A DNA stretch of 40,698 nucleotides. It comes from Flavobacteriales bacterium. Its GTDB lineage: Bacteria > Bacteroidota > Bacteroidia > Flavobacteriales_D > Sanyastnellaceae. This document shows positions 1-40,698 of the stretch, in pieces. A program made the translations under genes and the position numbers. Positions within the stretch are counted from its first letter, which is position 1; each line of letters opens with the position of its first letter. The notes below the pieces were generated by a model. The model ran no database searches and was not told where the DNA came from. It worked only from the letters and a program-made list of their open reading frames with translations. Where the stretch lies: positions 1 through 40,698 of the forward strand of contig JAQWFN010000078.1 in assembly GCA_029238785.1 (NCBI GenBank), in the 5' to 3' direction.

Positions 1-143
1 ATCATTTCAAGCGCCTTTGCAATGCAATCAGCATGGTCAACTTGAATGAAAAAGCCCCTAATTTGCCCCAAGACCTCACGAATAATAATGAAGTCTTGAA
101 GGTTATCTTCAACTACTAAAATCTTGACTTTCAAGCTGCTCAT
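1..143 (-). CDS. Response regulator receiver domain, partial (cut by window edge)
   Basis: The 47 visible residues begin with an ATG at 143 and run off the left edge. They open with a beta strand followed by VVEDN, the acidic pocket that starts a CheY-like receiver domain. The phosphorylated aspartate and any output domain lie outside the window. The start is 2 bases after the stop of the histidine kinase at 146, so the two are almost certainly co-transcribed and this regulator probably takes phosphate from that kinase. Whether it is a single-domain receiver or has a DNA-binding domain cannot be seen. Confidence 0.75.
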   Translation of the reverse strand, partial: MSSLKVKILVVEDNLQDFIIIREVLGQIRGFFIQVDHADCIAKALEM

Positions 144-145
144 GA

Positions 146-844
146 CTACGCTTTGGGAAGAGTAAAACGAATTTCCAAGTGTTCTCCTTCAGTTGCCCAC
201 ATTTCGCCTCCATTGTGCTCTACACAAGTTCTGGCAAGGGCTAGCCCCATTCCAATGTGCTGCTGTGATTTCTTCCCACTTGAAAACACATCAAATATTT
301 GATTTAAAGTTATCGTTTTTAAGCAATCATTTTGAGCAATGCACACAAATTCTACTTTATCCCCTAACTGTTTCGAAGAGATGTGATAGCTACTCACTTC
401 CTTTCCAGAATGGTCTAATACATTTTGAATCAACTCTTTAAACACGGTTATCAATTGCTCTTCAACAACCACTACCTCATCATCACAATCAAAAGAAAAG
501 ACAATTTCTCTTGCTTGAAGTTCTGAACGATACATGCTATTCACTTCTGAAAGTAAGGCCTTCGGTTTGAGAGCGATTTTCTCTTGGTTCGTTCTTGTAA
601 CACGAGAGAGGTCAACAAGTGCATTAATCATCCTTTTAAGCTGATCTGCATTTTGTAAAGCCATGTTCAAGTATTCTCCACCGCTTTCCTTGCCCGCATT
701 GTTTTGCGCCAATTTGATAAAAGACGATACCATTCTCAAAGGCTCATTCAAGTCGTGAGAAATAGCATAGACGAATCTATCAATATCTGTTTTCGGAGGG
801 TTCAAACCCAGTTTTTTAGCGCTCATGGCAGTAGTTTCAAGCAT
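146..844 (-). CDS. Soluble sensor histidine kinase (HisKA-HATPase)
   Basis: A cytoplasmic histidine kinase of about 232 residues. The H-box reads AISHDLNEP, with the phospho-accepting His near residue 30. It is the HDLNEPLR form seen in phytochrome-like and PAS-type kinases. The C-terminal ATPase has an N-box around ELIQNVLDHS and a G2 box GMGLALARTCVEHNGG. No membrane segment or sensor domain precedes the H-box, so input must come from a partner, probably one of the two flanking receivers. The start is uncertain: the frame is open back to a TTG at 871, with ATGs at 865, 850, 844 and 826. I chose 844 because it overlaps the upstream regulator's stop by only 8 bases (ATGCTTGA). The gene lies between two response regulators in one minus-strand operon. 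Confidence 0.85.
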   Translation of the reverse strand: MLETTAMSAKKLGLNPPKTDIDRFVYAISHDLNEPLRMVSSFIKLAQNNAGKESGGEYLNMALQNADQLKRMINALVDLSRVTRTNQEKIALKPKALLSEVNSMYRSELQAREIVFSFDCDDEVVVVEEQLITVFKELIQNVLDHSGKEVSSYHISSKQLGDKVEFVCIAQNDCLKTITLNQIFDVFSSGKKSQQHIGMGLALARTCVEHNGGEMWATEGEHLEIRFTLPKA

Positions 845-1211
845 TGGCATTTTCTGCAAGGACATCTTCAATTATTTGCGGTAATTCTGCGAATTGTTTG
901 TTCTTACTTATGCAGCGCTTTACCCCTTCTGACAAGGCCATCTTCACAGTATATTCATCATTTGAATTGGACAGAAACACCACTGGAACGCGTATTCTCA
1001 AGCTGCTCATCAACTTAATAAAATCGAAGCCATCAATTGTTGGCATAGAAATATCGAGCAGAATTAAATCAATCCCATTTCCGCTTAGTACTGATATCGC
1101 CTCGGAAGTGGTTAAAGAAGTTTCTACATCAAAACCATGCTGGTCTAAGAGCATTTTCGTCATCTTCAGGGTAACAATTTCATCATCTATCAACAAAAGT
1201 CTTTTCTTCAT
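837..1211 (-). CDS. Single-domain response regulator (CheY-like)
   Basis: A 124-residue stand-alone receiver domain. D9 and D10 form the acidic pocket (LLIDDE), D53 is the expected phosphorylation site (LLDISMP), S81 takes the usual Ser/Thr switch position, and K103 is the conserved lysine (ISKN). There is no output domain, so it should act by protein contact or as a phosphate shuttle. It overlaps the downstream kinase gene, which itself abuts a third regulator, giving a receiver-kinase-receiver cassette. A TACTTTCG box (plus-strand 1230-1237) just upstream resembles the Bacteroidota -7 element with one mismatch. Confidence 0.88.
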   Translation of the reverse strand: MKKRLLLIDDEIVTLKMTKMLLDQHGFDVETSLTTSEAISVLSGNGIDLILLDISMPTIDGFDFIKLMSSLRIRVPVVFLSNSNDEYTVKMALSEGVKRCISKNKQFAELPQIIEDVLAENANA

Positions 1212-1332
1212 ATTGTCTTGTCAGGACAACGAAAGTAAGCCCCTCATTGGGCTTATTTGGTAAGCTTAGTTCCCACAAGGATGTAGGACAAATCCGACAA
1301 ATGATTAACTTACCGAACCAAAACCTTACAAA

Positions 1333-2973
1333 ATGAAACATCTCTTCTCCCTTGCCCTCCTAATTACTAGTTTTCAGGGTCTTGCTCAGCTGGTTAACCT
1401 TGAATTATTAGAATCCTTTAGTATTTCAGAAGTGGAACAAATTGTGAACGACTTTGGGGTTCCTAACAATACCATTAATATCACAAGTGGAGTTGATTAT
1501 TACCGCGTAGAATACATGACCGAACACCCCAATGGAGAAATGGTTTTGGTGTCAGGAGGGATTGCCGTTCCCAACGATGTAGGTTCTTGTGCAAGCCCTA
1601 TTGCATCGTACCAACACGGTACTACTACAGTTAGAACTCAAGTACCTTCTTTTCTAAATGGTGAAGGACTTCTTGGGGTGATGTATGCAGGATCGGGCTA
1701 CATAGTTACGTTGCCCGATTTTATTGGGCTTGGTGTTTCTGAGCTCTTTCACCTTTATGTTCATGCCGATTCTCAAGCCAGTACCAGCTTAGACCTGATT
1801 CGTTTGGCTTCAAACGAGCTTCAAGAAGAATTGGGCTACACTTGGAACGAGCAACTTTTTCTTTTTGGTTATTCTCAAGGAGGCCACGCCACAATGGCCC
1901 TACATAAAATGATTGAAGAAGAGTTTCCAGAAGAATTCACCGTTACAGCAAGCGCTCCAATGAGCGGGCCATATGATATCTCGGGCACTCAAACCAACAT
2001 GATTATTGCTGATGCCCCTTTCTCTTTCTCAGGCTTTTTGCCTTATGTAACTATGGCTTATCAAGCGGCTTACGGGAATTTATATGACAGCCTTGAAGAA
2101 ATTTTCGTAGAACCCTATGCCACTACCTTACCCGATTTGTTCGACGGCACAAATAGCATAGGATACATCTCAACTCAGCTTCCTGCTATTCCAAATCAAA
2201 TGCTCCTTCCTGAGGTGTTTGAGGCCTTTCAGAACGACCCAAACCACCCTTTGAGGCTGGCTCTTGCTGATAACGACGTTTACGACTGGGCACCAACAGC
2301 ACCCGTAACCATGTACTATTGCACGGAAGACGAACAGGTGGATTATAACAACTCTCTTGTGGCTTTAGAAGCCATGACCAACAATGGTGCAACAAACGTT
2401 AGCGCCTTGAATGGAGGTGCGTTTGACCATGGAGGTTGCGCGCCACTTGCTTTTCTGGGTTGCTACTTTTTCTTTGAAGACTACCGACAAGATTCCTTTT
2501 CATTGGTTTATAATGTGCTTGTTAGTGACGCTAGTTCAGGCGATGTTTCAGATGGAGCATTGAGTTTTAACCTCATTGAGGGGGATGAGAACTATACTCT
2601 GGAGTGGAGTAATGGTGATAATGGACAAAGCATAGAAAATTTAGCTCCAGGCGAGTATACGCTCACCGTCACAGACCCATCAGGCTGCACTTCAACAGAA
2701 AGCTATGCCATCTCTTTCCCTGGTGTTTTAAGTGAACTTGACTTTACTTGGAAACTGTATCCCAATCCTAGTAACAGCTTAGTGAATATTGATTGGCCTT
2801 TCAGCTCTGGTAATTTCGATGTGTTTGATCTACAGGGGAAAGTTGTTTTGAGTGGACCAATTCAAAAGGGATTAAATCAACTCTCTTGCAACTCACTCCT
2901 TACAGGAATATACCATGTACGAATTAGCACTCCCGATGGTTTTTTCAATCGTCGTATTGCTATTGAAAAATAA
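1333..2973 (+). CDS. Secreted alpha/beta hydrolase (lipase-like) with T9SS type A sorting domain
   Basis: A 546-residue exported enzyme. Residues 1-19 form a signal peptide ending GLAQ. The hydrolase domain has the nucleophile elbow GYSQGG with S181, a likely acid D333 (TEDEQV) and a likely His H366 (FDHGGC). The arrangement resembles secretory lipases and feruloyl-esterase-like enzymes, so the substrate is probably an ester, but this is inferred. Around residues 395-465 is a SprB-like repeat (EWSNGD...LAPGEYTLTVTDPSGC). The last ~75 residues, beginning at YPNPS and ending in RRIAIEK, form a typical T9SS type A sorting domain, so the enzyme should be secreted or anchored on the cell surface. 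It is monocistronic and converges with an XRE regulator 7 bases downstream. A small hairpin AAGCCC/GGGCTT lies at 1237-1254 in the divergent upstream region. Confidence 0.88.
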   Translation: MKHLFSLALLITSFQGLAQLVNLELLESFSISEVEQIVNDFGVPNNTINITSGVDYYRVEYMTEHPNGEMVLVSGGIAVPNDVGSCASPIASYQHGTTTVRTQVPSFLNGEGLLGVMYAGSGYIVTLPDFIGLGVSELFHLYVHADSQASTSLDLIRLASNELQEELGYTWNEQLFLFGYSQGGHATMALHKMIEEEFPEEFTVTASAPMSGPYDISGTQTNMIIADAPFSFSGFLPYVTMAYQAAYGNLYDSLEEIFVEPYATTLPDLFDGTNSIGYISTQLPAIPNQMLLPEVFEAFQNDPNHPLRLALADNDVYDWAPTAPVTMYYCTEDEQVDYNNSLVALEAMTNNGATNVSALNGGAFDHGGCAPLAFLGCYFFFEDYRQDSFSLVYNVLVSDASSGDVSDGALSFNLIEGDENYTLEWSNGDNGQSIENLAPGEYTLTVTDPSGCTSTESYAISFPGVLSELDFTWKLYPNPSNSLVNIDWPFSSGNFDVFDLQGKVVLSGPIQKGLNQLSCNSLLTGIYHVRISTPDGFFNRRIAIEK

Positions 2974-2980
2974 GAGCCGC

Positions 2981-3361
2981 TTAGTTATAGCCGCTTTTCT
3001 TTTCTTCTTTCAGTTCTATAATTTCCTTTTCGAGGTGTTCGATGTAGCGCTGAACATATTCATTGCTTGAAAATTGCATGTTCTCAGCGCGTGCCCCTGT
3101 TCCCTGTACGTATTTATTTTGGCTGATATTAAAAATCTGCGACGACTCGAATTCAAAGAGCGCTGCTGGTTGAACATTTAATAGCACTGCAATTTGCTCA
3201 ACGCGAGAAACGCATACATCAACGCTTCCTCGTTCAACGTTGTTGTAGCCACTAGTGCTCATTTCCAGAGCTTCAGCCATCTGTTCCTGAGATAGTCCTT
3301 TCTCCTCCCTAAGGCGTTTGATGTTCTTGATGATGGTAGCTTTCAAGTGCTCTTGTCCCAT
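2981..3361 (-). CDS. XRE-family helix-turn-helix regulator (paralogue A)
   Basis: A 126-residue DNA-binding protein. Residues ~8-65 form a Cro/C1-type HTH (LREEKGLSQEQMAEALEMS, then a recognition helix ending in NNVERG). After it comes a conserved tail with FEFESSQIFNI and NKYVQ, and then a charged helix (EHLEKEIIELKEEKK) that is probably a coiled-coil dimerisation segment. The same layout, including the FNI..NK.VQ motif, recurs in the gene at 31958-32323, so the two are paralogues. It converges with the secreted hydrolase gene, 7 bases apart. Targets are unknown. The start ATG at 3361 is unambiguous. Confidence 0.85.
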   Translation of the reverse strand: MGQEHLKATIIKNIKRLREEKGLSQEQMAEALEMSTSGYNNVERGSVDVCVSRVEQIAVLLNVQPAALFEFESSQIFNISQNKYVQGTGARAENMQFSSNEYVQRYIEHLEKEIIELKEEKKSGYN

Positions 3362-3461
3362 GATACGAATGATTTAATAGTGACGAGATAAAGGTAAATC
3401 AGCTCAATTAAAAATCCCATTTCATCCACAAACTAAAACAGCCTACTCACAAAGTTCTTGA

Positions 3462-4451
3462 TTACATTTCTGCAACTACTCTTCCCTTTGTTTTACCGTT
3501 TAGAATCAAGTCCATTTGCGCTGGAATCTCCTCTAAACTGCAGAAACTAGCAATTTCCTCAAGGTGATCTGGTCTCCATTCTTGAGCTAATTTCTCCCAT
3601 ACCAATGTTCTGATATTCATCGGCGTTTCTGCGCTATCTATGCCCAGAAGGTTCACTCCATTCAGAATAAAAGGGTAGATGCTCATGTCGAATTCAGCCC
3701 GATCAACTAAGCCAATCGTTGCAACAGAGCCATTTCTTCCACATTTCTTAAGTAAGGTTACCAGGGTATTCCCGCCAACATTATCGATGGCTCCCGCCCA
3801 TTCTGAACGAAGTAAGGGTCTTCCACTTTCGTCGTTTACAGCACTTCGATCGAGCACCTCTTTCGCCCCAATAGACAAGAGATAGCCGACTGCCTCTTGC
3901 TTTCCGCTGGATGCCAAAACCTCATAGCCCGCCTTTTTCAAAATAGCCACAGCCATCGAACCAACTCCTCCACTAGCGCCAGTAACCATGATCGGACCCA
4001 TTGCGGGCCTTTGCCCATTGTTTTCCATCTTGTAAAGGGCCAGAGCTGCTGTATATGCCGCTGTACCCATAATCATGGCCTCCTTCAAGCTCATTTTTTC
4101 AGGCAAAGGCACAATCCATTCGGCGGGAACCGAAATGTACTCGGCAAATCCCCCTTTGGTGTTCATCCCTAAATCATAACTCGTGCAAATAACCGCCTGT
4201 CCGGGCTCGAACCTGCCGCTCTTGTCTTCTTCAACAATTCCACATGCATCTACACCAGGAGTGTGAGGATAAAAACGAGAAACTCCTTTATGTCCTGATG
4301 CCGATAAAGCGTCTTTGTAATTTAAAGCGGCATATTTCACTTTAATGAGCACATCATTGGCCGGCAAAAAACCTTGATCAACCAGCTCAACTCCTTTCGA
4401 AAACGATCCCTCCTCATTCTCTCTTACCACTAGTGCACGGTACTTTTCCAT
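3462..4451 (-). CDS. YhdH/YhfP-family NADPH-dependent MDR oxidoreductase (acrylyl-CoA reductase-like)
   Basis: A 329-residue zinc-independent medium-chain reductase. The GroES-like N-terminal half contains ALNYKDALSASG and the PGVDACGIV segment typical of YhdH/YhfP proteins. The Rossmann half has the dinucleotide loop VTGASGGVGS around residues 157-166. Characterised relatives include AcuI, which reduces acrylyl-CoA to propionyl-CoA with NADPH. Substrate assignment here rests on family resemblance only. It starts 2 bases after the stop of the polysaccharide deacetylase, so the two form a minus-strand pair, though no functional link is apparent. The canonical zinc-binding cysteines of alcohol dehydrogenases are absent, as expected for the family. 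Confidence 0.85.
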   Translation of the reverse strand: MEKYRALVVRENEEGSFSKGVELVDQGFLPANDVLIKVKYAALNYKDALSASGHKGVSRFYPHTPGVDACGIVEEDKSGRFEPGQAVICTSYDLGMNTKGGFAEYISVPAEWIVPLPEKMSLKEAMIMGTAAYTAALALYKMENNGQRPAMGPIMVTGASGGVGSMAVAILKKAGYEVLASSGKQEAVGYLLSIGAKEVLDRSAVNDESGRPLLRSEWAGAIDNVGGNTLVTLLKKCGRNGSVATIGLVDRAEFDMSIYPFILNGVNLLGIDSAETPMNIRTLVWEKLAQEWRPDHLEEIASFCSLEEIPAQMDLILNGKTKGRVVAEM

Positions 4452-4453
4452 GT

Positions 4454-5074
4454 TTATTCAAACGCTTTTAAGGCATGAAATTCATAACCTTGATGACTTA
4501 AATCCTCCAATACTCTTGGCAGTGCTTTTAACATTCTTGGCGCAGCCTTCTCACTATCGTGAAAAACCACAATCGATCCTTCCACCACATTTCTTACAAC
4601 ATTCTGATAGCATTGTTCTTCGTTCACCTTCGCATCAAAATCAGCACTAAGCACATCCCACATCACAATCTCACACCTCGACTTCAAGCAGTCTGTTTGC
4701 GCTTTTGTAATTCTACCATACGGTGGTCTGAAAAGCCTAGAATTGATCACTTCAGCACACTTCAAATAATTTCGAGCATAGTCAAAAGTGCTTGTTTTCC
4801 AACCATTCACATGCTGCTCTGTGTGATTACCTAGTGCATGACCTGCATCAAGTAAGGCCCTCACGACTTCAGGGAAACAACGCACATTTTCACCCACACA
4901 AAAGAAGGTCGCCTTAGCATTGTAAGGGCTCAGTAATTCCATCACCTCTAATGTGATTTCAGGATGCGGACCATCATCAAAAGTAAGGTAAACATGTTTT
5001 TCCTTGGTGGGAACTGACCAAAGTAAATCCTTTGCTAAAGGCCTGATGATGTTTGGTGTTTTAGTGAAATACAC
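4454..5074 (-). CDS. Polysaccharide deacetylase (NodB-homology domain)
   Basis: A 206-residue carbohydrate esterase family 4 protein that is little more than the NodB domain. All five motifs are visible: TFDDGP with D33/D34, HTEQH with metal-binding H84 and H88, RPPYG at 116-120, MWD at 138-140, and the catalytic VFHDS with H172. The metal and catalytic residues are intact, so it should be an active N- or O-deacetylase acting on peptidoglycan, chitooligosaccharide or an exopolysaccharide. No signal peptide is visible. The only good start is a GTG at 5074, since no in-frame ATG precedes the catalytic motif. It is first in a pair with the YhdH-type reductase, and divergent from the oxidoreductase at 5126 across a 51-base gap. 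Confidence 0.88.
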   Translation of the reverse strand: MYFTKTPNIIRPLAKDLLWSVPTKEKHVYLTFDDGPHPEITLEVMELLSPYNAKATFFCVGENVRCFPEVVRALLDAGHALGNHTEQHVNGWKTSTFDYARNYLKCAEVINSRLFRPPYGRITKAQTDCLKSRCEIVMWDVLSADFDAKVNEEQCYQNVVRNVVEGSIVVFHDSEKAAPRMLKALPRVLEDLSHQGYEFHALKAFE

Positions 5075-5107
5075 ACCGCAAGATACAATCGCCCGTGGAG
5101 AAATGAT

Positions 5108-5115
5108 TAGTTTTG
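5108..5115 (+). promoter_or_regulatory. Candidate -7 promoter box
   Basis: TAGTTTTG matches the Bacteroidota TAnnTTTG element and ends 10 bases before the ATG at 5126, implying a very short leader. No TTG-type -33 element is visible at the usual spacing, so the call is weak. Confidence 0.35.
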
Positions 5116-5125
5116 AGATTGAATT

Positions 5126-6148
5126 ATGAAGGCAGCAGTACTAGTAAAAAATGGAAAGGCATCAGAAGCTTTTCAAATCAAAGAAATCCCAGATGTTCAG
5201 GCGAAGGCCGGACAAGTTCTTGTTCAAAGCGAGGCATTTGGTTTGAATTTCGCCGATGTTATGGCGCGAAATGGTTTGTACCGAGAAGCACCTCCCTTGC
5301 CGAGCGTTTTGGGCTATGATTTTGTAGGTAGAGTTGTGGCCACAGGATCTCCTGAACTAAATTATTGGTTGGGCAAAAGGGTTGCCGGTCTTTCTCGCTT
5401 TGGAGCTTATGCCGAACTCATCGCCACTCAAGCCGACGGTATTGTTGAAATCAGCGAAAGCCTCGATGCTGCCAAAGCAACCGCCTTGGGAACACAATAC
5501 GCTACAGCCTACCATTCTGCTTGTCAGCTCACCAAGCTCCATGCAGGAGATCGAGTACTAATTCATGCTGCTGCGGGTGGAGTTGGGACGGCTTTGGTTC
5601 AACTTGCGCTGTGGAAAGGCTGCACCATTTTTGCCACTGCAGGAAGCGACGAAAAAATTGAAACCCTCAAAAAAGCAGGTGTTCATTACCCCATCAATTA
5701 TAGAAAAAAAGACTACGAATCTGAAGTAAAACGCTTGCTCGCCGGTAAGCGATTAGACCTCACTTTCAACCCAATTGCAGGAAGCACCTTTAAAAAAGAT
5801 TTGCGCTTATTGGGTTCTTCTGGAAGGATGATTTTGTTTGGAGCAGCAGAAAGATCGGGCAAAAAAGGAGGCAAACTCGCTACACTAAAATTCCTTTGGA
5901 GCATGGGCTTGATGATGCCCATTCTGCTCATGGCCAAAAGCCGTTCCATCATGGGCGTGAACATGCTCAAAGTTGCCGATCATCGTCCAGAACGCATTGG
6001 CGCGGCACTTCAAGATTTAGTGGAATTGATGAACCAGGGCATTATCGACCCTAAAGTGGGGGAAATTGTTGGCATTAATGACTTGGCCCGCGCGCATGAC
6101 GATTTGGAACACCGAAGAACTGAAGGCAAAATCGCCGTGAAATGGTAA
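5126..6148 (+). CDS. Zinc-independent quinone oxidoreductase-like MDR protein (VAT-1-like)
   Basis: A 340-residue NAD(P)H-dependent medium-chain reductase. The N-terminal GroES-like domain carries FGLNFADVMARNGLY, typical of quinone oxidoreductase and synaptic vesicle VAT-1-like proteins. The nucleotide-binding loop is HAAAGGVGTALVQLA near residues 148-162. Residues ~240-280 contain a hydrophobic stretch (LKFLWSMGLMMPILLMAKS) that matches the VAT-1-like subgroup better than classical Qor. No zinc ligands are present. It likely reduces quinones or enones, but the physiological substrate is unknown. It is divergently transcribed from the deacetylase pair, and leuS follows on the same strand after 71 bases. 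Confidence 0.85.
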   Translation: MKAAVLVKNGKASEAFQIKEIPDVQAKAGQVLVQSEAFGLNFADVMARNGLYREAPPLPSVLGYDFVGRVVATGSPELNYWLGKRVAGLSRFGAYAELIATQADGIVEISESLDAAKATALGTQYATAYHSACQLTKLHAGDRVLIHAAAGGVGTALVQLALWKGCTIFATAGSDEKIETLKKAGVHYPINYRKKDYESEVKRLLAGKRLDLTFNPIAGSTFKKDLRLLGSSGRMILFGAAERSGKKGGKLATLKFLWSMGLMMPILLMAKSRSIMGVNMLKVADHRPERIGAALQDLVELMNQGIIDPKVGEIVGINDLARAHDDLEHRRTEGKIAVKW

Positions 6149-6183
6149 GCAAAGATTAAGCTACTTTGAGTGCATTCTTTTGA

Positions 6184-6204
6184 CTAATTTCGTAGCGAAA
6201 TTAG
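6184..6204. promoter_or_regulatory. Perfect 9-bp inverted repeat upstream of leuS
   Basis: CTAATTTCG at 6184-6192 and CGAAATTAG at 6196-6204 are perfect inverted copies separated by TAG. The right arm ends 15 bases before the leuS ATG. The left arm contains TAATTTCG, a one-mismatch relative of the -7 box TAnnTTTG, with a TTTG 16 bases upstream of it. The element could therefore be an operator overlapping the leuS promoter or a leader hairpin. Confidence 0.5.
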
Positions 6205-6219
6205 AAAGCCCAAAGCACC

Positions 6220-9207
6220 ATGGAATACAATTTTTCTGCCATCGAAAAGAAATGGCAAAAAAAATGGAAAGAAGCGCAAACTTACCGTGTTGAAGAAGAC
6301 CATTCAAAAGAGAAGTTTTATGTCTTAGACATGTTTCCTTATCCATCTGGGGCAGGCTTGCATGTTGGACACCCACTGGGATATATTGCTAGCGACATCT
6401 ATGCACGCTACAAAACACATCTCGGCTTTAACGTGCTTCACCCCATGGGCTATGATAGTTTCGGTTTGCCGGCAGAGCAGTATGCGATTCAAACTGGACA
6501 ACATCCAGCCATCACCACAGAAAACAACATCAATCGCTATCGCGAACAGCTCGACCAAATAGGATTCAGTTTCGATTGGAGCCGAGAAGTAAGAACCAGC
6601 GACCCGAGTTATTATAAGTGGACCCAATGGATCTTCGCCCAACTTTTTGATGCTTGGTATAACCTCGAAAGCAACAAAGCAGAACCCATTTCTACGCTCA
6701 TTTCAAAGCTAAACGAAAACGGTACCTACAACTTAGAAGCAGCCTGCGAAGATGATTGGTGGAAACACCTCAAAAAAGAAGACTTCCCGCATTTTGGAGA
6801 ACATTTTTGCGGTGAACTAACAGCAATTGATTGGCAAAGTCTCAACAGTAAGCAACAACAACTTGTGCTCATGCACTTCCGCTTGGCTTACTTGGCTGAT
6901 TCGTGGGTGAACTGGTGCCCTGAACTAGGAACAGTGCTCGCCAACGATGAAATCAAAGACGGCGTTTCAGAACGTGGCGGACACCCTGTAGAAAGAAAAC
7001 TTATGCGTCAATGGAGCATGCGAATTTCAGCTTATGCAGACCGACTCATCAGTGATCTCGATGGCCTCGATTGGAGCGATTCCATCAAAGAAATTCAGCG
7101 CAACTGGATTGGGAAATCGACCGGCGCTCGTGTTGTATTTAAGGTAGCCGACGCAGAAGGAAGCATTGAAGTTTTCACAACCCGGCCAGACACCATCTTT
7201 GGAGCAAGTTTCATGGTACTCGCCCCTGAGCATGAATTGGTGAGCAAAATCACTACAGAAGAGTACAAAGAAGAAATTGACACTTACATCTATAACGCAA
7301 GCTTAAAAACAGAGCGCGATCGTCAAAGTGATGTTAAAAATATCAGCGGTGCCTTCACAGGTGCTTATGCCGAACACCCCTTCACGGGCAAGAAAATTCC
7401 AATTTGGATCGGTGAATATGTGCTTGCTTCTTACGGAACAGGTGCAGTAATGGCCGTTCCTGCAGGGGACCAGCGCGATTTTGATTTCGCAACGCACTTC
7501 TCAATTCCTATTATCAATGTTTTCGAAGGAGCTGATTTGTCTGAAAACGCCTGTACAGACAAAAGTGTAGCACTTCAAAACAGCGGTTTCCTCGATGGTA
7601 AGTCGGGAAAAGAAGCCATCGATTTAGCCATTGAAGTTATGGAATCAGAGGGTTTTGGTGAAGGGAAAACCAACTTCCGCTTGAGAGATGCTGTTTTTAG
7701 CAGACAACGATATTGGGGCGAACCCTTCCCTATTTACTACCAAGACGGCTTGCCTCATCTTGTGCCCGAAGGAACTGTAGTTACCCTGCCCGAAGTAGAT
7801 AAATACCTACCAACTGCCGACGGAGAACCGCCGCTTGCAAGAGCTGAAAAATCAGCCTGGCCAGTGTTCTTCGGCGACCACATGGAATACAACACCATGC
7901 CTGGTTGGGCCGGTTCGAGCTGGTACTTTTTGAGGTATATGGATCCGCAAAACGACACTTGCTTTGCCGATAAAGCTAAAATCGATTACTGGAATCAGGT
8001 TGATTTGTACATCGGTGGAGCTGAACATGCTACGGGCCACCTGCTCTATGCACGTTTCTGGACCAAGTTTCTTTGCGATTTAGAACACATTCCTTTTCAA
8101 GAGCCTTTCGCTAAAATGATCAATCAAGGGATGATTCTTGGTAGATCAAGTTTGGTTTACCGCCTACAAGTTCGCAGCAAAGTGAAGGGGATAAACAAAG
8201 ACGCTTCAAGCGGATTCTATATTTCAAACGACCTTCGCGAAGCACTTGAAAAAACAGCTGCTGAATGGACAATTACTGACTTTATTGGCGCTTTGAAAAC
8301 ACATGAAGCACTAACAAATTATTCAGCTCTCGAAGACAAACTTCAAGCGCTAAACGAAAATGGCGATGCCAAGGTGTGGTTTGCACGCCAACATGTGCTG
8401 ATTGACCATGTAGACAACGACGAGCTGAACCTCGAAAGCATTCGCGATTGGCAACCTGAATTTGCGGATGCCACCTTTATTTTAAACCAAAATGGCAAAT
8501 ACACTTGTGCTTACGAAGTAGATAAAATGTCGAAACGTTGGTACAATGTGGTGAATCCAGACGACCTCTGCGAGAGGTATGGTGCCGATACCCTCCGTTT
8601 GTATGAAATGTTCCTTGGTCCGCTTGAACAAAGTAAACCTTGGGACACCAAGGGCATCAATGGAGTGCACAATTTCTTGCGTAAGTTTTGGCGCCTGTTT
8701 CACAATGCGGAACAGCAGTTCGAAGTGAGCAGCGGGCCCGCTTCAAAAGACGAGTTGAAAGTGCTTCATAAGACCATCAAAAAAATCAGCGACGACCTCA
8801 ATAGAGGATCATGGAATACCGTTGTTTCTGCTTTGATGATTGCGGTTAATGAGCTGAGTGATTTAAAGTGCAACAAGCATGCTATTCTTAAAGACATGTG
8901 TGTTCTCTTGTCTCCTTACGCTCCTCACATGGCCGAAGAGCTGTGGGAGAAACTGGGCGAAAGTGGAAGCATCACAAAAGCAAGTTGGCCTATTTTTGAC
9001 CCTGCAGTTTTGGTGGAAGATGAGTTCGAGTACCCTGTTTCCTTTAACGGAAAAATGAGATTTAAACTTTCATTCCCTTCAGAAATGTCGCCGAAAGACA
9101 TCGAAACTGCTGTTTTAGCGCACGAACAATCGGCCAAATATTTAGACGGAAAAGCTCCTAAAAAAGTAATTGTGGTGCCTAAACGAATTGTGAATATCGT
9201 ACTTTAA
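6220..9207 (+). CDS. leuS: Leucyl-tRNA synthetase
   Basis: Class I synthetase of 995 residues that charges tRNA-Leu. The signature HVGH lies at residues 48-51 (PYPSGAGLHVGHPLGY). The CP1 editing domain shows TTRPDTIFGASFMVLAPEHEL and GTGAVMAVPAGDQRDFDF. The second signature is KMSKR at 769-773 rather than the usual KMSKS. The C-terminal anticodon-binding region (LLSPYAPHMAEELWE) is present. The protein is longer than the ~860-residue E. coli form. Part of the excess is an insertion near residues 155-225, which I recall from other Bacteroidota. Another part lies around residues 655-730, within the leucine-specific region before KMSKR. The gene converges with the OmpA-family gene and overlaps its stop by 4 bases. 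A 9-bp inverted repeat precedes the start. Confidence 0.98.
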   Translation: MEYNFSAIEKKWQKKWKEAQTYRVEEDHSKEKFYVLDMFPYPSGAGLHVGHPLGYIASDIYARYKTHLGFNVLHPMGYDSFGLPAEQYAIQTGQHPAITTENNINRYREQLDQIGFSFDWSREVRTSDPSYYKWTQWIFAQLFDAWYNLESNKAEPISTLISKLNENGTYNLEAACEDDWWKHLKKEDFPHFGEHFCGELTAIDWQSLNSKQQQLVLMHFRLAYLADSWVNWCPELGTVLANDEIKDGVSERGGHPVERKLMRQWSMRISAYADRLISDLDGLDWSDSIKEIQRNWIGKSTGARVVFKVADAEGSIEVFTTRPDTIFGASFMVLAPEHELVSKITTEEYKEEIDTYIYNASLKTERDRQSDVKNISGAFTGAYAEHPFTGKKIPIWIGEYVLASYGTGAVMAVPAGDQRDFDFATHFSIPIINVFEGADLSENACTDKSVALQNSGFLDGKSGKEAIDLAIEVMESEGFGEGKTNFRLRDAVFSRQRYWGEPFPIYYQDGLPHLVPEGTVVTLPEVDKYLPTADGEPPLARAEKSAWPVFFGDHMEYNTMPGWAGSSWYFLRYMDPQNDTCFADKAKIDYWNQVDLYIGGAEHATGHLLYARFWTKFLCDLEHIPFQEPFAKMINQGMILGRSSLVYRLQVRSKVKGINKDASSGFYISNDLREALEKTAAEWTITDFIGALKTHEALTNYSALEDKLQALNENGDAKVWFARQHVLIDHVDNDELNLESIRDWQPEFADATFILNQNGKYTCAYEVDKMSKRWYNVVNPDDLCERYGADTLRLYEMFLGPLEQSKPWDTKGINGVHNFLRKFWRLFHNAEQQFEVSSGPASKDELKVLHKTIKKISDDLNRGSWNTVVSALMIAVNELSDLKCNKHAILKDMCVLLSPYAPHMAEELWEKLGESGSITKASWPIFDPAVLVEDEFEYPVSFNGKMRFKLSFPSEMSPKDIETAVLAHEQSAKYLDGKAPKKVIVVPKRIVNIVL

Positions 9208-11495
9208 TTTGGACCAAATTGACCTTTGTTTTCCCTACTAATCGCGTCAATATCTTTCACTAAATCAATCACTCTAAACTCCACACGACGGTTTCTAGCG
9301 TGCATTTCCTCGGTGCAATCTTCTTCGTTCTCGCAGCGAATTTTAGGCATGGTTTCTCCATAACCCGTTGCACTTAGTCTGCTTGGGTCAATTCCGCGTG
9401 CAACAAGCCAAGCAACTGCTCCTTCGGCGCGTTTTTGAGACAATTCCAAGTTGTATTCATGAGAAGATCGTGCATCAGCATGAGCCATGATTTCACCAGT
9501 CATGTCTGGGTATTTGAGCATCAACTGATAGAGTACTTCTAAATCATCTATGGCCGGCTTTTCTAAAGTTGTGCTGTTTCGATCAAAATAAATGTGGTAA
9601 AGCTGCACAATCTGTCCCTCAACCAAGCGCATGTCTGGATGAAGTTCATTACTTGCTAAAGCCGTTTTCCCACTTGGCCAAATCTCCATATTCAGCTCAT
9701 ATTCTTGAACATCTTCTGAGAGCATGAACTCCAGCAGCTCAGAACTAGCGTTTAATCCCACCGCAACAATTCCGTAAGGTACATTTGCTTCAATAGGAAG
9801 TAAAAATGCACCATAGGCATTGCTCTGCATGGCAAGAGCTTCGTTAGTTAGAAGGTTGATTAACTCAATGTCTGCACCGCTTAAACCACTTCCGTAAGGC
9901 ATTTCAAGTACTTTCCCCTTGATATAGCGCTGCTGACTTAAACCTGCCTCGTCTCTACTCAAACCGAGCTTCACCTGAAGTACATCTCCCTCATTCATCA
10001 AGGAAATATCAAATGCTTGTTCACTGCTACAAACTTCGCTGTTTTCGAAGCCCTCCGCATAGCTTGTTATCACTACATCATCAGCTTCGGAAATCAAGAC
10101 CTTGAACTCTCCTAAGCCCTTTGCATAAGCTGTTCTGGTAAATTCGCCGTCTACCGTAATGTCAACACGTGCGCCTGGAACGGGCATACCTGTTGTGCAG
10201 TCAAGCACTTGTCCTTCTATAAAAATTCCCTTCTCAAACTTGAAGCTCAAGATGTCGTCTGAACGATTTGCATTACGATTTGAAGTAATGAAACCATGCT
10301 TACCATCTTCAAAAAAAGCAATACCAAAATCATCTTTTGGGCTGTTTAAAGGAGCTCCAATGTTCTTAGGAGCCAACCAAACTCCGTCTTCTCTCTTCGT
10401 TTTAAACACGTCCAAACCACCGAATCCAACGAGCAAATCTGAAGAAAAATACAAGTCTCCATTCTTCTTAAAACTCGCGAAAACCTCAGTTCCCGGTGTA
10501 TTGATTCCATCATCAAAAGCTTGAGGCAAACCCCAATTTCCGTGCTCATCTCGCTCTACAAAGAAGAGATCCATACCTCCCATAGTGCCCAAACCATCGG
10601 AGCTGAAAACCAAAGTTTGACCATCTGGCGACAATGCTGGATGTGCAAAATTGAAAGAAGAATTAACAAATGGTAAGGTCTGAATAAGCCAAACACTGTC
10701 TTTTTTGATGTAGTGTTTCAAGCTCAATCTTGTATTGTTCTGCTCATCAAATTGTCGCTTTTTTGATAGAACATTGCTCGTTGTGATGAACAATTCCTTA
10801 CCATCAGCAGAAAAGCAAAGCGGACCTTCATGCAAGTCACTTTGAGGAATCTCGCCAAAATAAGCAGCTCTATCGCTTGGGAAATCATTAATTAGTGGTG
10901 CCGCAAAAACATCTGTGAAAGGCGCACTGGTCCAGGGGTCTAACTCTCCCGGTCGTGCTGTAACTCCTGGTCTGTTTGTTACAAAAAGTAAGTTGGAACC
11001 TAATATGAAGGGTGCAAAATCAAGGTCGTTTGAATTGAGGATCAGAGGCTGAATAATACAGGTCTCATCTTCAGGAATACCCGCAGACAAAGCCTCACAA
11101 TAGTCGCTTAATTGCTGCGAAAGCCGGATTTTATTCTCATCCGTTTCGGCAAGCATGTATTTCCCCAACCATTGAATAGCTGATTCATACTTTTCGTTGC
11201 TGATGAGCAATTGGCTGTACCACAACTTTACTTCGGGAAGTTCATTCATGTACACCGCCCTGTTAAACCAGTACTCCGCCAAGTTGGTTCTATCTGTTCG
11301 CCAATAAGATAAAGCGAGATTGGTTACGGCTTCACCATTGTCCAAGTCTTTTCGAATTGCCTTATTGTACAGCTCTATAGCCACTTCGTAATGATGATGC
11401 TCAAAAGCTTCATTGGCCTGTCTCATCTGAGCAAGCATTGCGCTCGATACCAAAACAAAAAGCAGTGTAAAAGTGATGTTAAAGTGCTTCATCAT
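9204..11495 (-). CDS. OmpA-family protein with TPR and PD40 repeats (PorE-like architecture)
   Basis: A 763-residue envelope protein with a signal peptide ending SSAMLAQ. In order: a TPR-like helical region (~25-140); a PD40/WD40-like propeller with blades such as SADGKELFITTSN, SPDGQTLVFSSDG and FEDGKHGFITSNR (~165-400); a carboxypeptidase-regulatory-like domain (IFIEGQVLDCTTGMPVPGA, ~405-480) and perhaps a second; and a C-terminal OmpA domain (IYFDRNSTTL...NRRVEFRV, ~640-745) that should bind peptidoglycan. This TPR-PD40-CRD-OmpA order is that of the T9SS component PorE, but such proteins also occur as paralogues next to SprF-like genes, as here. It follows the PorP/SprF gene by 2 bases and is the last gene of the operon. 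It probably tethers the partner beta-barrel to the cell wall. Confidence 0.88.
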   Translation of the reverse strand: MMKHFNITFTLLFVLVSSAMLAQMRQANEAFEHHHYEVAIELYNKAIRKDLDNGEAVTNLALSYWRTDRTNLAEYWFNRAVYMNELPEVKLWYSQLLISNEKYESAIQWLGKYMLAETDENKIRLSQQLSDYCEALSAGIPEDETCIIQPLILNSNDLDFAPFILGSNLLFVTNRPGVTARPGELDPWTSAPFTDVFAAPLINDFPSDRAAYFGEIPQSDLHEGPLCFSADGKELFITTSNVLSKKRQFDEQNNTRLSLKHYIKKDSVWLIQTLPFVNSSFNFAHPALSPDGQTLVFSSDGLGTMGGMDLFFVERDEHGNWGLPQAFDDGINTPGTEVFASFKKNGDLYFSSDLLVGFGGLDVFKTKREDGVWLAPKNIGAPLNSPKDDFGIAFFEDGKHGFITSNRNANRSDDILSFKFEKGIFIEGQVLDCTTGMPVPGARVDITVDGEFTRTAYAKGLGEFKVLISEADDVVITSYAEGFENSEVCSSEQAFDISLMNEGDVLQVKLGLSRDEAGLSQQRYIKGKVLEMPYGSGLSGADIELINLLTNEALAMQSNAYGAFLLPIEANVPYGIVAVGLNASSELLEFMLSEDVQEYELNMEIWPSGKTALASNELHPDMRLVEGQIVQLYHIYFDRNSTTLEKPAIDDLEVLYQLMLKYPDMTGEIMAHADARSSHEYNLELSQKRAEGAVAWLVARGIDPSRLSATGYGETMPKIRCENEEDCTEEMHARNRRVEFRVIDLVKDIDAISRENKGQFGPN

Positions 11496-11497
11496 GA

Positions 11498-12430
11498 TTA
11501 AAAGAATCTTGGGTGATAGAATCCGTCTTTTTTCTTGCGAAGATCAAAACCGATAAAAATCTCATGTGCTCCTCCATTTCCTTGAAGCTGAGAAAAAGTC
11601 CAGTCGTAGGCATAACCTATAGTCAATTCGGCGGTAACGAGATATTGTAAACTAAGTGAAATAGCATCCAGATGGCGGTAAGAAAGGCCCGTCCAAAGTT
11701 GGTTTTTGATCAAAACGCTTCCACTTAAATCGAGCTGAAGCGGCGCACCAGAGATGTACCTTAGCATAGCACTTGATTTCAAGTCGAGCTTCGGAGAAAT
11801 TGCAAAAACATGCCCTCCATTCAAAAACAGGGCTTGTGCACCAATCATTTGGGCACTTCTTTGATTTTGATCGCCCATATACTCATATTTCTCCTCCAAA
11901 AGCTGTGGCGCTGCAAAACCAATGTAAGATCTATCTGTATGATAAAAAGCACCAAACCCAAGGTTAAATGCATTGTCACTCAAATCTGCTTGAGGAATAC
12001 TTTCATCGCCAGCTTGATCTGGATTGGTATTGGTCCATTGCACGCTCCAGTTGCTCAATTGAGCACTCAAACCAAAGCGCAAATAGCCCTTTGACAATTC
12101 CAAGTTATACGCTCCTTGTGCGCGAATTGCAAGCCGCTCGCTTATTCCAATTTGATCATGCCAAACCAAAAGCCCTGCTCCTAGCTGACGGTTAGCCAGG
12201 GGCGAGTGTACCGAGAAGTTTTCAGTTGAAGGAGCGCCCTCTAGGCCTAGCCATTGTCTTCGCATGAACAAATTCCCGCTCAAGCTTTCTTTAAAACCAA
12301 CATAAGCCGGGTTGATGGAGCTTTGGTCCCACATAAATTGGGTATGCTGAATTTCTTGTTGAGCAAATGCGCTGGAGACAAGCAACATCATCACCAAGAA
12401 TACCGAACTAATTTTCAAGTCTTGTTTCAT
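11498..12430 (-). CDS. PorP/SprF-family type IX secretion outer-membrane protein
   Basis: A 310-residue predicted beta-barrel with a signal peptide ending SSAFAQ. The mature N-terminus has the family hallmarks QFMWDQSSINPAYVGF and RRQWLGLEGAP, and the C-terminus shows GYAYDWTFSQL...GGAHEIFIGFDL. SprF-like proteins are needed for export or surface attachment of partner adhesins with gliding-type C-terminal domains. The partner is very likely the 1790-residue protein encoded 9 bases upstream, with the OmpA-family protein 2 bases downstream as the third member. The family assignment is firm; the pairing is inferred from gene order. Confidence 0.92.
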   Translation of the reverse strand: MKQDLKISSVFLVMMLLVSSAFAQQEIQHTQFMWDQSSINPAYVGFKESLSGNLFMRRQWLGLEGAPSTENFSVHSPLANRQLGAGLLVWHDQIGISERLAIRAQGAYNLELSKGYLRFGLSAQLSNWSVQWTNTNPDQAGDESIPQADLSDNAFNLGFGAFYHTDRSYIGFAAPQLLEEKYEYMGDQNQRSAQMIGAQALFLNGGHVFAISPKLDLKSSAMLRYISGAPLQLDLSGSVLIKNQLWTGLSYRHLDAISLSLQYLVTAELTIGYAYDWTFSQLQGNGGAHEIFIGFDLRKKKDGFYHPRFF

Positions 12431-12439
12431 CTTTTGTCC

Positions 12440-15400
12440 TTATTGAATTGTGATGTAACCTTGTTTCATTGTCTTCTGTCGAGATGTATCGATGAAGGTG
12501 AAGAAGTACGTACCAGACGAAACAGGCTCTCCATTGAATGTTCCTTCCCAATCATTTTGGTAATTCTCCGCTTCGAAAATGATGCTTCCCCAACGATTAT
12601 GTATGATCAAGCGGTGCTCTGGAACACGATCTAGGCCTTCGATTCTGAGGGCATCATTTACTCCGTCTCCATTTGGGGTGATGATGTCAGGGATACCTAA
12701 AAAAGGATCAACATCAATAGTCACTAAAGCCGTATCGCAACGTTGCGGACAATCCTCGTAGCATCGGGCATAGATAAACTGGTCTTCACCAAAAAAGTCA
12801 ATTTCTGGCCTGTACTCTACATAATCGCCTCCGGCAACATTCCATGTTCCAAAGTTGGGTACATCAAGCATGTAAATACTTACTGCGAACTCACTCTCGG
12901 GATCGTTCAACTGCACTTCCAAATCTACAGGGTCGCCAGCCACTACTTCATAAACATCTGCGAGAGCTATCGGGGCTTCGGGAACAAGCACCGTTTGTGT
13001 GGTACTTGAATAAACACCACAACCTGCATTAAATAAGCTCCACTCAAATTGATAGACATTGCCCTCTTCAAGACCCAAAACATTGCTCGACACCGCATTA
13101 GGAGAGACTATATTCACCTCAGCATTTGTTGTTGTCCATTCACCACTAATCCCAGGATCATTCAGAGAAAGCAATAAAGCTGAGTTTCCATCACAGGAGA
13201 GGATACTGTCATTTACCGTTGCAAAAACATTCGGGATGAAATCTACTTGAACGGCAACTTCTTCTTGTGCCGACCAACAAAAACCATCAAAGATTGAAAT
13301 CAGATAACTGCCAGACACTTCAACTGAGCTATTCTCAATACTGAAAGAAGCATTGTTACTCAAAACGGTTTCATTTGATGGCAAAACGTATTCATATGCT
13401 TGTGCCGATGCAAGTACATCGAGCTGCATTTCCTCCCCAACACAAAGCGGCGAATTGCTGTTTACTATTGGCGCGTTTGGTCGAGGAATGATCTCGAGAT
13501 CAATCGTATTGGCAGGGCTCGAACAAGCACTGCTCGTAATCACCAAACTATAAACTCCCGCGTTGATGTCGCTCAAATTTTGAATCACAGGAGGTGCAGC
13601 CAGATTGGAAACAAATCCGTTCGGACCAAGCCATTGATACTCGTCGGCATCTGCATCTGTGCTCAAGGCGAGGTTTCCGCCTTCACAGAGCACTCCATCA
13701 GCTCCCAAAATATCACCTGCATCGGGAATTTCATTAATGTTTACGTTGAGTGGAGCAGACAATGCACTCGTGCAGCCATTAGCACTAACTTGAACCTGAT
13801 AGCTTCCGTCATCATCTGTATTTGTTTGGTCGATGTTGAGTTGAGCAAGGCTTGTTGTTAGCTGAATTCCACTTGGCAGTTGCCAAGTGTAAGCACTTGC
13901 ATTGGGCACGCTGGTGCACGAGAGGCTCAGTTCATCACCAAAACAAATCTGAGTATCTCCAGAAATACTTGGGGGCGCTGGTGCCGCTGTAATTTGAACT
14001 AGACTACTTGCCACTTCAGATTCACAAGCAAACTCATTACTTACATACAGGCTATACGTGCCTTCATCAGACTCATCAACATTCAAAATAACCGCTTGAG
14101 GACTACTTGACTGAAAACCTATTGGTCCGGTCCAGAAATAATCAAAACTTTCACCGTCACCGCTGATTAAAGCTTCTAGAACCAAGTCGTCAGTTCCATT
14201 GGCACACTGAATTGAAACGTCCTGTAAACTTACTACGGGAACGCCCACCACATTCACTTCAAAAGGAATACTCAATGGGGTGCTACACTCTCCAATGCTC
14301 ACAACCACACTGTAAGCTCCCTCTAAGGCATTTGTGGCGTTAGGTACATTTAGGATATTGTTGTTGAAGCCATTAGGTACTCCCGGACCAGACCATTGAT
14401 ACTGCACATCAAAACCCTCATAACTTTGAACTTGCAAATTCATGTTCTCTCCTGCACAAACGTTTGCTGTTCCTGAAATTACCGGCATGTTCAACTCGCC
14501 ACTACTAACATCAACACTCTTACAATCTTGTGCTCTAAGGTCGTTTTGTAAGCCGCCAGGATCTTCTTCTCTGCCTGTTCTCGGGTAAGCCAAGGGATGT
14601 ATTGGGCCATAGTCCAAAGTGTCAAGATGCTGTTGGTGCGCGCTTGACCAGATGACGTCCGCACAAAGGTCAATTTCATTACAAGGTGGAAAGTTATCAT
14701 TCACCCTTAACTCAAAAATCAAATCACATTCGATGTCTTGCGGAATACTGTCCCACTTCATCGTAATCAATCCAAGATTTTCATTAGCACTGATTTGAAT
14801 CAAGGATTCGCATTCAGTCAGGAATGAACCAGGAACAAGGCTCAAACCGAAAGGCAAATCTTGAATAATTTCAACATCGTAGGCAGTGCTCTCAGAAGCA
14901 TTCAAGTGAAAAACACTCACCGTAGCTTGTGTGGTTTGTCCTGGACTTAAATTGGTCTGGCTCAAATCCAGATTAGTGCCTAAAAGTGACTCACGAACTC
15001 TGACACTCACTTCGGTTATTTCATCAACTGGGGCGGAATTACTGCCTTTTCTATAGTTTAAAATCGACTGGGTAGTAAGGAGGTGTCCTGAAATATTGTC
15101 TTCCACGTTGGTCACCACCGCCCTAAATCTAATAATCACTTCTTCCGGGTCAGTGTTGTCGCTTGCTGTATTCACAACATCACCAAAATCCAGCAAGAAC
15201 CTTCTACGTTCATTTTCTACTCCTAGTCCAACACTGCTTACCTCTACTCCCCCAACAATTGAGTTCAAATTTCCATTCGTATAACCAAACACATTAATGT
15301 CTGCACTGGCAGAAATGATGTCTTCAAACACCAATCCTGCTGGTAAAATACATTCATATACTGACTCTCTGGTTCGGCCTTCAGGGAAGGTAAGTACTGT

Positions 15401-17812
15401 TTCAAAGACAATCACTTCACCAACATGCACCTCTTCCAAATTTCCTTTGTAACCCGGAACAATATCCACTACAGTAGTGCTTATTTGCGGGCGTCTTATT
15501 GTTATTGACGCGCCATCGCTTACAGGATCGAATCGATTTGTTCCTCCTGGTACAGCTGCCCAGGTAACTTGTGCATTATTAGCGTTTTGATTTCTACTTA
15601 AAGCGCCACCTGCCACTTGACATTTGTAATTCACAAACACTCGGTTTCCATCAGGAGATTCTGCTTGAGTTGGAATCACTGGAATCGCCAAGCCGGCGCT
15701 GAACAGGTTTCCCGTAGCGCTAACTGGATTACCAGCTTCATCAAGCACATCTTCTAAATAGCACCCTGTTATTTCGGGTGTGTCAGGGAAGTCGTTGATA
15801 ATCACATCATACGCAGGAGCAGCACCCGAATTGGTTATTGTGATCACGTAATCTATCCAGTCGAAAGCATCTACGCCATTGGCATTCGCGTTAACAGGAA
15901 AAGCCAAAGGACTATAAGAAACTCCGAAGTTATCACTGCCCGAAATACCTTTAATCAAGCTCAAATTTGATTGTCCCACCGCTAAAGAAGCCTTGGCTTG
16001 GGAAGAAGCAACAATTCCATCATTACCACTACTGTAAAAGCGGGCAAAATTGATGTGGTACAGGCTCGAGCTGCTTGCACTTATTGAAACAGGTAGGGTG
16101 ATATCTACAGAGATTACACGCTCAATTAAGCGGTCATCATCGCCGAATTCAATAAACAATTTATTGCTTGATGCATCAATATAAATGTTAGTTGGTGCAA
16201 TCCCCGCGTCATCGAGTGGACTGAAAGTAATGTCGTTTCCAAAAGTTAAATCCAAATCAGTTACATCGTGGATTGGAATCGGGAAGATGTCTTCAAAGGT
16301 AATTCCCGTAACTCTACCTGGGCTTAAGGTTGCTGAAAGTCGATAGGTCACATTTTCACCAGGTACAAATGCATCTCCATTTTGTGGGCTTGAAATCAGT
16401 GCTTTTGCAAATTCTCCTTTCGGAATGGCGAAGCTACCATCCACCGAAATAGGACAATCACTTACTCCTCCAATAATATCGTACAAGAATTCACCTACAA
16501 TGTTGAAGCCATCGCCATTGGCCACCATGTCGCCATTTTCATAAAACGAAGCGATATTCACGTCATAGGCGAAGAACCCCAAATCACAGGATAGAAATTG
16601 AGCTTCGTCTAAATTAAAGGTCACCAAAGACTCGCCATTACCTAAATCTTGCACATTGCTTGCGTTAACGCTAGCTCCATTGAGTGTGGCCGTGTTGGCG
16701 AAATCAATGCCATCAGGCAAAGACACATTAAACCTCAAGTTTTCTAGACCGCTGACATATTCCTCAATTTTGAATTCAAAACCCAAATTCACAGATCCAC
16801 CTGGTTGAATACCATTTGGGGCAAAAGTTGTTCCTGCTAAACCAATATGAGAAAGCGTGGCCGCACTTGTAGCGTCAGCACTCACAACTCCTCCAATACT
16901 CAAATCAGCGCTAGTTACCGCCGCATCAAGACTGCAAGAGTTTGGATTGAGCACGTTTCTGAAATAGCCTTGGGTACTGCAAAATATGTCAACAGGGTCT
17001 GATTGACCAAGAACATTATCACATTGTATTCTAAGTGTTCCTCCATTATCGCCAACATCAGGTGTTTCTAGAATAAAACAGCCCGGAGTCAAAAAAGCCA
17101 CTCCATTAAATTTATATTCTGAAGGAATTTCTTGGCTTAAAATCAAATTAGACATCTGATAGCCCGGGGCGATGTCCATGCTCATGCTGTATTCCACAGG
17201 CCAACAAGCCCCAACCGGGGTTTTAGTAACAGATGAAGACACGCCAAATGTGTATCCCTGTGGGGTAATGTTTATGCCCTGAGTAGGGAAAATAATCGGG
17301 CCATTGGCACCATTTGGCTCGTCACCAAGCCTATAGGCAGGAGCTACAGCTATTTCAAATACCTGATCTACTTCGGCCAAATCACTCATTTCCACACAAA
17401 ACTCTACTTCAAGGCCAATACCATCATTAACCATTGAACAAATCGGTAATAAGAGCGTATAAAGACGATCACCATCCGTACCTGAAACCGTATTTTCTGG
17501 AAGTTCATCCGCTAAGAGGGGGTCTCCCACTACTCCACCATTAACTGTTCCGCCCAGCGTAATTGCATTGAGATCATCTCCAAAAAACGTAGCATTAAGC
17601 GACGAAAAATCAACTTCCGGAGGCAGAAAAATTCTTAGATAGGGTTGAAAACCGGTTGGACCGGAGTGCTCCAGGTTGATTGTAAAGCACATCTCTTCGC
17701 CGAGCATAGGGCTTTGATTGCCACTAAGCCCCATGTTGAGGGTTTGCGCGTAAATAACGCCGCATAAAAGGCTGCCCACAAATGTGGCCACTAGACGAGG
17801 GATGGTTCCCAT
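12440..17812 (-). CDS. Giant T9SS-exported adhesin-like protein with gliding-type (type B) C-terminal domain
   Basis: A 1790-residue surface protein. The signal peptide ends GVIYAQ near residue 23. The first ~1100 residues contain repeated beta-rich domains of DUF11 or conserved-repeat type (DYVITITNSGAAPAYDVIINDFPDT is one unit). Residues ~1107-1620 hold about five to six Ig-like/PKD-type repeats, each with CxGxxxxL and a closing SxxG.YxVxV strand (for example CAGENMNLQV and CFGDELSLSC). A last domain around 1640-1690 (EAPIALADVYEVVAGDPVDL) precedes the gliding-motility C-terminal domain, which begins at IITPNGDGVND and ends in GTYFFTFID...GYITIQ. That domain is the type B T9SS signal, so the protein is presumably displayed on the surface or moved along it. 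It is first of a three-gene operon with PorP/SprF and OmpA partners. Confidence 0.92.
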   Translation of the reverse strand: MGTIPRLVATFVGSLLCGVIYAQTLNMGLSGNQSPMLGEEMCFTINLEHSGPTGFQPYLRIFLPPEVDFSSLNATFFGDDLNAITLGGTVNGGVVGDPLLADELPENTVSGTDGDRLYTLLLPICSMVNDGIGLEVEFCVEMSDLAEVDQVFEIAVAPAYRLGDEPNGANGPIIFPTQGINITPQGYTFGVSSSVTKTPVGACWPVEYSMSMDIAPGYQMSNLILSQEIPSEYKFNGVAFLTPGCFILETPDVGDNGGTLRIQCDNVLGQSDPVDIFCSTQGYFRNVLNPNSCSLDAAVTSADLSIGGVVSADATSAATLSHIGLAGTTFAPNGIQPGGSVNLGFEFKIEEYVSGLENLRFNVSLPDGIDFANTATLNGASVNASNVQDLGNGESLVTFNLDEAQFLSCDLGFFAYDVNIASFYENGDMVANGDGFNIVGEFLYDIIGGVSDCPISVDGSFAIPKGEFAKALISSPQNGDAFVPGENVTYRLSATLSPGRVTGITFEDIFPIPIHDVTDLDLTFGNDITFSPLDDAGIAPTNIYIDASSNKLFIEFGDDDRLIERVISVDITLPVSISASSSSLYHINFARFYSSGNDGIVASSQAKASLAVGQSNLSLIKGISGSDNFGVSYSPLAFPVNANANGVDAFDWIDYVITITNSGAAPAYDVIINDFPDTPEITGCYLEDVLDEAGNPVSATGNLFSAGLAIPVIPTQAESPDGNRVFVNYKCQVAGGALSRNQNANNAQVTWAAVPGGTNRFDPVSDGASITIRRPQISTTVVDIVPGYKGNLEEVHVGEVIVFETVLTFPEGRTRESVYECILPAGLVFEDIISASADINVFGYTNGNLNSIVGGVEVSSVGLGVENERRRFLLDFGDVVNTASDNTDPEEVIIRFRAVVTNVEDNISGHLLTTQSILNYRKGSNSAPVDEITEVSVRVRESLLGTNLDLSQTNLSPGQTTQATVSVFHLNASESTAYDVEIIQDLPFGLSLVPGSFLTECESLIQISANENLGLITMKWDSIPQDIECDLIFELRVNDNFPPCNEIDLCADVIWSSAHQQHLDTLDYGPIHPLAYPRTGREEDPGGLQNDLRAQDCKSVDVSSGELNMPVISGTANVCAGENMNLQVQSYEGFDVQYQWSGPGVPNGFNNNILNVPNATNALEGAYSVVVSIGECSTPLSIPFEVNVVGVPVVSLQDVSIQCANGTDDLVLEALISGDGESFDYFWTGPIGFQSSSPQAVILNVDESDEGTYSLYVSNEFACESEVASSLVQITAAPAPPSISGDTQICFGDELSLSCTSVPNASAYTWQLPSGIQLTTSLAQLNIDQTNTDDDGSYQVQVSANGCTSALSAPLNVNINEIPDAGDILGADGVLCEGGNLALSTDADADEYQWLGPNGFVSNLAAPPVIQNLSDINAGVYSLVITSSACSSPANTIDLEIIPRPNAPIVNSNSPLCVGEEMQLDVLASAQAYEYVLPSNETVLSNNASFSIENSSVEVSGSYLISIFDGFCWSAQEEVAVQVDFIPNVFATVNDSILSCDGNSALLLSLNDPGISGEWTTTNAEVNIVSPNAVSSNVLGLEEGNVYQFEWSLFNAGCGVYSSTTQTVLVPEAPIALADVYEVVAGDPVDLEVQLNDPESEFAVSIYMLDVPNFGTWNVAGGDYVEYRPEIDFFGEDQFIYARCYEDCPQRCDTALVTIDVDPFLGIPDIITPNGDGVNDALRIEGLDRVPEHRLIIHNRWGSIIFEAENYQNDWEGTFNGEPVSSGTYFFTFIDTSRQKTMKQGYITIQ

Positions 17813-17907
17813 AATTTCAAGGATAAGACAGAGCGTAAAATTCCGAAAGAAGCAATAGCTCCTTGTAAGAATTTAGCCTGATTCTGTCTGGGTTAGTCCT
17901 ACATTAC

Positions 17908-17925
17908 AGTAAGAAATTTCTTACT
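17908..17925. promoter_or_regulatory. Perfect 18-bp palindrome upstream of the T9SS operon
   Basis: AGTAAGAAATTTCTTACT is a perfect palindrome with no spacer, 95 bases upstream of the adhesin ATG at 17812 and 12 bases from the tRNA terminator run. Its place in the operon's only upstream region makes an operator plausible. No clear promoter pair could be matched to it. Confidence 0.45.
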
Positions 17926-17937
17926 TCGCCGATAGCC

Positions 17938-17974
17938 AAAAAAAAAAGGTCTCCCAAATATAAGAAGACCTTTT
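17938..17974 (-). terminator. Intrinsic terminator after tRNA-Gln
   Basis: On the minus strand the stem arms are AAAAGGTCT (17974-17966) and AGACCTTTT (17952-17944), with a 13-base loop. The transcript then continues into a T run; the plus strand shows ten A at 17938-17947. It sits directly 3' of the tRNA and insulates it from the T9SS operon. Confidence 0.88.
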
Positions 17975-17979
17975 CAAAG

Positions 17980-18050
17980 TTGCCCCACCTGGATTCGAAC
18001 CAAGACAAACGGTACCAAAAACCGGTGTGCTACCTTTACACCATGGGGCA
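17980..18050 (-). tRNA. tRNA-Gln (anticodon TTG)
   Basis: The 71-base gene reads from 18050 to 17980. The acceptor stem is TGCCCCA with TGGGGCA, all seven pairs canonical. The D arm is GTGT/GCAC, and the T arm contains GGTTCGAATCC. The anticodon loop TTTTGGT places TTG at positions 34-36, decoding CAA/CAG as glutamine. The first anticodon-stem pair (27-43) is a C-T mismatch. The CCA end is not encoded. A good promoter lies upstream and an intrinsic terminator immediately downstream, so it appears to be a single-gene unit. Confidence 0.95.
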
Positions 18051-18058
18051 AAACTTTT

Positions 18059-18072
18059 CCCTTAATTAAGGG
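18059..18072. repeat. 14-bp palindrome in the tRNA-Gln leader
   Basis: CCCTTAATTAAGGG is a perfect palindrome between the tRNA 5' end and its predicted -7 box, covering the expected transcription start. It could be a leader hairpin removed by processing or a chance palindrome. Confidence 0.35.
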
Positions 18073-18076
18073 ACGG

Positions 18077-18108
18077 CAAAGATAAAGAACTTTAGATCTC
18101 TTTGTCAA
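18077..18108 (-). promoter_or_regulatory. Promoter of tRNA-Gln
   Basis: On the minus strand TATCTTTG (plus 18077-18084) is an exact TAnnTTTG -7 element. TTGACA begins 21 bases upstream of it (plus CAA at 18106-18108). The predicted start is near 18070, giving a ~20-base leader before the mature tRNA. Confidence 0.7.
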
Positions 18109-18167
18109 GAACTTCTTGAAAAAAATCCTCCTCCATTTCATTAACTTCGCATCAAAGCAGGAAAAGC

Positions 18168-19613
18168 ATGAAAATCATTCAGAATTATATCGACGGAAAA
18201 CTCTTGAATCCTCAAGAAAATCAATGGATGGACAACGTTAACCCTTCTACAGGGAAAGTTTACGGACAAATTCCCTTGTCTACCGAAATCGACGTTGAGC
18301 AAGCGGTTCAAGCAGCAAAAAGAGCTTTTCCGGCTTGGAGCTCAACTCCTTATACTGAAAGATCTAGGTGTTTAAGTGCTTTGGCGGATCTTATTTCGAA
18401 ACATGCAGATGCCTTAGCTTTAGCTGAAAGTATTGATAACGGAAAACCTGTATCGCTGGCTGCACATGTCGATATTCCTCGAGCAGAGAGTAATATTCGA
18501 TTTTTCGCAAGTGCCATCAATCACTTTTCATCTGAGGCGCACATCATGGAAAATACCGCAATCAACTACACCAACAGAAAACCCATTGGTGTTGTCGCCT
18601 GCATTTCTCCTTGGAACTTACCCCTGTACTTATTCACATGGAAAATCGCACCGGCACTTGCTGCTGGGAACTGCGTTGTTGCTAAACCTTCTGAAATCAC
18701 ACCGCAAACAGCTTATCTCCTCTCTGAACTCTGTATAGAAGCTGGATTGCCTTCAGGCGTACTTAACATTGTACATGGCGATGGCCCGACAACAGGAAAC
18801 GCCATCATTCATCACCCAGAAATCAAAGCCATTTCATTTACTGGGGGGACTTCTACCGGTGCGCACATAGCACGAGAAGCGGCTCCAAAATTCAAAAAAT
18901 TATCGCTAGAACTGGGCGGAAAAAACCCCAACATCATTTTCGCAGATTGTAATTATGAGAAGATGTTGAACACTACGCTAAGAAGCAGTTTCGCCAATCA
19001 AGGCCAGATTTGCCTTTGTGGATCAAGAATATTTGTTGAAGAAGATATCTATGAACAATTCAAAAGTGACTTCGTAGCTAAAGTGAGCAAGATGCGCGTT
19101 GGAAACCCTACTGATCCAGCAACGAAAATGGGTGCTGTTGTTTCCAAAAGCCACATGGAGAAAGTCCTGTCTTATATCGCCTTAGCTAAAGAAGAAGGAG
19201 GGGAAATTCTCTGTGGAGGAAAACAAGTAATACCTCAAGACACAGCCATTGCCGGTGGTTTCTTTATTGAGCCCACCGTCATTGAAGGGCTGAAATATGA
19301 TTGCCGCACGAATCAAGAAGAGATTTTCGGACCAGTGGTCACCATTACTCCTTTTTCATCTGAGGTGGAAGTACTGAAAATGGCAAATAGTGTGGAGTAC
19401 GGTTTGAGTGCTACGGTATGGACAGAAAATTTAACTCGTGCTCACAGAGTAGCTAACGAGCTACAAACCGGAATAGCTTGGATTAACTGTTGGTTATTAA
19501 GAGATTTGAGAACGCCATTTGGAGGCACAAAATCTTCTGGCGTAGGAAGAGAGGGAGGCTTTGAAGCCCTGCGTTTCTTTACCGAAGCACAAAATGTGTG
19601 TATCGAACTTTAG
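18168..19613 (+). CDS. Aldehyde dehydrogenase, 2-aminomuconate-6-semialdehyde dehydrogenase type
   Basis: A 481-residue NAD-dependent aldehyde dehydrogenase. E248 (LELGGKN) is the general base and C282 (NQGQICLC) the nucleophile. The stretch SSFANQGQICLCGSRIF and the C-terminal INCWLLRDLRTPFGG with KSSGVGREGG closely match the ALDH8A1/aminomuconate and hydroxymuconate semialdehyde subgroup as I recall it. In the kynurenine route of tryptophan breakdown, that enzyme oxidises 2-aminomuconate semialdehyde. No other pathway genes (kynureninase, 3-hydroxyanthranilate dioxygenase, ACMSD) are nearby. Broad-substrate aldehyde dehydrogenase activity therefore remains possible. It is monocistronic, divergent from tRNA-Gln, with TAACTTCG ~22 bases upstream of its start resembling a -7 box. 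Confidence 0.88.
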   Translation: MKIIQNYIDGKLLNPQENQWMDNVNPSTGKVYGQIPLSTEIDVEQAVQAAKRAFPAWSSTPYTERSRCLSALADLISKHADALALAESIDNGKPVSLAAHVDIPRAESNIRFFASAINHFSSEAHIMENTAINYTNRKPIGVVACISPWNLPLYLFTWKIAPALAAGNCVVAKPSEITPQTAYLLSELCIEAGLPSGVLNIVHGDGPTTGNAIIHHPEIKAISFTGGTSTGAHIAREAAPKFKKLSLELGGKNPNIIFADCNYEKMLNTTLRSSFANQGQICLCGSRIFVEEDIYEQFKSDFVAKVSKMRVGNPTDPATKMGAVVSKSHMEKVLSYIALAKEEGGEILCGGKQVIPQDTAIAGGFFIEPTVIEGLKYDCRTNQEEIFGPVVTITPFSSEVEVLKMANSVEYGLSATVWTENLTRAHRVANELQTGIAWINCWLLRDLRTPFGGTKSSGVGREGGFEALRFFTEAQNVCIEL

Positions 19614-19943
19614 CTTAACCGCGATTGCTTTTCTGGCCATTCGTAAAAAACCAGCCGAATTTGGCGTTGAACCAAGACTCCGCTTTATTGAGCATATTAA
19701 ACATAATCAAAATTAGGTTTCCAAATGTACCACTTTTAACGCAAAGTTATTTTTGGGTATTGCATTTTATCATAAGTTTTTTCTTCTTGATTACAGCTTT
19801 TTAACAATGCTGCCCAAAGCCCGGTCTGCCGCGCTTTGCATCACTTTCTCCCATTCACATTGAAGTGTTCACAAGATTGGCTCCTTGTGGCTGTCGCTCC
19901 TCAGCATCTTACGAAATTCGTAGTATTCACTAAATCACTTTTT
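19614..19943. other. 330-base intergenic region with weak promoter signals
   Basis: No convincing gene. TATTTTTG at 19748-19755 is an exact -7 match without a good -33 element. A small inverted repeat TACGAA-A-TTCGTA lies at 19910-19922, about 21 bases before the next start. The frame of the downstream gene is open back to a TTG at 19836, but those residues have no lipoprotein signal and are probably untranslated leader. Confidence 0.4.
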
Positions 19944-20933
19944 ATGAAATCATTTTTCGCTATTTCGATCATGAGTATTGCGGTGTTGAGCTCTTGTGTT
20001 AGCGGCAGGCAGTTTGAAGAGTTGCAAACAAAGGAACAAGCTTGTGCCGAAAAAAATGCGCAGCTCAGTAGTCAAAACGAGCAACTTTCTGCCGAAATCA
20101 AAGAATCTGCTAGTCTGCAAGAGTCATTGTTACAGCAAAAACTTGCGCTCCAAAACGATACCGCATTTCTGGGAACTACGAATAGACAGCTTCGATCTCA
20201 ATACGATAAAATCAATGAGTTGAATGACATCCTCGTTTCGAAAAACACAAAGATGATGTCTGATGTTACCACGGAAAATAAGAAACTATTGGCCGACCTT
20301 CAGAAAACTCAAGAAGAGCTTCAAATGCAAGAAGACGAATTGAGAATCCTTGAAGGAGAACTCAACACTAAAGAAGCAAACATTGCACAAATGAGTTCCG
20401 CGCTAGAAGAAAGAGAACAGCGTGTAAAAGAACTTGAAGAGCTTATTGCAAAAAAAGATGCCGCGGTAAACGACTTAAAAAATCGAGTGTCAGAAGCCTT
20501 GCTTGGCTTTAAAGATAAGGGCCTCACGGTTGAACAAAAGAACGGAAAGGTATACGTGAGTCTAGAAGCAAAACTGCTTTTCCCTTCAGGGAGCACGAGT
20601 ATCAACGAAGAAGGTAAAAAAGCCCTTATTGATCTCGCAAAAGCCATCGAGAATGAAGCAGATCTTGAAGTGATTGTGGAAGGACATACCGACACCGATA
20701 AAATTCGCAGCAACACCATCCCTAGTGATAACTGGGAACTAAGCGTACTTCGCGCTACTGCGGTTGTAAAAATCATGGTGAACAACTCTGCGGTAGAACC
20801 TAAAATATTGAGTGCTTCCGGAAGGTCAGAGTACCACCCTGTGGACGAAGAAGACAAATCGAAAAACCGTCGAATCGAAATTATTCTATCACCAAACTTG
20901 AACGAGTTATTCGACCTCATCGAACAAGGGTGA
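19944..20933 (+). CDS. OmpA-family lipoprotein with long coiled coil
   Basis: A 329-residue envelope lipoprotein. The ATG at 19944 is chosen because it gives a compact signal MKSFFAISIMSIAVLSSC with a clear lipobox; the upstream frame extension does not. Residues ~25-190 are rich in Gln, Glu, Lys and Leu and read as a long coiled coil. The C-terminal ~120 residues form an OmpA/Pal/MotB-type peptidoglycan-binding domain: VEGHTDTDKIRS, a SVLRATAVVK helix, LSASGRSEYHPV and NRRIEI. It should span the periplasm from outer membrane to cell wall. A strong intrinsic terminator follows, so it is a single-gene unit. Confidence 0.88.
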   Translation: MKSFFAISIMSIAVLSSCVSGRQFEELQTKEQACAEKNAQLSSQNEQLSAEIKESASLQESLLQQKLALQNDTAFLGTTNRQLRSQYDKINELNDILVSKNTKMMSDVTTENKKLLADLQKTQEELQMQEDELRILEGELNTKEANIAQMSSALEEREQRVKELEELIAKKDAAVNDLKNRVSEALLGFKDKGLTVEQKNGKVYVSLEAKLLFPSGSTSINEEGKKALIDLAKAIENEADLEVIVEGHTDTDKIRSNTIPSDNWELSVLRATAVVKIMVNNSAVEPKILSASGRSEYHPVDEEDKSKNRRIEIILSPNLNELFDLIEQG

Positions 20934-20968
20934 TAAACCTTTTCTGTTGAAACCTGCCAGTTCAACTT

Positions 20969-21009
20969 AAAACCGCCAGAAGCATCCGTTTCTGGCGGTT
21001 TTGTTTTTT
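20969..21009 (+). terminator. Intrinsic terminator after the OmpA-like lipoprotein gene
   Basis: Arms AAAACCGCCAGAA (20969-20981) and TTCTGGCGGTTTT (20990-21002) form a perfect 13-bp stem with an 8-base loop. The sequence then runs TTTTGTTTTTT. Confidence 0.93.
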
Positions 21010-21187
21010 GTCTGATGAAGAACTGCTGGACTTCTGAACTTATGCGAGTGGGTTCAAAGCTTTGAATTTGACCACTTGATGTGCAAACACATAAACAAGT
21101 TCAATGACCTAGCTAGACCTTTTTAAATGAATTCAGAATAAGCGTCTCCATAGCTTCTTGTCTCATGAGTGATCATATATTGGACAT

Positions 21188-21222
21188 AAAAAAGGCCTGA
21201 CTTCATTGAAGCCAGACCTTTT
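21188..21222 (-). terminator. Intrinsic terminator after the cysteine-rich lipoprotein gene
   Basis: On the minus strand AAAAGGTCTGGCTTCA pairs with TGAAGTCAGGCCTTTT with one or two mismatches, followed by a T run. It lies 25 bases past the stop at 21247. The 178 bases between this and the preceding terminator show no gene or obvious signal. Confidence 0.85.
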
Positions 21223-21246
21223 ACATATTTATGAGCTTATTTCTGC

Positions 21247-22218
21247 TTAATCGTTAAGCAGTACAAGCAATGTTCCTTGACTTAAACTTTGAGTGTCAGA
21301 ATCGTCCATGTTATTCAACTGTCCACTGAAGGTCCCTACTACAGCTCCACCAGCTTGAGCGTCTACATAACTCAAGTTAATATTGGCATTACTTCCGTCG
21401 AAAACAGACGAATAGGTTACTCCACCAAGCTCAAACGCAATTGCACCTGAAGTAACGTTTGTCGAGTTCAAGTTGTAAGAAGCACCATCGCTCGGGTCAG
21501 CAGGCCAACCAGAAAGTGGTTGATTAAGCACTATGGTTACCGTTGCTCCAGAAGTGGTTGAACCTGTAAGAGTAATGGTACTTGTACCTCCGTCAAATGT
21601 GCCTGTAATACCGGCAAGTGAGCTAATTGAAACCCCTGAGACTTTGTAATTGATGTACTCTTCACACGGCTCACAAATCGTTCCGCCGCAATCAATATAC
21701 TCTTCATCTCCGTCCAATTCTCCATTCGTACAATCTCCATCAGTAGCACAATCTGGACAATCTGGGCCACCGCAATCGATACCAATTTCATCTCCATTCA
21801 TCATGCCATCCACACAAGTTGGACAAGGATCACAATCTCCACCACAGTCAACATCTTCTTCATTTCCATTCAAAAGACCATCTCCACAAAGTTGGGCACA
21901 ATCTACTAGAGTTGATCCACCACAATCAATTCCCTCTTCATCTCCATCTTGGATTCCATTAGATTCTTGGGGGCACGGATCGCAGCTTCCTCCACAATCT
22001 CTCCATGTTTCTCCTAACAAGGGATCCCATTGTCCATTCTCACATGGGTCACACAGCGGACAATTTACACCACCACAATCAATGCGCTCTTCTCCATTGT
22101 TTAATATACCATCGAAACAATTCTCAGGAATTTTGTTGTCTTCATTAAGGCAACTTGCAAAGGACAAGAGTAGCACCAATGTACCAATGAGCCCCATGAG
22201 TTTGTAAGTGTTTTTCAT
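21247..22218 (-). CDS. Cysteine-rich repeat lipoprotein, probably surface exposed
   Basis: A 323-residue protein. The signal ends SFASC with the lipidated Cys at 23, followed by LNEDNK; acidic residues just after the Cys resemble the Bacteroidota surface-lipoprotein export signal. Residues ~30-192 hold about six tandem units of 24-28 residues with a shared core NGxExxIDCGGxxCxxC (IDCGGVNCPLC, VDCGGDCDPC, IDCGGPDCPDC and others). The regular Cys pairs and the many Asp/Glu/Asn residues suggest disulphide-bonded, perhaps calcium-binding modules. The final ~130 residues (VSGVSISSLAGITGTFDGG onwards) form a separate beta-rich domain. No function is recognised. It is a single-gene unit with its own terminator, divergent from recJ. 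TATCTTCG (plus 22252-22259) overlaps an inverted repeat and may be its -7 box. Confidence 0.8.
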   Translation of the reverse strand: MKNTYKLMGLIGTLVLLLSFASCLNEDNKIPENCFDGILNNGEERIDCGGVNCPLCDPCENGQWDPLLGETWRDCGGSCDPCPQESNGIQDGDEEGIDCGGSTLVDCAQLCGDGLLNGNEEDVDCGGDCDPCPTCVDGMMNGDEIGIDCGGPDCPDCATDGDCTNGELDGDEEYIDCGGTICEPCEEYINYKVSGVSISSLAGITGTFDGGTSTITLTGSTTSGATVTIVLNQPLSGWPADPSDGASYNLNSTNVTSGAIAFELGGVTYSSVFDGSNANINLSYVDAQAGGAVVGTFSGQLNNMDDSDTQSLSQGTLLVLLND

Positions 22219-22317
22219 ATCGTACTTGATTTAACGTACCTTTCGAACTCCCGAAGATACGCATCTTCACGCCAATGAAAAAAATAAAATTCATTGTCAA
22301 CATTGACATTCTAGCAC

Positions 22318-24105
22318 ATGACATCTTCATCTTCAACAATTTTGGTCGAATCTGACTTGGAATGGACCATCGCATCTGAAATTGATGCCTCGAAAATACA
22401 AGCCTTTCAAAAGCAATTTCCCGTGAGTTGGTGGATTGCTCAAATACTCCTGTTAAGAGATCTCCAAAATCAAGAGCACTTAGATAAGTATTTTCGACCC
22501 CGCTTTCAATCGAGTCATGACCCCATGAAATTAAAAGGCATGGATAAGGCGCTAGAACTCATCAAAGAAGCCATATTTCAACAAAAGAAAATCATGGTTT
22601 ATGGTGATTATGATGTGGATGGCACAACAGCAGTGAGCATGATGAGCGACTTCCTTTGGCAACACGAAGCTGTTTTTACTCCTTATATACCAGATCGCTA
22701 TGAGGAAGGATATGGAGTAAGTGCGAAAGGAATTGACACGGCCATTGAACAAGGAGTTCGTCTGCTGATTACGCTTGATTGCGGAATTAGGGCTGTGGAG
22801 CACATTGAAAGAGCAAGAACAGCAGGTATTGATGTGATTGTTTGCGACCACCATGAACCGGGTGAGTTATTACCAAAGGCCAACGCCATTCTCAATCCCA
22901 AACAAGCTGATTGCGACTACCCCTTTGATGGCTTAAGTGGCGCAGGCGTTGCATTTAAACTCATTCATGCTTTTGCTATCGACCAAGGTTATGACGACAA
23001 TTATATGGCGCGCTTTCTCGATCTTCTTGCCTTGAGTATTGCTGCAGACATTGTTCCGGTAATCGACGAAAACCGCACATTTCTAATTCTAGGTCTGCAA
23101 AGATTGAATTCCAAAGAAGTTCGTTCGGGCTTTAAGGCATTGCTCGATGCAGCTAAATTCAATAAAGAAAAAGTGAATCTTGGCGATCTTCTGTTTGTGA
23201 TTGCTCCAAGAATTAATGCTGCTGGGCGATTGAAATCAGGACAACTTGCGGTGGAAGTGCTTCGCCATCGAGGCGACGACCTAGAAGCACTAAGAAAATT
23301 GGCTCAGGAACTAGAAGAAACCAATCAAGAACGAAGATCACTGGATGAAGGCATTACTGCTGAAGCGCTTGAGCAATGCACATCAAACAACTTTTTCGGA
23401 GCTACGCATTCAAATGTTGTTTCAGGTAAAGAATGGCATAAAGGAGTTGTTGGTATTGTAGCCAGCAGACTGATTGAAAGCCATTACAAACCAACCATTG
23501 TGCTCGCAGAACACGATGGTATTTTAAGCGGATCAGTGCGCTCAATTCAGGGGATTGATGTTCATGAAGCCCTAAAAGCCTGTTCACACCTGCTTGATCG
23601 TTTTGGTGGACACGCCATGGCAGCCGGATTAAGCTTAGCAGCAGAGAACTTGGCAGAACTTCGCTTGGCATTTGACGCCGCTATAAAAAAACAAAAGCCA
23701 CAGCTTCCTAAGCCTTCTTTATTGATCTCAGCTGAACTGAAACCAATCGACATCGACAAAAAGTCCTTTGTTATTCTAGAAAACATGGAGCCCTTCGGCC
23801 CAAAAAATAGCCGACCATTATTCTTGTCCAAAATGGTTCTTTTAGCCCCCCCATTCTTCATGGGTAAAGACAGAAACCACGTGAAATTCAAGCTTGGGGA
23901 AACAGAAGACAGCACAACTCATTTCGAGGCGGTACATTTTAAAGGAGGAGAGAAAGCCAAAGGTTTGACTAAGGGAAGTAAGATCGAATTGGTGTATTCC
24001 ATTGAAAGAAACGACTATAAAAACCAAAGCACTTTACAACTCAGAATTAGAGATTGGCAGACTTGGACACCAAATGAATATCTCGTTGAGGAAAAGGAAT
24101 CTTGA
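22318..24105 (+). CDS. recJ: Single-stranded-DNA-specific exonuclease RecJ
   Basis: A 595-residue DHH-family 5'-3' exonuclease for recombination and mismatch repair. Motif I YGDYDVDGTTAV spans 95-106 with metal-binding D97, D99 and D101. The DHH motif (CDHHEPGE) has D177, H178 and H179. The DHHA1 part shows SGSVRSIQGIDVHEAL and FGGHAMAAGLSL. A C-terminal OB-like segment follows (ISAELKPIDID...LRIRDWQ). The length is normal. The last 59 bases overlap the 3' end of the convergent mscS-like gene. The upstream gap is shared with the cysteine-rich lipoprotein gene. Confidence 0.97.
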   Translation: MTSSSSTILVESDLEWTIASEIDASKIQAFQKQFPVSWWIAQILLLRDLQNQEHLDKYFRPRFQSSHDPMKLKGMDKALELIKEAIFQQKKIMVYGDYDVDGTTAVSMMSDFLWQHEAVFTPYIPDRYEEGYGVSAKGIDTAIEQGVRLLITLDCGIRAVEHIERARTAGIDVIVCDHHEPGELLPKANAILNPKQADCDYPFDGLSGAGVAFKLIHAFAIDQGYDDNYMARFLDLLALSIAADIVPVIDENRTFLILGLQRLNSKEVRSGFKALLDAAKFNKEKVNLGDLLFVIAPRINAAGRLKSGQLAVEVLRHRGDDLEALRKLAQELEETNQERRSLDEGITAEALEQCTSNNFFGATHSNVVSGKEWHKGVVGIVASRLIESHYKPTIVLAEHDGILSGSVRSIQGIDVHEALKACSHLLDRFGGHAMAAGLSLAAENLAELRLAFDAAIKKQKPQLPKPSLLISAELKPIDIDKKSFVILENMEPFGPKNSRPLFLSKMVLLAPPFFMGKDRNHVKFKLGETEDSTTHFEAVHFKGGEKAKGLTKGSKIELVYSIERNDYKNQSTLQLRIRDWQTWTPNEYLVEEKES

Positions 24106-24886
24106 TGCCTTCTTTACGAAAAGCTGCGTCGATAGAATAACGAACATCACTTTTAAAAAGATCCATTTCCCACGATTTTTCAGCCCAAAAACGCAATTCA
24201 AAGTTTAAAGCACTGTCTCCAAAATCTTGAAAAACAACGTGTATTGGTCGACCAGCAACGACATAGTCCTTACCGTCAAGAACAGCCCTCAAGGTTTTCG
24301 CTACCAAATCGGTATCACTTCCATAAGCCACACTTACCGCTATATCGTGTCTTGAAATAAGGTCTCCATGCGACCAGTTTAACACCGCGTCTGAAGTGAT
24401 TTTTGAATTAGGAACAATAATGATGTTGCCTTTTCTGGTAATCACAGATGATGTGCGAATACCTATTTCCTCCACACGAGCAATGGTACCGTCCAACTCC
24501 ACCACATCGCCAACGCGAACTCCTCCTTCAAACAGAATAACAAAGCCAGAAACAATGTCGTTAAAGATGTGCTGAATACCCAAACCAACACCCACCAATA
24601 GCGCCGCAGAACTGGCAATTAGAATCGTTACATCCACACCAGCGATTTCCAGACCAATAACACAGCCAATGGTGTACAAAACATATGACGCGAGTTTTGT
24701 GAAGGTATATCCCCTCCCTTGATCAAGTGGTCGGTGTTTTAACGACCTTTGGATGAGCTTGTTAATGACAGCAACAATGAGCCGAACCACGATAAAAATC
24801 ACGATGATCATGAGCACATCTGAAAGGGTCACTTTGTGATTTCCAAAAACAAGGCCTTTCGACAAAAAATCGTTAAATCCGTTCAT
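24047..24886 (-). CDS. MscS-family small-conductance mechanosensitive channel
   Basis: A 279-residue inner-membrane channel. Three membrane helices are visible: ~20-42 (VLMIIVIFIVVRLIVAVI), ~65-85, and the pore-lining TM3 at ~90-125 (ASSAALLVGVGLGIQHIFND). The family signature SGFVILFEGGVRVGDVVEL follows, then the cytoplasmic beta domain (NIIIVPNSKI) and C-terminal vestibule, ending IPFPQRDIHLV. This is the compact MscS form that opens under hypo-osmotic shock. Its ATG overlaps the dnaG stop (ATGA at 24883-24886), so the two are co-transcribed and probably translationally coupled. Its 3' end overlaps recJ by 59 bases on the other strand. Confidence 0.93.
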   Translation of the reverse strand: MNGFNDFLSKGLVFGNHKVTLSDVLMIIVIFIVVRLIVAVINKLIQRSLKHRPLDQGRGYTFTKLASYVLYTIGCVIGLEIAGVDVTILIASSAALLVGVGLGIQHIFNDIVSGFVILFEGGVRVGDVVELDGTIARVEEIGIRTSSVITRKGNIIIVPNSKITSDAVLNWSHGDLISRHDIAVSVAYGSDTDLVAKTLRAVLDGKDYVVAGRPIHVVFQDFGDSALNFELRFWAEKSWEMDLFKSDVRYSIDAAFRKEGIKIPFPQRDIHLVSKSANL

Positions 24887-26856
24887 AGCACCGAGCTTCC
24901 AAAATAATTAGACAAGGATATTTTAACCGTGTCGAGTTTCTTCTTCTCATGAAGCAAGATCATCAATTGATCATCATCGGTTGTTTCCTTTATTTGTTCT
25001 TGAACCAGATGTATAAGTTCCATTACATTGTTCAGCTTTAATCGATTAATGCAATCTCTCACTGCACGGTCGAGCTTCATGTCTTCCGTTTCTGGGTAAA
25101 TCCCATGCCTCAACTCCCAATTATCGCTCATAGCATATGGCGATGTCATCAACTGCACACAGGTTTCGACCATAGCAATATCGTCATTGTTGGTGAAGAC
25201 CTTCATGTCTGGAAACTCATCTTTTTCCAAATAGGAAGCATAGCGCTTTACAATGCGCTGATAGACTTCATTTTTAAGTTCAAACTGATCGTGTTCCAAC
25301 TCTTCCAAAAGATACTCGGCAACCGAAATGTGCACTTCTTCTTCTTCCCCTGTATTATCGTCTTGAATACCCACACGCACAGGGTAATTTCCAAAATTTA
25401 GAAGTAGGCGTATAAAATCAGCTTCTTGAGCATCTGTTTGATACCTGCTTTTGGCCCCAATAGGCTGAACCGCCGGAATCTCGATTGGTGGAGGAAGATA
25501 CATCTCCTCAGGGGGCGGGCCTGGTGGCGGACCTTGTGATGATCTTGAAGTTGAGTTTTGCCGCAGCAAGCGATTCATTTCATTGATCAACACTCGCTCT
25601 TCAATTCCTAAGAGTGAAGAACACTCTTGAATATACACAGAACGTTTGATCGAATCAGGAATCTTGGCAATGGATGTCACAATCTCCGTAATGAGTGCGG
25701 CGCGCTTGGTAGGGTCGCCCTTCACATCACTTAAGAGCATGTCGGTTTTAAAAACAATGAAGTCTTTAGCACTGCTCTGTATATAGTCTTGAAGTTCGCT
25801 AGAGCTTACTTTTTTCGAATACGAATCGGGGTCGTCTCCATCGGGGAAAAGCACCACCTTTACATTTAGACCTTGCTGAAGAATAAGGTCAATTCCTCTG
25901 AAAGAAGCTCGAATACCAGCGGGGTCACCATCATAAAGCATGGTGATGTTCTTCGTGTACCTGCTGATCAGCTTGATTTGTCCTTCAGTAAGCGAAGTCC
26001 CTGAACTCGCCACCACATTCTCAACTCCAGCTTGATGCATGGCAATAACGTCAGTATAGCCCTCCACGAGGTAGGCCATGTCTAACTTACTCATCTCCGC
26101 CTTTGCGAGGTAGATTCCGTATAGAACTTTAGACTTGTTGTAGAGGACGTTTTCCGGACTATTGAAGTACTTCGCAATCTTCTTTTCCGTCTTCAATGTT
26201 CGTCCACCAAAGGCAATCACCTTTCCACTCACATTACGAATTGGGAACATCACCCTGCCCCTGAAAAAGTCGTATGTTTTTCCGTCTTTGTCTCTTGTAA
26301 GACCCGCAGCCATGAGCCACTTCTTCTCGTAGCCGGCAGCAATTGAGGCACTGGTGAAGGTATCCCAACCTTCTGGATTGTAACCCAGTTGGAATTTTTT
26401 GATGATGTCGTCGCGAAAGCCCCTTTCTTTAAAATAGCTCAGACCAATGGTCTTTCCTTCTTCGCTATTCATCAGCTGCTCTGTGAAATACTGTTGAGCA
26501 TGAGCCATCACCACAGCAATACTTTCGCGCTCCGTTTGAGCTAATGCTTGTTCAGGGCTTTTCTGCTCCTCTTCAATTTCAATGTTATACTTGGCGGCCA
26601 ACCAGCGAAGCGCTTCTGGGTAGGTCATTTTCTCGTACTCCATGAGAAAGCTCACCGCATTCCCTCCTTTTCCTGAAGAGAAGCACTTGTAAATTCCTTT
26701 GGCTGGAATAACGTAAAAAGAAGGTGTTTTTTCGTTGGTGAAAGGCGACAAACCACGAAAGGTTGCCCCTTGTTTTTTAAGGTGCACAAATTCTCCCACC
26801 ACCTCTTCAATGTAGGCGGCTTCAAATATTTGGTCGATGGTCTGCTGTGGAATCAT
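24883..26856 (-). CDS. dnaG: DNA primase DnaG
   Basis: A 657-residue replicative primase. The N-terminal CHC2-type domain keeps the fold motifs (SPFTNEKTPSF, SSGKGGNAVSF) but not the zinc ligands. Relative to Cys-His-Cys-Cys it has S37, T40, C58 and S61, so metal binding is doubtful. The catalytic TOPRIM core shows YLVEGYTDVIAMHQAG, ASSGTSLT and MLYDGDPAG with the acidic metal residues intact. A proline-rich linker (~450-470) leads to the helicase-interacting C-terminal region. The frame is open to a TTG at 26871, but that codon lies in the predicted -7 box, so I chose the ATG at 26856. The gene heads an operon with the mscS-like gene. Confidence 0.95.
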   Translation of the reverse strand: MIPQQTIDQIFEAAYIEEVVGEFVHLKKQGATFRGLSPFTNEKTPSFYVIPAKGIYKCFSSGKGGNAVSFLMEYEKMTYPEALRWLAAKYNIEIEEEQKSPEQALAQTERESIAVVMAHAQQYFTEQLMNSEEGKTIGLSYFKERGFRDDIIKKFQLGYNPEGWDTFTSASIAAGYEKKWLMAAGLTRDKDGKTYDFFRGRVMFPIRNVSGKVIAFGGRTLKTEKKIAKYFNSPENVLYNKSKVLYGIYLAKAEMSKLDMAYLVEGYTDVIAMHQAGVENVVASSGTSLTEGQIKLISRYTKNITMLYDGDPAGIRASFRGIDLILQQGLNVKVVLFPDGDDPDSYSKKVSSSELQDYIQSSAKDFIVFKTDMLLSDVKGDPTKRAALITEIVTSIAKIPDSIKRSVYIQECSSLLGIEERVLINEMNRLLRQNSTSRSSQGPPPGPPPEEMYLPPPIEIPAVQPIGAKSRYQTDAQEADFIRLLLNFGNYPVRVGIQDDNTGEEEEVHISVAEYLLEELEHDQFELKNEVYQRIVKRYASYLEKDEFPDMKVFTNNDDIAMVETCVQLMTSPYAMSDNWELRHGIYPETEDMKLDRAVRDCINRLKLNNVMELIHLVQEQIKETTDDDQLMILLHEKKKLDTVKISLSNYFGSSVL

Positions 26857-26868
26857 TCTTGTAAAATC

Positions 26869-26876
26869 CAAAAATA
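26869..26876 (-). promoter_or_regulatory. -7 promoter box of dnaG
   Basis: On the minus strand TATTTTTG is an exact TAnnTTTG match, ending 12 bases before the ATG at 26856. No clean TTG occurs at the -33 spacing, so strength is uncertain. Its position argues against the upstream TTG start. Confidence 0.5.
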
Positions 26877-26950
26877 CGAATGAAAAGACACGGAGAACGA
26901 ATATTCTGTCTTCATCCTATCTGAAAAGGGAATTGAATATATTGCAAGAT

Positions 26951-28183
26951 ATGGAAGACGAGTCGAAAAGCCTGATTCTTGAAGCATTTAGTTTATTGGA
27001 TATAAAAAACCCAAACATCGCTGCTTGTGCCTTTCTTTCTAAAGAAATGCAATTTATACTCGGCGAAACCCTTTCCGCTAGTACAATATACAGAATGGTA
27101 AATCAAGACAAGCAAAAGGTCAGATCTTACCCTTTCTCAATAGGTTTGGTGAAACGTTTCATCGAACGAAAAACACTCCACCCTCGAAACGAAAAGCAAT
27201 TCTCTTCCAATTATTTTTCGCTCAGCTCGGTGTCTGATAACGCCTTGTACATTTTAATAAGACAACAACTCATTGATGGCAAAATAGATGATATTGGCAC
27301 CTTCCTCGGTAAACTTCCAATGGAACACTGGTCTTTGGGTTGGGAGCAATATGTTATTGCCTGTGCCTTGGGTGAAACTGCAAAAAGCAAAGGAATCAAC
27401 TCCGTTTTAGGTCCGCTTTTCGAGCTCCCTCAAATAAGGACATATCTTCTCGAAACCTATGTAGATCTCAACCATCCTTTCAATTTTTATCTGCCATTGT
27501 TAAAAAAAGTGGGAGAGCAACATCAACTCTTTGATTTGAGCGGAATTGACCGTCAAGAAGTGGGTGTTTTTGGTTCCAGCTTGTTCAATATCAGCATGGC
27601 TTATCTTTTGTGCTTTTTAGGAAGAAAACAAGACAACTACGATTGGGAATCAATGATCCTTCACCCAGGCATCAACGAGATGTTGGAACATTACAAAAAC
27701 AAAATCCCAATTCCTGCGAGTAGAATGTATGCTGCGCGCATCATTTCTTACGGAAAGAAAAAAGATTCTGCTAAACTCAAACAAACTCTCCAACAATTTA
27801 TTGAATTGCAATCTGATAACAGTTCCATCTCATCAAGGGAATTTTCTCTAGCCCTGGTTTGTGATGCGCTTTTGCTCATCGATAATCGGCAAGAACTTAC
27901 ATTCTTACTCGAAAAATTTCCTAACCCGAATTCAAAGCCCATCAGTTTTGACCCAAGTAATATTCGGCTTGAGCTGTACCGTAGAGTGTTTGTCAAAAAG
28001 CAACATAGGTTCAATCCATCAGCTCAAGATTTTAGCTTTCAATTAGGTGAACAAGAGAGTGATTATCACCAATTGATGATTCACCTGTTATTGCAAAGCT
28101 CAAAACAACACTTGCAGAACAACAATGCCAGAACTATGGTGCAAAAAACAGGATTTCGCCATTTTGGAAAGTTAGTTTTATGA
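26951..28183 (+). CDS. Uncharacterised helical protein with possible N-terminal DNA-binding segment
   Basis: A 410-residue protein that I do not recognise. The start is taken as the ATG at 26951; the frame is open back to 26837, but that would overlap dnaG on the other strand. Residues ~12-75 contain CAFLSKEMQFILGETLSASTIYRMV...YPFSIGLVKRFIE, which resembles a helix-turn-helix-like segment I associate with other Bacteroidota proteins. This is pattern memory, not a family assignment. The remainder is leucine-rich and helical with TPR-like spacing, and has no signal peptide or membrane span, so it is probably cytoplasmic. Its stop overlaps the start of the transporter gene (ATGA at 28180-28183), so the two are translationally coupled and may be functionally linked. 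It is divergent from dnaG across 94 bases. Confidence 0.7.
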   Translation: MEDESKSLILEAFSLLDIKNPNIAACAFLSKEMQFILGETLSASTIYRMVNQDKQKVRSYPFSIGLVKRFIERKTLHPRNEKQFSSNYFSLSSVSDNALYILIRQQLIDGKIDDIGTFLGKLPMEHWSLGWEQYVIACALGETAKSKGINSVLGPLFELPQIRTYLLETYVDLNHPFNFYLPLLKKVGEQHQLFDLSGIDRQEVGVFGSSLFNISMAYLLCFLGRKQDNYDWESMILHPGINEMLEHYKNKIPIPASRMYAARIISYGKKKDSAKLKQTLQQFIELQSDNSSISSREFSLALVCDALLLIDNRQELTFLLEKFPNPNSKPISFDPSNIRLELYRRVFVKKQHRFNPSAQDFSFQLGEQESDYHQLMIHLLLQSSKQHLQNNNARTMVQKTGFRHFGKLVL

Positions 28184-29694
28184 AGCTCTACTGGATAAGT
28201 ATTGTTGCGCTATACCTTATCATCATTGGCTTTATTCAAGTTAGATGGTCCGCCAAAAATGAACGAGAAATTTGGACAACGCCCAAAAAACAGAACTGGA
28301 TACAAAGCGGATTGATGCTAACCGCCGCTTTGTACTCCATCAATAATGCAGGATTAGTTAGCGGAATCATCACCAATCATGGAATATCTGGGGTTTATTT
28401 CTTATGGTCGGGGTTCATTGGTATTTTTATTTTTCCGCTGGTATTTGCTCCGCTTTGGGCAAAATTGAATTTTTTGTCTGAAAACGACTTCATTCTCAAA
28501 AGATATCGCGGCAAATGGGCCGCCTCACTATTCCATTTTCGAGCTTATTATCTAGGTCTAATTATTATTCCCATCATCCTGTGTTTTGGCTACCTCGCTT
28601 TAATTGATTTGATTGAAACGCTACTGCCCATGGAAAACAAACGAATCCTTGTGTTGGTAGCGGTATTAGGAATACTGATTGCTTATCAATCCAGCTTCAA
28701 AGAAAAGAGTATCTCTGATGTTTTCCATGTGCTCTTGTTTATTGCTGCGTTGGTGTTGGCCCTAGTAAACGTCCATTCGAATGAGAGCCCACTGCCTTTC
28801 ACATTCGTCACTCCTAACAAAACGGAACCTTATTGCTTAAGCTCAATTCTCATATTTATTGGTCTCCAATGGTGGTCGAGCACGATATATGATGGAAGCG
28901 GACAACAGGCGCAACAAATGTTGGCGAAAAACAACAAATTCCATGCTCTTAAAGCAGCCACACTTTCAAACGTGATTAATATTTTGTTCACAATAGGAAT
29001 CGCAATTCTGAGCTACCAAGCTTTGCAACTTCAATTAGGAAAAGGAGAGGCGGCATACTTGCAGGCCTTTTACTTTTTTCTTCCCGAAGTCATGCACCCC
29101 ATTTTGGTTCTTGGTTTATTTGGTATGTTTGTTTCAACCCACCAAAACCTATGCAATTGGGCGGGTGGAATGCTCTATTCTTCAAGCAAAAGTCGCTCAG
29201 TTAACACCCTTTGGCCAAAACGTATCTACCTCATTCTTCCTTCCATAGCGGCTTTCATTGTCACTCTTTTTTTTGATGCGCTTCAAGATGCGTTTGAGTT
29301 CTTGCTTGGTATTAGTGCTGGAGTTGGACCCGTATTTACGCTGAGGTGGTTTTGGTGGAGAATTACAGCACAAATCCAACTAGCAAGTATGCTTGGGGCA
29401 TTGTTGCTCTATCCTATTTCCATCTTTGTTTGGAATACCTTTCCCGCTCTTGAACACCTGTTCAACGAGGCCTATCCCTTCCATATGCTTTTTGTGAGTT
29501 GCCTGAATTTACTATTGGTCCTAATGCTTGCCTTCATGCTACCGAGCGATCTCGACTATAAACAACATCTCCAATTCAAAGGTCTGCTCTCCATCAACAT
29601 CAAAACGGCCCTGCTCAACTTGATTTGGGCAGTGACTTTGGGAGCGATGTTATTCGTTGTGCTCCTTGTCTTTTGGGTGATGATGGTAAGATGA
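28180..29694 (+). CDS. Sodium:solute symporter (SSS)-like membrane protein
   Basis: A 504-residue polytopic membrane protein with about 12-13 hydrophobic helices and no signal peptide. The stretch LQWWSSTIYDGSGQQAQQMLAKNNKFHALKA resembles the TM6/loop signature of Bacteroidota SSS-family transporters (WW...G...AQRMLA). The early segment SAALYSINNAGLVSG-like region and the FLSENDFILKRYRGK loop also fit. The sequence is divergent, so the solute cannot be named. Translation is coupled to the upstream unknown helical protein by a 4-base overlap. That pairing suggests the cytoplasmic protein may regulate or sense the transported solute, which is inference. Confidence 0.75.
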   Translation: MKLYWISIVALYLIIIGFIQVRWSAKNEREIWTTPKKQNWIQSGLMLTAALYSINNAGLVSGIITNHGISGVYFLWSGFIGIFIFPLVFAPLWAKLNFLSENDFILKRYRGKWAASLFHFRAYYLGLIIIPIILCFGYLALIDLIETLLPMENKRILVLVAVLGILIAYQSSFKEKSISDVFHVLLFIAALVLALVNVHSNESPLPFTFVTPNKTEPYCLSSILIFIGLQWWSSTIYDGSGQQAQQMLAKNNKFHALKAATLSNVINILFTIGIAILSYQALQLQLGKGEAAYLQAFYFFLPEVMHPILVLGLFGMFVSTHQNLCNWAGGMLYSSSKSRSVNTLWPKRIYLILPSIAAFIVTLFFDALQDAFEFLLGISAGVGPVFTLRWFWWRITAQIQLASMLGALLLYPISIFVWNTFPALEHLFNEAYPFHMLFVSCLNLLLVLMLAFMLPSDLDYKQHLQFKGLLSINIKTALLNLIWAVTLGAMLFVVLLVFWVMMVR

Positions 29695-29756
29695 AATGAG
29701 ATGAAATAAAAATTCGTGTCGTGTTTGTCAGCTTTGTTGCAATATTGTGACAAAAG

Positions 29757-30254
29757 ATGAAACTCAACATTCTCAAACACTTTTTCACCTTAACACTTAC
29801 CTGTCTCGTTTCCTTAAATCTGACAGGCCAAACATCAGTAAATACCTGTGGTGGAGATGGAACTGGTAACGGCGGCTCAGTAGCATTCAGCGTAGGTCAG
29901 GTGTTTTTTCAAATAATTGAAGATCAACAAATCTCCTTAAGCGAAGGTGTGCAACAGGCTTTTGAAATCAGCATCATTGATGGGATCGAGGAAGAAAAAC
30001 CTTTTTCATTTGCCATCTCGGCTTTTCCCAATCCAATCATGGACGTACTTCATATTGAGCTGAAAGATGAATTCTCTGGGACAGTCATGTTTCAAGTTCA
30101 CGATGCAATTGGAAATCTGATTCAAGAAGGAGAAGCATCAAGCTCAAAATTTACAATCCAAACCACCAATTGGTCGGGGGGAGCCTACTATTTGCATGTT
30201 TACAACATTGGTTCACTCCAATCATCCACTCTTAAAATCGTCAAAACTTCCTAA
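29757..30254 (+). CDS. Small T9SS type A sorting-domain protein
   Basis: A 165-residue secreted protein. The signal peptide ends NLTGQ near residue 25. The short mature part contains [20 protein letters not shown] and [13 protein letters not shown], a motif pair often seen in short Bacteroidota proteins just before a sorting tail. From ~residue 82 ([16 protein letters not shown]) to the end (GAYYLHVYN...LKIVKTS) it is a T9SS type A C-terminal domain. Nearly half the protein is therefore the export signal. The gene is 19 bases upstream of the collagen-like gene on the same strand, so the two are probably one transcript. It may serve as a surface partner for the collagen-like protein, which lacks such a tail. 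Confidence 0.82.
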
Positions 30255-30273
30255 GTTCATTACACCTATAGCC

Positions 30274-31947
30274 ATGAATATTAGATTCTTTTTTCTCTTC
30301 CTCTTCTTTCATCTGAGCTTATTTACTTTTGCACAAACACCCCAAAAAATCAGTTATCAAGCTGTAGTGAGGGATGCCGACAATCAATTGGTCAGCAACT
30401 CAAATGTTGGAGTTCGCCTGAGCATCATTGCTCAATCCATTGATGGTATGCCGGTTTATATCGAAACGCACGATGGACAAACCAATGATAATGGTCTCCT
30501 AACGTTGCTTATGGGTGATGGAGATGTTGAAGAGGGAGTTTTTGAAGAAATCGATTGGTCAGAAGGTCCTTTCTTCATTAAAACGGAGATGGATCCCAAT
30601 GGTGGAGTGGATTATTCCATTGAAGCAAGCTCTCAATTGTTAAGTGTGCCTTATGCACTCTATGCAGAGACTTCCGGAAGCAGCATTCCTGGTCCCCAGG
30701 GTATTCAAGGAGACACAGGTCCAATGGGTCCGCAAGGACCAACAGGTGAACAAGGACCCCAAGGTATTCAAGGTGAAACAGGGCCAATCGGTCCACAAGG
30801 GCCTCAAGGTGAGCAAGGACCAACAGGTGAACAAGGTCCCCAAGGAGAGACAGGCCCAATAGGTCCGCAAGGACCAACAGGTGAACAAGGACCCCAAGGC
30901 ATCCAAGGAGAGACAGGTCCAATGGGTCCGCAAGGACCAACAGGTGAACAAGGGTTCCAAGGAGAGACAGGCCCAATAGGGCCACAAGGGCCAGCAGGTG
31001 AACAAGGATCTCAAGGAGAGACAGGTCCAATGGGTCCGCAAGGACCAACAGGTGAACAAGGGTTCCAAGGAGAGACAGGCCCAATAGGTCCACAAGGGCC
31101 AGCAGGTGAACAAGGTCCCCAAGGCATCCAAGGAGAGACAGGTCCAATGGGCCCACAAGGACCAACAGGTGAACAAGGTCCTCAAGGTATTCAAGGTGAA
31201 ACTGGGCCAATCGGTCCGCAAGGGCCCCAAGGGATCAGTGTTACAGATGTTTCAATTGTCAACGATTCTTTAATATTAACGCTTGACAATAATCAGACAA
31301 TTAATGCAGGCAATGTTATCTCAGACGAAACACTGTCCAATTATTTTACTAACACACCTCACAATATAGCAGGAGGATACCGCTACGTAGTATTTGGTGA
31401 AAGCGGAACATGGTCATGCCCTACAGGAGTAGACAGTGTTTTTGTAGAAGCCTACGGAGGAGCTGGTGGTGGTGGAAAGTCCATTCGCTGGCAAGGTTTC
31501 ACCGGCACCGCTAATGGCGGCGGGGGTGGCGATGGCGGCTACAATGGCGGTTTTGTGGAAGTCAATCCAGGCCAGACTTACGATGTCATAGTTGGATCGG
31601 GTGGGAATGGTAATAATGGACTGCTGCTCGTTAGTTCAGGGAATGCCTCAGGACCTGATGGAGGAAACGGAGGGGTTTCCACATTTGAAACAATAACTGC
31701 CAACGGTGGTGAAGGAGGAGAAGGAGGACGATTAATCAATAATGCCGTAACCCCTGGGCAAGTTGGTACCAGCGCTCAAATATTCAATTACCCTCCTAGT
31801 ATTGCTCCACCACAACGCTCCTACCTTTCATCTACAACTATTCTATCATGGCCAACCCCATCCCCATTAGTAGCTCTTGGACCTACCGTAAATGGTGGTA
31901 ATTCCCCAGATGGGGAAGACGGACTAATCATCCTTTGGTTCAGATAA
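30274..31947 (+). CDS. Collagen-like repeat surface protein
   Basis: A 557-residue secreted protein. The ATG at 30274 is chosen because it begins a signal peptide ending FTFAQ; the open frame upstream overlaps the previous gene. Residues ~20-135 form a conserved Bacteroidota N-domain ([16 protein letters not shown]...[14 protein letters not shown]). Residues 140-322 are 61 uninterrupted Gly-X-Y triplets, mostly [18 protein letters not shown] and GIQ, which should form a collagen-like triple helix. A short beta segment follows, and residues ~370-557 form a glycine-rich domain ([19 protein letters not shown]) that ends DGLIILWFR. No T9SS sorting tail is visible, so secretion or anchoring may depend on another route or partner. 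It converges with an XRE regulator 10 bases away. Confidence 0.88.
30691..31239 (+). repeat. Tandem Gly-X-Y coding repeat
   Basis: 549 bases encode 61 triplets. Higher-order units of about 36-63 bases recur (for example [18 protein letters not shown] and [12 protein letters not shown]). Codon-level identity between copies is high, which suggests recent duplication and makes the tract prone to length change. The antisense strand has long open frames only because of this repeat. Confidence 0.9.
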
Positions 31948-31957
31948 GCAAGATTGA

Positions 31958-32323
31958 TCATTTATTTTGTCGTAAAAGGGCAATTTCCTGTTTCAAATAA
32001 TCAATAAACTGCTGCGCCATCTCCCCATCACTAAAATTCATGTGATCCGCCTTTCCGCCGGTGGCTTGAACGAATTTGTTGTTGATGATATTGAAGACTT
32101 GCCCTGCCTCAAATTGAAACAATTCAGAAACTTCTACCCCGAGGGCTTCTGCAATTTGCTCAATTCTCGACACCCTCACATCTACTTCACCTCGCTCTAT
32201 TTTACCGTAACCGCTCAAGCTCATGCCCAGCTTTTCAGACATCTCTTCTCGGGAAAACCCTTTTAACTCTCTTAGCTTGTAGATGTTTTCCGCCAAACGA
32301 ACATTTATTCCTTCTGAAGCCAT
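31958..32323 (-). CDS. XRE-family helix-turn-helix regulator (paralogue B)
   Basis: A 121-residue DNA-binding protein. Its HTH lies at ~8-65 (LRELKGFSREEMSEKLGMS...YGKIERGEVDVRVSRIEQI), followed by FQFEAGQVFNI, NKFVQATGG and a C-terminal helix QFIDYLKQEIALLRQ. It shares the whole layout and many residues with the gene at 2981-3361, including the FNI..NK.VQ tail motif, which marks a paralogous family. Like that gene it converges closely with a secreted-protein gene. A bidirectional terminator lies ~50 bases upstream. Targets are unknown. Confidence 0.86.
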   Translation of the reverse strand: MASEGINVRLAENIYKLRELKGFSREEMSEKLGMSLSGYGKIERGEVDVRVSRIEQIAEALGVEVSELFQFEAGQVFNIINNKFVQATGGKADHMNFSDGEMAQQFIDYLKQEIALLRQNK

Positions 32324-32375
32324 TTTTCTCCTTTTTAAGGTATTTCACGAATGTACTCAAAGGATATTAAACAAT

Positions 32376-32411
32376 AAAAAAGCCAAGCACATAATTGTAC
32401 TTGGCTTTTTT
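32376..32411 (-). terminator. Intrinsic terminator after the TonB gene
   Basis: Arms AAAAAAGCCAAG (32376-32387) and CTTGGCTTTTTT (32400-32411) form a perfect 12-bp stem with a 12-base loop. Both strands end in a T run, so it can act bidirectionally. It is 19 bases past the TonB stop. Confidence 0.9.
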
Positions 32412-32430
32412 AAAAGTATTTTGACCCGCT

Positions 32431-33159
32431 TTACTTCACGATAAAGCGAACTGGAATGTTGTAAATAACCTTCACTTTTTTGCCTTGTTGAACACCTGCT
32501 TCAAATCGAGGAAGAGCATTTACAGCTTTCAAGGCCTCTTTGTCCAGGGCTTTGTGTACACCGCGTTCCACCTTTGCTTTTGTTACTTTTCCGGCTTCAT
32601 CAACCACAAACGAAACATATACTGTACCTTCAATACCAGTGCCTTGAAGGTGCGCTGGGTAACGCGCAATTCTGCTCACCTCTGAGATAATCTTTTGATT
32701 GGTACAAAGCTCTTGTTCATCGCGATCTAATACATTTTCGCAATCGATAAAGTAAGGCATGATTTCCACGCGAATCGCTGGTCCTTCCAGGTCCAAATCA
32801 TCATCCACTACGTCTTGTCCACCAAAATCATCCATATTGAAAGTGTCATCAATGGCGGGCAGCTCCTTTTTTTCATCACCGAATACATCCGGCGTGTCGT
32901 CAACCAATTTGAATTGATTAACAGGGATTGGCTTCGAGGCCACCTTTGGCTTAGCAGGAGCTTCTGGAATATAAACCAGTGCCTCTTCTACCAAAAAGTC
33001 TTCTGTAAATCTTCCTGCAGATGCAGTAAGGTTCTGACTTTGGAAGGTAGTGTATTCAAAAGCGATCAATGTTGCTGAAAGCGCAATAATGAATCCCAAT
33101 TGAAGGAAGATCATGCGTCTGCGCTCAAGATCTGCCCCTTGTGTTTTTCTTTTTTCCAT
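32431..33159 (-). CDS. TonB-family energy transducer
   Basis: A 242-residue inner-membrane-anchored protein. The ATG at 33159 is preferred because it gives the typical short charged N-terminus (MEKRKTQGADLERRR) before one membrane helix at ~16-36 (IFLQLGFIIALSATLIAF); the open frame extends further but adds no signal. A Pro/Lys/Asp-rich periplasmic linker follows (~55-125). The C-terminal TonB domain (GIEGTVYVSFVVDEAGKVTKA...VIYNIPVRFIV) begins near residue 160. It should couple the proton-motive force from ExbB/ExbD to outer-membrane TonB-dependent receptors. ExbBD genes are not in the window. It is monocistronic, with a strong terminator. Confidence 0.92.
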   Translation of the reverse strand: MEKRKTQGADLERRRMIFLQLGFIIALSATLIAFEYTTFQSQNLTASAGRFTEDFLVEEALVYIPEAPAKPKVASKPIPVNQFKLVDDTPDVFGDEKKELPAIDDTFNMDDFGGQDVVDDDLDLEGPAIRVEIMPYFIDCENVLDRDEQELCTNQKIISEVSRIARYPAHLQGTGIEGTVYVSFVVDEAGKVTKAKVERGVHKALDKEALKAVNALPRFEAGVQQGKKVKVIYNIPVRFIVK

Positions 33160-33259
33160 GATATAATGAGTTAAATGATTACACCTGAAAAAACACAAGG
33201 ATGGTGCCACGATTAAAAAATGTTAAACAAAAGTGACCCCATTAAACACAGCTCTAAAA

Positions 33260-33955
33260 CTAGGAATCAAGAAGTTTGAAACCTCGTCCATGTACGTTGA
33301 TGATCTCCACCTTTTCGTCTTGTTTCAGGTGCTTGCGAAGTTTTGCGATATAAACATCCATGCTTCGTCCATTGAAGTAATTATCATCGCCCCAAATTTC
33401 TTTTAGAGCAAAATCTCTTTCTAAAACGCCATTTTTATGTTTCACTAGCAGGTGGAGCAACTCGTTTTCTTTTGTTGTGAGTTTGGTTTCTTCGCCATTA
33501 AAACTGAGGCGCTGCTTGTTGTAGTCAAATTCGAAAACTCCAACCTTAGCAAGTCCAACCTCTTCGCCTTCTTGTGGAAGCACTGAAGCTCTTCTAATAA
33601 TGGCGTTAATCCGTGCGAGAAGTTCTTCCATTGAGAACGGCTTGGTCATGTAATCATCAGCACCAATTTTAAATCCATTGAGCGTATCTTCCTTCATGCT
33701 TTTTGCAGTGAGGAACAATATAGGCGTGTGCCTGTCGATTTCTCTAATTTCTTGAGCTAGGGTGAAGCCGTCTTTATTTGGCATCATCACATCTAAAATC
33801 AAAAAATCGATGCTTTGTCGCTTGTAGATTTTCATTCCTTCAACACCGTCAACAGCTAGTGTAGTTTCAAATCCTTTTGCGTTGAGGTATTCCTTCAACA
33901 AAGCGCCCAAATTTGGGTCGTCTTCACAAAGTAAAATCTTAGTCGTTTTTTTCAT
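33260..33955 (-). CDS. OmpR-family response regulator (RprY-like)
   Basis: A 231-residue transcription factor. The receiver domain has E11, D12 and D13 in the acidic pocket, phospho-acceptor D55 (LILDVMMP), T83 and K105 (TKPFS). The C-terminal half is a winged-helix OmpR/PhoB-type DNA-binding domain (LTTKENELLHLL...NYFNGRSMDVYIAKLRKHL). It overlaps the kinase gene by 17 bases, so they are a cognate pair. Family resemblance points to RprY of Bacteroides. OmpR-family proteins typically bind direct repeats at ~10-11 base steps, and such TTAAC repeats occur at 35520-35554 upstream of this operon, consistent with autoregulation. Confidence 0.93.
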   Translation of the reverse strand: MKKTTKILLCEDDPNLGALLKEYLNAKGFETTLAVDGVEGMKIYKRQSIDFLILDVMMPNKDGFTLAQEIREIDRHTPILFLTAKSMKEDTLNGFKIGADDYMTKPFSMEELLARINAIIRRASVLPQEGEEVGLAKVGVFEFDYNKQRLSFNGEETKLTTKENELLHLLVKHKNGVLERDFALKEIWGDDNYFNGRSMDVYIAKLRKHLKQDEKVEIINVHGRGFKLLDS

Positions 33956-35438
33956 GTTTCTCTGGAATTATGATGAAGAAGGTAGATCCTTTTTTAGGTT
34001 CACTCTCCACCGAAATTTTACCATTGTGCTTTTCTAAGATTACGCTAACATAGCTCAATCCTAAACCGAAACCTTTCACATTATGAATGTTACCAGTTGG
34101 CACACGATATAATTTATCAAAAATCTTTTTCTGGTTTTCTCTGCTGATGCCAATGCCTTTATCGCCAAACGCAATTTGGATTCCCTGCTTTGTGTTTTTC
34201 GAAACGATTGTAATTTCTGGCTCGTCCAACGAATACTTAATGGCGTTATCAATGAGGTTATAAACCAAGTTCGTCAGGTGAACTGGATCTCCCTCGATAA
34301 CGGGGTTCTCGGCATTCAAACGAGTGGTAATTGTTCCGCCTCGGTTTTTAATTTGAATATTGATGTTTTTGATGACGTTTTGAATCAGCTCATGCATATT
34401 GATTTGCTCAAGACGGAGTTCCATATCGCCCCGATCTAAAATGGCCGATCGGAGTACGTTTTCAACCAATACAGCAAGTCGTTTATTTTCATCCCGAATC
34501 ATCCCCACAAAAGTGCTCAATTGTTGCTCGCTTTGCCTCATATCTGGATCGGCCAAAGCTTCACAGGCCAATGAAATTGTTGAAATGGGCGTTTTTAACT
34601 CATGCGTCATGTTATTGATGAAGTCGTTTTTAATTTCACTCACCTTCTTTTGTTGCAAAATGGTGTTAATGGTATATGAAAACGCAAACATGATCACCAA
34701 AATTAAGACTGCAGAGATGGCTAGCATCACCGACATCGTTCGAAGCAGGTAACGTCGTTGATGGGGGAAATGAAGATACAAGAAGGTCGGGTCTCGAACC
34801 GGATCATTGGGGAACAGCTGTGCTTTGTAGCCATCCGTAAAAAACATCTGTTGAAATTCTACGGATTTCTCTTGAAGTATTTCGGGATGATGGTATTTAT
34901 TGAAAACTCCAAAATGATGTTTTGCATTGACGCCTCGTTGCCGAAGTTCATGGGTGATGAGTGTATCTAAATAAAGGGGAGATATTTCGGTAACATCTGT
35001 ATAGATATCGATGGACACCAAACCATCGAGGAGATCTGACATGAATCCGCTTTGTTCTAAAATCTCACTTGTTTCAATTCCATAATCTCCCAATGCTTCA
35101 GCTAAAAGTGAATCGCTGCTTTCGCCACTGGCCGCTTTTTTGGGCAGACCCAATTTTCGTTCATTTTCGTCGCTTGGGGAAGCCAACTTCAAGGTGAGGG
35201 AGTCCTTATCCAAATCGATGCTCAGGCCTGGACCCGAAGCCACAAAACCGCCTGTTTGGAGTGCTGCATCTCTTTCGAGTTTTCTCACAACGGCATCCAT
35301 CGCCTTTCGGATATTGCTATTGAACTCTTGTTGACGCAAGAGAATACTGTTGTTAATCCAATAGATTTGAATCACAATCAGTCCCACAAAGGCCGTGGTG
35401 ATCATCACCACAAGAAGTTGAATGAATTTTTTATTCAC
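33939..35438 (-). CDS. Membrane sensor histidine kinase (RprX-like)
   Basis: A 499-residue inner-membrane kinase. TM1 spans ~7-28 (LLVVMITTAFVGLIVIQIYWI). A periplasmic sensor of ~200 residues follows, then TM2 at ~233-257 (MLAISAVLILVIMFAFSYTI). The H-box is NNMTHELKTPIS with H279. The ATPase has the N-box NLVYNLIDNAIKYS, G1 DKGIGIS and G2 GFGLGLSYV. The architecture and the IQIYWINNSILLRQQEF opening match the RprX-type kinases I know from Bacteroidota. The start codon is GTG at 35438. It shares an operon with the RprY-like regulator. The signal sensed is not known from sequence. Confidence 0.93.
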   Translation of the reverse strand: MNKKFIQLLVVMITTAFVGLIVIQIYWINNSILLRQQEFNSNIRKAMDAVVRKLERDAALQTGGFVASGPGLSIDLDKDSLTLKLASPSDENERKLGLPKKAASGESSDSLLAEALGDYGIETSEILEQSGFMSDLLDGLVSIDIYTDVTEISPLYLDTLITHELRQRGVNAKHHFGVFNKYHHPEILQEKSVEFQQMFFTDGYKAQLFPNDPVRDPTFLYLHFPHQRRYLLRTMSVMLAISAVLILVIMFAFSYTINTILQQKKVSEIKNDFINNMTHELKTPISTISLACEALADPDMRQSEQQLSTFVGMIRDENKRLAVLVENVLRSAILDRGDMELRLEQINMHELIQNVIKNINIQIKNRGGTITTRLNAENPVIEGDPVHLTNLVYNLIDNAIKYSLDEPEITIVSKNTKQGIQIAFGDKGIGISRENQKKIFDKLYRVPTGNIHNVKGFGLGLSYVSVILEKHNGKISVESEPKKGSTFFIIIPEKHEKND

Positions 35439-35472
35439 GTGCTTAAAAAGACGTTCTATCTCGTCTGGTATT

Positions 35473-35480
35473 CAAAGGTA
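35473..35480 (-). promoter_or_regulatory. Candidate -7 box of the RprX/RprY-like operon
   Basis: On the minus strand TACCTTTG is an exact TAnnTTTG match, 34 bases upstream of the GTG at 35438. No -33 TTG is seen. The TTAAC repeats begin 40 bases further upstream, as expected for an activated promoter. Confidence 0.5.
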
Positions 35481-35519
35481 AGTGTTCTCTTCGCTGATGC
35501 CCGTGAAGCTTGACTTTTT

Positions 35520-35554
35520 TTAACAAGTGTTAACCTCATTTTAACAAGCCTAAC
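35520..35554. promoter_or_regulatory. Direct TTAAC repeats, candidate OmpR-family operator
   Basis: TTAAC occurs at 35520, 35530 and 35541, with CTAAC at 35550, giving steps of 10, 11 and 9 bases. The first and third extend to TTAACAAG. Helically phased direct repeats are the usual target form for OmpR/PhoB-type regulators, and the nearest such gene is the RprY-like regulator of the adjacent operon. The sites lie between the kinase promoter and a plus-strand -7 box at 35568, so they could serve either. Confidence 0.5.
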
Positions 35555-35567
35555 CAAGGCTTCTATT

Positions 35568-35575
35568 TACATTTG
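35568..35575 (+). promoter_or_regulatory. Candidate -7 box of plus-strand small RNA
   Basis: TACATTTG is an exact TAnnTTTG match. There is no -33 TTG, but the TTAAC repeats end 13 bases upstream, where a bound activator could replace it. The predicted start is near 35582. Confidence 0.4.
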
Positions 35576-35581
35576 ACTTGA

Positions 35582-35713
35582 GTTAGTCGGACAGCTTTTT
35601 TCTAACTGTCTCATGATTATTTAGGTTAATTGGGCGACAAAACACTTTGGTATTTTGGGACCTATTTCGAAACAAACTGAAAAACACCTGTAAACGAACG
35701 GGTGTTTTTTTTT
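35582..35713 (+). ncRNA. Candidate small RNA (plus strand), ~130 nt
   Basis: No open frame longer than three codons follows the ATG here, yet the segment has a -7 box upstream and an intrinsic terminator at its end. Near the 5' end two mutually exclusive hairpins are possible: AGTTAG (35581-35586) with CTAACT (35602-35607), or GACAG (35590-35594) with CTGTC (35606-35610). No known RNA family is recognised. The evidence is the promoter-terminator pair in a gene-free region, which is suggestive only. Confidence 0.4.
35680..35713 (+). terminator. Intrinsic terminator, plus orientation
   Basis: AAAAACACC (35680-35688) pairs with GGTGTTTTT (35701-35709), and the T run continues to 35713. No protein-coding gene on the plus strand ends nearby, so it implies a non-coding transcript. 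Some minus-strand activity is possible, because the left arm gives five T there. Confidence 0.8.
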
Positions 35714-35715
35714 GC

Positions 35716-35747
35716 AAAAAAAGAGTCAAAACCGAAGTTTTGACTCT
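35716..35747 (-). terminator. Intrinsic terminator with UUCG tetraloop, minus orientation
   Basis: On the minus strand AGAGTCAAAAC, loop TTCG, GTTTTGACTCT form a perfect 11-bp stem capped by an exceptionally stable C(UUCG)G loop. A run of T follows; the plus strand shows A at 35716-35722. No protein-coding gene ends upstream on this strand. Confidence 0.85.
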
Positions 35748-35848
35748 CACTAACTAATCAGATAACCGAATGCGTCGGGAAACGCATTTGATTTTACCCT
35801 CGTTTGGGCCATCACACCTTGCAAATACTTGGTGTTTACGATATCTCA
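35716..35848 (-). ncRNA. Candidate structured small RNA (minus strand), ~133 nt
   Basis: Read from ~35848 leftwards. The 5' AGATATCG (35846-35839) pairs with CGGTTATCT (35768-35760) through eight pairs with one bulge. This encloses three hairpins: ACACC/GGTGT (35835-35814), GCCC/GGGT (35809-35796) and ACGCATT mirrored with AATGCGT (35788-35769). A UUCG-capped terminator follows. Two of the pairs are G-U and form only in the minus-strand transcript. An exact -7 box lies directly upstream, so the predicted start falls 2-3 bases before the closing stem. A 20-codon frame (ATG at 35812, stop at 35750) overlaps the structure but looks incidental. Rfam families such as 6S-Flavo or Flavo-1 are possible; I could not assign one. 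Confidence 0.6.
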
Positions 35849-35854
35849 GAAACA

Positions 35855-35862
35855 CAAATATA
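35855..35862 (-). promoter_or_regulatory. Candidate -7 box of minus-strand small RNA
   Basis: On the minus strand TATATTTG is an exact TAnnTTTG element. The expected start ~7 bases downstream coincides with the edge of the predicted closing stem. No -33 element is evident. Confidence 0.5.
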
Positions 35863-35934
35863 AGCCAATTATTCGCCTAGTTTTCAGTGTTCAGGCCTTT
35901 TTTTTAAGCGCTTTTAGATTCTGACCTTCAGTTG

Positions 35935-35966
35935 TTTGAATTTACGACTAGAACGACCTATCTTTG
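35935..35966 (+). promoter_or_regulatory. Promoter of the prs-rplY-pth operon
   Basis: TTTG at 35935-35938 and TATCTTTG at 35959-35966 are separated by 20 bases and match both parts of the Bacteroidota vegetative promoter. The predicted start near 35972 lies between an upstream in-frame start (35932) and the ATG at 36001, which decides the prs start. Confidence 0.8.
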
Positions 35967-36000
35967 CACCCCCATTTTAAACCTTGTCATAACTTGTCGC

Positions 36001-36942
36001 ATGAACGATAATTTGAAGATTTTCGCAGGTTCTGCATCTCGAGAGATTGCAGAGCGCATCGCCCACGAATATGGCGTTGAGCTTGGAGAAGTAAATCTTC
36101 AGCGTTTTAGTGATGGGGAAATTCAGCCTTCGATAGAAGAAACAGTTCGTGGAAAAGACGTTGTGATTGTACAATCAACATTTCCTCCTACAGATAATTT
36201 ATTCGAATTGTTGTTGTTGGTTGATGCTGCTAAACGAGCATCTGCTAAACGAATTGTAGCGGTTTTACCTTATTTCGGTTTTGCTCGTCAAGACAGAAAA
36301 GATAAGCCACGTGTTGCAATTGGAGCGAAGTTGGTAGCCAACTTGCTCACTGCAGCAGGCGTTGACCGAGTGATTACAATGGATTTACACGCAGATCAGA
36401 TTCAAGGCTTCTTTGAAGTTCCTGTAGATCATTTATTTGCTTCAACCATCTTTCTTCCTACCCTTCAGAAACTCGATTTGCCAAACATGGTGATTGCAAC
36501 ACCTGATACTGGTGGTACGAAGAGAGCAAACGCTTATGCCAAGTTCTTACAAGTAGATCTTGCTATCTGCTATAAGCAAAGAAAAGTAGCCAATCAGGTG
36601 GACAGCATGACCGTAATTGGTGATGTGAAAGGAAAAGACGTTATTTTAATTGACGACATGTGTGATACCGCTGGTACACTAACGAAGGCTGCTGAAATGA
36701 TGATGGATCATGGGGCAAGCAGTGTTCGCGCAGTGTGCACCCATGCCGTGTTAAGTGGACCAGCATACGAACGCATTCAAGATTCTGTTTTGAGTGAGTT
36801 AATTGTAAGTGATAGCATTCCATTGAAAGATGGAAAGCCAAAAGATAAGATTCGTGTTATCGAAACACATGAGATGTTCTCTCGAGTTTTGAAGTGTTTG
36901 GTGAACAACGAATCGATTAGTTCGCAATTTTTAATTTCATAA
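36001..36942 (+). CDS. prs: Ribose-phosphate pyrophosphokinase (PRPP synthetase)
   Basis: A 313-residue class I PRPP synthetase, making phosphoribosyl pyrophosphate from ribose-5-phosphate and ATP for nucleotide, His and Trp synthesis. The N-terminus KIFAGSASREIAERIA, the ATP/flexible-loop segment YFGFARQDRK, the metal site TMDLHADQIQGFF and the PRPP-binding loop VILIDDMCDTAGT (~residues 216-228) are all present. The start at 36001 gives the normal family length; the 23 upstream in-frame residues precede the predicted transcription start. It is followed after 10 bases by the L25 gene and then pth, a common bacterial cluster. The operon promoter is a near-perfect consensus. Confidence 0.98.
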   Translation: MNDNLKIFAGSASREIAERIAHEYGVELGEVNLQRFSDGEIQPSIEETVRGKDVVIVQSTFPPTDNLFELLLLVDAAKRASAKRIVAVLPYFGFARQDRKDKPRVAIGAKLVANLLTAAGVDRVITMDLHADQIQGFFEVPVDHLFASTIFLPTLQKLDLPNMVIATPDTGGTKRANAYAKFLQVDLAICYKQRKVANQVDSMTVIGDVKGKDVILIDDMCDTAGTLTKAAEMMMDHGASSVRAVCTHAVLSGPAYERIQDSVLSELIVSDSIPLKDGKPKDKIRVIETHEMFSRVLKCLVNNESISSQFLIS

Positions 36943-36952
36943 ATATATAATC

Positions 36953-37546
36953 ATGAAAACAGCATCATTGAGCGGTTCTCTCCGTGAGAACGTAGGGAAA
37001 AAAGATGCCGATACTCTAAGAAAGAACGGTCGCGTACCAGGAGTTCTTTATGGAGGAGAGGAGCAAATTCACTTTCACGTGGATAACATTGCATTGGAGA
37101 AACTGGTTTACACACCAGATGCTTACCGATTCGATTTCGAAGTTAATGGGAAGACTTATCCTACCATTATTAAGGATATGCAATTTCACCCAGTGAATGA
37201 CAAGATTCAGCACATGGACATGCTCCAATTGTTTGATGATAAACCAGTAACCGTAGAGCTTCCTGTAAGAACAAGTGGAAACTCAATTGGTGTTCGTAAT
37301 GGTGGTCGTTTAGCGATTAGCTACCGTAGCTTGAAAGTTCGCGGATTGCCTAATGACCTTCCAGAAGCAATTGTAGCTGATATTACCAACTTGAAAATTG
37401 GTGATGCTGCACGTGTGAAGGATTTGAGCATTGAAGGATGTGAGATTCTTGCTGCTGAAAACGCTGTTGTAGTTGACGTTAAGCGTACTCGTGCTGCGAT
37501 GGCTGCTGCTGCCGCTGCTGCAGAAGCAGAAAAAGGCAAAAAATAA
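36953..37546 (+). CDS. rplY: 50S ribosomal protein L25/general stress protein Ctc
   Basis: A 197-residue long-form L25 (Ctc/TL5 type) that binds 5S rRNA in the large subunit. The N-terminal L25 domain spans ~1-92 (RKNGRVPGVLYGGEE, then KTYPTIIKDMQFHPVNDKIQHMDML). The C-terminal TL5 beta domain follows (~95-178; PVTVELPVRTSGNSIGVRNGG). The extreme C-terminus is a low-complexity Ala-rich tail ending EAEKGKK. It lies between prs and pth, as in many bacteria, and is co-transcribed with both (10 and 18 base gaps). Confidence 0.96.
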   Translation: MKTASLSGSLRENVGKKDADTLRKNGRVPGVLYGGEEQIHFHVDNIALEKLVYTPDAYRFDFEVNGKTYPTIIKDMQFHPVNDKIQHMDMLQLFDDKPVTVELPVRTSGNSIGVRNGGRLAISYRSLKVRGLPNDLPEAIVADITNLKIGDAARVKDLSIEGCEILAAENAVVVDVKRTRAAMAAAAAAAEAEKGKK

Positions 37547-37564
37547 TTTATTTAGTTTGTCTGT

Positions 37565-38125
37565 ATGAAATACCTCATCGTCGGCTTAGGAAATCCGGGT
37601 AGTGAGTATGCCCATACCAGACACAACATTGGATTTGATGTGTTGGACGCCCTGGTGGCGTCCAACACTATTTTTAGCCCTGTTAAACATGGGGAAATGG
37701 CCACTCTTAAACATAAAGGGAGGACCCTTTTGTTGCTGAAACCCAATACCTACATGAACCTCAGCGGTAAAGCTGTGATGTATTGGATGCAACAAGAAAA
37801 AATTAATCTCGAACACCTGCTCATCATCACTGACGACATTGCTCTTCCGTTTGGAACCATTCGGATAAAACCGAGAGGTAGTGATGGAGGACACAATGGC
37901 CTAAAAGACATTCAAACTCGTCTCGGAACGAACAAGTACCATCGCTTCCGTTTTGGAGTTGGAAACGATTTTTCCAAAGGACGCCAAGTTGACTTTGTAC
38001 TTGGAAAATGGAATGAAGAAGAGCAGCATAAGCTCACTGAACGCCTTGAAAGATCAGTTCTTGCGATTCAGAGTTACGCTAGTATCGGTCTTGAGCGAAC
38101 CATGAATTTCTTTAATAATACTTGA
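37565..38125 (+). CDS. pth: Peptidyl-tRNA hydrolase
   Basis: A 186-residue esterase that frees tRNA from prematurely released peptidyl-tRNA. Family motifs: VGLGNPGSEYAHTRHNIGF with N10 and catalytic H20, KPNTYMNLSG with N65, ITDDIALPFG with D90, and GSDGGHNGLKDI. The length is standard. It is last in the prs-rplY-pth operon. Codons for residues ~26-35 carry a 12-bp GC-rich inverted repeat followed by a T-rich stretch, an odd feature in a coding region. No terminator was found directly after the stop. Confidence 0.97.
   Translation: MKYLIVGLGNPGSEYAHTRHNIGFDVLDALVASNTIFSPVKHGEMATLKHKGRTLLLLKPNTYMNLSGKAVMYWMQQEKINLEHLLIITDDIALPFGTIRIKPRGSDGGHNGLKDIQTRLGTNKYHRFRFGVGNDFSKGRQVDFVLGKWNEEEQHKLTERLERSVLAIQSYASIGLERTMNFFNNT
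37640..37668. repeat. 12-bp perfect inverted repeat inside pth
   Basis: GTGTTGGACGCC (37640-37651) and GGCGTCCAACAC (37657-37668) flank the 5-base loop CTGGT. The plus strand then reads ACTATTTTTAG minus its first bases, a weak T run. In form it is a terminator-like hairpin within codons of an essential gene. The encoded residues are ordinary for the family. Confidence 0.75.
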
Positions 38126-38183
38126 TTGTAGTAGGTTTATAAATATGAATTTCAGCTATTTAAGTAACTGAAAACCAATACTT

Positions 38184-38348
38184 ATGAACTCTCTCGATCG
38201 CTTCAAACGGGATTCTCTCGGGTTTCTAAGAAACCTCAGCGCATTTACCAAGCAGCAATGCCTCTTGCGCCCAGACCCTTCTTCACCCAGAAAAAGAAGT
38301 CACTTCATCAATTCCTCTCGTAAGAAAAGCGACCAATCTGAAGGCTAA
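38184..38348 (+). CDS. Possible 54-residue small basic protein (doubtful)
   Basis: An ATG-started frame of 55 codons following pth. The product is rich in Arg, Lys and Ser (MNSLDRFKRDSLGFLRNLSA at its start) with no recognised domain, signal or membrane segment. It overlaps the 3' end of the convergent anti-sigma-like gene by 41 bases, and a 15-base inverted repeat (GGTTTCT-A-AGAAACC, 38221-38235) lies inside it. It could be a real small gene or chance; no promoter was matched. Confidence 0.25.
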   Translation: MNSLDRFKRDSLGFLRNLSAFTKQQCLLRPDPSSPRKRSHFINSSRKKSDQSEG

Positions 38349-39507
38349 TTGCCTTGCTATTATCTGTTTTCTTATTCTTTAGCAGTGGCGTTTGATCACG
38401 TGTTGACTTGTTCAAACTCTGTCTTGCTTGGGTTGCCAGCGCCAACACCGTCTCATTAGTTGACGAATTTTTTGGTAGCTCCAATCGTTCCTTTAATTTA
38501 ATTCCGAGAAACTCCTTTAGATTAATGAATCCAGAAGAGCCCTTGGTATCATCATTCGCAGCTAGGGCATTATCTGGGATGTTCGTTGGTACACTTTCTT
38601 TAGGAAGGTCTTGAGCAACTAGAACGATATTAGGGCTAACATCATCTTGATCAAATACTAATTTTGCAGCCTTACTCAACATCATTGCAGGGACATCTAT
38701 TCGAACTCTAGGGATAATTCCATTGTTTGCCAAGGCTTGTTTTGGCGCCTTTTCTTCTGCTCTCAGACCTGTGCCTTGAAATAGGTCCTGAGCAGGAAAC
38801 GTTGTTTGTATTGGAGTGCTCGTGATTGGTAAATCTAAGCTCTTCTTCGTCTCTATATTGGCTAAAGCTCTAGCAGAAATTGATTCCGGATTATTTTGAA
38901 AGATGACCACAGCAAAAATGAACATGGCGGCAACCGCAGCAGCCGAATACCACCACATGGCCACTACCTTTTCTCTTTTCTTAAGATCCGCTTTGTGAGC
39001 ATAAGTCACTTTTGGAACTCCAAGAATGTATTTTCGATCAATTGCCAGGTTATGACTATCTCCCTCGTGGTTTGCTGCCCAGTTTGTTTCCTCATTTGTT
39101 AGCTCATCATCCAAAGTATCTCTCAATGTTTCTTTAGAAGCAAATTGAACTACTTCCACATTAAGATAGCATCTTTCGAGATGAGCTTTTTCTCTTGCTA
39201 CGGAGGGGTTTTGCTTGCATAGCTTATTTAGTTCAATGCGCTCTTCTTTTGAAGCATCACCCTCAAGAACAGCAATAATCAGTTCTTGGATTGACAGGTC
39301 TGGATTGGCGCTACTTCTGTGGAGGCTTAATTTGTGCGCGAAAGCTTCAGAATCTGGACTAATGAGGGGTAAGTAGAACTCAAATTCAATATTTAACTCC
39401 GGATGATCTTGAATGAATTGACGCAACAAGGCCTCATCCTCAGCAGAGCAAGTTCCCTCATAGAGGTCGAGCAAATACGCTTCATAATTATCCTTGTTGA
39501 TTTTCAT
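38308..39507 (-). CDS. Membrane-bound anti-sigma-factor-like protein
   Basis: A 399-residue protein with an N-terminal cytoplasmic region (~1-183) that opens NYEAYLLDLYEGTCSAEDEALLRQFI, an anti-sigma-like start common in Bacteroidota ECF partners. A motif of the same kind recurs near residues 72-95 (IQELIIAVLEGDASKEERIELNKL). One membrane helix follows at ~184-203 (MWWYSAAAVAAMFIFAVVIF). The ~195-residue extracytoplasmic part is low in recognisable features and has no FecR-type domain. Its ATG overlaps the sigma factor stop (ATGA at 39504-39507), so they are translationally coupled. It probably sequesters the sigma factor at the membrane until a signal releases it. Confidence 0.75.
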   Translation of the reverse strand: MKINKDNYEAYLLDLYEGTCSAEDEALLRQFIQDHPELNIEFEFYLPLISPDSEAFAHKLSLHRSSANPDLSIQELIIAVLEGDASKEERIELNKLCKQNPSVAREKAHLERCYLNVEVVQFASKETLRDTLDDELTNEETNWAANHEGDSHNLAIDRKYILGVPKVTYAHKADLKKREKVVAMWWYSAAAVAAMFIFAVVIFQNNPESISARALANIETKKSLDLPITSTPIQTTFPAQDLFQGTGLRAEEKAPKQALANNGIIPRVRIDVPAMMLSKAAKLVFDQDDVSPNIVLVAQDLPKESVPTNIPDNALAANDDTKGSSGFINLKEFLGIKLKERLELPKNSSTNETVLALATQARQSLNKSTRDQTPLLKNKKTDNSKAISLQIGRFSYERN

Positions 39508-39989
39508 ATCAAGTATTCAATTTTCACAAGATATTTTTTCAAAGCCACTCTCGCTCGGTAGATATATACCTTGACTTGAGCCTCATTCAATCCTGTAATT
39601 TCACCTATTTCTTCATAACTGTAACCTTCATAATCGCGAAGCATGATCACATGTTGCTGCGATTCTGGTAGTTTTTTAATGGCCTCATCGAGTATTTCTT
39701 GAAGATCCGAGTAGTGATTTGTGTGGGCCAATTTATTCAAATCGGCATGCTCAATATCGCCTCTTTTCTTCTCTCGTCGAATAAAATCGATCATGGTTCT
39801 GTAACCCGTAGTAAAGAGGTATGACTTGGCTTTTTCGAAGCTTACCTCCTCCACTTTGAGCCACATTTTGGTGAAGGCATCTTGCACCACATCCTTCGCC
39901 TGCTCCTCGTTCCTCAAGTTTTTGAGGATGAAACGGTACAAGTTATCGGAGAATTGCTCCACACATGTATTGTACTGGCCGACAGTCAT
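39504..39989 (-). CDS. ECF-type RNA polymerase sigma factor
   Basis: A 161-residue sigma-70 family regulator. Region 2 is at ~10-75 (LYRFILKNLRNEEQAKDVVQDAFTKMW) and region 4 at ~105-158 (LPESQQHVIMLRDYEGYSYEEIGEITGLNEAQVKVYIYRARVAL). Regions 1 and 3 are absent, as in extracytoplasmic-function factors. It is co-transcribed with the downstream membrane anti-sigma-like gene. Neither a FecR-type partner nor a TonB receptor lies next to it, so iron-siderophore control is not indicated. Its regulon is unknown. Confidence 0.93.
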   Translation of the reverse strand: MTVGQYNTCVEQFSDNLYRFILKNLRNEEQAKDVVQDAFTKMWLKVEEVSFEKAKSYLFTTGYRTMIDFIRREKKRGDIEHADLNKLAHTNHYSDLQEILDEAIKKLPESQQHVIMLRDYEGYSYEEIGEITGLNEAQVKVYIYRARVALKKYLVKIEYLI

Positions 39990-40040
39990 GTTTTGGTTTA
40001 TTGAATGTAAGACGCACTCGTTGATTTAAAAGTTACACAT

Positions 40041-40075
40041 AAAAAAAGTGCCTCACCTTTAAGATGGGGCACTTT
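40041..40075 (-). terminator. Intrinsic terminator after the 48-residue gene
   Basis: On the minus strand AAAGTGCC (40075-40068) pairs with GGCACTTT (40052-40045) around a 15-base loop and runs into T residues (plus-strand A at 40041-40047). It lies 42 bases past the small gene's stop, supporting that gene as transcribed. Confidence 0.85.
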
Positions 40076-40117
40076 GTGAAATTTAACTCTAATCTTGAAT
40101 CCTGAAAAGGATGATTT

Positions 40118-40264
40118 TTATTGATTTGCGGCAATTTGAATCATTTGAAGTTTCAAATCATTTACCTCCTGTAGTTTGGCCAAGTAAGCGTTTACTTTGC
40201 CGTGCTTCATGAGAAGGATTGCTTGATCTTTTAAAGCGAAGTATTTGTTTTTTAACTCTTTCAT
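40118..40264 (-). CDS. 48-residue small conserved-type protein
   Basis: A short minus-strand gene (ATG at 40264, stop at 40118-40120) for a Lys/Leu/Gln-rich helical peptide beginning MKELKNKYFALKDQAILLMK and ending LKLQMIQIAANQ. It has no signal peptide or membrane helix. I have an impression of similar short Lys/Leu-rich proteins in other Bacteroidota, without known function. An intrinsic terminator follows it and separates it from the sigma factor gene downstream, so it looks like an independent transcript. A helical hairpin mediating protein or RNA contact is possible but unproven. Confidence 0.65.
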   Translation of the reverse strand: MKELKNKYFALKDQAILLMKHGKVNAYLAKLQEVNDLKLQMIQIAANQ

Positions 40265-40698
40265 GGCCTAAATTTTTAATGTTTGATAGGCTTAATTCAA
40301 ACAGCGTGCCAAAAAATTATTTTCTGAAAACCATTGTGCTTTTTCGAGGTGATTTGAGATGGTGGAGTATCGACTTTGGCATGGTTGAACTTCGGCTGAC
40401 TTCGACTCCGCTCAGTCAGCGAGCGGGTGTGGTGAGTGTGGGAATTGCTTGTTTACAAACTGAGGGTGTTCATTCACAAAAAGGGGCTTGAACTTCTTTT
40501 TATTTTCGGAGGTCCGTTCTACCTTGGTCTTGCTGGTTAGGTGAGTGGGGGTGGGGGCTAGGGAAAACGTCCAGAATGTCCTCATGTCGCCGATCGTATT
40601 ATTGGGCTTGCGGGTCATCTAGGCGGGAGTTTTGACATTGAAGGGCTGAAGTGGATAGCAAGCGCCCATCAAAATCCTGCGCGAGGTCTGCCTAGAGC
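40265..40698. other. 434-base region without a convincing gene; repeat-like, G-rich end
   Basis: Short frames on both strands have no recognisable content. The segment is richer in G than the rest of the window (for example GTGAGTGGGGGTGGGGG near 40541). It holds an inverted repeat GCTGAC/GTCAGC at 40395-40420 and TCTAGGC/GCCTAGA at 40618-40624 and 40690-40696. A further pairing, GGGC/GCCC, is near 40647-40670. It may be part of a dispersed intergenic repeat or the start of a feature cut by the window edge. Confidence 0.4.
40395..40420. repeat. REP-like inverted repeat
   Basis: GCTGAC (40395-40400) and GTCAGC (40415-40420) flank TTCGACTCCGCTCA. The core TTCGACTCCGCTCAG resembles a short palindromic intergenic sequence that I recall as recurrent in Bacteroidota genomes. 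Only one copy is present in this window. Confidence 0.45.

Follow-up and report, generated by a model that had tools for sequence, protein, structure and literature searches.

An uncatalogued candidate small RNA gene with an invariant 15-nucleotide block beside prs in a Flavobacteriales lineage

In the stretch of DNA analysed here (40,698 nucleotides of a Flavobacteriales contig; hereafter, the window), an intergenic segment lies between two groups of genes. One group encodes a histidine kinase (HisKA/HATPase_c) and a response regulator (Response_reg/Trans_reg_C); the other consists of prs and the genes for an L25-type ribosomal protein and a peptidyl-tRNA hydrolase. An earlier note proposed that this segment encodes a stand-alone minus-strand RNA of about 133 nt, either a member of a known Bacteroidota RNA family or a new one. 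The locus raises the questions of whether such a gene exists, how far it extends among relatives and what the RNA might do. Comparison of eight homologues, the window copy included, indicates that this is a real, conserved and uncatalogued small RNA gene. The features discussed below are collected in Table 1.

Table 1. Features of the RNA gene and its surroundings, in window positions
Feature	Position	Strand	Remarks
RNA gene	35848-35716	minus	about 133 nt; start inferred from the box, end at the end of the T run
-7 promoter box TATATTTG (TAnnTTTG)	35862-35855	minus	exact match
Closing stem P1, 5' strand (AUCG)	35839-35842	minus	pairs with 35768-35765
Closing stem P1, 3' strand (CGGU)	35765-35768	minus	G-C in the window, U-A in six relatives
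Hairpin H1 (ACACC/GGUGU)	35814-35835	minus	predicted fold
Hairpin H2 (GCCC/GGGU)	35796-35809	minus	predicted fold
Hairpin H3 (AUGCGU/ACGCAU)	35770-35787	minus	all 6 modelled pairs covary
Possible mini-ORF, 9 codons (speculative)	AUG 35787 to UGA 35758	minus	
Invariant block AUCUGAUUAGUUAGU	35749-35763	minus	identical in 8/8 homologues
Intrinsic terminator, UUCG-capped	35748-35716	minus	stem 35748-35721, 12 pairs
Terminator T run	35722-35716	minus	7 T
Kinase gene's own box	35480-35473		
prs promoter box	35959-35966	plus	97 nt from the RNA's box
Second RNA candidate	about 35582-35714	plus	convergent with the first RNA; region 35568-35714
Box TACATTTG of the second RNA candidate	35568-35575	plus	
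Terminator hairpin of the second RNA candidate	about 35680-35711	plus	9-T run

Signals, strand and fold of the RNA

The segment combines several sequence features of a small RNA gene, namely a promoter box together with an intrinsic terminator, an intergenic site and no conserved protein frame. The exact TAnnTTTG box reported in the earlier note is present, and the UUCG-capped terminator with its T run was likewise borne out. Near the corresponding place, an exact box is found in five of the eight homologues and a box with one mismatch in the other three; within 24 nt at this place, an exact box would arise at random with a probability of about 0.01 per sequence, one-mismatch boxes being commoner by chance. 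The box starts 14, 11 or 6 nt ahead of the folded stretch, depending on the genus (6 nt in genera g2 and g13), and the RNA therefore probably does not begin at the same point in all genera. The T run is short in the homologues L004 and L007. From these signals, we infer that the RNA's own TAnnTTTG promoter drives its transcription and that its own terminator ends it.

The minus strand of the segment has a predicted fold of −42 kcal/mol (z = −4.04, with none of 200 shuffles as good), and the plus strand scores equally well (z = −4.17), so that the fold alone gives no orientation. The aligned stems of the eight homologues, however, contain 13 G-U cells (manual count) that would be A-C if read on the other strand. 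The argument from G-U pairs, originally made for the window, thus holds across the homologues, and the box, the T run and the G-U cells together fix the predicted RNA on the minus strand.

The three enclosed hairpins described for the window recur, together with the terminator, in all eight homologues. The z-scores of the whole RNA are −4.20 in the window, −5.60 in L002, −3.68 in L003, −4.96 in L004, −4.04 in L005, −4.62 in L006, −6.13 in L007 and −5.72 in L036, and range from −2.50 to −4.99 when the terminator is left out. The minimum-energy folds of all eight sequences place a hairpin at the positions of both H1 and H2, the sequences of which differ by genus. These two hairpins are not alignable by sequence and their hand-assigned arms pair fully; for L002, the H1 pairing of the predicted fold disagrees with the hand assignment, and one base of the window copy belongs to both H1 and the outer arm of H2. 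The closing stem is weaker than the earlier note claimed. Its inner part (AUCU/AGGU, with hand-assigned arms) is largely kept, with four of four pairs in seven sequences and three of four in L002, whereas its outer part (AGAUA/UAUCU), as read from the sequences, is complete in the window and L006 alone (2/8). Where the box lies only 6 nt ahead of the folded stretch (g2 and g13), the transcription start may coincide with or follow the 5' strand of the stem, which may then be incompletely transcribed.

The compensatory changes in relatives on which the earlier note had staked its RNA are present. In the model-fitted alignment of all eight sequences, 98.5% of 135 cells pair, and sliding the partner by 1-3 columns lowers this to 31-50%. 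Both sides change in 10 of the 17 pairs of H3 and the terminator (shuffled mean 3.0, none of 500 shuffles as high; at most 3 in the slid versions), counts that lean toward the structure to which the alignment was fitted and that, among related sequences, can exceed those of such shuffles. A change on both sides somewhere among the eight sequences is seen in each of the six modelled pairs of H3 and in 4 of the 11 modelled terminator pairs, five of which never vary. The covariation score is 0.500 (shuffled mean 0.233, none of 500 as high), and the number of further pair types is modestly above that of the shuffles (17 versus a mean of 13.8, with 9 of 500 as high).

Distribution and neighbourhood of the gene

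A DNA search of 60 genomes yielded homologues beside prs in G001, G002, G006, G013, G025 and G032. A covariance model of the 3' part of the RNA (R1), built from L003 to L007 alone, found the window (53.9 bits), G001 (47.7 bits) and, newly, G081 (69.9 bits), none of which had been used in building it. Strong R1 matches occur in 8 of the 114 family genomes, the window's own included, with one match per carrier, and these eight carriers are all the members of genera g1, g2, g6 and g13 in that set; a prs match was obtained in 106 of these genomes. When R1 was run on 70 prs-upstream regions from 69 of those 106 genomes (30 with default filters, 40 with filters off), eight regions carried the RNA and the best non-carrier region scored 17.9 bits. 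In all eight carriers, the RNA lies upstream of prs and is divergent from it. A pattern consisting of the block followed by GAG was detected in six stretches of genome_contigs, a collection that may omit the window's near records, all of them from known carriers; the block pattern had no match in viral_contigs.

Scans at the order and class levels, for which stricter filters were used that can lose weak members, produced no convincing new carrier. The order scan of 399 genomes gave 22 matches, the eight and 14 weak ones (E 0.001-0.009), and the class scan of 395 genomes gave four, three carriers and G738 (6.4e-5). The family scan added six weak matches (E 0.02-0.08), one of which is a second place in the carrier G002. 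The weak matches total 21, and 19 of these were read (12 of the 14 from the order scan had loci). The full block is absent from all 19, at most 11 of its 15 positions being matched, and one of them has an exact TAnnTTTG box in the 130 nt upstream. We take the weak matches for probable terminator look-alikes, with very remote homologues possible among them. In one weak match, L056 (G307, family f9), the terminator is preceded by TTAGTTAGTTGA, 12 nt that are shared with the block and the sequence following it; no exact box lies in the 130 nt upstream, and the resemblance could be fortuitous or reflect distant homology. A Prs tree of 30 rows does not settle whether the gene had a single or multiple origin: three changes are required to account for the carriers, and one change suffices in 0% of 200 bootstrap trees, yet the starred branches force only one.

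The gene downstream of the RNA is not the same in all carriers: in g1 and g2, the kinase and response regulator follow, and in G032 and G081 (g13), a LytTR response regulator gene is convergent with the RNA. Furthermore, the LytTR response regulator gene and prs of G016 (g16) are 105 bp apart with no R1 match between them, and in G110 (g11) only 67 bp separate prs from the start of an HK-like gene, recognised by eye from its frame, which leaves no room for the RNA. Given these empty sites and the changing or convergent neighbours, the RNA is an optional gene and no general leader. The stand-alone RNA of about 133 nt originally proposed is accordingly supported on three counts, the covarying stems, the box and terminator of its own and a downstream gene that varies by genus. 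The location between the kinase gene and prs in the window might suggest a cis element, either a leader or attenuator of the kinase or a part of prs regulation. However, the convergent downstream gene in g13, the separate box of the kinase and the position of the prs box on the opposite strand, 97 nt away, all speak against such an element, and we consider it highly improbable. In all eight carriers, the TAnnTTTG box of prs is directly followed by CACCCC, a conserved transcript-start context.

A second RNA candidate, on the plus strand, faces the first one and, in g1 and g2, is divergent from the kinase gene. The G001 copy is 89.9% identical by blastn and agrees in 128 of 147 columns of a global pairwise alignment. 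In G002 (L049:2536-2705), the candidate is alignable, with a different terminator stem sequence and with TTATTTAGGTT and CCTATTTCGAAAC kept. Its fold z-scores are −2.40, −3.19 and −5.46. In the window, this candidate has no Rfam match at gathering score; only sub-threshold matches were obtained, such as Phe_leader in L049 (30.1 bits versus a cut-off of 55). Between the two RNA genes of G002, at about positions 2700-3130 of L049, there is what looks, by eye, like a fragment of a disrupted TonB-receptor-type N-terminal domain.

The invariant block and its possible partners

The block AUCUGAUUAGUUAGU remains constant although the 5' strand that is able to pair with part of it changes. In the predicted fold of the window, the AUCU of the block is paired and UUAGUUAGU is mostly unpaired. 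From UUAG on, the block is predicted to be largely open in the window, L002 and L006; it is partly open in L003, L004, L005 and L036, and mostly paired in L007, which counts against the explanation that we prefer.

What the comparison shows is a conserved predicted structure, its orientation, a fixed place beside prs and an invariant block. The best explanation, which in our judgement has an even chance of being correct, is a stand-alone, trans-acting small RNA of one Flavobacteriales lineage, with the block as its contact site. Transcribed from its own TAnnTTTG promoter and ended at its own terminator, the RNA would act in trans; the hairpins would form a stabilising scaffold, free to drift in sequence, and the block just before the terminator would make the contact, most simply as a seed for antisense pairing with a set of mRNAs. 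At 15 nt without any variation, the block is longer than a usual seed, so the partner may be a protein or another fixed molecule.

An RNA-binding protein could be such a partner, with the RNA either carrying or sequestering the protein bound to the block and its UUAG repeats. These repeats resemble the single-stranded sites of RRM proteins, and the identity of the block in all eight homologues while the hairpins drift would fit a protein-binding or titrating role. However, RRM_1 was identified in five of the eight carriers and not found in G000, G001 and G002 at E<=0.001, which makes an RRM protein unlikely as the general partner, and we regard the protein-binding role itself as rather unlikely.

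Sites nearly complementary to the block (13-mer, one mismatch) number 21 in the eight genomes, the gene itself included, compared to 32 for the reversed control. In the two g6 genomes, 13 nt of the block have a complement at site 1501, exact in L150 (G025) and with one mismatch in L158 (G006), close to the end of a gene and just ahead of a hairpin; such sites are not enriched overall. For pairing with the whole 16S rRNA, in the three genomes that yielded 16S, 181, 32 and 70 of 300 shuffles were as good, which does not set it clearly above chance; for the 790-loop segment of 16S, which was picked by eye, the signal is weak, with 61, 58 and 66 of 2000 shuffles as good. Pairing with the prs 5' region was at chance level, matched by 61 to 434 of 500 shuffles in seven carriers and by 490 of 500 mononucleotide shuffles in L002. 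With the convergent plus-strand RNA, 120, 68 and 13 of 500 shuffles paired as well, and the site of pairing differed in every case. Among long complementary sites, 16S rRNA, the prs 5' region, the plus-strand RNA and RRM proteins, no partner is supported as general.

The block is also unusual with respect to translation. It contains UGA, UAG and UAG in three frames, staggered by 4 nt, an arrangement found in 0.4% of permuted blocks and in 3 of 705 other 15-mers of these RNAs. An AUG is located 0-8 nt before H3 in all eight homologues (the chance is about 0.14-0.26 per sequence), and its frame ends within the block at the UGA in four, at the first UAG in one and at the second UAG in three, so that all three stops are used; this pattern was noticed post hoc and in related sequences. 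These observations would fit a ribosome-linked RNA, in which a mini-ORF would open with the AUG at the base of H3, cross this hairpin and, whatever its frame, end in the block just before the terminator, the act of translation rather than the peptide being what matters. We find this quite unlikely given that the AUG lies in or beside a stem (inside H3 in the window) and that the frame, and hence the peptide, is not conserved. A bolder version, and a long shot in our estimation, is that the sole conserved sequence element of the RNA is a frame-independent stop under a recurrent AUG, which would engage and release ribosomes whatever the peptide, the RNA being, in two genera, one half of a facing pair of new small RNA genes. 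Stops in all three frames are also created by the TAACTGA direct repeats of marine Beggiatoaceae, described as mostly intergenic (PMC4679880); those repeats occur in many copies, whereas the block is single and resides inside one structured RNA.

Relation to known RNAs and implications

With regard to the choice between a known and a new family left by the earlier note, the results favour the latter. At gathering score, Rfam 15 has no match to the RNA in the window (where the sole match is a tRNA elsewhere), in L001-L007 or in L036. Neither of the two families that had been named as candidates was recovered: 6S-Flavo (RF01685; model length 108, gathering 85 bits) is not among the 8 matches at E<=10 for 35440-36010 and has none in the genome at E<=10, and Flavo-1 (RF01705) is not among the matches at E<=10 for the same region. 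6S (RF00013) has no match for the region either.

6S RNAs bind RNA polymerase and template product RNAs, and their fold is a rod with a central bubble. An RNA of the 6S type, which would mimic an open promoter, bind RNA polymerase and replace 6S-Flavo, could be envisaged given that neither 6S nor 6S-Flavo has an over-cut-off match in the eight carriers, so that the role is unfilled as far as the models see. However, both models are equally silent in the 10 other genomes among the 18 searched, which makes replacement judged by presence and absence uninformative, and 6S-Flavo has nothing over cut-off in the 114 family genomes. Moreover, the RNA has a branched three-hairpin predicted fold instead of a long rod with a central bubble, and we see hardly any likelihood of a 6S-type role. 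Sub-threshold 6S matches of 21.1 and 15.3 bits (cut-off 46.4) in the two g6 genomes appear, by eye, to be coding sequence.

6S-Flavo and Flavo-1 are both listed as non-cis Bacteroidetes RNAs (PMC2864571). The Rfp RNAs of Flavobacterium psychrophilum are characterised as short, independent transcribed regions without coding potential, with strong predicted structure in 18 of the 45 not antisense to genes (PMC9723704). As described there, they were detected by RNA-seq, whereas the RNA considered here is known from comparison alone. Among the matches listed for the open-licence literature, no paper describes this RNA.

The results presented here point to an RNA family that is supported by covariation and has no Rfam 15 match, in a lineage known from metagenome assemblies. 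Since the hairpins drift and a single block stays unchanged, the 15 nt of interest are precisely defined. If the three-frame stop were functional, the RNA would represent an uncommon type of ribosome-linked RNA.
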